Shown here one piece after another: positions 1 through 64,000 of a stretch of 64,000 bases of DNA (position 1 is the stretch's first letter; every line of letters starts with the position of its first letter). Location of the stretch: assembly GCF_000244875.1 (NCBI RefSeq), contig NC_016791.1:1361501-1425500 (forward strand), written 5' to 3'. Under the pieces are notes generated by a model that was not told the DNA's origin, did no database searches, and saw nothing but the letters and a program-made list of their open reading frames with translations. The DNA comes from Clostridium sp. BNL1100 (GTDB lineage: Bacteria; Bacillota; Clostridia; Acetivibrionales; DSM-1351). Position numbers and translations under genes: made by a program.

Positions 1-1332
1 AATCATTATTCAGGAGAGGCAAACCGGCATACAGCAAGCATTATTATAAATGACTCTGCCGAAGAGGGGGGGACGGTTGAAGAAGCATTAAACAATAATA
101 AGGCAAGGTTTGATAATCACATTACTGGAACTTTTGGGACACACGCTGCTGAAAATATAAGTTATTCGGGAAGTTTTGTTGGCAAAGACAATGTAAAAGC
201 TGCTCTAGAACAAGCAAAGTCTGAAATAGATACAATAGTTATTAATGCAAGCAAAGACCCGGAAGTAGCAATAGCTAGATCGTCAACCGTAAAAAGTAAA
301 ACATTTACAACCTTGGATGATAGGTTAGAGGAATCCGAGCTGGAATTTATAAACTTGGTTAATAATATGTCTGACTACGAAACTACATCGGGATCACAAG
401 CTAAAGCAGATACGGCATTGAGTGGAGCAAAAACCTATACAGACCAAAAAACCGAACAGGTACAGACAACAATACAAAATACAATCAATACACATTTGTC
501 GGATTATACGATGCAAATACCGTGGGCAGGTGTATCTACAAATGCTGGTAATGCTTACTCTATTGCAAGTCCTGTAATAGCAGTGTTAGTGGCTGGTATG
601 GCTGTAAGTTTTAAATGCAATGCAGATTCTACGGGAGCAGTAACCCTAAACTGGTCAGGAACAGGAGATAAAAGCGTTTTAAAAGCAAATAATCTTAGTG
701 TTACAAATTGGAAAAGCGGTGGGGTTTATACTTTAAGGTATGATGGTACAAATTTTCGGTTACAGGGTGAAGGGGGTGATTACGGAACCGCACAATCAGC
801 ACAAGTTTTATCAGGTTATTCAATCGGAACAAATTCAGGATTAGTAGATGGAACAATGGTTAATCATACTGCAAGTAATATTCAATGTACTTTTTTCACT
901 GATGCAACTATTAGTGAAGGATATTATAACGGCACAGGAAAAGTATTAAGACCAACTTTTACAGCAGGTGATACAAATAGTTTATTCCATGATACTACTA
1001 ATGATTATAAATATTATCATGCTACATATACAAAAGTATTTGAAAAGACATTATTACTTGGTGGTACGCTAAGAATATCTTTTCCGTTACGTCCGGAAAA
1101 TGGGAGTGCGTATACTGCTTATGCAAGAATTTATAGAAATGGCACTGCTGTTGGTATAGAACGAAGTGTTAATAGTAACAGTTACGTATTATTTACTGAG
1201 GATATTTCGGGTTGGCTGCCATCTGATAAAATTCAGATATATTTAAAAAGCTCATCTACATCATCTAATAGTATGATTGAAAAAAGTAATGGGGGGATAA
1301 AAATATCAGTAAATGAAACATTTGTAAGTTAA
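1..1332 (+). CDS. Phage tail fibre / receptor-binding-type protein, 5' end missing
   Basis: The frame is open from base 1 to the TAA at 1330-1332, so this is the C-terminal 443 residues of a longer protein. The N-terminal visible part is rich in short Ala/Thr/Asn segments with helical spacers (such as ALEQAKSEID and TYTDQKTEQVQ) typical of phage tail-fibre shafts. The last 200 or so residues are beta-rich (Gly/Thr/Tyr/Asn), as in receptor-binding tips. Lysis genes follow at once, which is the usual late-operon order. It probably sits at the tail tip or baseplate. The host receptor cannot be told, and the exact family was not recognised. Confidence 0.7.
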   Translation, partial: NHYSGEANRHTASIIINDSAEEGGTVEEALNNNKARFDNHITGTFGTHAAENISYSGSFVGKDNVKAALEQAKSEIDTIVINASKDPEVAIARSSTVKSKTFTTLDDRLEESELEFINLVNNMSDYETTSGSQAKADTALSGAKTYTDQKTEQVQTTIQNTINTHLSDYTMQIPWAGVSTNAGNAYSIASPVIAVLVAGMAVSFKCNADSTGAVTLNWSGTGDKSVLKANNLSVTNWKSGGVYTLRYDGTNFRLQGEGGDYGTAQSAQVLSGYSIGTNSGLVDGTMVNHTASNIQCTFFTDATISEGYYNGTGKVLRPTFTAGDTNSLFHDTTNDYKYYHATYTKVFEKTLLLGGTLRISFPLRPENGSAYTAYARIYRNGTAVGIERSVNSNSYVLFTEDISGWLPSDKIQIYLKSSSTSSNSMIEKSNGGIKISVNETFVS

Positions 1333-1347
1333 AGGAGGAGTGAAATT

Positions 1348-1506
1348 ATAATTATACAATATAATACCGAAGAAGAAGGACAGCAAATTATTTCCGAGAA
1401 AACCAGCCAAAATTATATTTTAACAGAAGTTAAGAATATCACGGAAGGCAATTTTTTGAGGTTTTTAGAACCTAGTGAAGTACTCCTTGAAAATGGGGGA
1501 AAATAA
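1348..1506 (+). CDS. Small phage protein (about 52 aa) with ATA in place of a start codon
   Basis: A strong AGGAGG (1333-1338) right behind the tail-fibre stop is followed by an open frame that reads as a small acidic protein beginning IIQYNTEEEG and ending at TAA 1504-1506. No ATG, GTG or TTG is at the right distance. ATA at 1348 is 9 nt from the SD, and ATT at 1345 and 1351 are alternatives. Small proteins that I recall from clostridial phages in this position begin M-I-I-Q-Y, which would make ATA the mutated or non-canonical start. It is also in frame with the upstream gene, so readthrough of the TAA would append it to the tail fibre. It may be non-functional. Confidence 0.45.
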   Translation: MIIQYNTEEEGQQIISEKTSQNYILTEVKNITEGNFLRFLEPSEVLLENGGK

Positions 1507-1553
1507 ATAGATATGATAATTGGAAATGAGTTATAGGATAATATCACGAACTA

Positions 1554-1585
1554 AAAGGGAGTCATTTATTTGGCTCTCTTTTTAT
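1554..1585 (+). terminator. Rho-independent terminator between the tail and lysis genes
   Basis: The 10-bp stem AAAGGGAGTC / GGCTCTCTTT (including G-U pairs) spans 1554-1581 and runs into TTTTT. It would separate the tail-fibre transcript from the lysis cassette. Confidence 0.65.
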
Positions 1586-1619
1586 TTTATATAAATACAT
1601 CATTGGGGAGGACTGATAA

Positions 1620-1910
1620 ATGGAAGTTAATGTATTAGTAGCTATTAGTGTGGCCGGAACTTTGAGTGGTATTTTATTTAGCTACGTTGGCTATCGGAAC
1701 GGAGTAAAAAAAGAAAGTACAGATACCGGTAAGAATTCCGGGACCCTGATATCAGATGTTGGTTATATAAAAGCTGGCGTTGATGATTTAAAACGAAAGC
1801 AAGAAACATCAGAGGAACGCCATTTTGCATTAGCTGAACGTGTAAAAGGTGTAGAAGAGTCAGCAAAGTCAGCACACAAAAGAATTGATAATTTAGAGGG
1901 GAGAGATTAA
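1620..1910 (+). CDS. Phage membrane-anchored coiled-coil protein (XhlA-like role)
   Basis: This 96-aa protein starts at an ATG behind GGGGAGG. It has one N-terminal hydrophobic helix (about residues 4-24) followed by a charged heptad-like region (about 50-95; DDLKRKQETSEERH ... AHKRIDNLEGRD), which predicts a coiled coil outside or beneath the membrane. Such proteins commonly sit directly before endolysin and holin in Gram-positive phages and are often annotated as haemolysin XhlA-like. Here the membrane helix is N-terminal, unlike classical XhlA, where it is C-terminal, so the assignment rests on position and architecture and not on family identity. It lies 2 nt before the endolysin. Confidence 0.6.
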   Translation: MEVNVLVAISVAGTLSGILFSYVGYRNGVKKESTDTGKNSGTLISDVGYIKAGVDDLKRKQETSEERHFALAERVKGVEESAKSAHKRIDNLEGRD

Positions 1911-1912
1911 AA

Positions 1913-2644
1913 ATGGGCAATGTCAAAGCATCAGATATTATCAGATGGGTGAAATTAAAAGTAGGTCTTGGCTATGTTTATAGTGCTACAGGACAAGTAT
2001 GCACTGTAGACCTATTAAAGTCAGCTCAAGCTACATACGGAAATACAATGGGGGAGGGATATTTTCAAAGAAATGGAGACTACTATAAGGGCCGATGTGC
2101 TAAATGGCTTGGTAAAGTTTGTTGGGATTGTTCTGGACTAATAAAATCAGCTAGACGAGCAATTTCAGGAGTATGGCAAGATGTAAGTGCCCAAGGTCTT
2201 TATGATCAATGCACGAGTAAACGTGGCACAATTCCAAGCATGTCACTTATTCCCGGAACACTAGTATTTATGTACGGAACATCTCAAGGCCGTATGGTAC
2301 ATGTAGGAATATATATTGGCAATGGCGAGGTAATAGAAAGCCGTGGGGTTGATTATGGTGTTGTAATAACGAAATTATCGCAACGAACATGGACTCATTG
2401 GGGACAGGCTTCTTGGATGGCACTTGATCTTAAACCTGAAGGTGCAAAGGCAACCGTTGGAAACGAATCTGATAGTGGGGATAATTCAACTTCAAAAAAA
2501 GACGATGCGAACAAAACTGATTACAACAAGGCCTTGGATAACCTAGTTAAAAATTATGGCATAGACAAGCAATATTGGCTCGCACATAAAGATATAGACC
2601 CATACTTCGATGATTTAATTGTAAAAATAGGAGGAAAGTTATAA
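1913..2644 (+). CDS. Phage endolysin, NlpC/P60 family
   Basis: This 243-aa protein has an N-terminal NlpC/P60-type cysteine peptidase domain. The catalytic Cys is in the DCSGLIKSA motif (about residues 73-81), and the catalytic His is in MVHVGIYIGNGEVIESRG (about 128-145). Such enzymes cut peptidoglycan stem-peptide bonds. A linker rich in Ser/Asp/Lys (about 175-200) leads to a short C-terminal segment (KALDNLVKNYGIDKQYW) that could be a wall-binding or dimerisation module. There is no signal peptide, which fits export through the holin encoded next. It overlaps that gene by one base (TAATG), implying translational coupling. Confidence 0.85.
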   Translation: MGNVKASDIIRWVKLKVGLGYVYSATGQVCTVDLLKSAQATYGNTMGEGYFQRNGDYYKGRCAKWLGKVCWDCSGLIKSARRAISGVWQDVSAQGLYDQCTSKRGTIPSMSLIPGTLVFMYGTSQGRMVHVGIYIGNGEVIESRGVDYGVVITKLSQRTWTHWGQASWMALDLKPEGAKATVGNESDSGDNSTSKKDDANKTDYNKALDNLVKNYGIDKQYWLAHKDIDPYFDDLIVKIGGKL

Positions 2645-2814
2645 TGAAAGAGAAATTTGCAAAACTGATAGATGTAAAGACAATAATAACATTTGCATTG
2701 GTTGGTGCAACGATTGCGTTCACTGCTGCCGGGAAGGTAAATCCAGATAAGCTTTTATCAATGGCTACTATGTCAGTGTCGTTTTTCTTTGCGGTTAAAT
2801 TGAATAAAGTGTAA
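2644..2814 (+). CDS. Holin-like small membrane protein
   Basis: This 56-aa ORF begins at the ATG overlapping the endolysin stop. It has a short charged start (MKEKFAKLID), two short hydrophobic stretches (about residues 12-29 and 38-52) around a turn containing NPDK, and a basic end (KLNKV). This is a class II holin-like layout, and the position after the endolysin supports it. It has no recognisable family motif, so holin function is inferred from size, hydrophobicity and context. Confidence 0.65.
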   Translation: MKEKFAKLIDVKTIITFALVGATIAFTAAGKVNPDKLLSMATMSVSFFFAVKLNKV

Positions 2815-2822
2815 TATACAAA

Positions 2823-2848
2823 TGCCCTCAGGGAGAAATCCTTGAGGG
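2823..2848. terminator. Hairpin between phage lysis genes and the reverse-strand DUF2971 gene
   Basis: An inverted repeat GCCCTCA ... TGAGGGC (stem 7-8 bp) lies between convergent genes. The flank on the forward side is AAAAAATTATT and not a T-run, so termination efficiency is uncertain. Confidence 0.4.
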
Positions 2849-2883
2849 CAAAAAATTATTATTCCCCAATACTATTTTTACTA

Positions 2884-3843
2884 TCAATATCTAATTGGTA
2901 TTATAGATTTTGTTATATTAATTAAATTATCATAACCTTTTAATTTCAAATATCGATTAAGCCCATCTTTAGCCAAACTATATTCAATTGTGGGGGAAAC
3001 TGTAATATTTTTTACAATATTTTTATCAAATTTTACATTGATAAAAGGAGCAAAAATACCATTTTTTAAACTAAAATCATGTAAATCGGATGATTGTTTT
3101 GTTGGAGGATCCTCAATAGGGACTTTAATAACAAACCTATATTCATTTTCATGTATAAAGGCCTTATCTTTAAAAAAAAGTCTAAATAGCTGTAAATGGC
3201 TAAAAATATCTTGTTCAGTACTGTCGTATATCATTTCTTTTTCCACTTCTGGTTCCAATTCAGTAGAGTTGGCATCCTGCAACCTGGAAGATAATAAATT
3301 ACTCATACTAATCAAGTAATTTTTTAAAATGTCTATTTGTTCGTTTTCAGTATAAACAACATTACCATGAAAAATTTCAATATTACCTTCTATCTTCGAA
3401 AGGTTAGATATCATTTCTTGAGTATTAAAACCAATATTATAGCCTATATACTTACTATTTTTAACATAATGGTTCCACATATTAAGCAAATCGTTATTAT
3501 TAGATGAACAAAAAACAAAATACCTTACATTATATCTAGTCATGTCGCACTCGGACTCAAATATGCTTTCTTCTACATTAAAATCATTTGTATATACGTT
3601 TTTTGCGATTTCTATTATTTCACTTCTTACCGTACCTTCAATTTGTTCGAGCACTTTTGTTAAAGATTTTTCTATATGTATATATTCAGATTTATCATTT
3701 AAAAATTGGCAATCCGTAAATCTAAAAATAGAGTTATCAATAATTGATTTTAAGCCTTCTGGTGAGGTATAGTGGAACTTAATACCTACTAAATCAGAAT
3801 CATCTTTGCATAAGAATTCATGTATTCTATTATCTTGATCCAT
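2884..3843 (-). CDS. DUF2971 family protein, possible phage-defence cargo
   Basis: This 319-aa protein has the DUF2971 pattern. There is an N-terminal FHYTSPEGLKSIIDNS segment followed by LNDKSEY (about residues 23-54), a central FCSSNNNDLLNMWNHY (about 112-127) with YIGYNIGF, and a C-terminal ENEYRFVIKV (about 230-245). The family is widespread on mobile elements, often near defence genes, and its biochemical activity is not known to me. It starts at ATG 3843 with an AAGGAA SD. It is reverse-strand inside a forward-strand prophage and 141 bp downstream of a P-loop ATPase on the same strand, so the two probably form one cargo module. Confidence 0.7.
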   Translation of the reverse strand: MDQDNRIHEFLCKDDSDLVGIKFHYTSPEGLKSIIDNSIFRFTDCQFLNDKSEYIHIEKSLTKVLEQIEGTVRSEIIEIAKNVYTNDFNVEESIFESECDMTRYNVRYFVFCSSNNNDLLNMWNHYVKNSKYIGYNIGFNTQEMISNLSKIEGNIEIFHGNVVYTENEQIDILKNYLISMSNLLSSRLQDANSTELEPEVEKEMIYDSTEQDIFSHLQLFRLFFKDKAFIHENEYRFVIKVPIEDPPTKQSSDLHDFSLKNGIFAPFINVKFDKNIVKNITVSPTIEYSLAKDGLNRYLKLKGYDNLINITKSIIPIRY

Positions 3844-3984
3844 AACAATTCCTTCTTTCTTAAATATTCTCGTGGTTATACAGATTATATCATATATGGT
3901 ATATATTCGTGGATTTTATAATTCTTTATATTTTGAGAAAGTTCCTGATAATAATATTTATATTGTTCGCATAAGCAATGTGTA

Positions 3985-5436
3985 TTATGGTCTACCTCGT
4001 AGGACTAAACCTAAACCAGATCTAAATAACCTAGGTATTTCAAACTTTTTGGCACTTGTAGACTTAATTTTAAGTGGAAGTGGTTGAATAATACCAATTT
4101 CATATAATTGTTGTATCATATCATCATCAGATGGATCCAATCCGGACATCATTTTTATTAAGTCACTTCTATCGAATTTTGAAATTGTACAACCTTTAAA
4201 TCTATCAAAATGTTTTTGAAGGGACGGGAATTCACTTAGATATGTAGAAAACTTAATTTCGGATACCTTATAATATGCATCTCTTACAGCCAGTCCTGAT
4301 ATTAAATAATTATTATCAGGCTGATAATCTTTTATTTGAATTTCTTTTGATATGTTTCCAAAGTTGATAAGGTCCCTAGGATATTTTCCGCCTAAACCAT
4401 CTGTAATTCTTGCTATCATCCAATCAACAATATTAGCTTCACCCTTACCTTTATAGACTTGTTCTTGAAAAAGAGTACAAAAAGCTTTTCCCAAATTAAC
4501 ACTATTTAGTATATCGTTTTGAGAGATTCCGCTCTTGTTACTTATAAATTCAAGAATATCTGCTTGTGAACAAACTCTTTTAAGTAGTAGTGCCATAAGA
4601 GATTTGTTATCCCAAGTTAATTCTATTGTTTTTCCTTCAACATGGTCTTTATTTACAAAATGAAGTGTATTCCAGATATCATTTCTTAGAAAAATTTTTA
4701 ATTTTATTTTAGAGTATTGTGAAAACTGTGAATTGACTCTAAATAAACTTTCAATACATTGTTTCCTTTTATTATAATCGTTAGAAAATAACTCATCAAT
4801 CTTATCAAAAAGAACCCACACTTCTTTATTTTCTTGTATCAAAAGATCATTTATTTCTGCTAAAATATCTTGAGTATCAATTTGAGTCTTACCACCAATT
4901 TTAAATTTTACACCTTTGTATTCAATATCTATTCCCTTAGGAGGTACACCAAATATTAATTTCCATAAAGATTTAATTAGCGGAAGAACTCTGACATCTA
5001 CCAGATACCCAGCTTGTTTTAAAAACTCTGATAAATTTTCACCAGAGCTATATCCTAATTCACCTAACTTGATTGCTACTTTTATAGCTATATATAATTG
5101 CCACGTATTATCAAAATCAAAATTAGGCTGTCTCATTAACTTTTCCATATCATCAGTTTTTAATTCTTTTAAATCTTTAAATCCAGTACCGGTAACAAAA
5201 ATTACATTATCTATATAATTTCCAGCTAATTTTCTTGTTTGAGCTTCATATTTAGAAAACATTTCAAATAAAGCACTTTTCCCAGATCCCTTAACTCCTT
5301 TAATCAAAACAATATTAGTTTTAATGAATTTTTCAAAATCAGTTGTTTTTAAGAATTTACGATCTAAGTTAGACTCAGATTCAGAATCTACTTGTCCAAA
5401 ATCCAATAATTCTAATAATTCTGGTATTGTCGTCAT
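3985..5436 (-). CDS. Large P-loop ATPase of mobile-element type (Sll1717-like)
   Basis: This 483-aa protein has Walker A GVKGSGKS at residues 47-54 and a Walker B-like VWVLFDKIDEL at about 206-216. This resembles the STAND/KAP-like 'P-loop ATPase, Sll1717 family' group. The segment after Walker B (FRVNSQFSQYSKIKLKIFLRNDIW) matches the 'sensor' region of such ATPases, ending in an FLRND motif. The C-terminal half is helical with a possible winged-helix segment (DLIKMMSGLDPSDDDMIQQLYEIGI). No nuclease or membrane domain was seen. It may sense or signal for a toxic partner. The adjacent DUF2971 gene is the obvious candidate partner, which is inference. Confidence 0.65.
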   Translation of the reverse strand: MTTIPELLELLDFGQVDSESESNLDRKFLKTTDFEKFIKTNIVLIKGVKGSGKSALFEMFSKYEAQTRKLAGNYIDNVIFVTGTGFKDLKELKTDDMEKLMRQPNFDFDNTWQLYIAIKVAIKLGELGYSSGENLSEFLKQAGYLVDVRVLPLIKSLWKLIFGVPPKGIDIEYKGVKFKIGGKTQIDTQDILAEINDLLIQENKEVWVLFDKIDELFSNDYNKRKQCIESLFRVNSQFSQYSKIKLKIFLRNDIWNTLHFVNKDHVEGKTIELTWDNKSLMALLLKRVCSQADILEFISNKSGISQNDILNSVNLGKAFCTLFQEQVYKGKGEANIVDWMIARITDGLGGKYPRDLINFGNISKEIQIKDYQPDNNYLISGLAVRDAYYKVSEIKFSTYLSEFPSLQKHFDRFKGCTISKFDRSDLIKMMSGLDPSDDDMIQQLYEIGIIQPLPLKIKSTSAKKFEIPRLFRSGLGLVLRGRP

Positions 5437-5794
5437 TAAGATGTTCCTTTCTTTTTTTCTATGGCTTTAATACAATTACTTAATATATAAAAATAATACC
5501 ACATTTTCTAAATAATGGGGATTATTTAATGTTTATATAGTTTAGATTAACAATGTTATGTTTTTGCTTTTTTACAACTTCATATCCTTTATTACACATG
5601 TAATAAAGGATATGGTCGGTTAAATAGAGAAGAAAATAGTAAGAATTTTATCTGAACTGGGAGAGAAAATTTTTTATATTATGGTTCAAAGAAATAGTAT
5701 TGTACCTATCTTCTGCAGGATATTCAAAATATATATAGTCGATGCATATATCGCAATAGCTTTTAATTATGATTATAAGACTAATATGTCATAA
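5437..5794. other. Gene-free AT-rich stretch with a long palindrome
   Basis: There is no convincing ORF. It contains the upstream region of the ATPase gene (TATTAT-like -10 elements read on the reverse strand) and a perfect 34-bp hairpin at 5581-5614, annotated separately. Confidence 0.5.
5581..5614. repeat. Perfect inverted repeat, 15-bp arms with 4-nt loop
   Basis: CATATCCTTTATTAC and its exact reverse complement are separated by ACAT. There is no T-run on either side in the direction that would make a classical terminator (T6 lies before the hairpin on the forward strand). It could be an operator, a replication- or packaging-related site, or a terminator remnant. Confidence 0.7.
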
Positions 5795-6067
5795 TCATGT
5801 TGTTTGTTCTTGTATTTTATTACAGATTTCACACCTGCCCATGCTATCCAACGGTAATGGCTTAAGCGTCCTTGTTAATTCTTTATATATAGCCCTATTT
5901 TCTGTGTGGATATTTGGTTCTCTGTAATAAAAATCCTCCGCTAAAATTACAGGACTGTAGCCTTGACTACCACAAATATTGCAGATATTAATATATTTTT
6001 TAGCCGACGGATTCCATTTATTAAGATATATTGAAAAGTCTGGCTTTTTCAGTTTGCTATGTGACAT
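5795..6067 (-). CDS. Small two-CxxC (zinc-finger-like) protein of the mobile element
   Basis: The ATG at 6067 is chosen over an upstream TTG (6115) because GGAAAGGTG precedes it at good distance, giving 90 aa. Two CxxC pairs (CNICG at about residues 29-33 and CEICN near the C terminus) could bind one zinc ion. The sequence between them (SQGYSPVILAEDFYYREPN) is not recognised. It lies on the reverse strand among other cargo genes. No function can be proposed beyond metal binding. Confidence 0.5.
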   Translation of the reverse strand: MSHSKLKKPDFSIYLNKWNPSAKKYINICNICGSQGYSPVILAEDFYYREPNIHTENRAIYKELTRTLKPLPLDSMGRCEICNKIQEQTT

Positions 6068-6457
6068 AATACACACCTTTCCATTATATGAATAATCTTT
6101 GCTTCGCAATTTCAAACATTGGCATTAATACATAAAACCAATATAATTATACTATATTTGGTTTTAAATTTGGTGAATAGTATTTATGTTGCAACAAGTA
6201 CCGCACTATTCAGTTTCCAAAAATCAACTTACTTTATTCGCAAGGTTTCTATATCAACTTAAATTTGCTGCATATTTTCACAAGTATGCAGTTTTTGGTT
6301 GCTTATTCACTTCGCAATTGCCTGAAACCACAAACAAAAAACGAGCCGAAGCTCGTCTTTTGTGTAATCAAGAAATTTTCAATTTTTTGATGTGAATCAA
6401 GAAATGATAATAAAATTATACAATATATTACAAAATAAAACAATAAATGAATTTTAT
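6068..6457. other. Gene-free stretch in the element's right arm
   Basis: A forward ORF at 6186-6395 lacks an SD and looks like chance coding. The only clear structure is the small hairpin at 6341-6356. Confidence 0.45.
6341..6360 (+). terminator. Short GC hairpin with T-run
   Basis: ACGAGC-CGAA-GCTCGT (6341-6356) has a tetraloop and is preceded by A6 and followed by CTTTTG. This is a compact intrinsic terminator that could work in both directions. Confidence 0.6.
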
Positions 6458-6751
6458 TTATTTAAGTATATACCAACGTGTAGTATCTGTTTCAAAAAAA
6501 AGAGAGAAGTTTTTATTACCTACTTGGCATTTATATTTTAGTCCAGCCGTGTAGTTCTTTAAGCTTTGACCGGGTGTGCAGTCTATTACTTTAGAAATTA
6601 CATATTTTTGATCATCTTCCCAAATAAATGAAATCGGTCTAATGCTCCCATCTAGCAAGTAGGTTGCATTAACTTCAAGGTATAGTTTCTCTAAATTATC
6701 CTCAGATTTAAGTTGCTCTTCATATTGTTTTCTTTCAAAACCAAACGGCAT
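6458..6751 (-). CDS. Small conserved-type hypothetical protein near the integrase
   Basis: The start at ATG 6751 is supported by AGGAGTG six bases upstream. A longer frame to 6817 has no SD. The 97-aa product has a beta-rich pattern: YLLDGSIRPISFIWEDDQKYVISKVID, then LKYKCQVGNKNFSLFFETDTTRWYI. I recall similar 'WEDG-x-F-x-I-x-x-V-L-D ... YxCxVxG' small proteins in many Firmicutes, but none with a known function. There is no signal peptide or membrane segment. It is divergently oriented from the serine recombinase, and the 220 bp between them holds both promoters. Confidence 0.55.
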   Translation of the reverse strand: MPFGFERKQYEEQLKSEDNLEKLYLEVNATYLLDGSIRPISFIWEDDQKYVISKVIDCTPGQSLKNYTAGLKYKCQVGNKNFSLFFETDTTRWYILK

Positions 6752-6974
6752 CTTATTCACTCCTAATATAGAACATATGTTTGATATCATTATATGTTTT
6801 AGCTTTGCTTTTATCAATAGCTTTTATTTAAATATTAATAACAATTTTAAGCATTTTACTTTAGTGTTTTTACAGATTACATTTTTTGGTGAATGTAGTA
6901 AAATATTTATTAATAACTCTTAATTAAGAAATATTATAATATTAAGCTAGAAGCTAAAGTATGGGAGGATACAA

Positions 6975-8425
6975 ATGAAAGCCGTTGCATATGCAAGATA
7001 TTCTTCAGATAATCAAAACGAAGATAGTATTGAGGCTCAATTAAGGGAAATAAAGAAGTACTGCAGAGATAGTAATATAGATTTAGTTCATAGTTATATT
7101 GACGAAGAAAAGTCTGGAAAGACTGATGATAGACCCGCATTTCAGCAAATGATATCCGATGCCAAAAAAGGCATATTTAATGCAATTATTCTTCACAAAA
7201 TTGATAGATTTGCAAGAAATAGATATGATTCAGCGATATATAAAGCACAACTGAAGAGGTTGGGCATTAAATTATATTATGTTGCTCAGCCTATTTCAGA
7301 TAGTCCAGAAGGTCGTTTAATGGAGGGCATTTTAGAGAGTTTTGCCGAATATTATTCCGAAAACCTTGCAAATGAAGTTATGAAAGGTCTTAAAACAAAA
7401 GCATATCACGGAGAGTTTACCGGTGGGTTTGCACCATTGGGTTATGATATTATAGATAAAAAGTATGTCATCAATGAGCAAGAAGCTGTAATTGTCAGGA
7501 AAATATTTGAACTATATGCAAATGGGTATTCTTATGGAGATTTACTAAATGAACTTAATTTAAAAGGATACAAAACTAAGTTTAATGTGCCATTTGGAAA
7601 GAATAGCTTGTACTCAATACTTTCAAATAAGAAATATATTGGAATTATGGAATATAACAAAGCGGTTTCAAGGATTCCTGGACAGCGCAATGGTCATAAA
7701 ACTAAACCTGAAGAGCAGATTATAATAGTGGAAAATGTTATCCCCCAAATCATTGACTTAAATACATGGAATACTGCTCAAGAAAGAAAAATTAATAGTA
7801 AACACAAAGCCCAATTTAAAGCTGTAGATACTTATTTGCTGACAGGATTAGTTGAGTGTGAATCCTGTAGCTCAAATATGGGAGGGCATAGGACAAAAAA
7901 TAATCAGAAAAAAATTTATTCTTATTATCTTTGTAAAAAATGCAGAAATAAAGTAAAAAAGGAATCTATTGAACAAAAAGTGTTAAATACTCTTATCACA
8001 AAAATTTTTTCTGATGAGTCGATAAACGAGTATGCTCAAAAACTTAATGAATACTCAGCCAAAAAATATAACGAATCAGAAGCAGAGATAAATAAACTGA
8101 AATCTGTTGTAAGCCAATTTGAACGAGAGATAAACAATATCGTTAATGTAATAATGAAAGGAATTTCGTCATCTGCTCTTGAAGAAAAACTTCAGACATT
8201 AGAACAGGCAAAAAAAGATACGTTATTTGAATTGGCTTGTGCAAAAAACAGTCAGGACATGGTTTTGTTTACACCTGATGAAATAAAAAGTAGCTTGATT
8301 AAATATAAAAATATACTTGAAAAAGGCAATATTGATGAATGCAAGCCGATAGTTAAAAAGTTCATTCATAAAATAACAATAGCCGAAAATGATAAAATCA
8401 CTTTCAGCTATTGTTTAGATACTAT

Positions 8426-8447
<22 letters not shown>
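6975..8447 (+). CDS. Large serine recombinase (phage-type integrase)
   Basis: This 490-aa protein catalyses site-specific integration and excision. The resolvase domain (about residues 1-140) has the Y-A-R-Y-S-S motif with R8 and the likely nucleophile S10, plus the RLMEGILESFAEYYSE helix. The 'recombinase' DNA-binding domain covers about 150-260 (GGFAPLGYDI ... NKKYIG). A zinc ribbon follows (CESC ... CKKC, about 293-325), then a long coiled coil (about 355-420) and a C-terminal tail. ATG 6975 follows GGGAGG. The last residues (GADEGT and stop) are encoded by the 3' end of a tRNA-Leu on the other strand, so the gene abuts the attachment site. Large serine integrases that use tRNA genes are less usual than tyrosine ones. 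Confidence 0.92.
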
Positions 8448-8508
<61 letters not shown>

Positions 8509-8521
8509 ACGAGCAGTTCCT

Positions 8522-8550
8522 ATTATAAATAGATTTGATAGTTTTGTCAA
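8522..8550 (-). promoter_or_regulatory. Consensus sigma-A promoter of tRNA-Leu
   Basis: Read on the reverse strand, TTGACA (8550-8545), a 17-nt spacer and TATAAT (8527-8522) form a full consensus 14 nt upstream of the tRNA. Confidence 0.9.
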
Positions 8551-8705
8551 CAGAATATTAAATAAATTTTTGTATAGAGTCATATTCAATGACAAAATAT
8601 TAACTAAGTTACATTTATTTAAAAAAAATGAAATACATGGTACCTAAATAAATATAATTAATATATAATTATTCTAATAATGTTTATTGATTGGAGGTAA
8701 TGCAA

Positions 8706-9071
8706 ATGAGTAACGGTTTTTGGGATGAAGATGATTACGATTACGATGACCACGTCGATGACCAACAGAGTGACACTCATTATGACACAGAGGATATAGT
8801 TGATGAAAATAAAGATTCAGAAGATGATGACAATGATGATGACGGAGCTGACAAAGAAGATGATGAAGATCAGGAAACTGAAGATACTGATATGGGAGAA
8901 AATTCAAGTGGGTATTCTAAACACAGTATAATAAAACAGCAATCTTCAAATAGTCCAAGTTTCCACGGATATGGAAAATGTATGCGTTATCTTTGCAACT
9001 GCCAGCATTTTGAGAGCATATCCGGTAATACGTGCAGTAATTGCGGACACAGCTACAGTGACCATTGGTAA
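8706..9071 (+). CDS. Highly acidic protein with a C-terminal Cys/His cluster (dynamin operon gene 1)
   Basis: The start is ATG 8706, 8 nt after GGAGG. The ATG at 8700 is too close to the SD. The 121-aa product is extreme in composition: residues 6-65 are mostly Asp/Glu, probably disordered. A Ser/Gln-rich linker leads to a C-terminal cluster (about residues 90-120) with C-x4-C-x-C-x2-H and then C-x2-C-x-H-x4-H (ending NCGHSYSDHW), suggesting one zinc site, possibly two. Similar short CxCGHxxxxH-type tails occur in other bacterial proteins, but I know no function for this one. It is the first gene of a tight forward operon with the GTPase and could be an adaptor or a charge-based regulator. 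Confidence 0.7.
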   Translation: MSNGFWDEDDYDYDDHVDDQQSDTHYDTEDIVDENKDSEDDDNDDDGADKEDDEDQETEDTDMGENSSGYSKHSIIKQQSSNSPSFHGYGKCMRYLCNCQHFESISGNTCSNCGHSYSDHW

Positions 9072-9114
9072 TAATAACTAATTAAAGAGATTTATAATAC
9101 GAGGAGGTAATACT

Positions 9115-10515
9115 ATGGCATTTGGGGTAGATGATATACTCGTTTTGGTTGTATCAAGGCTGGCAACCCGAGCAATTTCCTCCGTAGCAAAGAAGTCATA
9201 CGACTTTTTTACAGGTAAAGAGCAAAAGGAAATACAGAAGAAAAAGGAAGAAGCAGCCATTAGTTTTGAGAATAAAAGCAAGATACAGCTGATTGATCAT
9301 CAGTTCAGGTTGACGGAAGCAAGGACACAATTTGAAATGCGTATGGAAGAGTGGAAGCAAAAAACCTTTTATTCCAACTGCTGGCCTTTAAGAGAACCTT
9401 TTGATATGCACTTTGCTCTTACTACACCCTTTGAAGGTTGCAGTATTGACGGTAAAGAAGTAATCCCATGCAGGATAATAACGTCGTTAAAAGATAAAGA
9501 CCATCCTATTGCAAAAAATATAAATGGAAATCTGTCTTCATTTCTTATAACACATTATAATAGCGTAAGCACTCACCCGGTAATATCAGATATAGGGAGT
9601 TGGAGGGAGGATTCACCTTCTAACGATGCATCAATAAATTACTTGTTTTCAGGGCTTCAAGGCCAGCCTGTTTTAGTTTTTACACCTGAATTCGTTAATG
9701 ACGGACAAACAATAATTCTGAAAATATGGTCATGGGGGTTGGGTGAAAAGGTAAACCTTCCTGTGGGAGTTGAGTTCGGAAGGATTAATATTAAACCCCT
9801 GTATCTTAATGCTTTATATGAAGAAAGTAAAAAGAGTATGGAGCTAATTCAGGAGTTGGGAATAAAATCAGAAGGGTTTTATTCTGAAAAACTAAATAAT
9901 AACATAAAGATTATTAAAATGATTGATAAGCTTAGTGATCAGGGTGAGGATAAAAAGCAAATGATTCAACAGTTGTATTCACAATTATCAGAAACAGATG
10001 AAATAAGGGATGCTGTTAAAGAGAAGATTTCTGAGCAGGTATCTGGTATTTTTTCCTGTTGCGCAGGGATGTATGCCGACGCATATCATCTGGTGGAATA
10101 TGGAACTGTTCCCAAACTTCCTTTGCTGGTCGGAAGCATACCGGGGGCGGAAATGATACGATGTTCTATAGGAGATTTTTATATATCATTGCTTTCGGAA
10201 ATTGAGCAAATAGATAATTATAGCTCAGTTCTCCCGGATATTTATGCTGATACAGCAAATGCGTTAGCCAATATGGGAGCTACTTACGAAGAAGTCAACA
10301 AGTACGTAAAGCCTCTGCTAAGCAGGGGGATAAATCTGTTTACATATGGTAATTGTAATTCCTTGACAAAGGCAAAAATCCAAAATATCAGCAGTCTGGA
10401 TGAAAGTCTTGATAAACTCTTGAGAGAAAATGTATCAAATTTGGACAGAAGCTTTTTGGATAGGATAAATTCGGTACTAAAGTCTATTCATCACCCAGCC
10501 TATCCACTACAGTGA
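9115..10515 (+). CDS. Unrecognised 466-aa protein with amphipathic N terminus (dynamin operon gene 2)
   Basis: It starts at ATG behind GAGGAGG. Residues 1-28 (DDILVLVVSRLATRAISSVA) could form a hydrophobic or amphipathic membrane-associating helix. A lysine/glutamate coiled coil follows (about 35-85: KEQKEIQKKKEEAA ... RTQFEMRMEEWKQKT). A folded middle region (about 90-250) opens with the aromatic segment YSNCWPLREPFDMHF and contains WREDSPSND and IWSWGLGEKVNLPVGVEFGR. The C-terminal third is helical, with a moderately hydrophobic stretch near VSGIFSCCAGMYADAYHLV. No catalytic motif was recognised. Position directly before the dynamin-like GTPase (41 bp) suggests a partner that targets or is remodelled by it. 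Confidence 0.65.
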   Translation: MAFGVDDILVLVVSRLATRAISSVAKKSYDFFTGKEQKEIQKKKEEAAISFENKSKIQLIDHQFRLTEARTQFEMRMEEWKQKTFYSNCWPLREPFDMHFALTTPFEGCSIDGKEVIPCRIITSLKDKDHPIAKNINGNLSSFLITHYNSVSTHPVISDIGSWREDSPSNDASINYLFSGLQGQPVLVFTPEFVNDGQTIILKIWSWGLGEKVNLPVGVEFGRINIKPLYLNALYEESKKSMELIQELGIKSEGFYSEKLNNNIKIIKMIDKLSDQGEDKKQMIQQLYSQLSETDEIRDAVKEKISEQVSGIFSCCAGMYADAYHLVEYGTVPKLPLLVGSIPGAEMIRCSIGDFYISLLSEIEQIDNYSSVLPDIYADTANALANMGATYEEVNKYVKPLLSRGINLFTYGNCNSLTKAKIQNISSLDESLDKLLRENVSNLDRSFLDRINSVLKSIHHPAYPLQ

Positions 10516-10556
10516 CTTGTATGAGAATTTGGAAAAAGAGATAAGGAGGAATGTTA

Positions 10557-13175
10557 ATGTATAACAGCGAGAAACTAAAGTCAACTCAGAAACTTTTAGA
10601 GGATTTGGGTAATGGTATGACAGTCCTTTTTAATGAATACAAGGAAGACTTTTTAGGCGATGAGCTGGTTACTTCACAATTCAAAAGTTTTTTTGAAGAA
10701 CACAAACGTGCCATGGAAAGGATAAAAAATCCCGTTCTTTCTATTGCTACTATAGGCACTACTTCGTCGGGAAAATCAACACTTACAAATGCATTGGCCG
10801 GAAAAATGGTAGCACCCATAGATTCAGGTGAAAAAAGTGCCGGAATTCTGGTTTTGAAAAATTCTAACAAACGGTCTCTTTATATAGAAAAAACAAAAAA
10901 TGCAAGGTGGAAGACCGGACAAATTAAGCAGGATATTTCAGATGAAGAGGCATATAACATTAATAGTGACACAATGAAAACATATTTTGATAATAGAAAA
11001 AATTCTGCACCTCCGAGGATTTACTCAAAAGGGCCTTTGCTTATAGGTTCGTCACCTGAAATGCTTAACCTTCCCGAAGATATATGCGTTGAGCTTGTAG
11101 ACCTGCCCGGTCTGAAAAACAGTGGAGATAAGGAAAATCTGAGTGTTATACAGGAGATGCTGACAAGGTCCCTTTGTCTTGTGGCGATGGACTATAGCCA
11201 TACGGATGATGAGAATCGTAAAAAGCTTCTGGGAGAACTAAAGGATATTGTTAATTTCTTGGGAGGCAGACATGATTCAATAATTTTTCTGCTTAACAGG
11301 GTCGATTTAAGAAATGAGACAGATGTAGAGCTTGATTTAAATATATGTAATCTTAAAAAAGAGATCAGGGAAGTATTATCCCTGAAAAACGAACCTGAGA
11401 TAATACCGTTTACCGCACTTCCCCTGTTCTATGCACAGTGTGCTTGGGGGCCTGTTTCACATAAAGATAAGAACAAGGAGCCTCAATATCCCAATGATGC
11501 TCTAAAATATAACTACAAATGGTTTCTCAAAAGCTTGATGAAGGATTGCTATGATATATATGACAGCAATGCAAATAATGAAGAACTTGAAAAGTGGCTT
11601 GCCGAATTAAGAAGCAGTGTAAAGCACGGTCATGATTTAAAGGAAGAGGATTTTAGAAAGCTCCTTGATTATACATACGAATGCAGTAACGGAAACCTGC
11701 TGTCTGAGAGAATACAGGAGAGGCTTAATAACAGTTTTTCACAGTTGATTATAATGCCTGCAATATGCGAATTATTTAAAATATTCTGTGCTCTCCACAG
11801 TACCTTAAAAACTCTTGGGAGCATAAGAGTTACAAAATCAAAGCTGAGACTTGTAAATTATTATCTGGGTACTGTAAGACTAAAAGCCGAGCTTATAGGT
11901 TGTGATAGTGAAGAAGCGGCCAATAGTATAAAAAGTGACTTGAATTCAATATTGGATGAACTGGCAGAGTACGAAAGCAAGGATATCCCCGAAGAGGAGA
12001 GGAACAGAATAGACAAAGTCAAGTCTGAGGTTATGTCCTTAAAGGAGGAAATTGTAATTTCACCTGGGAGGATAGGTGAAAAAAAGCAGGAGTTTCAGGA
12101 AAATCTTCAGGAAATAACAAGGAAGATAAATGAGGGAAAAGGAACATATGATGCAGAACAGTTTGTTAATGACCATGAAGAAATATTCGGAAGCATTGAT
12201 GATTTTTCCAATATGTTTGACTCGGTTGCACATCTAACGGATGAATTGAGGCTGGGAATAATACAAATTATCGGGGATTCCATTATAAATAATGATACAT
12301 ACGATGAAGTGCTGGGAAAAATGGATTTTCTTCCTGCCGAAGTGTCGTCCCGACTTGCAAGGGCATATGATTATGTCAGCAGAATTATACTTGGCGGACT
12401 CAGGGACAAGGAGGTAGTTAACAATCACTTTGTTATGAAATCTGCAAATAAAACCGAAGAAATTCAGAAATATATGGAACGCTATGATTTTTTAGATGTA
12501 GCAATAAACAAAGCACTTTCTACAAGAGCGGGACTACTGCTCCAATCGTATTCACATGAGTTGGTTCTTCCACTAAAAAATATGATTCAGGGGCATATAG
12601 ACGAGATAGCAGAAATATGCAGGAAAAAGCTGGGGATTAATGATCTTGAAATCACTGAAACAATTGAGAATATTCTTCAAGCTGTAGATATTAATGAACT
12701 GTCTTTGCCTGACGGAATTTTTGAGTTTGCTTCAAAACCTCCGGAAGAAGAAGTTAGTATAGGTAAAAAAACAGTGTGGAAGACACGGATCAAGCAAGGT
12801 TCATTTTGCGGAAGCAGTAGCACTGAAAGCTATGTTGAGTATGTTGATGAAATGGGAAATATTTATTATTTTCCTAATGGTGTAGCCTTGAAACAGAAAT
12901 GGGACTATGGCTTGACCAATGCTAAAGAATTATTCTGGAAGTATATGTTTGAATGGATGGCTGAACAGTTGAACAGTTATTCCGATGCATTTTCAATTTC
13001 AATAAATACTCTTATAACTACCGTAAACGATACAATAAAATCGAAAATAAGCATGAGCGAGCAAAAGCATGAAGAGGAAGTCGGAAGATGGAATAAAATT
13101 TTACTTCAAGCCAATAATGCATCTGCGGTATCCAAAAGTATTAAGGAAGTTGCCGTTGACGGGAACGGGGTTTAA
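10557..13175 (+). CDS. Dynamin-like large GTPase (dynamin operon gene 3)
   Basis: The start ATG 10557 is chosen over 10551, which abuts the AGGAGGA SD. The 872-aa product has a GTPase domain with P-loop GTTSSGKS at 67-74, G3 DLPG at 182-185 and G4 NRVD at 247-250, preceded by a helical segment (1-58) that could pack as a neck or bundle. The C-terminal 500 residues are mainly long helices (KSEVMSLKEEIVISPGRIGEKKQEFQENLQEIT), as in the stalk of bacterial dynamin-like proteins. A beta insertion follows at about 735-780. I see no clear transmembrane paddle, so membrane contact may come from its operon partners. Bacterial dynamins remodel membranes. Roles known in the family include membrane repair and phage-stress response, and which applies here is not known. 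Confidence 0.85.
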   Translation: MYNSEKLKSTQKLLEDLGNGMTVLFNEYKEDFLGDELVTSQFKSFFEEHKRAMERIKNPVLSIATIGTTSSGKSTLTNALAGKMVAPIDSGEKSAGILVLKNSNKRSLYIEKTKNARWKTGQIKQDISDEEAYNINSDTMKTYFDNRKNSAPPRIYSKGPLLIGSSPEMLNLPEDICVELVDLPGLKNSGDKENLSVIQEMLTRSLCLVAMDYSHTDDENRKKLLGELKDIVNFLGGRHDSIIFLLNRVDLRNETDVELDLNICNLKKEIREVLSLKNEPEIIPFTALPLFYAQCAWGPVSHKDKNKEPQYPNDALKYNYKWFLKSLMKDCYDIYDSNANNEELEKWLAELRSSVKHGHDLKEEDFRKLLDYTYECSNGNLLSERIQERLNNSFSQLIIMPAICELFKIFCALHSTLKTLGSIRVTKSKLRLVNYYLGTVRLKAELIGCDSEEAANSIKSDLNSILDELAEYESKDIPEEERNRIDKVKSEVMSLKEEIVISPGRIGEKKQEFQENLQEITRKINEGKGTYDAEQFVNDHEEIFGSIDDFSNMFDSVAHLTDELRLGIIQIIGDSIINNDTYDEVLGKMDFLPAEVSSRLARAYDYVSRIILGGLRDKEVVNNHFVMKSANKTEEIQKYMERYDFLDVAINKALSTRAGLLLQSYSHELVLPLKNMIQGHIDEIAEICRKKLGINDLEITETIENILQAVDINELSLPDGIFEFASKPPEEEVSIGKKTVWKTRIKQGSFCGSSSTESYVEYVDEMGNIYYFPNGVALKQKWDYGLTNAKELFWKYMFEWMAEQLNSYSDAFSISINTLITTVNDTIKSKISMSEQKHEEEVGRWNKILLQANNASAVSKSIKEVAVDGNGV

Positions 13176-13176
13176 G

Positions 13177-13950
13177 ATGAAAATAGGCGATGATATTAAA
13201 ACTTGGGAGAAAGAATTTCTTAAACAATGTGATTATTGTGAAAATGAAAAAGATAGCTTAAAATGCGCAGTCAACAGATTAACTGACATTATTCCCCATT
13301 TTAACACATTCGATGAGGATGGCAGAAAAATAATTGATAAATGCACCGATTATTTCTCTAAACTGTTTGAGCCTTTATATATACCTTTGAATAAGAAGAA
13401 AGGAGGATTAAGAATGAAGGGCCTTTTTATTGCAGGGCTGGCTATAGTGGGTATATCTATGATTTTTATCTTTCAAAGAAAATATAACAATAACCAAAGG
13501 GAAATGCCCCTTGAAAGAAAAGAGAAAATTGCTAATGTTTATAAGTCTTCCAGTATATCGGAAGAAAATATATTGATTCTTGTTCTTAGAGCAGGCAACG
13601 AAAGCTGCTTGAATACCTTGAAAGAGAATATGCATCTTTCAGAGGAAGTCTGTGATGAGTTGTACAAGGCGACCAGATACTTATGGGTAGGAAATACCAA
13701 TCAATTCAAAAACTCAAGGATAATAAAATGGTTTAATGAAACTAACAGCCCGACACAATCAAGTGGTTTGGATGTATACCTGATTAAATTAGTTTTAGAA
13801 AAAAACTATAGTGGTTTGTTGCAGTCCGCAGACGGTCAGTCTCGCTATAATGCATTTAAACAGCTATGTCAGGATGGATTGCAGATTGAAGAATTCTCTC
13901 CAAGGGTTTCAAACGCTGCATATGGTACTACCGAGGTATATGAAAGATAG
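13177..13950 (+). CDS. Single-pass membrane protein (dynamin operon gene 4)
   Basis: ATG 13177 lies one base after the GTPase stop, so translation is likely coupled. The 257-aa product has a soluble N-terminal helical part (residues 1-79, with CDYCENEKDSLKC), one transmembrane helix (about 82-98: FIAGLAIVGISMIFIF) and a helical C-terminal part (about 110-257). An in-frame ATG at 13414 is preceded by AAAGGAGG at ideal distance and would give a 178-aa form that begins with the membrane helix. Both forms may be made, or the two parts may once have been separate genes. The family is not recognised. It may anchor the GTPase to the membrane. Confidence 0.65.
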   Translation: MKIGDDIKTWEKEFLKQCDYCENEKDSLKCAVNRLTDIIPHFNTFDEDGRKIIDKCTDYFSKLFEPLYIPLNKKKGGLRMKGLFIAGLAIVGISMIFIFQRKYNNNQREMPLERKEKIANVYKSSSISEENILILVLRAGNESCLNTLKENMHLSEEVCDELYKATRYLWVGNTNQFKNSRIIKWFNETNSPTQSSGLDVYLIKLVLEKNYSGLLQSADGQSRYNAFKQLCQDGLQIEEFSPRVSNAAYGTTEVYER

Positions 13951-13958
13951 GAATTTCG

Positions 13959-13996
13959 TGGAGGATGTATTCCATTTCAAAAGTTTACATCCTCCA
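13959..13996. terminator. Bidirectional hairpin closing the dynamin operon and the MFS gene
   Basis: The 11-bp arms TGGAGGATGTA (13959-13969) and TACATCCTCCA (13986-13996) lie between convergent genes. The MFS stop codon is inside the right arm. On the forward strand it is followed by a loose T-rich stretch (GACTTTCATTTTTC). Confidence 0.65.
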
Positions 13997-15157
13997 GACT
14001 TTCATTTTTCGTAAAAAATACAGAGATATGAGTTGGGTACAGCTTATGAACAGCAAAAAATAATTAAGGCTCCGGTCATATTTTACAAGCCACAGCAAAC
14101 CTATGAGTATTAGCAGGCTTACAATTCTTCCGATATTAAGAATGATCTCTTTGTTGATAATATATTCAAGACGCAAATCATCCTGATGCCGGAGACTAAT
14201 AATGTTGAAGCTGGCAGAAGAAAAAGGAACCAGAAAAAAGGGCAGAAATGCAGACTCCATTATCATATACAACAGCAGGGTTCCGTAACTGATATTGACA
14301 ACCAGTCCCCACACTGCCACAAACATTAATGTAGCACCTGCCAGCATAGATTTTAACCTTAATTTTGGCTTAACAAGTTTTTGTTCAACCACAAAAGCTG
14401 CTGATGAAATAACAGAACCAATCAGTGAAAAAGTACCTACAGACCATTCACTGCCTGTAGTTTTAAAAACAAGTACAATTATTAGGAAACCTATAATAAC
14501 ATCTCTGAAACCCCACATGAGCAAGCCTTTTCTTAAAAAGCTCCAATCATGAGAGTTGGTGCCGAATATCTTTTTAAAATTCATCTTGCTTCCGTAATAT
14601 TCTGCTTTTATTAAAAAAGACACCAATATCAGTACTACGAATAGCAGCAATGAGATAGAAAAGACAATAGTGTAACCCATTCCAAAGAAATTTTTATTGA
14701 TTATATAGGCCGAAGAAATAGGTGCAGCAGCACCGCAGATTCCTGCAATGGAACCATTATAACCATTAAAGGTATCCCTGTTTTCAGTTGACGTAAAATC
14801 GAAACTCAGAACATGAAAGGCAAGCCAGTAAAAACCTGCGGCTATACCATATAATACGCCGAATAGCAACACGAATTTTGAAATTCTGTCTTCAAATAAA
14901 AGAATAAGCCCAAATAAAATAATAAAAGAAAGTATTCCCAACCTCAGTGACCAGATACCGTTTTTTCTTTTAGAAAGCCATCCCGCAAAAATAAAGGTAA
15001 TAGGAACAAAAATATACTGCATGAGATTATACTGTGCTAAAACTATAAAGTTTTTTGACTCTTTCCACAATAGAATATTAAGAAAAACATTTGAAATACC
15101 CATTGCAAGGGTGAAAAGTGCACTTACAGTTAACAATAGCTTAGCCTTTTTTGACAT
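13985..15157 (-). CDS. MFS transporter
   Basis: This 390-aa protein has about 11-12 predicted membrane helices spread through its length and a typical MFS cytoplasmic loop after helix 2 ([17 protein letters not shown], about residues 58-74). It starts at ATG 15157 behind GGGAGG. The second half keeps the matching pattern ([24 protein letters not shown]). It could be an uptake or efflux carrier. No substrate motif is visible and the neighbours do not help. Its C-terminal codons run into the shared terminator with the dynamin operon. Confidence 0.8.
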
Positions 15158-15240
15158 TCAAAACCTCCCGGTCAGTATTTTGAATGTTTTTATTTTATAC
15201 AAATAAATTATTATAATACCTTATATATCTGTACAAAAAG

Positions 15241-15280
15241 AAAAACGGTAATAATCTCTTCGAGAGCCATTACCGTTTTT
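15241..15280 (-). terminator. Strong intrinsic terminator of the TM2 gene
   Basis: AAAAACGGTAAT ... ATTACCGTTTTT encloses a second stem CTC-TTCG-GAG. A symmetrical A/T flank means it can act in both directions. It lies 36 bp past the TM2 gene stop. Confidence 0.85.
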
Positions 15281-15315
15281 AACACGATTTAATATTTACT
15301 TTTATTAACTTTAAT

Positions 15316-15771
15316 TTATTGAAATCTTACATGATGTTTTACTTGGAAATTATGGTCATTGGAACATAGATATACAATACCTTCAATAAAAGCAATAAAA
15401 CTTGGAATAAAAGTCCAGCTGAATAACAGATAAAGTATACCTTTACCTATTTTGCCCATGTAAAACTTGTGAATTCCGAGTCCACCTAAAAATATAGCTA
15501 AAAGACCGGCTACAATTTTGTTCTTTATTGGCCAGGCAGGATTAATACCGTTGTTTATATACTGCTGCTGAGCAAATTGCTGTTGTGCCACCTGCTGTTG
15601 GTACAGTAGTGCTTCAGCTTTAAAGTCAAACTCCTGCTGTTCGGAAACAGGTCTCTGAGTAGCTGTTGGAGCAGAATTATTATTTACAGTCAAAGCTTCA
15701 CCGCAATATTTACATTCCCTATCACTAAGAGCATTTGGTGCTCCGCATTGAGGACATTCATTTTGAGCCAT
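15316..15771 (-). CDS. TM2-domain membrane protein with N-terminal zinc ribbon
   Basis: In this 151-aa protein, residues 6-25 form a zinc ribbon (CPQC ... CKYC). A Gln-rich linker (about 55-75: QQQVAQQQFAQQQY) follows. The C-terminal TM2 domain (about 80-140) has two membrane helices and the hallmark GGLGIHKFYMGKIGKGILYLLF, then WTFIPSFIAFIEGIVYL. TM2 proteins are small inner-membrane proteins of mostly unknown role. The next gene upstream on the same strand also carries zinc ribbons with an SPFH domain, so the pair may act together at the membrane. Confidence 0.88.
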   Translation of the reverse strand: MAQNECPQCGAPNALSDRECKYCGEALTVNNNSAPTATQRPVSEQQEFDFKAEALLYQQQVAQQQFAQQQYINNGINPAWPIKNKIVAGLLAIFLGGLGIHKFYMGKIGKGILYLLFSWTFIPSFIAFIEGIVYLCSNDHNFQVKHHVRFQ

Positions 15772-15850
15772 TTTTATACCACCCTATCTTATTTATTTTA
15801 ATTATATTTATTAAAAATATGATATATTACAAAAAGTCTAACCACAATAA

Positions 15851-16981
15851 TTACAGCTTTTTACCGCATTGTGGGCAAAATTTTGTGCCTACAGGGATTT
15901 CTGCTCCGCATTCACAATTCTTGGTTCCCATAGGCGTTCCACATTCAGGACAGAATTTTGGATTGCCGGGTACTAATGCTCCGCATGAAGTACATTTCTT
16001 CTTTGGAGTTTCCAATGGTTTTCCACATTCACAGCAAAACTTTGACTTTGCAGAATTTTGAGCATTGCAGGAGGGACATGCTATAGTTGCCGTATCTGCA
16101 GCTGCTCTTGTATTAATGGTGTTATGCATGTTGGAACCCAGAGAAGCACCTATCCCAAAACCAACACCGCCTGAAGCAAATGCACCTGCAACCCCTGAAT
16201 TATTGCTGGCAGCATGGTCATATACATCAAAAGAACGTTTTGTTACATAACGGTTGTCACCCATAATTTCAAATTCAGCCTTGTTTTTGAGAATTTTGTT
16301 AATTTCCTCAAAGTCTTCATCGGGAAAATTAATGGACTTTATAATTAAGTTGATAGCAGTTAATCCGTATTTTGAAAATTCCGGAGCAATCATTTCAAGG
16401 GTGTAATTTGCAATATCATCCAGTCTCGCAGTAATCTCTAACGCAGATATTTTTTGATTTACTATTACATTGGCGATTATACTTTTTATCTTCTGAATCA
16501 AGATTCCCTTGAAGAAATCTATGACATTGTCAAATTTAATAATATCAGCCGGATTCATTACACCAATCAGTTCACGAAAAAAGGTTTCATAGTTTTCGAG
16601 TTTTAAGCCCATCTGGCCAAAAGCACGAACCCTTAGTCTGGTATAATATTTAGGATCAATTATTTGTACTGGATCGGATGTTCCCCAGTTGATATCAAGT
16701 TTTGTGGTAGTATTAATATAAAAAATTTCTGCACTAAATGGGGTTTTTCCTCCAAAAGGCAAATTAACAAAGGCTTTAAGTATTGGAAGATTTTTAGCAT
16801 CAAGGGTATACGTACCCGGGGTAAACAGGTCACAAATCTCTCCGCCTTTAACAAAAACTGCAACTTGTCCTTCACCTACAATAAGCTGTGTTCCATATAC
16901 AAGATCTTCGGCGGGATGTTTGTAAACAATCCAATCACGGGATCTAAGTCCGTCAAATTTTACTCTATCAATGATAGCCAT
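15851..16981 (-). CDS. SPFH/Band-7 domain protein with two C-terminal zinc ribbons (YdjI-like)
   Basis: The start ATG 16981 lies 9 nt after GAGGTG. An upstream extension to 17041 lacks an SD. In this 376-aa protein, residues 1-250 resemble the SPFH-containing 'virion core protein-like' family (DWIVYKHPAEDLVYGTQLIV near the start, GTYTLDAKNLPIL near 65). A Gly-rich low-complexity stretch (about 275-300) follows, then zinc ribbons CPSCNAQNSAKSKFCCECG, CTSCG ... CPECG and CECG ... CPQCG. SPFH proteins oligomerise on membranes and scaffold other proteins. B. subtilis YdjI of this kind is recruited in cell-envelope stress, and function here is inferred only. Confidence 0.82.
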   Translation of the reverse strand: MAIIDRVKFDGLRSRDWIVYKHPAEDLVYGTQLIVGEGQVAVFVKGGEICDLFTPGTYTLDAKNLPILKAFVNLPFGGKTPFSAEIFYINTTTKLDINWGTSDPVQIIDPKYYTRLRVRAFGQMGLKLENYETFFRELIGVMNPADIIKFDNVIDFFKGILIQKIKSIIANVIVNQKISALEITARLDDIANYTLEMIAPEFSKYGLTAINLIIKSINFPDEDFEEINKILKNKAEFEIMGDNRYVTKRSFDVYDHAASNNSGVAGAFASGGVGFGIGASLGSNMHNTINTRAAADTATIACPSCNAQNSAKSKFCCECGKPLETPKKKCTSCGALVPGNPKFCPECGTPMGTKNCECGAEIPVGTKFCPQCGKKL

Positions 16982-17054
16982 ATTGGACATCACCTCACAA
17001 AATATTGTTTTAATTATATCATAACACACCTTGTAAATCAAACCTTTGAGGCTG

Positions 17055-17723
17055 TTACTCTACCGTGTATACCTTAAACTCATTCCTGTCAAAATCAAGT
17101 ATGTTTTCTTGTTTCATCTTTGATAATTCTCTTGATAAAGCACTTCGGTTTACACATAAAAAGTCTGCAAGTTCGTCACGTGAAAAAGGAATCCTGAATC
17201 TGTTTTTTCCGGTTTTCTGCATCTGCATTGAAAAATAGGCCATTAACTTTTCACGGGTGGATCTCTGAGATAGGATATCAATCTTGTTATTTAGAAAAAT
17301 GTTCTTTTGTGCAATAAGTGAAAGCATATTTGAAATAAGCTTGGTATGAAAGCTGCAGGAGGAAGAACAGGTTGTGACAATCCTGTTAAACCTGATATAC
17401 ATTACAGTACATCCCGTAGTAGTAAGCACTGTTACCGGGCTTTTCGCTACATTTGCACATGCAAAAGCTTCTCCGAACATGTCTGCCGTACCGATTTCAG
17501 ATACTATATTTCTGTTACCCATTATATCTTCTTTAACAATCTGGGCAGAACCTGCAAGAATTATCCCTACAGACGATACCTTGTCTCCTGCCAGCAGCAG
17601 GATATCATTTTTAGAATAAACCTGCTCGTAGGATTCGAGGCAGTTCAACATATGAAGAATACTTTCATCGCTTACATTTTGAAAAATTGCGACCTGTTTT
17701 AATATTTCTACTGAATTATTCAT
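17055..17723 (-). CDS. Crp/Fnr family regulator, HcpR-like
   Basis: This 222-aa protein has an N-terminal cyclic-nucleotide-binding-fold sensor domain (about 1-120; GSAQIVKEDIMGNRNIVSEIGTADMFGEAFA) and a C-terminal Crp-type helix-turn-helix (about 170-215; SRDELADFLCVNRSALSRELSKMKQE). There is no FNR-type N-terminal Cys cluster. It is divergent from hcp, the arrangement of HcpR regulators that control hybrid cluster protein under nitrosative stress. A perfect palindrome (GTTGCA-AA-TGCAAC) at 17739-17752 just before its SD is the likely operator. The assignment as HcpR is by context. Confidence 0.82.
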   Translation of the reverse strand: MNNSVEILKQVAIFQNVSDESILHMLNCLESYEQVYSKNDILLLAGDKVSSVGIILAGSAQIVKEDIMGNRNIVSEIGTADMFGEAFACANVAKSPVTVLTTTGCTVMYIRFNRIVTTCSSSCSFHTKLISNMLSLIAQKNIFLNNKIDILSQRSTREKLMAYFSMQMQKTGKNRFRIPFSRDELADFLCVNRSALSRELSKMKQENILDFDRNEFKVYTVE

Positions 17724-17738
17724 AAAATTTTACTCCTT

Positions 17739-17752
17739 GTTGCAAATGCAAC
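17739..17752. promoter_or_regulatory. Candidate HcpR-like operator
   Basis: GTTGCAAATGCAAC is a perfect 6-2-6 inverted repeat, 15 bp before the regulator start and overlapping its SD region, inside the divergent regulator/hcp intergenic space. It suggests autoregulation and possibly control of hcp. Confidence 0.55.
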
Positions 17753-17854
17753 CGATTTATTGAATTAAGTTTAGTATACTCATCTGGTAAAGTCAATCAA
17801 TACAAAAATAAAAATTAAATAAAAAGAATAAAATGTTTTGAAAGGAGTTAGATT

Positions 17855-19423
17855 ATGTCAGATATGTTTTGTTTTCAATGTGAACAAACCGCAGGAGGAA
17901 AAGGATGCACAGGAGGTGCAGGTGTCTGTGGTAAAAAAGCAGATACATCAAATTATCAGGATTTACTTACAGGTGCGATGATAGGACTTGCAAATACAGC
18001 ACAAAATGCTAAACCATCCGACCGTACTCATAAAACAATTATCGAAGGTCTGTTTATAACTATAACCAACGTAAGCTTTGACAATGCATCAATTCTTAGA
18101 CATATTGAAAAAGTTAATAGTGAAAAATTACATCTGGTTAACGGAGTTGCAGCACAGAACAACTACGATATGGAAAATCTTTGGAATGCTCATGAGGACA
18201 TTCGTTCTCTGAAATCTCTTATTTTGTTTGGAATCAGAGGAATGGCAGCTTATGCATACCACGCATTGGTTCTGGGATATTCCGATGAAGAGGTTAACAC
18301 ATTCTTCTACAAGGCACTGAGAGCCGTAGGAAGTGACATGTCTATTGACGAACTGCTCTCAATTGTTATGGAAATAGGGGAAGTTAATTTAAAGTGCATG
18401 GCTCTTCTTGATAAGGCCAATACAGAAACCTATGGAACGCCTGTACCGACTTCCGTACCAATGACTGTTGAAAAAGGTCCGTTCATTGTAATTTCAGGTC
18501 ACGATCTTTACGATTTATACCTTCTTTTGGAACAGACAAAGGATAAGGGAATCAATATTTACACTCATGGTGAGATGCTTCCAGCACATGCATATCCTAA
18601 GCTAAAAGCATACCCTCATTTAAAGGGTAACTTTGGTACAGCTTGGCAGAATCAGCAGAAGGAATTTGACAATCTTCCGGCGCCTGTACTGTTTACAACT
18701 AACTGTCTTATGCCTGTAAAGCCAAGCTACAGTGACAGAGTATTTACAACTGAGGTAGTTGCATATCCTGAAATGGTTCATATTGGAGACGAAAAGGACT
18801 TTACTCCTGTAATAAACAAGGCACTTGAACTTGGCGGATACAAGGAAGACACAAGGTTCACAGGCATCAACGGCGGTGATACATTAACAACCGGTTTTGC
18901 AAGAGGAACTGTTCTGTCAGTAGCAGATAAGGTAATTGATGCTGTTAAGGCAGGAGCAATAAAACACTTCTTCCTGGTAGGAGGCTGTGATGGTGCAAAG
19001 GTAGGAAGAAACTACTACACAGAATTTGTTCAGAAAACACCAAAGGATACAGTTATCCTGACACTTGCTTGCGGAAAGTACCGCTTTAATGACCTTGATA
19101 TCGGTGAAATAGGCGGACTTCCAAGAATCATGGATATGGGACAATGTAATGATGCATACAGTGCAATACAGGTTGCTGCTGCTCTGGCTAACGCTTTTGA
19201 GTGTGATATCAATGAATTGCCTTTATCACTGGTGCTTTCATGGTACGAACAGAAAGCTGTCTGCATATTGCTGACTCTGCTTTCTCTTGGAATTAAGAAT
19301 ATTTACCTTGGGCCTACACTGCCTGCCTTCGTTTCACAAAACGTATTAAATATATTAGTAGAGAAATTCAACATCAGCCCGATTTCTACCCCGGATGAGG
19401 ACTTGAAAAAGATTCTCGGATAA
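17855..19423 (+). CDS. hcp: Hydroxylamine reductase / hybrid cluster protein
   Basis: This 522-aa protein has the N-terminal cluster motif C6-x2-C9-x8-C18-x6-C25 of the class found in strict anaerobes (FCFQCEQTAGGKGC). It contains the HGEMLPAHAYP, FTTNCLMPV, GGCDGAKVGRNYY and ACGKYRFN motifs that ligate the hybrid [4Fe-2S-2O] cluster. It acts in the cytoplasm in NO/hydroxylamine detoxification; in other bacteria it is a high-affinity NO reductase or S-nitrosylase. The length is normal. It is preceded by AAAGGAG and divergent from an HcpR-like regulator. Confidence 0.95.
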   Translation: MSDMFCFQCEQTAGGKGCTGGAGVCGKKADTSNYQDLLTGAMIGLANTAQNAKPSDRTHKTIIEGLFITITNVSFDNASILRHIEKVNSEKLHLVNGVAAQNNYDMENLWNAHEDIRSLKSLILFGIRGMAAYAYHALVLGYSDEEVNTFFYKALRAVGSDMSIDELLSIVMEIGEVNLKCMALLDKANTETYGTPVPTSVPMTVEKGPFIVISGHDLYDLYLLLEQTKDKGINIYTHGEMLPAHAYPKLKAYPHLKGNFGTAWQNQQKEFDNLPAPVLFTTNCLMPVKPSYSDRVFTTEVVAYPEMVHIGDEKDFTPVINKALELGGYKEDTRFTGINGGDTLTTGFARGTVLSVADKVIDAVKAGAIKHFFLVGGCDGAKVGRNYYTEFVQKTPKDTVILTLACGKYRFNDLDIGEIGGLPRIMDMGQCNDAYSAIQVAAALANAFECDINELPLSLVLSWYEQKAVCILLTLLSLGIKNIYLGPTLPAFVSQNVLNILVEKFNISPISTPDEDLKKILG

Positions 19424-19439
19424 GCTTAAAGTCAATTTT

Positions 19440-19478
19440 CCCGGCCTTCCTATATGCCATGTGTTGTAAAAGGCCGGG
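19440..19478 (+). terminator. GC-rich hairpin after hcp
   Basis: CCCGGCCTT ... AAGGCCGGG is a 9-bp stem 17 bp after the stop, with no T-run. It may protect the 3' end or act together with the second hairpin at 19507. Confidence 0.5.
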
Positions 19479-19506
19479 ATTCTCCCAATATATAAAATAT
19501 ACTCTG

Positions 19507-19554
19507 GTTCAATCATTTATGATCCCAATACACATAGATGATTGGACTTTTTTA
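19507..19554 (+). terminator. Intrinsic terminator downstream of hcp
   Basis: The 15-bp stem (19507-19521 with 19533-19547, two or three G-U pairs) is followed by TTTTTTA. G-U pairs show it is meant for the forward-strand RNA. The rest of 19424-19733 holds no gene and leads to mscL. Confidence 0.8.
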
Positions 19555-19733
19555 TTAAGCAATACATTTTTCTTTATTCTAAATAAGATAGCTGTTCTGA
19601 AATTATCAGTTCAGAATAAGGCTTACGGTTTGACATCCGATTTACATATTTCACTACTTTAATGTATAATTCTTGTATATACTAATTTTACCTTAACAAT
19701 TAAAATACAAAATAATTAAAAAAGGATGCTGCT

Positions 19734-20153
19734 ATGAAAAAATCAAAATTTATTTCTGAATTCAAAGAGTTTATATCTAGAGGAAACGTGGTGGATCTGG
19801 CTGTGGGTGTAATAATTGGTTCTGCATTTACAGCCATAGTTAATTCACTTGTGAATCAAATCATTATGCCTGTTATCGGATTTATAATAGGCGGCATAAA
19901 TTTTTCTGATTTCAAATGGACTTTAAAACATGCAAAGGGAGACGTACCGGAAGTAGCCGTATATTTCGGCTCGTTTATCCAGCAAGTAGTTAATTTTCTC
20001 ATAATTGCTTTTGTAGTTTTTATGATGGTAAAGTTAATAAATATGCTAAAACGGAAAAAGGAAGATGAAGTAGAAGAAATAAAGGAAGAAAAAGTTTCAA
20101 AGGAAGAAATATTGCTTACGGAAATCAGAGATTTGCTGAGAAAGCAAATGTAG
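19734..20153 (+). CDS. mscL: Large-conductance mechanosensitive channel
   Basis: This 139-aa protein has the MscL signature. The N-terminal helix [31 protein letters not shown] (S1 and TM1 with the pore-lining GVIIGSAF) is followed by the periplasmic loop and TM2 (about 78-100: [19 protein letters not shown]). The cytoplasmic helix is highly charged ([14 protein letters not shown]) and ends LLRKQM. The homopentamer opens under hypo-osmotic shock. Length is normal. It is single-cistron with a terminator behind it. Confidence 0.96.
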
Positions 20154-20175
20154 TACTATTTTAGGTATAAAAAGA

Positions 20176-20218
20176 GGCTGCTGCACTGTGAATAAAAATT
20201 ACTCATTGTGCAACAGCC
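20176..20218. terminator. Bidirectional terminator between mscL and the CAP-domain gene
   Basis: GGCTGCTGCAC ... GTGCAACAGCC (11-bp stem with one mismatch) has T-rich flanks on both strands, stronger on the reverse strand (CTTTTT). Confidence 0.75.
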
Positions 20219-20229
20219 GTTTTAAATTA

Positions 20230-21213
20230 TTATCCTATAAACTGCTGAGTCCAGTATAATCTTCCGCTGGAGTTCTTTGCTACTCCCACACCAATTTGTG
20301 TAAAGGATGATTTAAGGATGTTTGCCCTGTGTCCGGGTGAGTTCATCCAACCCTTCATTACCTGTTCAGGAGTGGTTTGTCCCATTGCAATGTTTTCACC
20401 TGCGGTTCTGTAGCTGATACCATATTTTTTCATCATATCAAACGGTGAGCCGTAAGTTGGTGAATTGTGATCAAAGTACCCCAATTTAGCCATATCCTGT
20501 GATTTAAGTGTTGCTGTTTTATTAACCTGAGCATTCATTGTTAAAGGCTTTAGACCATTTTTAGCTCTTTCTGCATTAACAAGTTCAACAACTCTCTTCT
20601 GGAAAGCTGCATAGTCACCGCTTACTGCTGGAGTTGAAGCAGGCTTTTGTGTGGCCGGTTTGGAAGCTGATGGTTTTGATGCAGCAGGCTTAGCTGCTGA
20701 TGACCCCGAATTCAATAATGAATTCAATGCTGACTGAATAGTTGAATAATTCGAATTTTTGGCAGTTGAGTTATTACAATTCTTTGTATATGCTATTGCT
20801 TGCAGCTTATCCATAATACCTGCTGATTCGATATTATTATTGGTAGCTGTAGTCGGCTGATTATAATTGTTTGTAGCTGTAGTTGGCTGATTATAATTGT
20901 TTGTTGCTGTAGTTTTGGTTGGGCAATTTGTTGATTTTGAAGTATTAGCGGTCACGTTGTTAACTGCTGATTTGTTAACTGCCGCTGTATTTGAGTCATC
21001 TTTATTTTGTGCTGTAGATTGTGAAACTTTAGATATAATTGACTCTAATGCTTTGGATGGTGCTGTAGTTGATTGGCTGATATTTGTTGTATCTTGTGCA
21101 GCAATACTTTCAGCTTTTGTATTTCCGATTGCAAAACCGTTAAAAGCAAATGCTGATGCGAAAATAGCACATGCAGCTACACTTGAAATTACTATAGATG
21201 ATTTTTTATTCAT
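20230..21213 (-). CDS. Secreted CAP/SCP-domain protein (YkwD-like)
   Basis: This 327-aa protein has a signal peptide (MNKKSSIVISSVAACAIFASAFAF, cut probably after residues 28-34). A long low-complexity Ser/Thr/Asn/Ala linker (about 35-195) contains two exact NNYNQPTTAT repeats, and then Ala-Lys-Pro repeats. The C-terminal CAP domain (about 202-327) has VVELVNAERAKNGLKPL, HNSPTYGSPFDMM, AGENIAMGQTTPEQVMKGWMNSPGHRANIL and IGVGV. Members are extracellular or wall-associated, and some occur in spore coats. The catalytic status is unclear. The gene is preceded by a GC-rich structured leader candidate (21327-21461). Confidence 0.9.
   Translation of the reverse strand: MNKKSSIVISSVAACAIFASAFAFNGFAIGNTKAESIAAQDTTNISQSTTAPSKALESIISKVSQSTAQNKDDSNTAAVNKSAVNNVTANTSKSTNCPTKTTATNNYNQPTTATNNYNQPTTATNNNIESAGIMDKLQAIAYTKNCNNSTAKNSNYSTIQSALNSLLNSGSSAAKPAASKPSASKPATQKPASTPAVSGDYAAFQKRVVELVNAERAKNGLKPLTMNAQVNKTATLKSQDMAKLGYFDHNSPTYGSPFDMMKKYGISYRTAGENIAMGQTTPEQVMKGWMNSPGHRANILKSSFTQIGVGVAKNSSGRLYWTQQFIG
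20843..20902. repeat. Tandem 30-bp repeat inside the CAP-domain gene
   Basis: There are two consecutive copies of a 30-bp unit (start GTAGCTGTAGT), differing at one base, with a third partial copy after 20902. They encode NNYNQPTTAT-type repeats in the linker and are prone to copy-number change. Confidence 0.85.
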
Positions 21214-21326
21214 ATCTTACCTCCATTAGTTTCGATTAATTTTACGTTCGTTCCTTCTTCTTGCCCATAATCAGCGTTTTTGTGACGTTGCTTCTGCCAA
21301 AAGAATTATCAGCGTAATATTCATCA

Positions 21327-21461
21327 GCCTACCGGGGTATGGACATTATGTTAACATTCATACCCGGATGTAACAACCCCCCAATTATTTACAGTGAGTA
21401 TGCTTATATCTGTTCAACGGCGTGGCTTCTGGGTGCAGGCCTTACCCACAGCGGGATAGGC
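21327..21461 (-). ncRNA. Candidate structured 5' leader or small RNA (unclassified)
   Basis: This GC-rich island lies in an otherwise AT-rich 389-bp intergenic gap. A closing helix GCCTACC (21327-21333) with GGATAGGC (21454-21461) encloses a 9-bp hairpin CCGGGGTATG ... CATACCCGG (21332-21367) and a TGGGT ... ACCCA hairpin (about 21430-21447). The reverse strand would place it as the long 5' leader of the CAP-domain gene, but the strand is not certain. It did not match the riboswitch consensus sequences I know (c-di-GMP-I, c-di-AMP, cobalamin, T-box). Confidence 0.4.
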
Positions 21462-21602
21462 AGACTATTACTTTCTTTTAAAACTTTTGAAGGTTAGTTA
21501 ATATTACTATTTTTTTTATTGGAATTGGACGATGTATTGTTTACTTTTAATAAATAAGGGTATTAATATATTCGTAAAATGCATGTTGAAAGGTGAGACG
21601 TT

Positions 21603-22421
21603 ATGGAATGGTTGAATAATCAAAATCCCGTATTACTGGCGCTTTTTGCTACATTGGCAACTTGGGCGCTAACAGCATTGGGAGCTGCAATGGTTTTCTT
21701 TTTCAAAGAAATAAACCAACGCCTGCTTAATACAATGCTTGGTTTTGCAGCAGGAGTAATGATTGCGGCAAGCTTTTGGTCTTTGCTGGCTCCTGCAATA
21801 GAAATGGCGGAAAATTCATCAAAAATACCTGCATGGCTTGTTGCCGCTTTAGGCTTTATAGGAGGTGCGGTTTTTCTCTACATGGCCGATAAGATTATTC
21901 CGCATATGCATTTAAATTCTAAAGATGGGGAAAGCGAAGGAATATCAACAAAGCTGAGGCGAAGTATACTACTTGTATTTTCGATAACTTTACATAATAT
22001 ACCTGAGGGACTTGCAGTAGGAGTAGCTTTCGGAGCTGCGGCAAATGGATTTAATAATATAACCTTGTTGTCTGCGATTGCAGTTGCTATGGGAATTGGA
22101 ATTCAGAATTTTCCGGAGGGCGCCGCCGTGTCAATACCATTAAGGCGGGAGGGTTTATCCCGTACAAAAAGCTTTCTATACGGGCAAGCTTCGGGCATTG
22201 TTGAGCCAATTGCAGGTGTTTTGGGTGCCGCACTTGTAATGTATGTGCAGCCTATCCTTCCTTACGCACTTGCTTTTGCGGCTGGAGCAATGATATTTGT
22301 TGTTGTGGAAGAACTTATTCCGGAAGCCCAGAGCGGAAGCCACAAAAGCACACATATGGCCACCGCAGGATGTATTATAGGTTTTACAGTAATGATGATA
22401 CTGGATGTTGCCCTTGGATAG
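21603..22421 (+). CDS. ZIP family metal transporter (ZupT/GufA type)
   Basis: This 272-aa membrane protein has about 8 helices. The metal-binding ZIP signatures are in helix 4 (HNIPEGLAVGVAFG, about residues 137-150) and helix 5 (NFPEGAAVSIPLRREG, about 169-184). A short cytosolic loop with HMHLNSKDGESEG follows helix 3. It imports divalent metals such as zinc, iron or manganese into the cytoplasm; the metal cannot be told. It starts behind AAAGGTGAG and is convergent with the AraC gene 7 bp away. Confidence 0.92.
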   Translation: MEWLNNQNPVLLALFATLATWALTALGAAMVFFFKEINQRLLNTMLGFAAGVMIAASFWSLLAPAIEMAENSSKIPAWLVAALGFIGGAVFLYMADKIIPHMHLNSKDGESEGISTKLRRSILLVFSITLHNIPEGLAVGVAFGAAANGFNNITLLSAIAVAMGIGIQNFPEGAAVSIPLRREGLSRTKSFLYGQASGIVEPIAGVLGAALVMYVQPILPYALAFAAGAMIFVVVEELIPEAQSGSHKSTHMATAGCIIGFTVMMILDVALG

Positions 22422-22428
22422 GCATATA

Positions 22429-23286
22429 TCAGCCGGCGTTTTTTCTTTTTTCCATTGAGGGCGGAATTCCGTAGTATTTCTTATAAAGCTTACTGAAATA
22501 AAAGGCATCATCATAACCGACGCTTCTAGCAACGGTTTTAATAGGCATGTCTCCTGATATCAGCAGTTCCCGAGCTTTTGTAAGGCGAATCCTTATTAAA
22601 TGATTTATCGGAGATTCACCCGTCTCCTCCTTGAATATTTTAGAGATATAAACAGGGCTTAGATACATATTGTGTGCTATTCTATATAGAGAAATCTGCT
22701 TCATATAATTTGAACTCAGATACTCAAGTATATCATTTACAATATATGTTTTTTCGGAGGTTTGAATATCAAGCCTTGTTTTTTCCGTTCTTTCCTTATT
22801 TGCAGTCATTCCCCTGTGCAACAGTGCAGTCAATTTCATTATACTGCTTTTTATAAACAAGTCGCAGTAAGGCTCGTTTTTTTCCTGTTCGCTTATTGTT
22901 TCATTAATACACTTTATAATTTCTGGCTGATGAATGGGCAAACTAAAAACGGGCTGGGAGGATGGTTCAATAAGGAAATTTTCAGGAAGTTCCTTAAACT
23001 GTAAATTGCTTAATGCATAATTAAACTCCTCAATATTAACTCCCTCAGGAATAATCTTTTTATGTTTTACACCGGGGTTTATAATAATAATATTCCCTTT
23101 GGCTACTTCATATAATTTATCATCTATTATATATGTAAAATAACCCGACAGGATAATTTTAACTTCGGTATAGTCGTGTGTATGCAGTGTAACATGGCTT
23201 TCGGAATTAACCATATTAATGAATGCATATAGTAATGTCGGATTAAAATTTTCGGCACAGATTTCCGGCTTACACAAAAGAATCAC
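22429..23286 (-). CDS. AraC family transcriptional regulator
   Basis: This protein is about 285 aa from GTG 23286. TTG 23277 is better spaced from AGGGGTG and may be the true start. An N-terminal cupin sensor domain (HTHDYTEVKIILSG ... GNIIIINPGVKHKK, about residues 34-80) is followed by two C-terminal AraC helix-turn-helices (about 185-280). The second helix-turn-helix contains AHNMYLSPVYISKIFKEETG, and the family ending AFYFSKLYKKYYGIPPSM is clear. Divergent from the ABC exporter pair with 202 bp between, so it is the likely activator of that operon. Cupin AraC proteins often bind sugars or small ligands; here drug or peptide sensing is possible. Confidence 0.88.
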   Translation of the reverse strand: MILLCKPEICAENFNPTLLYAFINMVNSESHVTLHTHDYTEVKIILSGYFTYIIDDKLYEVAKGNIIIINPGVKHKKIIPEGVNIEEFNYALSNLQFKELPENFLIEPSSQPVFSLPIHQPEIIKCINETISEQEKNEPYCDLFIKSSIMKLTALLHRGMTANKERTEKTRLDIQTSEKTYIVNDILEYLSSNYMKQISLYRIAHNMYLSPVYISKIFKEETGESPINHLIRIRLTKARELLISGDMPIKTVARSVGYDDAFYFSKLYKKYYGIPPSMEKRKNAG

Positions 23287-23488
23287 CCCTGTTGTTTACA
23301 ATATATATGGTGCAGAGTAATCCTATCTTACCACAAACTAAATTTTATTCCAATCGGTAAACTATGAAATTAAGTCTATTAATATTGATAAAAATGTACA
23401 TTACCAGATAAAGAATATCCATTCCATAAGAAAACTTATCAATTATAATTAATAAAGATAATTAATGGCATTGTGAAAGGGATTTATT

Positions 23489-25234
23489 ATGGAAAATGTA
23501 AAGTGGGTTTGGAAGTATATAAAAAAATATAAACTCCGAATGTGTATTGCCTTGATATTTGTATTGGTGGCTTCCGCTCTTAGTATGGTAACCCCATATG
23601 TCTCCGGAATAATAATTGACAAGGTAATTAAGCAAAGCCATCACAGCATGCTTTTAAAACTGTGTATGCTTATGTTGGGAGCTACAATTTTAAAATCTAT
23701 AATCAGGTTCTCATATCAGATTATGTTTGAAACCATATCCCAGGGAGCTTATATGAAAATCAGGGAGAGTATGTACCAAAAGCTTCAAAATATGGATTTC
23801 AAATTTTTTGACACCACCAGAACCGGTGACATTATGGCAAGAATGACAGGTGATATGGAAACAGTACGTCATCTTATTTCATGGGTAATATACATGGTTT
23901 TTGAAAACGCTACAATATTTATTTTTGCCGTAACACTGTTATTCACTATCAACTGGCAGTTTACTCTGGCCATGCTTCTCGTTGTACCTTTTCTGGCATG
24001 GGCTGCAATAAGGCTGGCAGGTGACGTTAGACCAACTTTCTCTGCAATAAGGGAACAATTTTCCAGGCTCAATTCCGTTGTACAGGAAAATATAAGTGGA
24101 AACAGGGTTATAAAGGCATTTGCAACAGAATACATAGAAATAAACAAATTTGACAAGGAAAACGAAGACTATCGTAAGAGAAACATGGATTCCGCAAAAG
24201 TATGGTCAAAATATCTTCCGATTATAGATGCTCTGGCAGGAACTCTTTCACTGATTATTTTGATTGTGGGGGGAATACTTACAATTAATAATAAAATATC
24301 AATAGGCGAGTTGGTAACCTTTAACTCTATAGTATGGGCACTGGGTAATCCAATGAGGAACTTCGGCTGGCTTATTAATGACATACAAAGATTCAATGCA
24401 TCTGCAGACAAGATACGTGAATATCTGAATAATGAATCAGCAATAAGCAATATAGCAAAGCCCGCTAAAAAAGAAATTACAGGATTTATTGAATTCAAAA
24501 ATGTCAGCTTCGGTTATGATAATGACGAAGTATTGAAAAATGTCAGCCTCAAAGCCAAGCCGGGGGAAACAGTTGCAATAATTGGCCCCACAGGTTCAGG
24601 AAAATCCACCCTTGTAAACCTGATATGCAGATTTTATGATTGCAGCGAAGGAGAAGTACTGGTTGATAATGTAAATGTAAAGGATATGGATTTAAGGACA
24701 CTTCGTTCAAAAGTTTCAGTTGCAATGCAAGACGTATTCCTTTTTTCAGATACTATTGAAGGGAATATCGCTTATGGTGTGCCTGATGCTCCATATGAGA
24801 GCGTAAAGCAGGCAGCCGGTATAGCAGATGCCGATGATTTTATATCATCCTTGCCTGAAGGCTATGATACCATCATAGGAGAACGCGGAGTCGGACTTTC
24901 CGGCGGTCAGAGACAGAGAATCGCTTTAGCGAGGGCAATACTAAAAGACCCGTCTATACTTATACTGGACGATACAACATCCAGTGTCGACATGGAAACG
25001 GAATTTGAAATTCACAGGACACTAAGGTCCTTTTACAATAATAAAACCACTTTTATTATTGCACACAGAATATCATCCGTAAAAAATGCAGACAAAATTA
25101 TTGTATTGAATGGCGGACAGATAATTGAGCAGGGAACGCATAAGGAACTGCTGAATTTAAAGGGTTATTACTACAATGTTTACCAAAGCCAGTACGGAGA
25201 CTTTGACGGACTTGATGAAAAGGAGGTGGGCTAA
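23489..25234 (+). CDS. ABC exporter half-transporter, subunit with degenerate Walker B Glu
   Basis: This 581-aa protein has an N-terminal six-helix exporter domain (residues 1-315) and an NBD (about 335-575). It has Walker A GPTGSGKST, an intact signature LSGGQRQRIALARA and Walker B ILILDDTTSSVD, where the usual catalytic Glu is Asp. The downstream gene starts immediately after the stop. Together they form a heterodimeric exporter of the BmrCD/TM287-288 type, which move drugs or lipid-like substrates out of the cell. The specific substrate cannot be told. Confidence 0.93.
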   Translation: MENVKWVWKYIKKYKLRMCIALIFVLVASALSMVTPYVSGIIIDKVIKQSHHSMLLKLCMLMLGATILKSIIRFSYQIMFETISQGAYMKIRESMYQKLQNMDFKFFDTTRTGDIMARMTGDMETVRHLISWVIYMVFENATIFIFAVTLLFTINWQFTLAMLLVVPFLAWAAIRLAGDVRPTFSAIREQFSRLNSVVQENISGNRVIKAFATEYIEINKFDKENEDYRKRNMDSAKVWSKYLPIIDALAGTLSLIILIVGGILTINNKISIGELVTFNSIVWALGNPMRNFGWLINDIQRFNASADKIREYLNNESAISNIAKPAKKEITGFIEFKNVSFGYDNDEVLKNVSLKAKPGETVAIIGPTGSGKSTLVNLICRFYDCSEGEVLVDNVNVKDMDLRTLRSKVSVAMQDVFLFSDTIEGNIAYGVPDAPYESVKQAAGIADADDFISSLPEGYDTIIGERGVGLSGGQRQRIALARAILKDPSILILDDTTSSVDMETEFEIHRTLRSFYNNKTTFIIAHRISSVKNADKIIVLNGGQIIEQGTHKELLNLKGYYYNVYQSQYGDFDGLDEKEVG

Positions 25235-27013
25235 ATGGCAAGAAACAAATATGATGTTGATGAAGAATTATTAACAAAATTCAAAATGAAAGACCTTATA
25301 AGACTTTTAAAGTACTTGAAGCCATACAAGATTACAATGTTTGTAACAGTCTTATTGATGCTTACTGCAAGCGTTGCAAACCTTATCGGCCCGCTTCTTG
25401 TACAGAATGCAATAGATTACAAGATACCTGCCGACGATATAAAGGGACTGATTATTTTATCAGGAATTTTCGTAGTAACTCTGATAGTAAATGCGATATG
25501 TTTTAAATTCAGGGTAATACTCATGTCTCAGCTTGGAAACAATGTAGTCAAAAAGATAAGGGAAGACATATTCTATAAGATTCAGAAACTTCCTTTTTCT
25601 TATTATGACAGCCGTCCCCACGGAAAAATACTTGTAAGAGTCGTAAATTATGTAAACTCACTTAGCGACCTGCTTACAAATGGCTTTATAAACTTTATAA
25701 CAGACATGTTCACCCTTGTATGCATAATAGTTTTCATGCTTTTTATAAATGTGAAGCTTACCTTAATCAGTATGATTGGGCTTCCACCATTGTTTATATG
25801 CATAATGCTAATAAAAAATATTCAGAGGAAAAATACACAGGCATTGAGCATGAAGCAGTCAAACCTCAACGCCTATATACATGAAAGCATATGTGGTGTA
25901 AAGGTAACTCAGTCCTTTGCAAGAGAGGAACAGAACCAAGGTATCTTTCATGAACTAAATAAGATTTACAGAAGGGCATGGATGAGATTTGTAAAAGCCA
26001 ATTTCATATTGTGGCCCATAATAGAAACCATTTCAACAATCGGTATAATAATACTGTATTTCGGCGGAATATTCTGGGTAAAGGGGATAACCATAGGGGT
26101 TCTGATTGCATTTACAAGCTATGTTTCAAGGTTCTGGCAGCCTATAAGCAATCTGGGGAATTTCTACAACGCAATGATAAATGCCATGGCATATCTTGAA
26201 AGAATATTTGAGACACTGGATGAGGAGGTTTCTATAGAGAATCTGCCGGGAGCCATTCCAATGCCTGAGGTAAAGGGAGCAGTGGAATTCAGAAGTGTAG
26301 GTTTTTGCTATGAGGAAGGTAAAAAGATTCTTGATAATATAAACTTCAGATTCCAGCCGGGAAGCACAATAGCATTGGTAGGCCCCACCGGAGCCGGAAA
26401 GAGTACGATAATTAATCTTCTGAGCAGGTTCTATGATGTTCAGGAGGGGGAGGTGCTGATTGACGGCATAAACATAAGAGAAGTACAGCTTGAGTCTCTG
26501 CGAAAACAGATGGGAGTAATGCTGCAAGATACCTTCCTTTTCTCGGGTACGGTTATGAGCAATATAAAATATGCAAGACCGGATGCTACAGATGAAGAGG
26601 CCATCAGGGCTGCAAAAACAGTTTGTGCACATGAATTCATTATGAATATGCCAAATGGCTACTACACTGAAATAAATGAAAGGGGTACAAGGCTTTCAAT
26701 TGGCGAAAGGCAGCTTATATCCTTTGCAAGGGCACTTCTGGCAGACCCCAGAATACTGATACTGGACGAAGCAACCTCCAGCATTGATACAAGAACGGAG
26801 CTTGCACTGCAAAAAGGGCTTCAGGGCCTTCTGGTGGGAAGAACCTCATTTATTATAGCCCACAGGCTCTCAACAATAAAAAATGCCCATTGTATTATGT
26901 ATGTAGACAACGGTTCAATTGTTGAAAGGGGAACACACGATGAGCTAATGGCGGCGAGAGGACACTATTACACATTATACAATTCTCAATTCAGTGTTAT
27001 GGAAGCAGGATAA
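25235..27013 (+). CDS. ABC exporter half-transporter, subunit with degenerate signature
   Basis: This 592-aa protein has the same layout as its partner. Its NBD has Walker A GPTGAGKST and a canonical Walker B ILILDEATSSID with the catalytic Glu, but the signature reads LSIGERQ and not LSGGQRQ. Since the Asp of subunit 1 and this degenerate signature line the same composite site, the transporter has one canonical and one degenerate ATP site, as known for asymmetric heterodimeric exporters. The transmembrane domain covers about residues 25-330. There is no gap to the preceding gene. Confidence 0.93.
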   Translation: MARNKYDVDEELLTKFKMKDLIRLLKYLKPYKITMFVTVLLMLTASVANLIGPLLVQNAIDYKIPADDIKGLIILSGIFVVTLIVNAICFKFRVILMSQLGNNVVKKIREDIFYKIQKLPFSYYDSRPHGKILVRVVNYVNSLSDLLTNGFINFITDMFTLVCIIVFMLFINVKLTLISMIGLPPLFICIMLIKNIQRKNTQALSMKQSNLNAYIHESICGVKVTQSFAREEQNQGIFHELNKIYRRAWMRFVKANFILWPIIETISTIGIIILYFGGIFWVKGITIGVLIAFTSYVSRFWQPISNLGNFYNAMINAMAYLERIFETLDEEVSIENLPGAIPMPEVKGAVEFRSVGFCYEEGKKILDNINFRFQPGSTIALVGPTGAGKSTIINLLSRFYDVQEGEVLIDGINIREVQLESLRKQMGVMLQDTFLFSGTVMSNIKYARPDATDEEAIRAAKTVCAHEFIMNMPNGYYTEINERGTRLSIGERQLISFARALLADPRILILDEATSSIDTRTELALQKGLQGLLVGRTSFIIAHRLSTIKNAHCIMYVDNGSIVERGTHDELMAARGHYYTLYNSQFSVMEAG

Positions 27014-27097
27014 AAGTGTTTACATTATATATTATATTGAATTATTATATAGTTAAATATATAGCAATATAGAATGAAATTACAGGAGGATATAACA

Positions 27098-28162
27098 TTG
27101 TCAATAACTAAGAAGAATTTTGCAAAAATGCCTGATGGTACTCAAGTAGATATTTATACCTTGAAAAATTCAAACAATATGTCTATAGACATATTAAACT
27201 ACGGAGGAACTATTGTTTCTATACTTATGCCGGATAAAAACGGGAAGATTGCGGATATTGCTTTGGGATTCGATGATATTAAAAGATATATGGAAAATGA
27301 TGCATATATGGGAGCATTAATTGGAAGACATGGCAATCGTATTGAGGGTGCGGAATTCGAATTAAACGGAAAAGTTTACGAACTTGTGAAGAATGATGGT
27401 AATAACCATCTTCACGGCGGTACAATAGGTTTTCATAATGTAGTATGGAATGCTGAAATACAAGAAGAAAAAGGAGTTCAAAAGTTAGTTTTAACTCACA
27501 CTAGCCCTGACGGTGAAGAAAATTACCCCGGAAATCTCAACGTAAAGGTAGAATATTCACTTTCCGAAAATAATGAGTTAAAGATAGACTATAATGCGGT
27601 TTCTGATAAGGACACGGTTGTAAATCTTACAAACCATGCATATTTCAACCTATCCGGACATGATTCCGGAGATGTTTTAAAACATCAGATATATATTAAT
27701 GCAGACAAATTTACTCCTGTAAATGACGAATGTATTCCTACCGGAGAAATACGCGATGTTAAAGGTACTGTAATGGACTTTACTAAATTGAGTAGTTTTT
27801 CAGAAGGGATTTCCAGCGGCGACGAGCAGATTGTATATGGTCTGGGTTACGACCATAACTGGGTACTGAATACAGAAGGAAATATAAATGAAGTTGCTTG
27901 TGAGCTATATGAACCTGAAAGCGGCCGTGCTATGCAGGTATTCACAACAAAACCGGGTATTCAGTTTTATTCCGGAAACCATTTAAATGAAAAAGTAGAG
28001 TTGATTGGAAAGAATAATACTGTTTACAACAAGAGAACGGGCCTTTGTCTTGAAACACAGTTTTTCCCTAATGCAATGAAGCATAAGAATTTTCCATCAC
28101 CGATTCTTAAAGCTAATGAAACGTATCATTATGTAACTATATATAAATTTTTTAATAAATAA
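27098..28162 (+). CDS. galM: Aldose 1-epimerase (mutarotase)
   Basis: The start TTG 27098 is chosen because AGGAGG lies 8 nt upstream. The in-frame ATG at 27074 has no SD. The 354-aa product interconverts alpha and beta anomers of galactose, glucose and similar sugars. Family motifs include GALIGRHGNRI, NDGNNHLHGG, NLTNHAYFNLSG (the catalytic His), YDHNWVLN, and QFYSGNHL with the catalytic Glu in LETQFFPNA. Length is normal. It is monocistronic with a terminator behind, and the ABC operon ends 84 bp upstream. Confidence 0.93.
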   Translation: MSITKKNFAKMPDGTQVDIYTLKNSNNMSIDILNYGGTIVSILMPDKNGKIADIALGFDDIKRYMENDAYMGALIGRHGNRIEGAEFELNGKVYELVKNDGNNHLHGGTIGFHNVVWNAEIQEEKGVQKLVLTHTSPDGEENYPGNLNVKVEYSLSENNELKIDYNAVSDKDTVVNLTNHAYFNLSGHDSGDVLKHQIYINADKFTPVNDECIPTGEIRDVKGTVMDFTKLSSFSEGISSGDEQIVYGLGYDHNWVLNTEGNINEVACELYEPESGRAMQVFTTKPGIQFYSGNHLNEKVELIGKNNTVYNKRTGLCLETQFFPNAMKHKNFPSPILKANETYHYVTIYKFFNK

Positions 28163-28170
28163 AATCAAAA

Positions 28171-28192
28171 AGCCCCTGATTCTTCAGGGGCT
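28171..28192. terminator. Intrinsic terminator of galM, shared with the reverse zinc-ribbon gene
   Basis: AGCCCCTGA-TTCT-TCAGGGGCT is a perfect 9-bp stem. T-rich flanks occur on the reverse side (A5 before it on the forward strand) and a weak TTCAATTT on the forward side. Confidence 0.8.
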
Positions 28193-28216
28193 TCAATTTG
28201 CTCATAATTACGAAAA

Positions 28217-28393
28217 TTATCTTCTGTTAAATCCGCCATTAAAGCTTTTCTGTGATGCCTTCTTAGCTCTTCTGCAATCAGGACATCTAGCTGGTTCATT
28301 AGTGAATCCTTTTTCGGCGTAGAATTGTTGCTCGCCAACCGTAAATGTAAAAGTTGCACCGCAATCTTTACAAGTAAGAGTTTTATCTTCCAT
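28217..28393 (-). CDS. Small zinc-ribbon protein (zf-trcl type)
   Basis: This 58-aa gene starts at ATG 28393 behind AGGAGG. The product opens MEDKTLTCKDCG and has a second pair CPDCRRAKK, i.e. CxxC-x(27)-CxxC with FTNEPARCPDCR between, matching the 'probable zinc-ribbon' small proteins common in Firmicutes. It ends in a basic tail (KSFNGGFNRR). It is probably nucleic-acid- or protein-binding; the function is unknown. Confidence 0.85.
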   Translation of the reverse strand: MEDKTLTCKDCGATFTFTVGEQQFYAEKGFTNEPARCPDCRRAKKASQKSFNGGFNRR

Positions 28394-28662
28394 GGGTCTA
28401 CCTCCTATAAAATTTTATTGCTGAGCATATAAGAACTTAAACATTACGGACCAAAAAGGATGTTATGAATCAGTATAAGAAATTATAAGCTTTGCATCTT
28501 TATTATACACTTTGGAAAAATAATAAGCAATAAAATTAAAATAATTAATGTAAAAATATTACATATAAGAAGCTATATGGATTTAAGAAATACTTTATAT
28601 ATAGTATTTTGATGGTGATTGAGCTATTTAATAAAAAATAGTGAAAAATAATTTATTTTCTA
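28394..28662. other. AT-rich gene-free stretch before tRNA-His
   Basis: Nothing recognisable besides the promoter of the zinc-ribbon gene on the reverse strand and AT-rich spacer. Confidence 0.4.
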
Positions 28663-28691
28663 TTGACAAAAGTAACATTGTACCGTAAAAT
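28663..28691 (+). promoter_or_regulatory. Promoter of tRNA-His
   Basis: TTGACA (28663-28668), 17-nt spacer and TAAAAT (28686-28691), ending 34 nt before the tRNA. Confidence 0.85.
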
Positions 28692-28725
28692 ATCAAATGT
28701 GTCTTGCGGGACATACTTATAAATG

Positions 28726-28802
<77 letters not shown>

Positions 28803-28807
28803 TATTT

Positions 28808-28843
28808 AAAAAAAGCCGATAAATTTACTTTATCGGCTTTTTT
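28808..28843. terminator. Bidirectional terminator between tRNA-His and the MutS2-like gene
   Basis: A6-GCCGATAAA ... TTTATCGGC-T6, with a 9-bp stem and good T-runs for both directions. Confidence 0.9.
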
Positions 28844-28844
28844 G

Positions 28845-30812
28845 CTACTTGTCAGTTTTATCATTGTCATACTCTATAATCAAGTCAGGATTGTGCTTTT
28901 TTCCCATCTTATGTCTTGCTTTTCGATTTTCAACAGTATCAAATATTATTGAAAAATCGTAGTCAGGCGGGTACAGCTCACTGGCAGGCACGTGGAGCTT
29001 TATTCTTTTGTGGGAGATAAGCTTTTTTTGGCCTTTAATCTGAACACCTATTTCACCATACTCATTGGCTTTTTGATAGACCAGCCCCAATTCTTTCTGG
29101 GGAAAGACCATAACACTGTCTCCTATGTTAAATTTGCTGCTCCGGTTTTGAGGCACAGGTTTCTTTGGAGTTTCCTTAATTAGTACAGGCGAGCCTAAGC
29201 CTGGTGTAATTTGAGTTTGACTTTCCTGTCCAATAGAGCTCAAAAAAGCTTCTTTATTTTCCGAAGCAATAACCTTGGTAGAGTGGTACTCCTTATAGGC
29301 AGCATCGTGAGCAAGACTGAGAAGATGTGCAGGAAAGCCCAGCCTTTTTGCAATATACAGAGCACAGCTTTCCCCAGCCTCGCCAATTTCAAGTTTATAT
29401 AAAGGTTTTAGACTCTCCTTGTCAAAAGCCATTCTTGCATTTATTAGACCGGCTGTATTTTTGGCATAGTCCTTTATTTCGGGGTAATGAGTAGTTGCCA
29501 CAAACAGGCAGCCTTTGGTTTTTAGTTCTTCCAGAATTGCCGTAGCTATGCCCATACCCTCTGCCGGATCAGTTCCTGAGCCTACCTCATCCAGCAGGAC
29601 GAGGCTTTCTCCTGTGGATTGCTTTAGGATATCATTAATGGTTGTTATGTGTGCCGAAAAAGTTGATAAATTTTCGGTAATACTTTGACCGTCACCGATA
29701 TCACACAAAATCATATTATGCATTGAAAATTCACTTCCCGGATTGGCAGGGACATGAAGTCCACTTTGGGCCATAGTTGAAAGCAACCCTACAGTTTTAA
29801 GGGCCACTGTTTTACCTCCTGTATTCGGGCCTGTTATAACAACTCCTCTAATTTCATTACCGATTTCAAAGTCAAGAGGTACACATTCCGACTGGTTGAG
29901 AAGAGGGTGTCGTCCGGCTTTAATAACAATCCTACGCTTCATATGGATGTCAGCTGCAGTTGCCTTCATTTGAACAGAAAGTTTGGCCTTGGCAAAAAAG
30001 GCATCTAAAGTTTCCATAATATCTACGTTGGTTTTAAACACAGGTAAATGTTCATCTACCAAGGAGGTCAGAGTATATAGTATTTTTCTTTCTTCATTTT
30101 CTTCTTCAACAGCAAGGGTTGATATATCATCCTGAAGTCTGCGAACAACAGAAGGCTCTATAAAATATGTGCCTCCTGTGGCCGAGGTTTCTATCAGGGT
30201 ACCGGATACCATGTTCTTATATTCTTTTCTAACTGGCAGTACGAAATGCCCGTTCCTCATAGAAATAAAACTGTCAGCAAACCATTCCTTTTTACCCCTT
30301 AAAATACTTTCAAGCTTGGAACGGATTTGCTGATGGGCATTTTCCTTTCTTCTGCGAATATCTTTCAGTTTCGGTGATGCAGAATCATCAACCCTTCCAT
30401 TTCTTATTGAACCCTCAATTTCTTCACAAAGGTCATTAAGGGCATCAATTGAGCTTCCATAATAAGCAATTTCATTCTCCAGGCTTTCAGCCCTTTTAAG
30501 ATATGATTTCATGCGTCGGCAAGCCAGAAGAAACTGTGAGACCTCCTCAAATTGTTCTGGAATAAGCATTGCTCCCTTTGCACATAAATCAAGAATTTTA
30601 TCAAGCTCGTTCATAGAAGACAGAGGAGGAGTACCCAAGCTTTCAAGAAGCCTCTTTGAATCTGTGGTTTCCTTCATTCTTCTTTTACATTCACTTTCAC
30701 TCATATATGGTTCAAGCAGTGAAAGTTTATCTTTAGCTTTCTGGGAAACGGTATTTTCAATAAGCATTTCAATTATTTTATTAAACTCAAGTGTTATGGC
30801 ATATTTATTCAT
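28845..30812 (-). CDS. MutS2-type ATPase lacking the Smr nuclease domain
   Basis: This 655-aa protein has the MutS2 lever/clamp helices (1-290) and the MutS ATPase domain with Walker A GPNTGGKT at 328-335 and Walker B LVLLDEVGSGTDPAEG at about 405-420. Typical MutS2 (about 790 aa) ends in an Smr endonuclease domain. Here the C terminus stops after a KOW-like segment (SKFNIGDSVMVFPQKELGLVYQKANEYGEIGVQIKGQKK) and a short tail with no ELDLRG motif. MutS2 proteins bind branched DNA and/or collided ribosomes, and without Smr the nuclease step is missing or supplied by another protein. It could be a distinct short MutS2 paralogue. Confidence 0.85.
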   Translation of the reverse strand: MNKYAITLEFNKIIEMLIENTVSQKAKDKLSLLEPYMSESECKRRMKETTDSKRLLESLGTPPLSSMNELDKILDLCAKGAMLIPEQFEEVSQFLLACRRMKSYLKRAESLENEIAYYGSSIDALNDLCEEIEGSIRNGRVDDSASPKLKDIRRRKENAHQQIRSKLESILRGKKEWFADSFISMRNGHFVLPVRKEYKNMVSGTLIETSATGGTYFIEPSVVRRLQDDISTLAVEEENEERKILYTLTSLVDEHLPVFKTNVDIMETLDAFFAKAKLSVQMKATAADIHMKRRIVIKAGRHPLLNQSECVPLDFEIGNEIRGVVITGPNTGGKTVALKTVGLLSTMAQSGLHVPANPGSEFSMHNMILCDIGDGQSITENLSTFSAHITTINDILKQSTGESLVLLDEVGSGTDPAEGMGIATAILEELKTKGCLFVATTHYPEIKDYAKNTAGLINARMAFDKESLKPLYKLEIGEAGESCALYIAKRLGFPAHLLSLAHDAAYKEYHSTKVIASENKEAFLSSIGQESQTQITPGLGSPVLIKETPKKPVPQNRSSKFNIGDSVMVFPQKELGLVYQKANEYGEIGVQIKGQKKLISHKRIKLHVPASELYPPDYDFSIIFDTVENRKARHKMGKKHNPDLIIEYDNDKTDK

Positions 30813-30919
30813 AATTACTCTCCTGTTATTAGTAGGCAGAGAGGTGTGTCCAATCTGCGTGAAATTTTACTTTTAATTAAGCGGACACGATTTTTGTATA
30901 TACGTTCTCCAGAACAAAT

Positions 30920-31199
30920 AAAAAAGCGTAACAGGAACAAACCCGTCACGCTTTGCTAAAATCATTTGAATACGGCTAATAACTATATTAGTAAAAATGG
31001 TTTTGAAGCATATCTGTAATGTACTGAACGTACGAAGCAGGTGTCCAATGATACCCAAACTCAGGTATCTGTAATAAAAAGGTACACTAAATAAACAGGA
31101 TTACGACCTGTTTAAGAAAAGGACCTTTTCCAACTATTTAGTTGTTAATCACCTTTACAGATAATACCGACATCAAAACCTTCCTTCCATGTTAAAATT
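30920..31199 (-). ncRNA. Candidate 280-nt small RNA with own promoter and terminator
   Basis: The reverse strand has a promoter TTGACA-18-TATTCT (31235-31206) with an extended TG and a strong terminator (30926-30951, 10-bp stem that is complete only as RNA because it uses G-U pairs, then U6). The predicted RNA has two long-range closing helices: GGUUUUGA (31180-31173) with UCAAAACC (31006-30999), and AUCUGUAA (31162-31155) with UUACAGAU (31019-31012). Local hairpins lie inside. No ORF spans it convincingly. It does not match RNase P, tmRNA, SRP or 6S sequences that I can recall. It may also be a leader upstream of the MutS2-like gene. Confidence 0.6.
30926..30951 (-). terminator. Terminator of the candidate small RNA
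   Basis: On the reverse strand GCGUGACGGG pairs with CCUGUUACGC (10 bp, two G-U), followed by U6 (30925-30920). The forward strand would have A-C mismatches, fixing the direction. Confidence 0.85.
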
Positions 31200-31205
31200 T
31201 ATTTC

Positions 31206-31235
31206 AGAATAGCATATGCTATTTGGAGTTGTCAA
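31206..31235 (-). promoter_or_regulatory. Promoter of the candidate small RNA
   Basis: Reverse-strand TTGACA (31235-31230), 18-nt spacer and TATTCT (31211-31206) with TG one base upstream (extended -10). Confidence 0.7.
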
Positions 31236-31255
31236 GGATCTCTAAAGTAAACAAC

Positions 31256-31291
31256 AAAAAAACTCTTTTAACAATAAAGTTAAAAGAGTTT
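31256..31291 (-). terminator. Terminator after tRNA-Lys
   Basis: AAAACTCTTTTAAC ... GTTAAAAGAGTTTT is a stem of about 14 bp ending in a T-run on the reverse strand. Confidence 0.85.
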
Positions 31292-31367
31292 TGGTGACCC
31301 ATCGCAGATTCGAACTGCGGACACCTTGATTAAAAGTCAAGTGCTCTGCCAACTGAGCTAATGGGTC
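31292..31367 (-). tRNA. tRNA-Lys (anticodon UUU), CCA encoded
   Basis: Acceptor GACCCAT (31296-31302) with ATGGGTC (31361-31367), anticodon stem CTTGA/TCAAG around TTT, standard T-arm CGCAG/CTGCG, and CCA at 31294-31292. Confidence 0.96.
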
Positions 31368-31370
31368 AAA

Positions 31371-31447
31371 TGGCTGGGATGGCTGGACTCGAACCAACGA
31401 AATGCCAGAGTCAAAGTCTGGTGCCTTACCGGCTTGGCTACATCCCA
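31371..31447 (-). tRNA. tRNA-Gln (anticodon UUG), CCA encoded
   Basis: Acceptor TGGGATG pairs with CATCCCA, anticodon stem CCAGA/TCTGG encloses TTG, and CCA is at 31373-31371. It precedes tRNA-Lys by 3 bp in the same transcript. Confidence 0.96.
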
Positions 31448-31465
31448 ACGTCAAGCGCAAAACCT

Positions 31466-31494
31466 ATTATAAAGGGGTTTGCACTTTTTGTCAA
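31466..31494 (-). promoter_or_regulatory. Full consensus promoter of the tRNA-Gln/tRNA-Lys unit
   Basis: Reverse-strand TTGACA (31494-31489), 17-nt spacer and TATAAT (31471-31466). Confidence 0.95.
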
Positions 31495-31517
31495 GCTTTA
31501 TCGAACAATTTATTTTA

Positions 31518-33137
31518 TTATTTTTTAACTTTAAAATCCTGTGTTGCAATGTCAATAAGTTTAAGGTCTTTGTTTCTTTCTTCTGCCATACGTATAGACC
31601 ACTCATTTTCAAATAGAATGGAATTTCTTCCTTCCTTATCCTCAACAATAATAGATGTACTTGGCAAGTTTAATTTTCTGGGATCTAGACCTTCATTCTC
31701 AATCCATCTGGCGTGTCTGAAAGGAAGATTCTGTACACGGAGGGAGACACCGTATTCATTCTTCAGTCTGTATTCAAGGACTTCAAACTGCAAGGCACCT
31801 ACAACACCGATAATTAATGCTTCTATACCTATATCAATCTGTTTGAATACTTGTATGGCACCTTCCTCGGACAATTGGTCTATTCCCTTAATAAATTGCT
31901 TTCTCTTCATTGTGTCGGCAGGAGATACCCTTGCGAAAAATTCGGCAGGGAAGATAGGAATACCTTCAAACCTGACGTTGCCGTTTCCTTCATATAATGT
32001 ATCACCCAGATTGAAAATGCCTGGATCAAACAAACCAATGATGTCACCGGGATATGCTTCTTCCACGATTGTTCTCTCCTGAGCCATAAACTGCTGAGGC
32101 TGTGAAAGACGTACATCCTTTCCGGCATTTACATGTTTTACTGTCATACCTTTTGTAAACTTTCCGGAGCATATTCTTATAAAAGCAAGTCTGTCCCTGT
32201 GAGTAGGATTCATATTTGCCTGAATTTTAAATATAAAGCCGGAGAACTTGTCACTTTCCGGGTCGATTTCACCATCGGAAGTTGTCTTGATTCCCGGCGA
32301 AGGCGCTAATTCCAGAAAAGATTCAAGGAATGGCTGAACACCGAAATTTGTCATGGCACTTCCGAAGAACATGGGAGTCAACTCTCCGCTGCGGATTTTT
32401 TCCTTGTCGAACTCGTCTCCCGCCATATCCAGCAACTCTATATCTTCACAAAGCTTGTCATGGTAATGACTTCCTAAGAGGTCTGCAAATATCTTATCAT
32501 CAACTTTACCAACTGTTGATGATACCTGAGTTTGTCCATGCGCACCGCCGTCAAAAAGCTCTATTTGTGAAAGCTTTCTATTATATATACCTTTAAAATC
32601 ACCCTCTGTACCTATAGGCCAGTTCATAGGGTAGGAACGGATTCCCAGAACCTGTTCGATTTCTTCCATAAGCTCAAAGGGGTCTTTGCTGGCACGGTCC
32701 ATTTTATTTACAAATGTAAATATGGGAATACCCCTCATTTTACAAACATGAAATAGCTTTATTGTTTGTGCTTCCACACCTTTTGCACCGTCAATAAGCA
32801 TGACTGCACTATCAGCGGCAACAAGAGTTCGGTAAGTGTCCTCACTGAAGTCCTGGTGACCGGGTGTATCCAATATATTGATACAATAGTCGTTATATTC
32901 AAACTGCATTACACTGGAGGTAACTGATATTCCTCTTTGCTTCTCAATCTCCATCCAGTCGGACACAGCGTATTTATTGGCTTTTCTTGCCTTAACAGAA
33001 CCCGCAAGTCGGATAGCTCCTCCATAAAGGAGCAATTTCTCGGTCAAAGTGGTTTTTCCTGCGTCAGGGTGAGAAATAATAGCAAAAGTTTTTCTGCGAG
33101 ATACTTCTTTTTTTATTTCATTTTTTAAATCAGGCAT
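31518..33137 (-). CDS. prfC: Peptide chain release factor 3
   Basis: This 539-aa GTPase recycles RF1/RF2 after termination in the cytoplasm. The GTP-binding domain has P-loop SHPDAGKTTLTEKLLL (about residues 22-37), the RGISVTSSVMQF switch I, DTPGHQDFSEDTYRTL switch II and NKMD. It continues with the RF3-specific middle and C-terminal domains (QVFKQIDIGIEALIIGVVGALQFEVLEYRL). Length is normal (about 530). Its divergent promoter region (33138-33384) also serves the TGS/kinase gene. Confidence 0.97.
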   Translation of the reverse strand: MPDLKNEIKKEVSRRKTFAIISHPDAGKTTLTEKLLLYGGAIRLAGSVKARKANKYAVSDWMEIEKQRGISVTSSVMQFEYNDYCINILDTPGHQDFSEDTYRTLVAADSAVMLIDGAKGVEAQTIKLFHVCKMRGIPIFTFVNKMDRASKDPFELMEEIEQVLGIRSYPMNWPIGTEGDFKGIYNRKLSQIELFDGGAHGQTQVSSTVGKVDDKIFADLLGSHYHDKLCEDIELLDMAGDEFDKEKIRSGELTPMFFGSAMTNFGVQPFLESFLELAPSPGIKTTSDGEIDPESDKFSGFIFKIQANMNPTHRDRLAFIRICSGKFTKGMTVKHVNAGKDVRLSQPQQFMAQERTIVEEAYPGDIIGLFDPGIFNLGDTLYEGNGNVRFEGIPIFPAEFFARVSPADTMKRKQFIKGIDQLSEEGAIQVFKQIDIGIEALIIGVVGALQFEVLEYRLKNEYGVSLRVQNLPFRHARWIENEGLDPRKLNLPSTSIIVEDKEGRNSILFENEWSIRMAEERNKDLKLIDIATQDFKVKK

Positions 33138-33384
33138 CGTTTATAACCTCTCGAAATTCTATTTATAACCACGTTTCATTGTATATTATAGCCTTGTTAC
33201 TGTCAAATAGTAATGAATATTAGAAAATGGTTTTACAATGTTTAATATTGTGTGTTAAAATTTACCAAAGAATGTACAAAAGCATCATAATTATTTGAAA
33301 GGGTATTTAAAAATTCTTATAGAATAGTATAATTAGGTAAATGTTATATAAAGTCATATATAATAAAGCATTCGGAGGTTTTGG

Positions 33385-35043
33385 ATGAGCAACGGTCAAA
33401 TATTTGTTACTATAAAGAATCAAAGGTATGAATTGGAAGATAGTATTACTTTGCTGGAATTGAGTAAACGTTTTGCAAAGGAATGCGTATCGACTATTAT
33501 TGCAGCAAGAGTTAATAATGATATTAAGGAACTCAGCTTCAGAATAAAAGAAAATGCTGAAATAGGTTTTATAGATTTAACCGACGAAGACGGCATGAGA
33601 ATTTACAGGAGAAGCCTGTATTTTATATTTATTATGGCAGTTCACGATGTTTTTCCAAATAGAAAGGCAGTAATAAGCCATCCTATGAGTAACGGTGTTT
33701 ATTGTGAGATAAACGGTAAGGATGAGCTTACAGAAGACGATATTGAGCTGGTTGAGAAAAGAATGAGAGAGATAGTCTCCCAGAAAATACCTTTTGAAAA
33801 AAAGGAGATTTCAACAGAAAGTGCGAGAAAACTGTATAAGGACAGCGGGAAGCTTGACAAGTATGAGGTGCTGGAACACAGGCAAAAACCTTATGTTACT
33901 TTTTACAATTGCGGAGGTTATGAGGACTACTATTATGGGTACATGGTACCTGATACAGGATATATTAACTGTTTTAAACTAAAGTTTCATAAACCGGGAG
34001 TAGTTATTCAGTTTCCATCAAAGACAGACCCCTGCAAACTTCAACCCTTTACGGAACAGAAAAAGCTGTTTAACGTATTTATTGAGTATAAAAAATGGGT
34101 GAGGATATTAGGTGTTGAAAACATTGGTTCACTTAATGAAATTGTAAGGTCCGGTGAAATAGGGAATCTTATAAGAGTAAGCGAAGCCCTGCATGAGAAA
34201 AAGATTGCCCAAATTGCAGATAAAATAACAAATCATGAAGAGGAAAAAAGAATTGTACTTATTTCAGGTCCATCGTCTTCAGGCAAAACTACATTTGCAA
34301 ATAGATTAGGTATTCAGTTGAGGGTAAACGGTTTTGTACCAAGAACTATTTCCCTTGACAACTACTTTGTAAACAGGGACAGGACTCCTATAGATGAAGA
34401 TGGAGAATTTGATTATGAGGCACTTGAAGCTATTGATATTGAGTTGTTTAATGAACATCTCTCCCAGTTGCTAAAGGGCAATGAAGTTGAAATACCTCTC
34501 TATAATTTCGAGACCGGTTCAAGAGAACCTGTAGGTAAAAAAATGGTTATGAAGGATAATAATATCCTTGTTATAGAAGGAATTCACGGCCTGAATGACA
34601 AACTTACCGAAGCAGTGTCCTGTGAAGATAAATATAAAATCTATGTCAGTGCATTAACATCTATAAACATTGATGACCATAATAGAATACCGTCAACTGA
34701 TACCAGAATCTTAAGGAGAATTGTAAGAGATAATCAATTCAGAGGGTGTTCTGCAATTAATACAATAAGCAGGTGGCCTTCGGTGAGAAGGGGTGAGGAA
34801 AAAAACATATTTCCTTTTCAAGAAAACGCAGATATTATGTTTAATTCATCCCTTGTATATGAGCTGTGCCTTTTAAAAGTATATGCAGAACCTTTGCTGC
34901 TTAAACTGGGGCCTGATAATGAAAGATACTCGGAAGTGAAAAGGTTAATAGAGTTTTTAAGCTACTTCCTGCCAATTGATGCAAAAGAAGTTCCCAATAA
35001 TTCAATAGTCAAGGAGTTTATTGGAGGAAGCTGCTTCTTCTAA
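33385..35043 (+). CDS. TGS / tRNA-synthetase-like / uridine-kinase fusion (nucleoside kinase)
   Basis: In this 552-aa protein, residues 1-70 form a TGS-like domain. Residues 80-250 resemble the threonyl-tRNA synthetase second additional domain region (YCEINGKDELTEDDIELVEKRM ... GGYEDYYYGYMVPDTGYI). A uridine-kinase/PRK P-loop domain (GPSSSGKTTFANRLG, about 293-307) ends in ILVIEGIHGLN and the arginine-rich RIPSTDTRILRRIVRDNQFRGC. The family is annotated as nucleoside or uridine kinase-like. The substrate in vivo is not established. GGAGG precedes the ATG, and the DRTGG protein follows. Confidence 0.9.
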   Translation: MSNGQIFVTIKNQRYELEDSITLLELSKRFAKECVSTIIAARVNNDIKELSFRIKENAEIGFIDLTDEDGMRIYRRSLYFIFIMAVHDVFPNRKAVISHPMSNGVYCEINGKDELTEDDIELVEKRMREIVSQKIPFEKKEISTESARKLYKDSGKLDKYEVLEHRQKPYVTFYNCGGYEDYYYGYMVPDTGYINCFKLKFHKPGVVIQFPSKTDPCKLQPFTEQKKLFNVFIEYKKWVRILGVENIGSLNEIVRSGEIGNLIRVSEALHEKKIAQIADKITNHEEEKRIVLISGPSSSGKTTFANRLGIQLRVNGFVPRTISLDNYFVNRDRTPIDEDGEFDYEALEAIDIELFNEHLSQLLKGNEVEIPLYNFETGSREPVGKKMVMKDNNILVIEGIHGLNDKLTEAVSCEDKYKIYVSALTSINIDDHNRIPSTDTRILRRIVRDNQFRGCSAINTISRWPSVRRGEEKNIFPFQENADIMFNSSLVYELCLLKVYAEPLLLKLGPDNERYSEVKRLIEFLSYFLPIDAKEVPNNSIVKEFIGGSCFF

Positions 35044-35070
35044 AAGCCTTTTAAAAAGCTGTTTCAAAGT

Positions 35071-35117
35071 GCTGTTCTGCTGGAAGGACGTACGATTATC
35101 CCGAAAAGCAGAGCAGC
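35071..35117 (+). promoter_or_regulatory. Intercistronic hairpin before the DRTGG gene
   Basis: GCTGTTCTGCT (35071-35081) pairs with AGCAGAGCAGC (35107-35117), 11 bp with one G-U, 25-nt loop, 13 bp before the GGGGAGGG SD. It could modulate translation or processing of the operon. Confidence 0.4.
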
Positions 35118-35143
35118 CAGAACCCATTTTGGGGAGGGAATGT

Positions 35144-35467
35144 ATGACGTTGGAAAATCTTTTAAAGAAAATTGACGGTAAAGTATTAACGGATAATTTA
35201 AAAGAGATAACTATTGATAATATTTACATATGTGATTTATTGAGCTGGGTTATGTCTCATGCAAAAAAGGGCGATGCATGGATTACCGTACTAACAAATG
35301 TCAATGTACCTGCGGTTGCACTTCTCACTGAAGTAGCTTGTGTTATTATACCGGAGGACATTCGGGTAGAGGAGATGACATTAAGAAAAGCCAAAGAAAA
35401 CGGCATCATAATAATAGGCACACAATATAATGCTTTTGATATTTGTAAAAAGTTTATAGATCAATAG
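35144..35467 (+). CDS. DRTGG-domain protein
   Basis: The start ATG 35144 follows GGGGAGGG. A longer frame from 35021 overlaps the previous gene and has no SD. The 107-aa product matches the stand-alone DRTGG domain (GKVLTDNLKEITIDNIYICDLLSWVMSHAKKGDAWITVLTNVN, then VACVIIPEDIRVEEMTLRKAKENGIIIIGT). The domain is found next to CBS domains, HPr kinase and hydrogenase-linked genes and is thought to bind a small ligand. The role here is unknown. It sits between the kinase and the RNA methyltransferase. Confidence 0.8.
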   Translation: MTLENLLKKIDGKVLTDNLKEITIDNIYICDLLSWVMSHAKKGDAWITVLTNVNVPAVALLTEVACVIIPEDIRVEEMTLRKAKENGIIIIGTQYNAFDICKKFIDQ

Positions 35468-35498
35468 TTCGTACAAATTTACGGAGGAAAAATCTTAT

Positions 35499-36296
35499 AT
35501 GAATTATATACAAAGCAGCCAAAACTCAACTTTAAAGGAAATTAAGTCACTGCACTTGAAAAAAAACAGGGATTCGCAGGGCTTATATTTTGTAGAGGGA
35601 ATACGCTTTGTCAACGATGCCATTGACAACGGAAAGGTTATATCAAAAATAATAATTTCAGATAAGCTGGAAGGCCTTAATGGGGGTAGTGAACTGATAG
35701 AAAAGGTTAAAGGTGTTTGCAGCGACATAAGCCTTGTTCCTGAAAAATTATTCAAAGAAGTCTCAGATACTCAGACTCCTCAAGGTATTCTTGCAGTGCT
35801 TGAAAAGAATCAATTTGATTTTGAGCAGGTTATTGAGGAAGGCAATTCTGTGGTAATATTGGATTGTCTACAAGATCCCGGCAACGCAGGAACAATTATT
35901 AGAACTGCAGATGCCGCGGGAATTTCGGCAGTACTTATGTCAAAAGGCTGCGTTGATCTTTATTCTCCAAAAGTTCTTAGATCTACAATGGGTTCTGTTT
36001 TTCATGTCCCGATATTTGAAGGATTGAATATTACAGAAACTATCCAAGTACTTAAACAAAAGGGTTACAAGGTAATAGCCTCTCATTTGTCAGGCAAAAA
36101 CAATTACTTTCAGGAGAACCTGACAGGCAGGAGTGCAATTATTGTAGGCAATGAGGCAAATGGTATTTCTGATGAAACAGCCCATATGGCGGACAGCCTC
36201 GTAAAAATACCCATGCCCGGCAAGGCTGAATCCTTAAATGCTTCTATTGCAGCGTCTATAATGATATATGAAATTGTAAGACAGAAAGCAATGTAA
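35499..36296 (+). CDS. SpoU/TrmH-type RNA 2'-O-methyltransferase
   Basis: In this 265-aa protein, an N-terminal substrate-binding domain (about 1-95; FVEGIRFVNDAID near the start, DTQTPQGILAVL near 90) is followed by the SPOUT catalytic domain with knotted motifs DCLQDPGNAGTIIRTADAAG (about 123-142), VGNEANGISDE (motif 2) and IPMPGKAESLNASIAASIMIYE (motif 3). It uses SAM to methylate 23S rRNA or tRNA ribose. The exact target cannot be told. It starts behind ACGGAGGA. Confidence 0.92.
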   Translation: MNYIQSSQNSTLKEIKSLHLKKNRDSQGLYFVEGIRFVNDAIDNGKVISKIIISDKLEGLNGGSELIEKVKGVCSDISLVPEKLFKEVSDTQTPQGILAVLEKNQFDFEQVIEEGNSVVILDCLQDPGNAGTIIRTADAAGISAVLMSKGCVDLYSPKVLRSTMGSVFHVPIFEGLNITETIQVLKQKGYKVIASHLSGKNNYFQENLTGRSAIIVGNEANGISDETAHMADSLVKIPMPGKAESLNASIAASIMIYEIVRQKAM

Positions 36297-36350
36297 AATT
36301 TTGTTATAAGTCCTTGAAGATTTACCAAAACCCATATATAATATTCCTAT

Positions 36351-36366
36351 ATGGGAACGTTCCCAT
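36351..36366. promoter_or_regulatory. LacI-type operator before the lacI-family gene
   Basis: ATGGGAACGTTCCCAT is a perfect 16-bp palindrome 27 bp before the regulator start. The same core recurs at 37450. Autoregulation is likely. Confidence 0.75.
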
Positions 36367-36392
36367 TTTTATTAAATTTCATGGAGGAATTT

Positions 36393-37406
36393 TTGAACAA
36401 TATTTTTGATATAGCTAGAATGGCAGGTGTATCAAAAACTACGGTTTCAAGGGTAATAAACAACCAGCCCGGTGTCAGGGAGGAAACCCGTATAAAGATA
36501 CAGGAAGCCATAAAAAAGTTAAATTACATTCCGAATCATGTTGCAAGAAGTTTGGTTTCAAGAAAATCCGGAGTTATCGGAGTTGTTTTAAATGAGTTTA
36601 ATGCTTCTGTGTATCTCAAACTTGCAAATTATCTTGAAAAATATGCGGCTCTGTATAATTACAATGTAGTTTTCTGCAGCTCAAACGACAATTACGAGTC
36701 CAAATACAGATATGTTCAGTATTTCACTGGAGGTGCGGCAGACGGGCTTATACTTTTTGGAAGTGACACAAGAGACAGAGAGTTGGTTAAGAAAGTTCTC
36801 AAAACAGGTTTTCCACTAGTATTAATAGAGAATTACTTTAATGAAATAAAGATTAATGATGTAATAATTGACAACTTCTCAGGAGCAGTAAATGCTGTTA
36901 ATTATCTGGTAGAGCTGGGGCATCGTAAAATTGCACACATTACCGGAAATAAAAACCACAAGGTTGCGTTGGAAAGGCTTAACGGTTATATAAAAGCCTT
37001 AAACGAAAACGGTATAGCCTATAACAAGGAATACGTCATACATACAGATTCCGGTGAGCAAAGCGGATGCAAATCTGCAGACAAATTGTTAAGATTAAAG
37101 GAACCTCCCACTGCCATATTTACATTTAACGATATGCAGGGATATGAGGTAATCCAAAGGGCATCCGAGTTGGGAATAAGTGTTCCGCGGGATTTATCAG
37201 TGGTTGGTTTTGATAATATTTACGATATTCTCAGGTTCATTCCGTCCAATATACGGCTCACTTCCATGAAGCAGCCCATGGACAAAGTAGCTGAGGCTGC
37301 AATAAGTTTAATGATGACAAATATTGACGACATTAATGCAAAACCTCAGATTATTTCATTTGAAACGGAAATATTTCATGGTACTTCTTGTTGTGAAAAG
37401 AAATGA
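36393..37406 (+). CDS. LacI family regulator of the cellobiose phosphorylase gene
   Basis: TTG 36393 is chosen because GGAGGAA lies 5 nt upstream and the protein then begins, like the family, with NNIFDIARMAGVSKTTVSRVINNQPGV. The longer ATG frame starts inside the operator. In this 337-aa protein, the HTH covers residues 4-24, the hinge helix is near 50 (NHVARSLVSRKSG), and the periplasmic-binding-protein-like effector domain spans 60-330 (VVGFDNIYDILRF). It most likely senses cellobiose or a related sugar phosphate. A second operator lies 43 bp downstream of it, just before the cellobiose phosphorylase gene. Confidence 0.9.
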   Translation: MNNIFDIARMAGVSKTTVSRVINNQPGVREETRIKIQEAIKKLNYIPNHVARSLVSRKSGVIGVVLNEFNASVYLKLANYLEKYAALYNYNVVFCSSNDNYESKYRYVQYFTGGAADGLILFGSDTRDRELVKKVLKTGFPLVLIENYFNEIKINDVIIDNFSGAVNAVNYLVELGHRKIAHITGNKNHKVALERLNGYIKALNENGIAYNKEYVIHTDSGEQSGCKSADKLLRLKEPPTAIFTFNDMQGYEVIQRASELGISVPRDLSVVGFDNIYDILRFIPSNIRLTSMKQPMDKVAEAAISLMMTNIDDINAKPQIISFETEIFHGTSCCEKK

Positions 37407-37448
37407 GCTTGGTGAGAGCTTAATAAAATAATATATTTTAGCATAAAA

Positions 37449-37462
37449 TGGGAACGTTCCCA
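37449..37462. promoter_or_regulatory. LacI-type operator before cellobiose phosphorylase
   Basis: TGGGAACGTTCCCA is a perfect 14-bp palindrome sharing the GGGAACGTTCCC core with the regulator's own operator; it ends 21 bp before the start codon. Confidence 0.75.
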
Positions 37463-37483
37463 CTGTATGCAGAGGAGGTAAAT

Positions 37484-39838
37484 ATGAGGTTCGGATATTT
37501 TGATCGACAGAACAGAGAGTATGTTGTTACAAGGCCTGATACACCAACGCCATGGATTAATTACATAGGCAGCGGAAATTACGGGGGGATAGTTTCCAAT
37601 ACAGGAGGAGGGTACAGTTTCCATAAGGACCCTCAAAATCGCAGGGTAACACGATACAGATACAACAATATACCAATGGACAGACCCGGACGGTACGTTT
37701 ATATAAGAAATAAGGACACAGGGGAGTACTGGAACCCCGGATACCAGCCTGTCCAGAAAAACCTGGACGGTTACAGCTGCCGTCACGGTCTAGGCTACAC
37801 TGTTCTGACCGGAGAATATAAAGGGGTTATAGGAGAGGTTACATATTTTGTACCCGACGATAAGAACTTTGAACTATGGTTTGTAAAAGTATCCAATACC
37901 CGGAGTATAAAGCAGAATCTTCAGGTTTTCGCATACTCCGAATTCTGCTTCTGGGATGCAATCATGGATCAACAAAATGTTGACTGGGTTCAACAGATTA
38001 ATCAGGGCAGGTTCGATGATGGAATTATCACATGGCATCCGCACCACATAAGTGACAATGCTGCTTTTTTTGCAACAGGTGAAAAAGTAAACAGCTTTGA
38101 TACCAATCTGGAAACCTTTATAGGAAAGTATAGATCGGAAAGCAATCCTATTGCCTTGGAACAGGGAGGTTGCAGTAATTCCGTATCTTACAGGACAAAC
38201 GGAGTAGGAGCCTTTTGCATCGATTGTGATCTTGGCCCCAATGAAGAGCGTGAGTTGGTTTTTGTACTTGGGTTTGCAGAGGAAAAATCAGAAATAAAAA
38301 AAGACATAAAGGATTACCTGTTGCCGGAAAATGCTAAGGCAGCTTTCAGCAGACTACAGGGTTCATGGGTTGACTTTATATCCAAGCTCAGTGTTGAAAC
38401 ACCTGATGAGGATATGAACCTATTTGTAAACATATGGAACCAGTATCAGTGCAAAACAACCTTTAACTGGTCAAGATTTGTTTCACTGTATCAACTGGGT
38501 CTGGGAAGAGGTATGGGTATCAGAGACAGTGCCCAGGATACACTAGGGGTAATGCATACCATACCCGGGGAGGCTAAGGAGCTTATTATAAAGCTTCTCA
38601 AATGTCAGTACACGGATGGAAGGGCATATCATTTATTCTTTCCGCTTACAGGGGAAGGCGGACAGGGGGATGCTCCCGTCAAGAAATTTGACTGGTACTC
38701 CGATGACCATCTGTGGCTAATACTTGCTGTAAATGCGTATATAAAGGAAACAGGAGATTTTGATTTTCTTAACATGGAAGTTCCGTATAACGATAAAATT
38801 ACCTCCCAGACGGTAATGCAGCACCTTGATAAGGCCTTGGAATTTACAAATAATAACCGTGGTCCTAACAATATTGCTCTTGCAGGCCGTGCTGACTGGA
38901 ATGACACACTTAACCTTGATACCGGTAAGGGTGTTGCAGAAAGTGTATTTACGTCTATGCTTTATTGCAGGGCATTAATAGAAATGATTGAAATACTGGA
39001 ATTCTTAAAAAGGACGGATATGATAGGAAAATATTCCAACATGTATGAGGATATGAAGAACGCCATAAACGATACCTGTTGGGATGGAGAATGGTACAAG
39101 AGGGCTTTTGATGATAACAGTCAGCCTCTTGGCTCAAAGGAAAACAAGTTCGGTAAAATATTTATAAATTCCCAGTCATGGGCAGTTTTAAGCAAAGTAG
39201 CGGAAAACGGAAGAGAAGAGCAGTCAATGGAATCCGTCGAAAAGTATCTAAATTCAAAGTACGGGATTGTAACCATGTATCCTGCTTACACGGAGCATGA
39301 CACCACAAAAGGCGGAGTAACGACATATCCTCCGGGAACAAAGGAAAATGGGGGGATTTTCCTTCACACAAATCCTTGGGTAATGATTTCAGAGGTAATG
39401 CTTGGCCACGGAGATAAGGCTTTTATGTATTACAATCAGATTTTGCCGGGCAAAAGGAATGATGATGCGGAACTTTATGAGGTCGAGCCTTACGTTTATT
39501 GCCAGAATATTTTGGGCAAAGAGCATCCTCAGTTCGGAATAGGCAGAAATTCCTGGCTTTCAGGAACGGCTGCTTGGAATATGGTAGCTTCCAGCCAGTA
39601 CATACTGGGAATAAGGGCAAACTATGATTCACTGACGGTTGATCCGTGTATTCCTTCAAGCTGGAATGGTTTTAAAGCTACAAGGGTATTCAGGGGTGCT
39701 ACCTATAATATAGAAGTACAAAATCCAAACAGGGTTTGTGCAGGGGTGGCAAAGATAATTGTAGACGGCGTTGAAGGGGAAAAGATTCCTGTATTTGAGG
39801 CGGGAACAGAGCACAACGTAGTGGTTGTAATGAAATAA
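37484..39838 (+). CDS. Cellobiose phosphorylase, GH94
   Basis: ATG 37484 follows GAGGAGG. A frame from 37448 would start in the operator. The 785-aa product converts cellobiose and phosphate to glucose 1-phosphate and glucose in the cytoplasm, saving ATP. The start RFGYFDRQNREYVVTRPDTPTPWINYIG and the central catalytic motif ADWND (about residues 468-472, the general acid Asp) mark GH94. The (beta/alpha) barrel ends in a C-terminal beta domain. N-terminal similarity is clearest to cellobiose-specific enzymes rather than chitobiose or cellodextrin ones. A LacI regulator and matching operator lie upstream. Confidence 0.92.
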   Translation: MRFGYFDRQNREYVVTRPDTPTPWINYIGSGNYGGIVSNTGGGYSFHKDPQNRRVTRYRYNNIPMDRPGRYVYIRNKDTGEYWNPGYQPVQKNLDGYSCRHGLGYTVLTGEYKGVIGEVTYFVPDDKNFELWFVKVSNTRSIKQNLQVFAYSEFCFWDAIMDQQNVDWVQQINQGRFDDGIITWHPHHISDNAAFFATGEKVNSFDTNLETFIGKYRSESNPIALEQGGCSNSVSYRTNGVGAFCIDCDLGPNEERELVFVLGFAEEKSEIKKDIKDYLLPENAKAAFSRLQGSWVDFISKLSVETPDEDMNLFVNIWNQYQCKTTFNWSRFVSLYQLGLGRGMGIRDSAQDTLGVMHTIPGEAKELIIKLLKCQYTDGRAYHLFFPLTGEGGQGDAPVKKFDWYSDDHLWLILAVNAYIKETGDFDFLNMEVPYNDKITSQTVMQHLDKALEFTNNNRGPNNIALAGRADWNDTLNLDTGKGVAESVFTSMLYCRALIEMIEILEFLKRTDMIGKYSNMYEDMKNAINDTCWDGEWYKRAFDDNSQPLGSKENKFGKIFINSQSWAVLSKVAENGREEQSMESVEKYLNSKYGIVTMYPAYTEHDTTKGGVTTYPPGTKENGGIFLHTNPWVMISEVMLGHGDKAFMYYNQILPGKRNDDAELYEVEPYVYCQNILGKEHPQFGIGRNSWLSGTAAWNMVASSQYILGIRANYDSLTVDPCIPSSWNGFKATRVFRGATYNIEVQNPNRVCAGVAKIIVDGVEGEKIPVFEAGTEHNVVVVMK

Positions 39839-39846
39839 GATAATTA

Positions 39847-39875
39847 AAAGGGAGTGCCGTTGAGGCACTCCCTTT
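39847..39875. terminator. Terminator of the cellobiose phosphorylase gene, shared with the reverse gene
   Basis: AAAGGGAGTGCC-GTTGA-GGCACTCCCTTT is a 12-bp perfect stem between convergent genes. Confidence 0.88.
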
Positions 39876-39876
39876 G

Positions 39877-40224
39877 CTAATTCCTTTCTTTTGAGCAGAA
39901 TCCATAAATCAAAACAAGTAATGAAATAATGAATTGAACCCCAAGCAAGAGCTTTAAGATGGGATTTATATCACTTAAAATCCCTCCATGGCTTCCGCCG
40001 TACGTCCTTTGGATTATGTATGCATCATTCAAGGTTATTACTGTCATTAATTCAAACATACATACAAACAGCAGAGCAATTCCGAATTTTATCATAGATA
40101 ATCCGGTTTGGGATATTCTATATACATGTTGGGGAAGATCAGCTTGTTCCACAAGGTCTATATGACAGTCACTGCACTGTGTATAACCGTTTTCATATTC
40201 TACTTTACATTTTGGACAAATCAT
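39877..40224 (-). CDS. Small zinc-ribbon protein with two membrane helices
   Basis: This 115-aa protein has an N-terminal zinc ribbon (CPKC ... CSDC, residues 3-20) and two hydrophobic helices (about 43-66 SMIKFGIALLFVCMFELMTVI and 88-110 LKLLLGVQFIISLLVLIYGF). The start is behind AGGAGG. It probably sits in the membrane with the zinc ribbon in the cytoplasm. The family is common in clostridia, without a known function. It is followed by a coiled-coil protein and a membrane protein, possibly a unit. Confidence 0.8.
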   Translation of the reverse strand: MICPKCKVEYENGYTQCSDCHIDLVEQADLPQHVYRISQTGLSMIKFGIALLFVCMFELMTVITLNDAYIIQRTYGGSHGGILSDINPILKLLLGVQFIISLLVLIYGFCSKERN

Positions 40225-40245
40225 TATTGCAACCTCCTATAAAGC

Positions 40246-41190
40246 TTATATTTCTATCGACGAGATAAGATCTGCTTTTCTGCTTTCATTATCGGAGAGG
40301 TTTTTCTTTAGTTCCTTTCTGTTGGTTTCAAGAATTCTTAATGTTTTATTTATTTTATCCATAAGATTTCTTAGACTTTCAGCATCACTTCGTATCCTGT
40401 CTCTTACTTTTAAATCTGTAAAAATATTATCAAACCAGAAATCAACAGCTCTGGTAGTAGAATCGATTTCGGAAGAAAGGTACGAAGCCTGTAGATTCAC
40501 ATCCTTTAGTTCATTCTCGAAAGCCTTAACTTGAGAGTTCAATATATTGAAATTTCTTTGAGCTTCTTCAATATGGTTGTATTTTGCCGAATGAGTTAAA
40601 ATTCCTCCATCCAGCCATACATCGAGCGTAGCAAGGTCTTCTGCCTTATTGAGATGCTCCATGGCATTGTTAGCTGTAATCAAAACATTGTTACCGGCTC
40701 TAATAGCTTCCTCTGCCTCAACCAGCTGCCCGGAAAGGAATTTATGTTCCTGCCCTAGTTCCATGTACGTTTTGTATGACTCGGCTGAGATATTGTTTTT
40801 TATTGATTCCTCACGTTTTGCCAATTCATCCTCTACTGTGCGTTTCAATTCGTAAAGTTCAGACAGCTTCACATTTAGTTCTGATTCTTGCTTTAACAAT
40901 ACACATACATTTTCAGTAGCCCTGTCATAATCCATTTTTGCAGCAAACATTTCTTGGGTTTCTTTATTTACTTTTCCCTCATATTTTCCTAAAATTTTTC
41001 GTAGAGAGTTTGCTAAGGAATCCTTTTTTATATTTTCCACATCCAGGGATTCAGCTTCAAATTTATGAAGAAGAGTATTCACATTGGCCTTAGCATCAGA
41101 TACTTTTCCACGAATATTTTCCATTCTATGTTCCAGTACAGGTAGCACTTCGAGACGGTCTTTTATTTCCTGCAATTGCTTGTTGTCCAT
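40246..41190 (-). CDS. Coiled-coil protein of unknown function
   Basis: This 314-aa protein is almost entirely predicted helix with long heptad-like stretches (HRMENIRGKVSDAKANVNTLLHKFEAE; AQRNFNILNSQVKAFENELKDVNLQ). It has no membrane segment or catalytic motif. It starts behind GGAGGG. Possibilities include a structural partner of the neighbouring membrane proteins. I do not recognise a PspA/IM30 signature. Confidence 0.7.
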   Translation of the reverse strand: MDNKQLQEIKDRLEVLPVLEHRMENIRGKVSDAKANVNTLLHKFEAESLDVENIKKDSLANSLRKILGKYEGKVNKETQEMFAAKMDYDRATENVCVLLKQESELNVKLSELYELKRTVEDELAKREESIKNNISAESYKTYMELGQEHKFLSGQLVEAEEAIRAGNNVLITANNAMEHLNKAEDLATLDVWLDGGILTHSAKYNHIEEAQRNFNILNSQVKAFENELKDVNLQASYLSSEIDSTTRAVDFWFDNIFTDLKVRDRIRSDAESLRNLMDKINKTLRILETNRKELKKNLSDNESRKADLISSIEI

Positions 41191-41247
41191 TTTAATCCCT
41201 CCAGTTATTTAAAATTATTATAATATAAAGAACCATATTCTCAATTT

Positions 41248-41961
41248 TTAGGTAATATGTATAGGCGGTGTATCAACAACATATATTATTTTTTTCAATA
41301 CACTTTCGTTTTTCTCATAATAATCACTGTCCTTCAAGATACTAAGACTGGTTCCGTAATCTATAAGTCCTCTTGAAATAATTGTGCCTTTTCGTATAAG
41401 AATACTGTCAACCTTTAATATATTTCTCCAGAACTGCTTTGATCTTCGTAAATCTATATCCTTGCCGTTTTTAAACTTCAAAACATAGTGAAGGTCAACT
41501 TTTGAAATGGATTTTCTATTGTATGAACAGTAAACCTCAGCATTATTTACATCCTTCCAACTATATATTCGGCTTTTATTAAAAAAGCCTTCGTCCGAGA
41601 TTATCTCATTCTCACTTACTTTTGTATATGTAGAAAAAAGCTGAATTACTAGTATTAAAAAAATAACTGAAATAATCAGAAAGACTTTCTCAATGCCCAG
41701 TCTTGTTATGGTTTTGTATAGTATAGGAGGATAAAAACCTGCTTCTTCACGAGAAATAATTATACAAAATATAGCAAAACCATATAAGAAAAATACCCAT
41801 TTCAGGAATCCTGAACTAACAAACAGTAAATCTCCCGTTGACATAAATGTTTTTTGTTGAATAAAAATAAAAAGATTGTAAAGCATAATTAAAATTATAG
41901 AAATCGGTGCACCTGTAAATACACATTTTAACGTAAAGCTAATTTTCTCTGCAGCATCCAT
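41248..41961 (-). CDS. Small membrane protein with four helices
   Basis: The start ATG 41961 has GAGG 6 nt upstream. A longer TTG frame from 42024 has no SD. The 237-aa product has hydrophobic helices at about 15-37, 47-67, 84-104 and possibly more. After about residue 115 it is a soluble C-terminal domain of about 120 residues (ENEIISDEGFFNKSRIYSWKDVNNAEVYCSYNRK ... YVLKFKNGKDIDLRRSKQFW), which resembles a bacterial PH-like (bPH) or DUF304-type domain. The family is not certain. Confidence 0.65.
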   Translation of the reverse strand: MDAAEKISFTLKCVFTGAPISIILIMLYNLFIFIQQKTFMSTGDLLFVSSGFLKWVFFLYGFAIFCIIISREEAGFYPPILYKTITRLGIEKVFLIISVIFLILVIQLFSTYTKVSENEIISDEGFFNKSRIYSWKDVNNAEVYCSYNRKSISKVDLHYVLKFKNGKDIDLRRSKQFWRNILKVDSILIRKGTIISRGLIDYGTSLSILKDSDYYEKNESVLKKIIYVVDTPPIHIT

Positions 41962-42047
41962 GAAAACCTCATAAATTATAAAATATTTCCCATCCATTAT
42001 ATAATCTGGAAAAGCTGTAGTCAAATAGAAACAAGCAAATTTGTGCC

Positions 42048-42076
42048 TTGATTGTTTTAGTTTAAGTTGCTATAAT
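42048..42076 (+). promoter_or_regulatory. Promoter of the pheST operon
   Basis: TTGATT (42048-42053), 17-nt spacer and TATAAT (42071-42076). Transcription would start near 42083, giving a 300-nt leader. Confidence 0.8.
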
Positions 42077-42114
42077 ACCTTTATATATGTGGTTTTGAAA
42101 TTATAATTCAATTG

Positions 42115-42368
42115 CAATGATGGAGAAAAGTAAGCGAGAGACGAGTATTTCAGAGAGAAGGTATCACCGGCTGAAAGTACCTTTATTATACGACTTGCCC
42201 AAGTTCCCTCCGAAGCTGCAGCTTTGAACCGTGATATGTTTTTTATCATTTGTAGAGGCTGCCGGTTAAAACCGTTATATTTAAAAAAGAGTCCGGGTAA
42301 GTTTATCCGGAAATCCGGGTGGTACCGCGAAGATATCCTTCGTCCCTTTATTGGGGCGGAGGTTTTTT
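42115..42368 (+). promoter_or_regulatory. T-box leader of pheST (specifier UUC, Phe)
   Basis: This tRNA-sensing T-box riboswitch has a stem I base GGAG (42124 region) that pairs with CTCC (42207-42210). Just before the right arm is the specifier UUC (42204-42206, Phe). The T-box GGGTGGTACCGCG is at 42317-42329, and the intrinsic terminator CCTTCGTCCC ... GGGGCGGAGG with T6 is at 42337-42368. Uncharged tRNA-Phe would pair with the T-box and favour antitermination. Confidence 0.9.
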
Positions 42369-42405
42369 ATTTTGTGACAGTAAGTAATGAAAGGAGATAA
42401 TAGAA

Positions 42406-43437
42406 GTGATTGAAAAAATCAGTAATTTAAGAGATACTGCCATTGGTAGGATCAAGGAAGCTGTCAGCAGTGCAGAGGTAGAAGAACTCAGAGTAAAGCT
42501 GCTGGGCAAAAAAGGTGAATTGACTGAAATGCTAAAAGACCTCAAGAATATGGATATTGAGGAAAGAAAGCAGTTTGGGCAGGAAGCAAATGCATTGAAA
42601 AACGAATTAACTGAGATAATTGAAGGAAAATTCAAGGAGCTTAGTGTAAATGATGTAAAGAAGTCTTTATCCAACGGGTCAAACTTTGATATATCTTTAC
42701 CGGGTACTAACTTCAAGCTCGGCTCTTTGCACCCTGTAACTATTGTACAAAAGGAAATAGAAAGAATATTTACGGGAATGGGCTTCAATATAGTTGATGG
42801 TCCTGAGGCAGAGGAAGAATTCTTTAATTTTGAGGCATTAAATATACCAAAGCACCATCCCGCAAGAGATATGCAGGACACATACTGGTTGGAAAACGGC
42901 TCTTTGCTGAGAACCCATACATCTCCATGCCAGGTTAGGGCAATGCAGAAGTACGGAGCACCTCTCAAGGTAATTGCTCCGGGAAGATGTTTCAGAAATG
43001 AAAGTACTGATACTTCACATGAAAATACATTCTTCCAGTTGGAAGGAATGATGATTGATAAAAACGTATCAATTGCAAATCTCATTTATGTAATGAAGTT
43101 GCTTTTGTCCGAAGTGTTTCAGAGAGATGTTAAAATAAGGCTTAGACCAGGGTTTTTCCCATTCGTTGAACCGGGCTTTGAACTTGACTTGAACTGTATG
43201 ATCTGTGGCGGAAAAGGCTGTCCTACTTGTAAGCATTCAGGCTGGATAGAATTACTGCCTTGTGGAATGGTTCATCCTAATGTACTCCGCTACGGTGGCA
43301 TAGACCCTGAGGAATATACAGGTTTTGCATTCGGACTTGGACTTACAAGACTTGCAATGATGAAATATGGAATAAGTGATATCCGTGTTCTTAATTCAGG
43401 CGATTTAAGGGCTATGGAACAATTTTCGGTAAGATAG
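42406..43437 (+). CDS. pheS: Phenylalanyl-tRNA synthetase alpha subunit
   Basis: This 343-aa protein starts at GTG behind AAGGAG. It has an N-terminal coiled coil (about 1-85) and a class II catalytic core with motif 2 (FRNESTDTSHENTFFQLEGMMID) and motif 3 (GFAFGLGLTRLAMMKYGI). It forms the alpha2-beta2 enzyme with PheT and charges tRNA-Phe. The RHAT-type zinc-like CMICGGKGCPTCKHSG insert (about 263-278) is typical of the bacterial alpha subunit. It is under T-box control. Confidence 0.98.
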   Translation: MIEKISNLRDTAIGRIKEAVSSAEVEELRVKLLGKKGELTEMLKDLKNMDIEERKQFGQEANALKNELTEIIEGKFKELSVNDVKKSLSNGSNFDISLPGTNFKLGSLHPVTIVQKEIERIFTGMGFNIVDGPEAEEEFFNFEALNIPKHHPARDMQDTYWLENGSLLRTHTSPCQVRAMQKYGAPLKVIAPGRCFRNESTDTSHENTFFQLEGMMIDKNVSIANLIYVMKLLLSEVFQRDVKIRLRPGFFPFVEPGFELDLNCMICGGKGCPTCKHSGWIELLPCGMVHPNVLRYGGIDPEEYTGFAFGLGLTRLAMMKYGISDIRVLNSGDLRAMEQFSVR

Positions 43438-43449
43438 GAGGGAAAAAGA

Positions 43450-45831
43450 TTGAAAATATCATTAAACTGGATTAAAGATTATGTTGATTTAGAAGGCATT
43501 GATATAAAGGAATTATGGTATAGGTTTACCATGTCCACAGCTGAAGTAGAAGATGTGGAGTTTGTAGGACAGGACATAAAAAACGTAGTTGTGGCTAAGG
43601 TTTTAAGCGTAGTTCCCCATCCTGAATCCAAAAAGTTGAAAATTACACAGGTAGATTCCGGAGATGGTGTAATTCAGATTGTTTGCGGAGCTCCTAATGT
43701 AGCCGAAGGAATTCTGGTGCCATTGGTAAAAATCGGAGGTTCTGTAAATAAAATACCAAAGATAGGAAAGGCAAAACTTGTAGGAGTTGAAAGCTTTGGT
43801 ATGCTGTGTTCTGCTTCAGAGCTGGGAATCAGTGATGATCACAGTGGGCTTCTTGTACTGGACGGCGATTATGCACCGGGAACAGATATAAAATCAATAA
43901 TTGATATTGATGATGTAATTATTGAGATAGACAACAAGTCACTTACAAACAGGCCTGACCTCTGGGGACACTATGGAATTGCCCGAGAAATCGCAGCTAT
44001 TTACGGCAGAGAGCTAAAGCCAATGAACCTTGATAGTCTGGAAGGTTCCGGGGAAAAGGCAAAACTGGATATAAGTGTTGAAGATACAGAGAAATGCCTC
44101 AGGTATTCAGGACTCAAAATAGATGGTGTAAAGAAACTGGAAACTCCGTTGAATATGAAGGTAAGGCTTTTCTACTGTGGAATGAGATCCATATCTCCAT
44201 TGGTTGATTTAACCAACTACCTTATGCTTGAAATGGGCCAGCCAATGCATGCATTTGACAGCAGACAGGTGGAAAGCGGTATTGTTGTTCGTTCTACAAA
44301 AGAACCAACAATGTTCAAGACTCTTGACGGCATTGAGAGAAAGCTCCCAGAGGATGTACTGCTCATTTGTACAAAGGAGCGTCCTGTTGCAATAGCAGGT
44401 ATTATGGGTGGGGAAAATTCAGAGGTACTGGATGACACCACCTCAATATTGCTGGAATCTGCTACTTTTGAGGGTTCATCAACCAGAAAAAGCTCAACCA
44501 AAATAGGACTTCGTACAGAAGCAAGTGCAAGGTACGAAAAAATGCTTGACCCAAATATGACAGTTCAGGCAATACAAAGGTTTGTAAAACTCCTTCGTGA
44601 TATGCAGCCTGATATACAGTTTGCATCAGCTTTAACAGATGTTTATTGTAATAAGCTTGAACCAATTGATATAGAAATAACCAAACCGTATATCGACAAG
44701 TATATCGGAAACACCCTGACTACCGAAAAAATGGTTGAGATACTCCGGGCTCTGGAATTCAAGGTTGATGCGGACGGAGATACTTTCAGAATAAAAGTTC
44801 CTACCTTCAGAGCAACAAAGGATATAACTATGAAGGTAGATATAATAGAAGAAATAACAAGGGTTTTCGGTTATGATAACATTCAGCCTCAGACTCTTGA
44901 TATTGCCTTGAAACCGCTGCAATATAATGAAGAAAGACTTCTTGACCACAAAATAAAGGAACTGCTTTCAGAAAGATTTGGTGCTTCCGAGGTCAACAGC
45001 TATATATGGTATGACAATACTTTCAATTCAAGAGCAGGTATTGAAACAAATGCACAGGTAAAGGTTCTGAACCCTCAGGCTCAGGATTCCAATACTTTGA
45101 GGGACAGTATGGTTCCCGAGATGCTTTCATTTGCTGAAAAAAATGAAAAGACGTATGACGATTTTTCATTGTTTGAAATCGGAAGTGTATTCAAAGCTGC
45201 AACCCCAAAGGATAAATGTGAACAGCATAAGAATATATGTGTTTTGGTTGCCAGCAAGATTAAAAGTGAAGACGAGCTTTTCTATGAATTGAAAGGAATG
45301 CTCTCCTTTATTGCCAAAACGGTAAAAAATATTGATCTTGAATTTACAGCAAGTACATGCGGAAATAACTGGGTTCATCCTATGAAATCAGTTGATGTGA
45401 GCTTTAACGGGAATATGATGGGATACATTTCGGTAGTTCACCCGATGATTAAGAAAAACATCGGCAAAAAACTGAACATTGCAGTCTTTGAGATAAACAG
45501 GGATGTTCTCCAGAGTATTGAACAAAAACTGGTTAAATACAAGGAACCGTCCAAATATCCGGAAGTTCTTCTTGACTACAGCTTCCTGGTTGACACTAGT
45601 GTAACATTTGACAAGCTGATGCAAGATATCAGAGGCTTCAAGTCAAAGGTACTAAACAGTTTTGAGTTTGTTACAATATACAATGGAAAAGGCTTACCGG
45701 AAGGAAAGAAGAGTATGACTTTCAGATTTGTAATCGGTTCAGCTGAAAAAACCCTTTCCAGTGAGGATATAAATGAATTTGCAAACAGTCTGCTGAATTA
45801 TATGGCGGGAATTGGTTACACCCTCAGATAA
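43450..45831 (+). CDS. pheT: Phenylalanyl-tRNA synthetase beta subunit
   Basis: This 793-aa protein starts at TTG with GGAGGG. It has an N-terminal tRNA-binding EMAP/OB domain (about 40-150; VVAKVLSVVPHPESKKLKITQVDSG), the B3/B4 editing domain (GEN-SEV ... VGLRTEASARYEK), B5, and a C-terminal anticodon-binding FDX-ACT domain (residues about 700-793, FRFVIGSAEKTLSSEDIN). It is 13 bp after pheS, in one operon. Confidence 0.98.
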   Translation: MKISLNWIKDYVDLEGIDIKELWYRFTMSTAEVEDVEFVGQDIKNVVVAKVLSVVPHPESKKLKITQVDSGDGVIQIVCGAPNVAEGILVPLVKIGGSVNKIPKIGKAKLVGVESFGMLCSASELGISDDHSGLLVLDGDYAPGTDIKSIIDIDDVIIEIDNKSLTNRPDLWGHYGIAREIAAIYGRELKPMNLDSLEGSGEKAKLDISVEDTEKCLRYSGLKIDGVKKLETPLNMKVRLFYCGMRSISPLVDLTNYLMLEMGQPMHAFDSRQVESGIVVRSTKEPTMFKTLDGIERKLPEDVLLICTKERPVAIAGIMGGENSEVLDDTTSILLESATFEGSSTRKSSTKIGLRTEASARYEKMLDPNMTVQAIQRFVKLLRDMQPDIQFASALTDVYCNKLEPIDIEITKPYIDKYIGNTLTTEKMVEILRALEFKVDADGDTFRIKVPTFRATKDITMKVDIIEEITRVFGYDNIQPQTLDIALKPLQYNEERLLDHKIKELLSERFGASEVNSYIWYDNTFNSRAGIETNAQVKVLNPQAQDSNTLRDSMVPEMLSFAEKNEKTYDDFSLFEIGSVFKAATPKDKCEQHKNICVLVASKIKSEDELFYELKGMLSFIAKTVKNIDLEFTASTCGNNWVHPMKSVDVSFNGNMMGYISVVHPMIKKNIGKKLNIAVFEINRDVLQSIEQKLVKYKEPSKYPEVLLDYSFLVDTSVTFDKLMQDIRGFKSKVLNSFEFVTIYNGKGLPEGKKSMTFRFVIGSAEKTLSSEDINEFANSLLNYMAGIGYTLR

Positions 45832-45863
45832 TGTTGCAGTAGTTACTGATATTAATTAATAAA

Positions 45864-45912
45864 AGCACATTAGCGAAAAGCCCTATTTACATTGGTTTCC
45901 AGCTAATGTGCT
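45864..45912 (+). terminator. Terminator after pheT
   Basis: AGCACATTAGC pairs with GCTAATGTGCT (11-bp perfect stem), followed by TGCTTTTTATTT. It also faces the reverse SASP gene. Confidence 0.85.
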
Positions 45913-45930
45913 TGCTTTTTATTTATATAT

Positions 45931-46161
45931 TTATTCTTGATTTTTCAACTGATTTTCATAAGCTTCAATCATTCTCTTAACCATCTGTCCACCAATAGGG
46001 CCGCCTTCAGAGCCATTCTGTTTTGCTGTCAAATCTCCCTTGTAGTGGTCGTTGTTCTCTTTTGTAAATTGAGTCCTGCCAATTTCAGCAGCACACTCCA
46101 TCTTAAACCTTGTAAGAGCTTCTCTGCTGTCTTCCACAAGTGGTGTTTTAGGTCTCGACAT
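45931..46161 (-). CDS. Small acid-soluble spore protein, alpha/beta type
   Basis: This 76-aa protein has the SASP family signature GGPIGGQMVKRMIEAYE near the C terminus, and the N-terminal segment is related (REALTRFKMECAAEIG). Such proteins coat and protect DNA in the spore. The start is behind AAAGGAG. It is evidence that the host sporulates. Confidence 0.93.
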   Translation of the reverse strand: MSRPKTPLVEDSREALTRFKMECAAEIGRTQFTKENNDHYKGDLTAKQNGSEGGPIGGQMVKRMIEAYENQLKNQE

Positions 46162-46382
46162 AATAATTCTCCTTTTTGTTCATATTATTAACGGAAACAT
46201 TCCGTTTAAATGTAGTTTTATCAACATTGCCGATTTTGTTACATGTAAATATTACTCGAATTGGTTCAGAGAACATTTCTTTTTATTATAAAAAAAGGAA
46301 ATATAACTTTAATTTACTAGTACCTAATGTTATACTAGTAAAGATAAAATTCTTTAGCAAAGAGCAATTTAGGAGGGTACTT

Positions 46383-47735
46383 ATGGAAAGAGTAACATTT
46401 GACAGCTCCAAAGCTTCCGGCTTTGTAAGCGATTACGAGATTAACTATTTCGAAGGCTACGTAGAACAAGCACACAAAATGCTTCACGAAAAAAACGGCC
46501 CTGGAAGTGATTTTTTAGGATGGGTTGATTTACCTTTAAATTATGATAAAGATGAATTTGCACGTATAAAGAAGTCAGCTGAGAAAATCAAATCCGATTC
46601 AGATGTGTTGATAGTTATAGGAATCGGAGGTTCATATCTTGGTGCAAGAGCAGCAATAGAAATGCTTTCACATTCTTTTTACAATATGCTTCCAAAGGAT
46701 AAAAGAAAAACCCCTGAAATCTACTTTGTAGGAAACAACATTAGTTCTACTTATCTTTCTGACCTATTGGAATTAATAGAAGGTAAAGAAGTATCAGTTA
46801 ACGTTATATCAAAATCAGGTACAACTACTGAACCTGCAGTCGCTTTCAGGATATTTAGGGAATACATGGAAAACAAGTATGGCAGACAGGAAGCTCAGAA
46901 AAGAATATATGCTACTACAGACAAGGCAAGAGGAGCTTTAAAGAAACTTGCTGATGAAGAAGGCTACGAGTCCTTTGTAATACCTGATGATGTAGGCGGC
47001 AGATTTTCAGTTCTGACAGCTGTTGGACTTCTGCCAATTGCTGTTTGTGGTGCAGACATTGATATGATTATGAAAGGAGCTCTTGACGCATACAATCAGT
47101 ACAAGGACTTTGATTTCAAAAACAATGACTGTTACAGATATGCAGCTGCAAGAAATGCACTCTATAACAAGAATAAAACTATTGAAATTATGGTTAACTA
47201 TGAGCCATCACTTCACTTCTTTACAGAATGGTGGAAGCAGCTTTACGGAGAAAGTGAGGGAAAGGATCAGAAGGGCATTTTTCCTGCAGGTGTTGATTTT
47301 ACAACTGACCTTCATTCCATGGGGCAGTATGTACAGGATGGTTTGAGAAACCTGTTTGAGACTGTTATAAATGTTGGTAAGGCTAAGAAAAGCATAACAA
47401 TAAAGGAAGATAAGGACAATATCGACGGTCTTAACTTCCTTGCCGGAAAAGAAATGGCTTTCGTTAACAATAAAGCCTTTGAAGGCACACTCCTTGCACA
47501 TACAGATGGCGGAGTACCTAATCTTATCGTTAATGTTCCCGAACTTAATGAGTATTACTTCGGAAACCTTGTATACTTCTTTGAAAAGGCTTGCGGAATA
47601 AGCGGTTATCTTCTTGCTGTTAATCCGTTCAACCAGCCCGGTGTTGAGGCATACAAGAAAAATATGTTTGCACTCCTTGGTAAACCGGGATTTGAGGAAC
47701 AGAAAAAGGAACTGGAAGCAAGACTTGGTAAGTAA
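46383..47735 (+). CDS. pgi: Glucose-6-phosphate isomerase
   Basis: ATG 46383 follows AGGAGG. The long frame upstream is not translated. The 450-aa product is the short bacterial PGI. Signature motifs are [18 protein letters not shown] (N-terminal, about 75-92), [16 protein letters not shown] and [13 protein letters not shown], with catalytic Glu/His in [26 protein letters not shown]. It acts in glycolysis. Confidence 0.97.
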
Positions 47736-47767
47736 ATTATAAAAATTTTAATACTAAATTAGAAAAA

Positions 47768-47800
47768 ACATATGACCGTAAAAAGTCATATGTTTATTTT
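47768..47800 (+). terminator. Terminator after pgi
   Basis: ACATATGAC ... GTCATATGT is a 9-bp stem (47768-47793, AAA/TTT extension), followed by TTATTTTTTT. Confidence 0.85.
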
Positions 47801-47884
47801 TTTCGCTAAGTATCCCAAGTATATTCACATTGTTTAAAGCGAAGTATATAATTTAAGCAATAATAGGACATTAAGGAGATTACA

Positions 47885-48469
47885 ATGGATAAATCAATCA
47901 AGCTAAAAATATCGGAAAATAAAAAAGTAAAAGGTGCAATATCAGATTTTACAATATCGTACTCCTCCAAAAATCCGAATAATAAAAGTGCCAGTAATAA
48001 AATAATATCAGCACTTAAAGGCAATGAAAATATAATTATTGAAATAGACAGTTCACTGATGACTTTGGATGAGGATAAAAAGAACTACTTACTCGGACGC
48101 CTGACAGCTGCTTTAGAGAGAATGAGCCTGAACTATATAATAAATAAGGTTTATTACGACAAAAAACGTTCATTCTTATCAGTTCCCATCGAAAGTAAAA
48201 AAGTTGAGGGTTTGGAAATCTATGTTTTTGCCGACGATAATATTTGGGGAAATGAAGAATTCACAGATGTGATTCCTGAGTACGGAGTAAGGTACTATAT
48301 TTCAGGTGGATTTAATGATTTGGAAACCTTTACAGGAGAGGATGAAGAAGAACGTACTAACAAGTGCAGTATGGTTATTTTTGATCATATAATGCTCGGA
48401 AGTATGGGAATAAATACTTCAAAAAGCTTGGAAGAATTAAAAAGTATGTTGGATAAAAACATGCTATAA
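47885..48469 (+). CDS. Hypothetical protein, 194 aa
   Basis: It starts at ATG behind TAAGGAG. A basic N terminus (KLKISENKKVKGAIS) is followed by a middle part with alternating beta and helix (NIIIEIDSSLMTLDEDKKNYLLGRLTAAL, VPIESKKVEGLEIYVFADD) and an acidic segment TFTGEDEEERTNK. No membrane helix, signal peptide or catalytic motif was recognised. It sits between pgi and folC with its own SD; the function is unknown. Confidence 0.6.
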   Translation: MDKSIKLKISENKKVKGAISDFTISYSSKNPNNKSASNKIISALKGNENIIIEIDSSLMTLDEDKKNYLLGRLTAALERMSLNYIINKVYYDKKRSFLSVPIESKKVEGLEIYVFADDNIWGNEEFTDVIPEYGVRYYISGGFNDLETFTGEDEEERTNKCSMVIFDHIMLGSMGINTSKSLEELKSMLDKNML

Positions 48470-48572
48470 AAAGGCTCCTGACCGTTTCACATTGACTGTG
48501 TATAAAAAAACTGATATTGTTTACTTATATTATATATATTTGACAATAAGTAATAATATTTGGAGGTTTACC

Positions 48573-49847
48573 ATGAATTATGAAGCTGCATTGGAATATT
48601 TACATGGTACCCTGAAGTTTGGCAGTATATTCGGGCTTGACAGAATTACCAAACTTTTGGAATTAATGGGTAATCCCCATAAAAAACTAAAGTTCATCCA
48701 TATTGCCGGAACAAATGGCAAGGGTTCTACTACAGCATTTATCGGCAACATTCTGGTTGAATCGGGATACAGGACAGGAATGTTCACATCTCCGTATATT
48801 CAAAGATTTACCGAAAGAATTAAAGTTGATAACACTGAGATATCAAATAATGAACTGGCTGAACTGGTTTTACAAATAAAGAGAAAAATAGAAGAAATGG
48901 TAAGCAGTGGATTTGAACATCCTACAGAATTTGAAATTATTACTGCTGCTGCTATGGAATATTTCTACATAAAAAACTGTGATTTTGTAGTATTAGAAGT
49001 AGGCCTTGGGGGTATTGTAGATTCCACTAATGTAATAGATTTGCCGGAAGTATCGGTTATTACCACAATCAGTATGGATCATACGGATAGATTGGGAGAT
49101 ACCCTCGGGGAGATTGCATCCCATAAGGCGGGTATAATAAAACACAATGGAACGGTTGTACTTTATCCTCAGGAGCAAGAAGCTGAAGAAGTGATAAAAA
49201 GGGTTGCTAAAGAGAAAAACGCAAAAATACATAAAGTAGATTTTTCATCAATATTGGAAAAATCTTTCGGTTTAGAAGGGCTGATGTTTGATTATAAAGA
49301 CTATGAAAACATAAAAATCGGTTTATTGGGCGATCACCAAATGAGAAATGCCGCAGTTGCAATTGATACCTGTGAACTTTTGTGTAATAAAGGATTTGCT
49401 ATTACACATAGGAATATATTAGATGGGCTGGAAAAGACTATATGGCCCGGTAGGTTGGAAATTATTAACGAAAACCCTTTAGTTATGATAGACGGCGCAC
49501 ATAACCTGGAGGGTGGTCAGGCTCTGAATTCCGCAATGGACAAGTATTTTCTGCAAAAGAAAAAGATTTTTATAGTAGGATTTTTACGTGATAAGGATTT
49601 TAAAGGAATAATGGATATGTTGAGCACTAAAGCAGATACTATTATTACCGTCACTCCCAATAATGAGAGAGCTGTTCCATCCGCCGAACTGGCCGAAATT
49701 TTAAAGGTATACTCTCGTCGCATAATAAATGGAATGAGTATCGATAATGGATTACAGATTGCAGTTGGCCTTGCGGATAAAGAAAGCGTTATCTGCGCTT
49801 TTGGTTCACTTTATATGATTGGAGAAATAAGAGGACATTATAAATAG
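48573..49847 (+). CDS. folC: Folylpolyglutamate synthase / dihydrofolate synthase
   Basis: ATG 48573 follows GGAGG. The longer frame has no SD. The 424-aa product has the Mur-ligase-like P-loop AGTNGKGSTTAF (about 45-56), the N-terminal YLHGTLKFGSIFGLDRITKLLELMG and central EVGLGGIVDSTNVI. Further motifs are ITTISMDHTDRLGDTLGEIASHKAGII and the C-terminal DGAHN motif. It adds glutamate to folates in the cytoplasm. It is followed 34 bp later by the TPR membrane protein. Confidence 0.95.
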   Translation: MNYEAALEYLHGTLKFGSIFGLDRITKLLELMGNPHKKLKFIHIAGTNGKGSTTAFIGNILVESGYRTGMFTSPYIQRFTERIKVDNTEISNNELAELVLQIKRKIEEMVSSGFEHPTEFEIITAAAMEYFYIKNCDFVVLEVGLGGIVDSTNVIDLPEVSVITTISMDHTDRLGDTLGEIASHKAGIIKHNGTVVLYPQEQEAEEVIKRVAKEKNAKIHKVDFSSILEKSFGLEGLMFDYKDYENIKIGLLGDHQMRNAAVAIDTCELLCNKGFAITHRNILDGLEKTIWPGRLEIINENPLVMIDGAHNLEGGQALNSAMDKYFLQKKKIFIVGFLRDKDFKGIMDMLSTKADTIITVTPNNERAVPSAELAEILKVYSRRIINGMSIDNGLQIAVGLADKESVICAFGSLYMIGEIRGHYK

Positions 49848-49881
49848 AAAAATTTAAACCACTTTGAAGGGAGCTTTTGTT

Positions 49882-51009
49882 ATGGATTTGAAACAGGAAA
49901 TCAGAAGTTTTACTCCTATCGACATAGAAAAACTATCCCAGGAAAAGAACGTGTCCGAAAAGGTAATAGACTCTGTAAAAGGGTACAATAAAGCCATAGA
50001 AAATCTGCGTACCGGCAGCGAAGATATAGCTATGATTGAGCTGAAGAAGGTCATTTCAGTTAATCCGGATTTTTATGATGCAGTTAATTTGCTTGGATTA
50101 TGTTATGCGTATACAAATCAGATAGATAAGGCACAAGAACTTTTTGGCAGAGTCGCAGATGCAGAGGGCAATTCAGTTAAAGCAACAGAATATTTAAATT
50201 ATATAGGCAGAGGAAGTACTTCCGGAAAGGGCAGTGGCAATATCAAAACAGTAAAGACCGAAGTAAATCCACAGAAGCCTGTTCAAAAAAACAGATCTGC
50301 AAAACCAAAAAAGCCTTCTAACGAAGAAGTACAAGCAGAATATGTATTAATCAAAAATTTAGGTTCACATTTAAAGAAACCTTCTGTTGCCGTAACCATA
50401 AACATTTTAAGCGTTATATGTCTTATAGCTGCAATAGCTGTTTTTATGTCAAATTATAAAAATACCAGCAGAAATGAAAGTGGGCCTGATACAACTGTAA
50501 ATACAGAGCTAAATGAGAAATACGACATGGTAGTGTCTCAAAATGAAAAACTCAAGAAAGATTTGGATGCAGCCAATTTAAAATTAAAGCAAATACAGCT
50601 GTCTTCACAGTTATCCCAAGTATCAGGATTATATGGACAATACAAATATATTGAAGCTGCAGATAAGCTTTTAGCAATACCGGCAAAGGACTTGTCCGCA
50701 GATAGTAAAAAGAAATATGATTCCATCAAAGCTAATGTACTGAAAAACGCAGCAAACCAATTAACTGTAGAGGGAACCGGCCTTTTTAATAAAAAGAAAT
50801 ATAAAGAAGCAATTCAAAAGCTTGAAAAGGTGTTTACCTATGGAGCAAAATGGTCTTTTGGAGACAAGGCCCTCTACGTACTAGGTAAAAGTTATGTGGC
50901 AAACAATGAGCCTCAAAAGGGAGCAGAAACATATAAAAAGCTTATTAAAGACTACCCTGATTCATCATATGTGAAATATGCCAGAAGCAGGCTGGAGTCA
51001 TTACAATAA
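49882..51009 (+). CDS. TPR membrane protein
   Basis: The ATG at 49882 follows AAGGGAG. In this 375-aa protein, one or two TPR motifs (about 30-95; AIENLRTGSEDIAMIELKKVISVNPDFYDAVNLLGLCYAYTNQIDKAQELFGRV) are followed by a basic linker, a transmembrane helix (about 175-195: AVTINILSVICLIAAIAVFM), a coiled coil (KYDMVVSQNEKLKKDLDAANLKLKQIQ) and C-terminal TPR motifs (GDKALYVLGKSYVANNEPQKGAETYKKLIKDYPDSSYVKYA). It is probably a scaffold; no specific partner is indicated. Confidence 0.75.
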   Translation: MDLKQEIRSFTPIDIEKLSQEKNVSEKVIDSVKGYNKAIENLRTGSEDIAMIELKKVISVNPDFYDAVNLLGLCYAYTNQIDKAQELFGRVADAEGNSVKATEYLNYIGRGSTSGKGSGNIKTVKTEVNPQKPVQKNRSAKPKKPSNEEVQAEYVLIKNLGSHLKKPSVAVTINILSVICLIAAIAVFMSNYKNTSRNESGPDTTVNTELNEKYDMVVSQNEKLKKDLDAANLKLKQIQLSSQLSQVSGLYGQYKYIEAADKLLAIPAKDLSADSKKKYDSIKANVLKNAANQLTVEGTGLFNKKKYKEAIQKLEKVFTYGAKWSFGDKALYVLGKSYVANNEPQKGAETYKKLIKDYPDSSYVKYARSRLESLQ

Positions 51010-51026
51010 CATGTACGTATATAAAA

Positions 51027-51062
51027 GGCACTTTACACCACCACGTGTAAAAGTGCTTTTTT
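51027..51062 (+). terminator. Terminator after the TPR gene
   Basis: GCACTTTACAC ... GTGTAAAAGTGC (stem about 11 bp with one bulge), followed by a T-run of 7. Confidence 0.75.
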
Positions 51063-51166
51063 TGCAACTGCAATTTGTACATGTAGTGAGGGGATGTACA
51101 ATATACTAATTAACTTCCCGCCATAATATATATACTTTAGATAGTTTTTTATCGAGGTATATGTAT

Positions 51167-52252
51167 ATGAATAAAAGAAGCCGAACAGTAAATATTGTAC
51201 TCAGCGGAGGCGGAATAAAAGGCATAGCCTTTGCCGGAGCATATGAGGAAATTGAAAAAAAATATAAAAGAACAGGCAATGTTGCAGGTGTTTCAGCAGG
51301 TGCACTGGTGGGGGCCCTTATCGGAGCGGGATATACTTCAAGAGACTTAGGCAGGATTATGAAAGAGTTTGATTTTAGTTCATTATCAGACATGGGGGAG
51401 ATACCAATGGATATCTCTATTGCTAACAGCATGAGAAGTATAGAGCAGGAAAAAAAGGTTCTTAATGAAAGTGATCTGGAAACATTGCTTCACCGTCAAG
51501 ATTACACAGAACTAAATCTTGTCAGAAAATCCAAGGAAGACTTTGTTGGTTCCAGAGGAAACTTTCTTGTAAATCTGATTGCATTCAGTAAAAAGAATGC
51601 ATTTTTGAATGGTGAGCTATTGGAAAGTTGGGTTGCTCAGCTCCTTGCCAACAAGGGAATACGTACCTTCAGTGATTTCCGGGGAGGAATAGCAGATAAG
51701 GTTAATCCCAGGGGTTACAAGGTAAGAATGACTGCGGTTGATGCCAATACCGGTAAAGTAATTGTTCTTCCCGATGACATGGCATTATATAATATTGACC
51801 CTGACCAACTGGAGGTTGCAAAAGCAGTAAGGATGAGCACATGTGTTCCTTTTGTTTTCGACCCGGTTACAATCGACTACAAAGATGCCGGAAACAAGCC
51901 TAAAACTCACTACATAATAGATGGAGGTGTTCTTGATAACTTTCCGGTTTGGCTCATTGACAGCACTGAAAACAATGTAGTTATAGGACTTAAACTGGAA
52001 GGCAAGGAGCCAAAAGGCCTTAGTTCTGCAGAACATATACTAAAAAAATTACTGCACTCTTCCCATGACACAGGGGTTCCAAAGAACTCCTACAACATAG
52101 ATAATATTGCTCATATAAATACCGGGGATATCTCCTTTCTTGATTTTGATATAACTGACGAAGAATCCCTTTATCTCTATAATCAAGGCAAACTGGCTGT
52201 TCAGAAGCTTTTTGTCAGTATGCAGAAGAAAACCAGAGGATGGAGAATTTAG
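51167..52252 (+). CDS. Patatin-like phospholipase
   Basis: ATG 51167 is 9 nt from GAGG; ATG 51161 is too close. The 361-aa product has the oxyanion Gly-rich loop SGGGIKGIAFAGAY (about residues 13-26), the nucleophile motif GVSAG (G-x-S-x-G) and the catalytic Asp in DGG (IIDGGVLDNFPV, about residue 245). It is a cytoplasmic Ser/Asp dyad lipid acyl hydrolase; the substrate is unknown. No signal peptide. Confidence 0.92.
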   Translation: MNKRSRTVNIVLSGGGIKGIAFAGAYEEIEKKYKRTGNVAGVSAGALVGALIGAGYTSRDLGRIMKEFDFSSLSDMGEIPMDISIANSMRSIEQEKKVLNESDLETLLHRQDYTELNLVRKSKEDFVGSRGNFLVNLIAFSKKNAFLNGELLESWVAQLLANKGIRTFSDFRGGIADKVNPRGYKVRMTAVDANTGKVIVLPDDMALYNIDPDQLEVAKAVRMSTCVPFVFDPVTIDYKDAGNKPKTHYIIDGGVLDNFPVWLIDSTENNVVIGLKLEGKEPKGLSSAEHILKKLLHSSHDTGVPKNSYNIDNIAHINTGDISFLDFDITDEESLYLYNQGKLAVQKLFVSMQKKTRGWRI

Positions 52253-52415
52253 GGTAAATAGTTTTAATTGTTATATTAATGTTAACTGCTTCGTTGCTTT
52301 TTTTCGATTTTTATTATATTATTAAGTTTAATGAGAATAAGAAAGCTAAGGCGCTAAAGAATAAAGAATATATCTCATAAATAATATATGGTTGGGTATT
52401 TGGCAGGAGGTAAAA

Positions 52416-53939
52416 ATGTTATATCGAAGCACAAGAGGAAGTTGCAGAAGTGTGAGTGCAGCTGAAGCTATAAAGAGAGGTATTGCAGCAGACGGAGGTC
52501 TGTTTGTACCTGAAAAGACAGTTCAGTTTAATCTTGAACAAATAGCTCTTATGAGTGAAATGAGTTATCAGGAAAGAGCCGTTAAGATACTGGAAGGTTA
52601 TTTGGATGACTATACTTTCGAGGAACTTTCAGAGTGTGTAAACAAGGCTTATACCGCAGAGAAATTTGAAAGTAATGATATTGCTCCTTTGCATAAGCTT
52701 TATGATTCGGTAAATATACTGGAACTGTGGCATGGGCCTACAAGTGCATTCAAAGATATGGCTCTGCAAATACTTCCACATTTTCTTGTTAAAGCACTTA
52801 AGAAAACTGGGGAAAAAGAAGAGATAGTTATTCTGGTCGCAACTTCAGGAGATACAGGAAAAGCTGCTCTTGAAGGATTCAAGGATGTAAAAGGGACAAA
52901 GATTATAGTATTTTTCCCAAGCGAAGGCGTCAGCCAGGTACAGAAAATGCAAATGGTTACCCAGGAGGGTGGCAATGTACACGCTATAGCTGTAAACGGC
53001 AATTTTGATGATGCTCAGAATGGTGTTAAAAGAATATTCGGTGATGAGGATGTATCGGTATTAATGGAAGAAAACGGATACAAGTTTTCATCAGCAAATT
53101 CTATAAACTGGGGCAGACTCGCACCACAAATCGTTTATTATTTTTCAGCATATGCTGATATGATAAAGAAAGGTGAAATTAAAGCAGGGGAAAAGATTAA
53201 TTTTGTTGTTCCTACAGGTAATTTCGGTAATATTCTGGCCGCATATTATGCAATGCAGATGGGCTTACCTGTTAACAAGCTAATTTGTGCTTCAAATGAC
53301 AATAATGTGCTGACAGATTTTATTAATACAGGCGAATACAATAAAAACAGAGATTTCAAAAAGACTTTGTCTCCATCAATGGATATTCTCATATCAAGCA
53401 ATTTGGAACGCCTTTTGTACCTGATAACCGGTGATAATGCCGAAAAGGTTTGCGAATGGATGAACAAGCTTAAAAATGAAGGTTCATATACTGTAGATCA
53501 GGATACCAAAAAGAAAATCCAGAATATATTCTGGGCAGGTTATTCAAATGACAGTGATACTTTAAAAACGATTGAAAGTGTTTATCAGGAGACAGGATAC
53601 GTAGTTGACACACATACTGCGGTTGCAGTGGATGTATATGACAAATATGTTATCTCCACAAGCGATGTTACAAAAGCGGTTATTGTTTCTACAGCCAGCC
53701 CGTTCAAGTTCAATGAGAGTGTTGTAAAAGCAATTGCAGGAGAAGAGACGATTAAAGGAAAGACTGAGTTCGAGTTGCTGTCTGTACTGTCTGAAAAGTC
53801 AGGCCTTAGAATTCCTGCTCCATTAAAGGAATTGGATAAAAAGCCTGTTCTTCACAAAGGTTTTTGCGAACCTATAAACATGATTGATAAGGTTAAGGAT
53901 GCATTAAATATTCAAGAAAATATCAAAACAGAAAAATAA
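52416..53939 (+). CDS. thrC: Threonine synthase
   Basis: ATG 52416 follows AGGAGG. The 507-aa PLP enzyme converts O-phosphohomoserine to threonine. The PLP lysine is in TSAFKDMALQ (about residue 113), and ATSGDTGKAALEGF binds phosphate. VPTGNFGNILAAYYA is the glycine-rich PLP-phosphate loop. Length fits the longer thrC class of clostridia/enterobacteria. The ACT regulator-like protein and hom follow, making a threonine-branch cluster. Confidence 0.96.
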   Translation: MLYRSTRGSCRSVSAAEAIKRGIAADGGLFVPEKTVQFNLEQIALMSEMSYQERAVKILEGYLDDYTFEELSECVNKAYTAEKFESNDIAPLHKLYDSVNILELWHGPTSAFKDMALQILPHFLVKALKKTGEKEEIVILVATSGDTGKAALEGFKDVKGTKIIVFFPSEGVSQVQKMQMVTQEGGNVHAIAVNGNFDDAQNGVKRIFGDEDVSVLMEENGYKFSSANSINWGRLAPQIVYYFSAYADMIKKGEIKAGEKINFVVPTGNFGNILAAYYAMQMGLPVNKLICASNDNNVLTDFINTGEYNKNRDFKKTLSPSMDILISSNLERLLYLITGDNAEKVCEWMNKLKNEGSYTVDQDTKKKIQNIFWAGYSNDSDTLKTIESVYQETGYVVDTHTAVAVDVYDKYVISTSDVTKAVIVSTASPFKFNESVVKAIAGEETIKGKTEFELLSVLSEKSGLRIPAPLKELDKKPVLHKGFCEPINMIDKVKDALNIQENIKTEK

Positions 53940-53957
53940 ATATAAATATAAAAAAAG

Positions 53958-53987
53958 GCACTGATCTTGTATGATTAGTGCTTTTTT
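53958..53987 (+). terminator. Terminator after thrC
   Basis: GCACTGATC ... GATTAGTGC is a 9-bp stem (one G-U pair) followed by T6-7. Confidence 0.8.
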
Positions 53988-54065
53988 AGTTGCATTAAAA
54001 GAAAAAATATGCTAATATTACACCAAGGAAACACAATTGTACGTATCACACGGACAGGAGAAAAT

Positions 54066-54506
54066 ATGAAACAAGAATCTATATTTTTTTTAGTTGATTC
54101 ATTTATTTTGCCAGACATATTTGCAAAGGTTATAGAAGTTAAAAAGATTCTTAGTCTTGGTAAAATAAAAACTGTTAACGATGCCGTCAAAGAAGTAGGA
54201 ATCAGCAGAAGCGCCTACTACAAATACAAAGATTATGTTTTCCCTTTTAATGAGACATCAAGGGGTAAGGTCATAACGTTATTTTTCGTTGTAGAAGACT
54301 TTGCGGGCATTCTATCGAGTATTATAAATAAAATTGCTTCAGCCAGTGCAAATATATTGACAATAAACCAAAACATACCTATAAATGGTTTGGCAGATGT
54401 GACAATTTCTATTGAAACTATGAATATGAAAATAGATATTCAAAATCTTTTAACAGAGATTAACAAGGTTGAGGGTGTCAGAAAAAGTGAAATATTAGCT
54501 AGGTAA
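54066..54506 (+). CDS. ACT-domain protein of the UPF0735/PheB type
   Basis: ATG 54066 lies behind ACAGGAG. In this 146-aa protein, residues 1-65 hold a helical DNA-binding-like segment (LGKIKTVNDAVKEVGISRSAYYKYKDYVFPF), and residues 72-146 an ACT domain (VITLFFVVEDFAGILSSIINKIASASANILTINQNIPINGLADVTISIETM). Family members in Firmicutes are next to hom or phenylalanine genes, with regulatory function inferred. Here it precedes hom by 35 bp. Confidence 0.88.
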   Translation: MKQESIFFLVDSFILPDIFAKVIEVKKILSLGKIKTVNDAVKEVGISRSAYYKYKDYVFPFNETSRGKVITLFFVVEDFAGILSSIINKIASASANILTINQNIPINGLADVTISIETMNMKIDIQNLLTEINKVEGVRKSEILAR

Positions 54507-54541
54507 TGTAACAAAATGTAATTTATTGCAGGAGGGTTTTT

Positions 54542-55786
54542 ATGGTTAATGTTGCTATTCTAGGTTACGGAGTTGTTGGCTCCGGTGTTGCAGAGGTTAT
54601 TAAGAAAAATAGTGAAAGCATAAGACAGCGTGCTGGAACAGACATAAAAGTAAAATGGATATTGGATATAAGAGATTTTCCGGATAGTCCGGATAAGGAT
54701 GTGCTTACAAAAAATGCGGATGACGTATTCAATGATAGTGAAGTTAGTATCGTAGTAGAAACCATAGGAGGGGCAAGGATTGCCCATGAATTTACCAAAA
54801 GAGCTCTTATGGCCGGAAAAAGTGTTGTAACTTCCAATAAGGAGCTTGTTGCAACCCATGGACCGGAGTTGCTGCAAATGGCAAAGGATAATGGTGTTAG
54901 CTATCTGTTTGAAGCCAGTGTCGGAGGTGGTATTCCTATAATACGTCCGTTGAATCAATGTCTGGCAGCAAATGAGATAAACGGTATAACTGGTATACTA
55001 AACGGAACTACAAACTATATACTGACCCAAATGAAAAAAGAAGGCAAGAGCTTTGAAACTGCACTAAAGGAAGCACAGCAGAACGGTTATGCGGAGCAGA
55101 ATCCAACAGCTGATGTTGAGGGACATGATGCTTGTAGGAAAATTGCCATTTTATCATCTATTGCGTATAATGAATTCGTCGATTGTGAAAATATATATAC
55201 CGAAGGCATAACAAAGATAACTGTTGATGACATGAAATATGCAGATGCAATAGACGGAGTTATAAAATTGATTGCCGTTAGCAAAAAATCAAACGGTAAG
55301 ATATTTGCACGTGTTTCACCTGCCATTGTGCCTAATGAACATCCCCTTTCTAATGTTGAAGATGTTTTTAATGCAATTGTTGTTAATGGTGATGCTGTAG
55401 GAGATGCAATGTTCTATGGAAGAGGGGCAGGAAAATTGCCTACTGCAAGTGCTGTTGTAGCCGATGTTATTGACATAGCAAAACATCCGGGTTTCGGAAC
55501 AGCGGGTGTGTGGGTGAGAACACAGGAGAACAATATTCTGCCCATCCAAGAAAGCACTACCAAATTTTTGGTTAGGGTAACTGCAAAAAGCATAGCTGAT
55601 GCAAAGAAGGATATTTTATCAATATTCGGAGAAACTGAATTTGTAGAATTACATTCCAAAGCAAAGGACAATGAGTTTGCATTTATAAGCGGCAAGATAG
55701 CAGAAAGCGAATTCACCATAAAGCTTGACAAGCTTGAATCTGCCCCTGACGTTACAGTATTAAACAGAATAAGGATTGAAGAATAA
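54542..55786 (+). CDS. hom: Homoserine dehydrogenase
   Basis: In this 414-aa protein, the N-terminal NAD(P)-binding site is GYGVVGSGVAEVI (residues 8-20). The catalytic region has SNKELVATHGPELL, EASVGGGIPIIRPL and GILNGTTNYILTQM, then AEQNPTADVEGHDACRKIAILSS. A C-terminal ACT domain (about 340-414) is the typical Thr-sensing module. It reduces aspartate semialdehyde to homoserine. The ECF gene starts directly after the stop. Confidence 0.97.
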   Translation: MVNVAILGYGVVGSGVAEVIKKNSESIRQRAGTDIKVKWILDIRDFPDSPDKDVLTKNADDVFNDSEVSIVVETIGGARIAHEFTKRALMAGKSVVTSNKELVATHGPELLQMAKDNGVSYLFEASVGGGIPIIRPLNQCLAANEINGITGILNGTTNYILTQMKKEGKSFETALKEAQQNGYAEQNPTADVEGHDACRKIAILSSIAYNEFVDCENIYTEGITKITVDDMKYADAIDGVIKLIAVSKKSNGKIFARVSPAIVPNEHPLSNVEDVFNAIVVNGDAVGDAMFYGRGAGKLPTASAVVADVIDIAKHPGFGTAGVWVRTQENNILPIQESTTKFLVRVTAKSIADAKKDILSIFGETEFVELHSKAKDNEFAFISGKIAESEFTIKLDKLESAPDVTVLNRIRIEE

Positions 55787-56326
55787 ATGAGAATTACCAC
55801 AAAAAAATTAGTACTTTGTGCATTAATGACAGCGATTGTTTTTTTGATTACCTTTACCCCGTTTTTGCAGATTCCCAGTCCAATGACTCAGGGCTACTAT
55901 AATATAGGAGATGCGGCCATTATGATTACTGCTATTCTTTTAGGAAGAAGGGTAGGATTCATCGCAGGTGGAATCGGCTCAGCACTGGCCGATATTGTGA
56001 CAGGGTATTATATATATGCTCCGGCAACCTTGATAATCAAAGGCATTGAAGGATATATAATAGGAGCAATCGGCAGTAGAAAAAATGGTGTTCCGTCCCG
56101 CCTGAGACAGGCAATAGCTGTTGCAGCCGGTGGACTGGAAATGGTTCTGGGATATTTTATATATCAGGCGACTGTTATGAGAATGATTAATCCGACTCTG
56201 GGTATGGCGAGCATTATTGCAGACCTTCCGGGTAATCTGATTCAGGGAGCCCTTAGTGCAGTCCTTGCATTGATTTTTCTTACTGTATTATTTAGGACAA
56301 GAGCGGTTAAAAATTTATTACGTTGA
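55787..56326 (+). CDS. ECF transporter substrate-binding (S) component
   Basis: This 179-aa membrane protein with about 5-6 helices follows the hom stop with no gap. It begins with the family's TTKKLVLCALMTAIVFLITFTP, then GYYNIGDAAIMITAILLGRRVGFIAGGIGSALADIVTGYYIYAPATLIIKGIEGYIIG, characteristic of the riboflavin-like (PF07155) S components. It binds a vitamin or amino-acid-like substrate and works with a shared EcfA/A'/T module not in the window. The substrate is not identifiable. Cotranscription with hom is notable. Confidence 0.85.
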   Translation: MRITTKKLVLCALMTAIVFLITFTPFLQIPSPMTQGYYNIGDAAIMITAILLGRRVGFIAGGIGSALADIVTGYYIYAPATLIIKGIEGYIIGAIGSRKNGVPSRLRQAIAVAAGGLEMVLGYFIYQATVMRMINPTLGMASIIADLPGNLIQGALSAVLALIFLTVLFRTRAVKNLLR

Positions 56327-56333
56327 ATAAAAG

Positions 56334-56363
56334 AAAGCCGGAAGATTAATAAAATTCCGGCTT
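56334..56363. terminator. Terminator between the ECF gene and the reverse-strand membrane protein
   Basis: AAGCCGGAA ... TTCCGGCTT stem of 9 bp with T4 on the forward side and T-rich flank on the reverse side. Confidence 0.85.
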
Positions 56364-56375
56364 TTATGCTATCCT

Positions 56376-57773
56376 TTAATTTTTTAATACGTCAGCATCA
56401 ATTTCGCATAGATCCTTCGTAACCAGTCTGACTGCAAAATCTGTGTTTTTAGCCAAAGTAGTTTTAGGAATACTGATTATCTGTACCCCTTTTCTGCACG
56501 GCGTACCGGTAACAATAATATTGTTTTCAAACAAATGAATCGAATCAACAGAGAAGTTCTTTATAAAGAAGCCTGCATTTTTTTTGTTTATGGAAGGACG
56601 CTTTTCAAAAAAGCCCAGTTCTCCATACAAGTCGTCAAGCACATCAGTATCTGAAGGTAGTACAAAAATTTCTTTCATATTAAGATATATTTTTCTCGGT
56701 AAATAGCACCATTCAAGGTCGTAGTTTTTCTTCCAGTCAGGATGGTAAACCGGGCTTTTGTATTTCAAGTTGTTGTAAAGAAATTTATGGCCTAGAGGCT
56801 TGGAACTGTTAAAGGCTTCTTCCAAATCTATGTTTGTATCAAGTACATCGGATGTCTGATAGCCTCCATTTTGCTGAAAATAGATTTCCTGAGAGGAGTC
56901 TGAAATGTAGTGTGTCAGTTCCTGACGCAACCGAACATTCTGTTTAGTTAAATCTGAATTATTTTTTGAATATGTTAAGACAGTATCATCATCAATCCCG
57001 TAATCCTCAGTTGCCTTTCCACTATTGCTCAAAGCCATATTTTGGTAATCCAATTCATAGCCAGCCGGAGTACAAAGCTGTGCTATTATATTGTTATAAT
57101 TTTCATAATTATTTATATCCTCTTTTTTAATGGCAACTATCTGAATGCCCTTTTTTAAAGGTTTTCCAAAGAAGACAATCCTATTACCCCGCTTAACTGC
57201 ATTTTCTAAATCATAATTGTAAATAAGAAAGTTTAGATAGTTTTCGTTATCTATGGATATGTTAGGATAGAACCCCAATTCTCCTTCAATATCTAAAATA
57301 TTTGCGGAATTTCCGGTGTAAGCAAACAAATTATGTCTTGCATAGATTATTTTGCGAGGGAGATACAGCCACCCACGATAATAAGCTTGTTTCCACGAAT
57401 TTACATATATTGGCCTTAAATATTCCTCGTCGGAGTAAATTGTAGTATAAGAAAGTGAATCTCCCGAATTCTGTATGTTTGCAGGCTTGACATCCACAGC
57501 TCCAGCCAGATTTTTAGAATTACTTGTTTTTCTGAAATCATCCTCATACAGAATTTTATTATCCTCCGGTACAATAGAAGATAAAATTTCCTTCAACCGC
57601 TTATTTTCACTTTGAGAACCGGAAAGATTCTGTGGCTTTGTGGGAATATCATTTATTGTAGTTTTTGGAAATTCCAGCATTGAAATTAAGGCAGCAGATA
57701 GTATAATAAATATAACAGATATGGCCAGTATTAGAAGTTTTTGTTTATTAGTTATCATAATAAGCCGATTCAT
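56376..57773 (-). CDS. Membrane-anchored protein with an internal duplication
   Basis: ATG 57773 follows AAGGAGG. The upstream frame to 57812 lacks an SD. In this 465-aa protein, a single N-terminal membrane helix (about 12-32: LLILAISVIFIILSAALISML) is followed by a soluble extracytoplasmic part. Two copies of a unit of roughly 115 residues occur (about 125-230 and 325-430), each with W-x3-Y-x3-W-x-YLPRKI, LGELGF and G-x-P-x2-KG-x-QI. The family is unrecognised. It may bind a ligand or wall component in tandem. Confidence 0.65.
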   Translation of the reverse strand: MNRLIMITNKQKLLILAISVIFIILSAALISMLEFPKTTINDIPTKPQNLSGSQSENKRLKEILSSIVPEDNKILYEDDFRKTSNSKNLAGAVDVKPANIQNSGDSLSYTTIYSDEEYLRPIYVNSWKQAYYRGWLYLPRKIIYARHNLFAYTGNSANILDIEGELGFYPNISIDNENYLNFLIYNYDLENAVKRGNRIVFFGKPLKKGIQIVAIKKEDINNYENYNNIIAQLCTPAGYELDYQNMALSNSGKATEDYGIDDDTVLTYSKNNSDLTKQNVRLRQELTHYISDSSQEIYFQQNGGYQTSDVLDTNIDLEEAFNSSKPLGHKFLYNNLKYKSPVYHPDWKKNYDLEWCYLPRKIYLNMKEIFVLPSDTDVLDDLYGELGFFEKRPSINKKNAGFFIKNFSVDSIHLFENNIIVTGTPCRKGVQIISIPKTTLAKNTDFAVRLVTKDLCEIDADVLKN

Positions 57774-57883
57774 ATAATCCTCCTTATAAACTTTGGTAAA
57801 TACGCTTGGCACAATATATAGTTATTCATTTATCTGTGATTATAGAATTGGAACTATGTAGAATACGTAGCTTTTGTAGAACC

Positions 57884-57912
57884 TTGACTGATTTATAAAA
57901 AGCTGTTATTGT
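57884..57912 (+). promoter_or_regulatory. Promoter of the YerC gene
   Basis: TTGACT (57884-57889), 17-nt spacer and TATTGT (57907-57912), about 64 bp before the start. Confidence 0.5.
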
Positions 57913-57975
57913 ATCTTTATAATAAAATAATTTTATGCAGAATATTTTTTGCTTTATAATTGAGGAGTTTTAATT

Positions 57976-58284
57976 ATGAATTCCAAATTAAGGGATGAAC
58001 ATACAGATAGTTTATTTGATGCAATTTTACTTTTAAAGGATAGGGAAGAATGTTATAATTTTTTTGAAGATCTTTGTACGATTGCAGAACTTAAGGCTTT
58101 GGCACAAAGGCTTCAGGTAGCAAAAATGTTAAGGGAAAAGAGAACCTATACAGAAATTTGTGAGCAAACCGGGGCCAGTACGGCAACCATAAGCAGGGTC
58201 AACAGATGTCTTGTTTATGGTGCTGACGGGTATAATACCGTACTTGATAGATTGCAAGAGAAAGATGGGCAAATGAATGTTTAA
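57976..58284 (+). CDS. TrpR-like protein YerC/YecD
   Basis: This 102-aa protein is helical with a TrpR-type helix-turn-helix: ELKALAQRLQVAKMLREKRTYTEICEQTGASTATISRVNRCLVYGADGY (about 38-87). Members of this small family are predicted DNA-binding regulators in Firmicutes; the target is unknown. Overlaps the next gene by 8 bp, so the two are translationally coupled. Confidence 0.92.
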   Translation: MNSKLRDEHTDSLFDAILLLKDREECYNFFEDLCTIAELKALAQRLQVAKMLREKRTYTEICEQTGASTATISRVNRCLVYGADGYNTVLDRLQEKDGQMNV

Positions 58285-58684
58285 GAAGCTTTTTTTAAGT
58301 ATAATCATATTATCTGCATTAGCCTCTGAAAATGGGGTCTATAATGCTGCCGATTTATTTGACTTATACTTGATAAATTTTACACATCTTGATATGATTC
58401 AGGAAAGCAGAAGTGCTGTTTCTGTTTTAGAATTGCAGAAAGAGGCATCTTTACGTAGAAAAGGAACACCCCTTTCATTTTTTAAGGCAATTTCCGCAGA
58501 TGCTTTAAATAAGGAAATGCCAAATAATAATAGACATGGGGAACTTGCGTTGCTGATGTCTATTTCCATTGCCATTCTAAGTCTTTTAGTATTAGTTTAT
58601 TTTAATTCAAATATAAATATAGCTTTTTCTTCAAGAAGGCTTCTGTTTAGCCAATCTGATTCCTCACCGCCTGTTTGCTGCTAA
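58277..58684 (+). CDS. Small protein with a possible signal peptide and C-terminal membrane helix
   Basis: This 135-aa protein begins MFKKLFLSIIILSALAS, likely a signal or membrane anchor. The middle part is helical (YLINFTHLDMIQESRSAVSVLELQKEA), and a second hydrophobic helix lies at about 93-113 (ALLMSISIAILSLLVLVYF). The family is not recognised. Overlap with YerC and position just before secA suggest cotranscription. Confidence in function is low; confidence that it is real is moderate. Confidence 0.5.
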   Translation: MFKKLFLSIIILSALASENGVYNAADLFDLYLINFTHLDMIQESRSAVSVLELQKEASLRRKGTPLSFFKAISADALNKEMPNNNRHGELALLMSISIAILSLLVLVYFNSNINIAFSSRRLLFSQSDSSPPVCC

Positions 58685-58771
58685 TTTTATTAATTACCCC
58701 ACAATTGATGGGTTATTTTCGTGCAGACAGATTAAAAAATTTTCCCGTTGCGGGTCATGGAGGATTATGTT

Positions 58772-61510
58772 ATGGTTAAAAATTTTATAGAAAAAATTAT
58801 TGGGTCATATAGTGACAGAGAATTAAAAAGGATTTATCCGATTATTGATAAAATCGAGGCATGTGAGCCGGAGATACAGAAATTAACAGATACAGAGCTT
58901 AAAGCTAAAACACCTGAATTTAAAGAACGTCTTGCCAATGGTGAGACTTTGGATGATATTTTACCTGAAGCTTTTGCTGTTGTTCGTGAGGCTTCAAAAA
59001 GAGTATTGGGTATGAGACACTTCAGAGTTCAGCTCATAGGCGGTCTTGTATTGCATCAGGGAAGAATTTCAGAAATGAAAACAGGTGAAGGTAAGACCCT
59101 TGTTGCAACATTGCCTGTATATCTTAATGCCCTATCAGGAAAAGGAGTTCATGTAGTAACCGTAAATGATTACCTTGCAAGACGTGACAGCGAGTGGATG
59201 GGAAAAATATATAACTTCCTGGGATTGACTGTAGGTCTTATAGTACATGACATGGAAAATGAGGATAGGCGTGCAGCATATAACTGTGATATAACTTACT
59301 GTACAAATAACGAGCTGGGTTTTGATTATCTGAGAGATAACATGGTTATATACAAGGAAGACAGAGTTCAGAGAGACTTGAATTATGCCATAGTGGATGA
59401 GGTTGACTCCATCCTCATAGATGAAGCCAGAACACCTCTTATTATTTCAGGTATGGGTGATAAGTCCACCGACTTGTACAAAAGGGCAAATTCCTTTGCC
59501 TCAAAATTAAGAGCAAAAGTAATTACTCAAATGGATGACAAGGTTGATGCCGATGAAGTCTTTGACGAAGATTACATTGTTGATGAAAAGGCACATACAA
59601 CGGTAATTACGGCAAATGGTATCAAAAAGGCGGAGCAGTATTTTGGAATAGAGAACCTGTCCGACCCTGAAAATATGACAATTTCACACCATGTTAATCA
59701 GGCATTGAAAGCACATGGTCTTATGAAAAGAGACAAGGACTATGTTGTTAATGACGGAGAGGTCATTATTGTTGATGAATTTACAGGTAGACTTATGTAC
59801 GGAAGACGTTACAGCGACGGTCTCCATCAGGCAATAGAAGCAAAAGAAGGCGTAAAGGTAGAAAGAGAAAGTAAAACACTTGCAACCATCACATTCCAGA
59901 ACTACTTCAGAATGTACAGCAAGCTGGCAGGTATGACAGGTACTGCTCAGACAGAAGAAGATGAATTTAACACAATATATAAACTGGATGTAATCATAAT
60001 TCCGACAAACAGGGAAATGGCAAGAAAAGATCATCCAGATGTTGTTTATAAAAATGAAATCGGTAAATTTAACGCAGTTATAGAAGATGTAGTACAGTGC
60101 CATGAACAAGGTCAGCCGGTGCTGATAGGTACAATTTCAATTGAAAAATCCGAATTCCTAAGTACTATGCTTAAAAGAAAGGGTATTCCCCATCAGGTAT
60201 TGAATGCAAAATACCATGACAAGGAAGCAGAGATTATTGCTCAGGCCGGAAAGCTGGGAGCAGTAACCATTGCAACTAACATGGCAGGTAGAGGTACCGA
60301 TATAGTTCTTGGCGGTAATGCCGAGTATATGGCAAAACAGGAAATGCGTAAGTTGGGTTATGACGAGGAACTTATAAATGCGTCAACCAGCTATAACGAA
60401 ACAACTGATGAGCTTATAATTGAGGCAAGAGAGCAGTTCAGAAAACTAAATGATAAATTTAAGGCTGTTATAAATAAAGAGAGAGAAAAGGTTGTTGAAG
60501 CAGGCGGATTGCACATTATAGGTACTGAGAGACATGAATCCAGACGTATAGACAATCAGTTGAGAGGACGTGCAGGTCGTCAGGGAGATGCCGGTTCATC
60601 AAGATTTTACATTTCACTGGAAGACGATTTAATGAGACTTTTCGGCTCAGAAAGATTAACCAATATAGTTAATGCACTTGGTCTTGAAGATGATCAGCCT
60701 ATAGAGCATAGAATGTTGTCAAATGCAATTGAAAATGCCCAAAAGAAGGTTGAAGGAAGAAACTTTGATGTACGTAAGAGAGTTCTGCAATATGATGATG
60801 TAATGAACAAGCAGAGGGAAATCATATACGCTCAGAGAAAAACAGTTTTAGATGGTGACAACCTGAAAGATTACTTTATAAAAATGTTTGAAAGCGTTAT
60901 AGACGGTGTTATAGCAAACTACTGTACAGAAAGTGAATATTCCGACACATGGGATTGGCCAAGTATAATAGCTTATCTTGAGAGTGTATTTATTCCACAG
61001 GGTGCTTTTGTTCTGACTGATGAAGAAAAGGCTTCCATGGATAAGATAGACCTTAAAGAAAAACTAATGGAAATTGTTAATAAGATATATGAATTCAAGG
61101 AGATAGAAAACACTCCTGAATTAATGAGAGAGCTAGAAAGAGTAGTACTTCTCAGAGTTGTTGATGAAAAGTGGATGGATCACATTGATGCAATGGATCA
61201 ATTGAGATCAGGAATAGGTTTGAGAGCATACGGACAGAGAGATCCTGTTGTTGAATATAAGTTTGAAGGATTCCAGATGTTTGAAGAAATGATTAAGAGT
61301 ATTCAGGAGGATTCTATCAGACTTCTGGTTAGAGCAAGGATCGACAGAGAACACGCTCCTCAACGTGAAAAGGTTGCAGAACCTGTTGCAGCAAGTCATG
61401 GGGACGAACCGAAGAAACCTGTTGTAAACAAGGCGAAGGTTGGTAGAAATGATATGTGCCCATGTGGAAGTGGAAAGAAGTATAAATTCTGCTGCGGTCA
61501 AGGTGAATAA
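58772..61510 (+). CDS. secA: Preprotein translocase ATPase SecA
   Basis: The ATG at 58772 is 8 nt after GGAGG. The 912-aa product drives Sec export at the cytoplasmic membrane. Motifs include Walker [10 protein letters not shown], the DEAD-like motif [16 protein letters not shown], the helicase motif NMAGRGTDI and [18 protein letters not shown]-terminal SEC-C zinc-binding [14 protein letters not shown] ends it (about 893-906), which is the SecB-type C-terminal motif. Length is normal. Confidence 0.98.
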
Positions 61511-61537
61511 TAAACACGTATTATATAAATATAAATA

Positions 61538-61577
61538 AAATAACTCAACTTCTATGTTAGAAGTTGAGTTATTTTAT
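61538..61577 (+). terminator. Terminator after secA
   Basis: AAAATAACTCAACTTC ... GAAGTTGAGTTATTTT is a 16-bp perfect stem (AT-rich flanks), T4 plus ATTTTA on the forward side. It also faces the reverse gene. Confidence 0.88.
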
Positions 61578-61622
61578 TTTAAGCACTAATAGGGGTTAGG
61601 CGTAAAACGTAAATTAAAGGGT

Positions 61623-62231
61623 TTAGGAAACATTGGTCATCGAAGAGCCATAACTTGTGTAGTATTCCTTGAGATTATCATAAATAATACTGCATCTGCC
61701 TGTTTCCTTGGCACGGGAGGCATATCGGCATCCCGTATAAGCGGCTTTATTTACCAAGGCACATATATGACAGGGAATTTCTCCATAGCATTTGCCGGTC
61801 AATATACCTTCAAGGGTTTCCAATTTGATAATACTGCTTGACATATTCAGTGAAAGGAAATTCCGATAGTAACTCTTAGGCTCCAATACGTCAAAATTAA
61901 GACATGGGTTTTTAAAAAGCCAAGGTACTTGAAAGGCTTCTTCACTATATGTTTTAACCAGCTTTGAATATGAGTCGGGAATAATACAGGGAACAAGAGA
62001 ACTACTGGCTTCATATTCCTTATGTGAACAAACGTATTTTTTTATGGTCTTGTTGTAGTGCAGATTGCGGCAAAAAACACAGGACCTGAAGGATGAAATC
62101 CTATGTCTGTAGTACAGGTTTGAACCAAATAGTAGTTTATAGTTTATCCTGTAAATTAAATCAACGGACAATAGCCCTGCTTTTCTAAGTATGCCAGTAA
62201 AAGAATTTATTTTATCTTCTGTATATTCCAC
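61623..62231 (-). CDS. Cysteine-rich hypothetical protein
   Basis: This 202-aa protein starts at GTG behind GAGGTGG. Nine or more Cys occur in three groups: CVFC ... CSHKE (about 51-70), CIIPD and CLNF (about 82-110), and CYGEIPCHIC ... CRYASRAKETGRC (about 148-180). The spacing suggests metal (zinc or Fe-S) sites. There is no membrane helix. Not recognised, and its relationship to neighbouring secA and dnaE is unclear. Confidence 0.55.
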   Translation of the reverse strand: MEYTEDKINSFTGILRKAGLLSVDLIYRINYKLLFGSNLYYRHRISSFRSCVFCRNLHYNKTIKKYVCSHKEYEASSSLVPCIIPDSYSKLVKTYSEEAFQVPWLFKNPCLNFDVLEPKSYYRNFLSLNMSSSIIKLETLEGILTGKCYGEIPCHICALVNKAAYTGCRYASRAKETGRCSIIYDNLKEYYTSYGSSMTNVS

Positions 62232-62377
62232 TTATTACCACCTCGCAGATACATTGTATCACTAAAATCCGATTAGGTCGCTATATTTCCCGAAACCCGT
62301 ATGTACCAAGCTATTTGAAGGAATAATCAGACATATTGCGACTGATTAAAACATAAAAATTGTTTTATCTATTGTGG

Positions 62378-62383
62378 TATAAT
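62378..62383 (+). promoter_or_regulatory. Extended -10 element before dnaE
   Basis: TGGTATAAT (TG-N-TATAAT), about 54 bp upstream of the start, with no good -35. The extended -10 may compensate. Confidence 0.45.
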
Positions 62384-62436
62384 TATTGTAGTTAGTTTGA
62401 ATAAAATGTTTTTATATATAGTTTGGAGAGAATAGA

Positions 62437-64000
62437 ATGGGGAATTTTGTACACCTGCATGTACATACTGAATATAGTCTTCTTGACGGAGCAAATAGAA
62501 TAAAAGACCTTATACAAAGGGTTAAAGAACTGGGCATGGACAGCGTAGCCATTACTGACCATGGAGTAATGTACGGAGTTGTAGAGTTTTATAAAGAAGC
62601 TGTAAAAAATGGAATTAAGCCTATACTTGGTTGTGAGGTATATACTGCAAAAAGGAATATGAAGGACAAGCAGCCGGGAATTGACTCTAATTATGGCCAT
62701 CTTGTTTTACTTGCAAAAAATCAGATAGGGTACAAAAATCTTATGAAAATAGTCTCACTGGGGTTTACCGAAGGGTATTATTACAAGCCCCGAGTAGACT
62801 ATGAAACCTTGGAGAAATACTCAGAAGGAATTATAGCCCTGAGTGCATGTTTATCAGGGGATATTCCGTCTGCAATACTGAATAACGATTACGAAAAAGC
62901 TGTGGAACTATCTAATAATTTAAATCGCATATTTGGACAAGGGAATTTTTACCTTGAGCTTCAGCATAATGGAATAAGCGAGCAAAATCTGGTTAACCAG
63001 CAGCTTATTAAGATGTCAGGGGAATTGGGAATACCTTTGGTTGCCACAAATGATGCACACTATCTCACAAAGGAAAATGCCAAATCTCATGAGATTCTAT
63101 TATGTATTCAAACAGGCAAAACAATTAACGATGATAACAGAATGCGGTTTAACACGGATGAGGTTTATGTAAAATCACCGGAGGAAATGTATGAGAACTT
63201 TAAAAATGTTAAGCAGGCTCTTGAAAATACGGTAAAAATTGCCGAAATGTGTAACGTTGAGCTGGAATTCGGAAAGCTGCACTTGCCAAGCTTTGACGTA
63301 GAGGATGGTTACACTCCTTATGAATATTTGAGAGAGCAGTGTTATAAAGGACTCAAATCAAGGTATGGCGAGAATTGTTCGGAAGAAATAATTCACAGAC
63401 TTGAATATGAGCTTTCAGTTATATCGCAGATGGGCTATGTAGACTACTTTCTCATTGTATGGGATTTTATAAGATATGCAAGAGATCAGGGTATAATGGT
63501 AGGACCGGGAAGAGGTTCCGCAGCAGGAAGTATAGTATCTTATGCCCTTGGAATAACCAGTATTGACCCTCTCAAGTATAACCTTTTGTTTGAAAGGTTT
63601 TTAAATCCTGAGAGAATCAGCATGCCTGATATAGATATTGACTTCTGTTACGAGCGCAGACAGGAAGTAATTGATTATGTAATCGGAAAGTATGGAAAGG
63701 ACAGGGTTTCTCAAATAATTACCTTTGGAACCATGGCTGCAAGGGCGGTTATAAGAGATGTTGGGAGAGCGTTGGATATTCCTTACGGGGACGTTGATGC
63801 TATAGCAAAAATGATACCGTTTCAAATTGGTATGAATATAGATAAGGCATTAGAGCTGAATCAGGAACTGAAAAAAAGGTATGAAACCGACGAGGAGACT
63901 CAGTTGCTTATTGACACAGCAAGAACCCTTGAAGGTCTTCCACGTCATGCATCCACACATGCTGCCGGAGTTGTTATTTCAAAGGAACCAATAGTAGAAT
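62437..64000 (+). CDS. dnaE: DNA polymerase III subunit alpha (partial, runs off the window)
   Basis: ATG 62437 follows TTGGAGAG. The visible 521 residues cover the PHP domain (HLHVHTEYSLLDGA near the start, AITDHGVMYG and KPILGCEVY) and much of the polymerase domain, including GRGSAAGSIVSYALGIT and the catalytic PDIDIDF. Next is GLPRHASTHAAGVVIS at the window end. DnaE is the replicative polymerase (or one of two in low-GC Firmicutes, with PolC). The 3' end is beyond 64000. Confidence 0.97.
   Translation, partial: MGNFVHLHVHTEYSLLDGANRIKDLIQRVKELGMDSVAITDHGVMYGVVEFYKEAVKNGIKPILGCEVYTAKRNMKDKQPGIDSNYGHLVLLAKNQIGYKNLMKIVSLGFTEGYYYKPRVDYETLEKYSEGIIALSACLSGDIPSAILNNDYEKAVELSNNLNRIFGQGNFYLELQHNGISEQNLVNQQLIKMSGELGIPLVATNDAHYLTKENAKSHEILLCIQTGKTINDDNRMRFNTDEVYVKSPEEMYENFKNVKQALENTVKIAEMCNVELEFGKLHLPSFDVEDGYTPYEYLREQCYKGLKSRYGENCSEEIIHRLEYELSVISQMGYVDYFLIVWDFIRYARDQGIMVGPGRGSAAGSIVSYALGITSIDPLKYNLLFERFLNPERISMPDIDIDFCYERRQEVIDYVIGKYGKDRVSQIITFGTMAARAVIRDVGRALDIPYGDVDAIAKMIPFQIGMNIDKALELNQELKKRYETDEETQLLIDTARTLEGLPRHASTHAAGVVISKEPIVE

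Follow-up and report, generated by a model that had tools for sequence, protein, structure and literature searches.

A dynamin-like GTPase and its membrane partner in Ruminiclostridium and Cyanobacteria: a conserved pair with a possible role in biological conflict

What most bacterial dynamins do is, to our knowledge, not established. One of these GTPases is encoded in a 64,000-nucleotide stretch of the genome of Clostridium sp. BNL1100 (NC_016791.1, positions 1,361,501 to 1,425,500 of the forward strand; hereafter the window), a strain that is a Ruminiclostridium by kinship, where it shares an operon with three other genes. Which of these companions belong to the dynamin, and what might a dynamin in such company be for?

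According to the list of open reading frames, the operon consists of four tightly packed plus-strand genes set between tRNA-Leu(TAG) and a convergent MFS gene (Table 1). The gene positions given in a first-pass annotation, and the gaps of 43, 41 and 1 bp between the genes, are exact for the starts chosen there. Started at 10551, the dynamin would be 874 aa long, and an alternative in-frame start of the membrane-partner gene at 13069 would make that gene overlap the dynamin gene. The inverted repeat that follows the operon is possibly a terminator shared with the MFS gene; it is absent from the list returned by a terminator scan.

Table 1. The operon and the features that bound it, numbered from the first nucleotide of the window
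Feature	Position	Strand	Description
tRNA-Leu(TAG)	8426..8508	-	left boundary of the operon slot
Acidic protein	8706..9071	+	121 aa from the ATG; pI 4.05; Cys/His tail
p466 (466-aa protein)	9115..10515	+	ORF; no significant family match
Dynamin-like GTPase (the switch)	10557..13175	+	872 aa from the second ATG; Pfam Dynamin_N
Single-pass membrane partner	13177..13950	+	257 aa; one clear hydrophobic segment
11-bp perfect inverted repeat, 16-nt gap	13959..13996		between the operon and the convergent MFS gene

A serine recombinase, recognised by Pfam, overlaps the 3' end of the tRNA, and the operon lies on the 5' side. The ORFs to the left of the tRNA read as a putative prophage, the family searches there covering the recombinase and one ATPase. 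The right-hand neighbours in the window are ordinary (MFS, TM2 and SPFH), which counts against a role of the operon in conflict. The operon was considered as cargo of the neighbouring integration, and this was rejected: it stands on the opposite flank of the tRNA, the regions fetched from both congeners that carry it give no match to a recombinase, and a remnant in a third genome (below) points to loss there. The tRNA noted earlier beside the operon is present, and delivery of the operon by a hotspot at this tRNA is not supported.

The GTPase is a member of the dynamin superfamily. It scores 49.2 bits against Pfam Dynamin_N (cut-off 27) and its GTPase domain carries G1 (GTTSSGKST), G3 (DLPG) and G4 (NRVD) motifs. 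Across a family of 25 rows, G1 (G67-S70, G72-T75) and G3 (D182-G185) are invariant, as are N247 and V249 of G4, and D250 is nearly so. Judged by hydropathy alone, which peaks at 1.71 over residues 397-415, the protein has no clear transmembrane paddle. Its best match by sequence among solved structures is a cyanobacterial BDLP (2j68, E 1.6e-4), and its full-length relatives outside the genus are 24-33% identical to it. A tree of 25 dynamins places the two Ruminiclostridium sequences on a long branch, away from the 20 cyanobacterial ones; since long branches meet in this tree, as the tool warned, no direction of transfer is claimed. The dynamin has no match in the viral contigs searched.

None of the other three gene products is significantly matched by a family in Pfam, PADLOC or NCBIfam, the best E value being 0.011; p466 reaches 0.045 in Pfam and 0.011 in PADLOC and has no hit in NCBIfam. 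The membrane partner has its hydrophobic segment at residues 82-100 (Kyte-Doolittle 2.25), and its soluble C-terminal domain (about residues 130-257) is confidently predicted as a small alpha/beta domain. A structure search with the whole protein gave no significant match in the PDB. The N-terminus of p466 is mildly hydrophobic (1.42 at residues 7-25), a coil region is seen by eye, and structure prediction gave no reliable fold (pLDDT 33). The tail of the acidic protein holds a conserved C-x4-C-x-C-x10-C-x2-C-G-H motif that looks, by eye, like a zinc ribbon. The first-pass descriptions of the four products, as an acidic Cys/His-tailed protein, a 466-aa protein of no recognised family, a dynamin-like GTPase with G1, G3 and G4 and a single-pass membrane protein, are borne out by these searches.

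The dynamin is found in three of the family's 11 genomes, the window's own included, and p466 in exactly these three; in both other holders the four genes keep their order and lie next to the same tRNA. Between the window and these two holders, dN/dS ranges from 0.07 to 0.32 across the four genes. The shared content and order in three of 11 genomes, together with these ratios, indicate that the operon is more than a chance assembly. The dynamin and p466 are at 0.07-0.11 (p466 at 0.11), against 0.07-0.12 for the MFS gene, the membrane protein is at 0.13-0.26, and the acidic protein evolves fastest of the four (0.31-0.32). The MFS gene was found in 8 of the 11 genomes searched, and two of these (G002 and G005) are empty sites in which it stands side by side with the tRNA and the operon is absent. 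One of them, G002, keeps a headless scrap of about 45 bp that matches the end of the membrane-protein gene; this site therefore once held the operon, or that gene at the least, and has lost it. In three further genomes (G001, G008 and G010, with MFS genes 67-70% identical) the stretch fetched holds neither the tRNA nor any of the operon's genes. Presence and absence within one genus, with a scrap at one of two empty sites, counts in favour of a conflict system.

At the loci found outside the genus, the dynamin and the membrane protein part company with p466 and the acidic protein. A plasmid search returned one full-length relative of the dynamin (28.9% identity over 99%), on a Nostoc plasmid typed as conjugative, and five Lactococcus records that match the GTPase part only. 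The Nostoc dynamin is followed by a gene related to that of the membrane partner (27% over 201 aa). A scan of one genome per species then located 31 dynamin loci, 26 cyanobacterial, four in Methylococcales and one in Ruminiclostridium; it sought two short peptides only and is thus an undercount. Five of the 26 cyanobacterial loci end with their contig just after the dynamin, one of them keeping the start of the membrane partner. At the uncut loci the membrane partner follows the dynamin directly in 20 of 21, the exception being L054, and genes of one family, hereafter the third gene, are present in all 21, so that 20 loci share the order dynamin, membrane partner, third gene; the Nostoc plasmid has both partner and third gene. 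The dynamin frame is broken at three of the 21 loci (L029, L055 and L058). The part of the membrane partner that is conserved beside the cyanobacterial dynamins is its soluble C-terminal domain, and in the window, too, the dynamin gene is followed directly by a gene of this family.

For 19 of the 26 cyanobacterial loci the whole genome was searched; the third gene turned up in all 19 and the membrane partner in 17. Since possession of the dynamin was what selected these genomes, it is adjacency and not presence that counts as evidence, and the strong match to the membrane partner adjoins the third gene in 17 of 17. One further weak match to the membrane partner lies elsewhere in each of two genomes. 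The third-gene family is less exclusive, with a partial second copy away from the module in one genome (G827) and weak, N-terminal-only matches away from it in four. Within a phylum sample of 398 genomes the membrane partner has a strong match in its own genome and three weak partial ones, two of which contain stops. Dynamins of other Clostridia gave seven weak matches, several of them beside further large GTPases by eye, and their seven regions have no match to the p466, membrane-partner or third-gene profiles.

As judged by sequence, the dynamin and the membrane protein are an ancient pair, conserved together in Bacillota and Cyanobacteriota. A possible, weakly supported third case comes from Methylococcales, in which the dynamin is followed by a gene that may be distantly related to the membrane partner: hhalign aligns it to the window family with probability 35 and an E value of 4e-4 over 49 columns, and the window profile scores 11 bits on one such protein. 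A second dynamin follows at the Methylococcales loci, with further GTPases at three of the four. The Methylococcales partner also gave a 15-bit profile hit on protein four of the DO-GTPase operon described below; this looked compositional and was set aside. The proposal of a multi-component dynamin system is thus supported by a membrane partner that travels with the dynamin in two phyla. The genes of the operon do not all travel together as a set of four, the acidic and p466 genes having been found beside this pair only inside the genus.

Twenty-two members of the third-gene family were found, and 17 of 17 scanned together match the JukB model of PADLOC (best E 1.7e-16); in the member on the Nostoc plasmid the match covers residues 12-130. 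At two Nostoc loci the third gene begins with a class-3 lipase (Lipase_3, E 4e-29 and 3.6e-28), and one of these two fused members was tested for JukB and matched it (E 1.4e-4). The protein also has a hydrophobic stretch of its own, at 1.4-1.8 among the intact members listed. According to the passages of a review available to us, phospholipases are among the effectors of Juk, and JukB forms pores on the early vesicle of the phage. The lipase fusions and the similarity to JukB make a membrane the likely target in cyanobacteria. None of the four window proteins has a JukB match in PADLOC, the similarity being a property of the cyanobacterial third gene, and p466 resembles the third-gene family in no way that profile comparison detects (probability 0.2), which counts against reading the operon as a conflict system. 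On sequence evidence, the third component differs between lineages, being JukB-like in cyanobacteria and represented by p466 and the acidic protein in Ruminiclostridium.

Two of the modules have neighbours that belong to named defence systems. In Nodosilinea (L055) the module sits on one strand of a BREX locus, between the end of the PglX gene and PglZ-BrxL, with 12 bp separating its last gene from PglZ, and HmaC and HmaB come after it on the Nostoc plasmid. For a wider view we collected 149 neighbouring ORFs of at least 120 aa within 4.5 kb, leaving out loci L024, L028 and L044, and scanned 115. The 34 set aside comprised 25 from Methylococcales, 5 from three look-alike loci, two small downstream genes, one very large gene and one dynamin fragment. 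Matches among the 115 proteins fell into 76 families of the defence library, a figure that has no control set beside it and carries no claim of enrichment. PD-T4-6, mad6, PDC-M37B and HEAT-ARM models are among the 25 of these 76 families listed, and JukA is not; nor does JukA match anything in the window operon. Ten neighbour proteins were also scanned singly, six of them without a match, and named systems appeared only at L055 and L023. Two neighbourhoods in all could be assigned to named defence systems, and that there are only two counts against a conflict role.

The distribution of p466 is narrower. In an order sample (n=58) it was found in its own genome, two congeners and one further genome (G032); a class sample (n=391) gave strong matches in its own genome and G007 and two weak partial ones, and a phylum sample (n=398) gave a strong match in its own genome and three weak partial ones. 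It has no match in the plasmids, phages and viral contigs searched. One clear distant relative emerged among the genomes searched, with 26% identity over residues 37-211 (E 3e-11) and 24% when the two are aligned over their length; this relative has no match in the plasmids. It opens an operon that also encodes two DO-GTPases (E 3e-12 and 3e-8), and the 15-kb region around it contains no relative of the window dynamin, so that in this case a p466 protein stands without a dynamin of the window type. Being drawn from one genome, the link between p466 and DO-GTPases is a lead.

How does the module compare with described systems? It shares with the cyanobacterial BDLP1/cBDLP clades a large dynamin-superfamily GTPase. 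The parts of PMC5827413 that were available sort these proteins into KGK, HSR1, chaperone (DnaK) and tandem clades plus an unsorted rest, and those parts say nothing of a membrane partner accompanied by a JukB-like gene. Juk has the JukB region in common with the cyanobacterial third gene, and phospholipase effectors are reported for it in the passages seen; the constant part here, in contrast, is the dynamin with its membrane partner, and none of the operon's four proteins matches JukB. DO-GTPase/GAP1 systems, as far as the available text of PMC7159879 describes them, are 'GTPase-centric' conflict systems in which the DO-GTPase is the switch, with constant and variable effector-like, often membrane, parts. 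They thus resemble the module in having a GTPase switch, a constant partner, a variable component and membrane parts, and the p466 relative heads a double DO-GTPase operon. The GTPase of the window operon is a dynamin instead, and no protein of the operon matches a DO-GTPase in Pfam. We found no description of a module of dynamin, membrane partner and JukB-like third gene in the available parts of PMC5827413, PMC7159879, PMC13282480, PMC4159319 and PMC8844932, a set that leaves most of the subscription literature uncovered. We therefore take the module as a probable new form of GTPase-centred conflict system, with a fair chance that it is a class of its own.

The reading that we favour, with slightly better than an even chance of being right, is that the operon is a dynamin-switched, membrane-tethered conflict system of anti-phage-like type with an exchangeable membrane-attacking component. 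Defence is here inferred from relatives: from the JukB-like third gene, the lipase fusions, the BREX and Hma neighbours, the p466 relative among DO-GTPases and the patchy presence. The first-pass idea of a phage- or stress-response system of an undescribed type gains from the same links to conflict systems, and it leaves room for a role in membrane stress. Such a role is the strongest competitor, unlikely on balance yet well worth considering. Here a recruited dynamin would patch or fuse the membrane under antibiotic, solvent or phage stress, with p466 and the acidic protein as structural or regulatory partners. For DynA, a dynamin of B. subtilis, a part in membrane surveillance and in delaying phage lysis has been reported, purifying selection on the dynamin and p466 resembles that on the MFS gene, and the scrap in G002 means that the operon, or its last gene, is not a fresh acquisition in the species. 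A maintenance function fits poorly with presence in only three of 11 genomes, with a third component that differs by lineage and may carry a lipase, and with copies of the module inside a BREX locus and on the Nostoc plasmid, which is of conjugative type.

The LeoA/LeoBC system, presumably the one named Eleos, is likewise based on dynamins, and its models sit in the PADLOC defence library. At E <= 1e-3 the LeoBC model matches 23 of 25 members of the dynamin family and the LeoA model 17 of 25, and the second dynamin and further GTPases of the Methylococcales arrays would suit a divergent system of this type. Eleos is a pair of LeoA and LeoBC dynamins, whereas the window operon has a single dynamin with other partners, and this dynamin scores low on both models, at 17.7-18.2 bits for LeoBC and 14.3 for LeoA. 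No second dynamin is labelled in the cyanobacterial modules either (the labels covering the dynamin's own family), and the constant partner is a membrane protein, so we regard a divergent Eleos as improbable. Slimmer still are the prospects of an aid to vesicle release or secretion, in which the dynamin would make vesicles that export the third protein, with lipase and p466 as cargo. Disruption of leoAB reduced vesicle-linked secretion in E. coli, according to passages of the literature, and the lipase fusions would fit an exported product. That account leaves the BREX and Hma neighbours and the similarity to JukB unexplained, and the third protein, with its own hydrophobic stretch, is unlike simple cargo.

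Under the favoured conflict reading, the membrane protein would tether the dynamin to the cell membrane and, through its soluble domain, report a threat or gate the GTPase. By assembling on GTP at an attacked membrane, the dynamin might then gather and release the third component, which would damage or seal that membrane and so stop phage production. The membrane concerned could be the cell's own, as in abortive infection, or one associated with the phage. In Ruminiclostridium the third component would be p466, by analogy of operon membership only, and the acidic, putatively metal-binding protein may be its inhibitor or sensor.

More tentatively, and with somewhat less than an even chance, the module may be an undescribed antiviral class in which the dynamin and the single-pass protein are a fixed core for sensing and assembly that loads interchangeable membrane attackers, be it a JukB-like pore, a lipase or p466. 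If so, bacterial dynamins, Juk and DO-GTPase systems would form one exchange network that spans Cyanobacteria, Clostridia and perhaps Methylococcales. Interferon-induced GTPases of the dynamin family (GBP and IRG) attack pathogen vacuoles and break open membrane-bound intruders, and the module would then be a bacterial counterpart of these immune GTPases. One lineage of dynamins gains from this work a constant partner in the membrane, a third component that varies with lineage and defence neighbours in two places, and these three features together yield a clear, testable prediction of what a bacterial dynamin may be for.

The genes flanking the operon in the window include, to its right, an SPFH/Band-7 protein that is retained, with the adjoining TM2-domain zinc-ribbon protein, close to the convergent MFS gene in three other genomes (G002, G006 and G007); no match to this pair was found in the G005 region. 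Across the tRNA-Leu gene, on the side of the serine recombinase, the 483-aa ATPase is also matched by the PADLOC model PDC-M28C (E 2.8e-18), and together with its 319-aa neighbor it is possibly a defense pair carried as cargo of the integrated element.

Features in the window and in related loci
Feature	Location	Strand	Remark
319-aa protein	window 2884-3843	-	adjoins 483-aa ATPase
Sll1717-family P-loop ATPase, 483 aa	window 3985-5436	-	NCBIfam E 2e-57
SPFH/Band-7 protein, several zinc ribbons, and TM2-domain zinc-ribbon protein	window 15316-17041	-	adjacent genes; coordinates span both
Operon: relative of the 466-aa protein, two DO-GTPases, 426-aa protein	L026 (G032:C53) 201-5315	-	
Small gene	L035:14524-14901		Nostocales; overlaps end of third gene
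Small gene	L048:15028-15429		Nostocales; overlaps end of third gene
Dynamin module	L055:2363-6944		Nodosilinea; in BREX locus, between PglX and PglZ

The L026 operon encodes four proteins, three of which carry similar short tails at the C-terminus, D-[IV]-F-[SA]-[IL]; the relative of the 466-aa protein has a stretch resembling these, EEDIFNL, in its interior. This motif may be a docking tag common to them.

The dynamin within the BREX locus has a broken reading frame in the assembly at hand. The small gene of the two Nostocales loci, in which two membrane helices were seen by eye, is a candidate optional fourth component of the module. In four Methylococcales loci (L052, L053, L056 and L057) the dynamin gene is accompanied by genes for a partner of 316-338 aa and for another dynamin, of 769-797 aa; two further gene families lie 3' or 5' of this set in all except L056, and those of L052 match MMR_HSR1/DUF697 and MMR_HSR1/Dynamin_N. 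These clusters are Eleos-like and richer than a LeoA/LeoBC pair.
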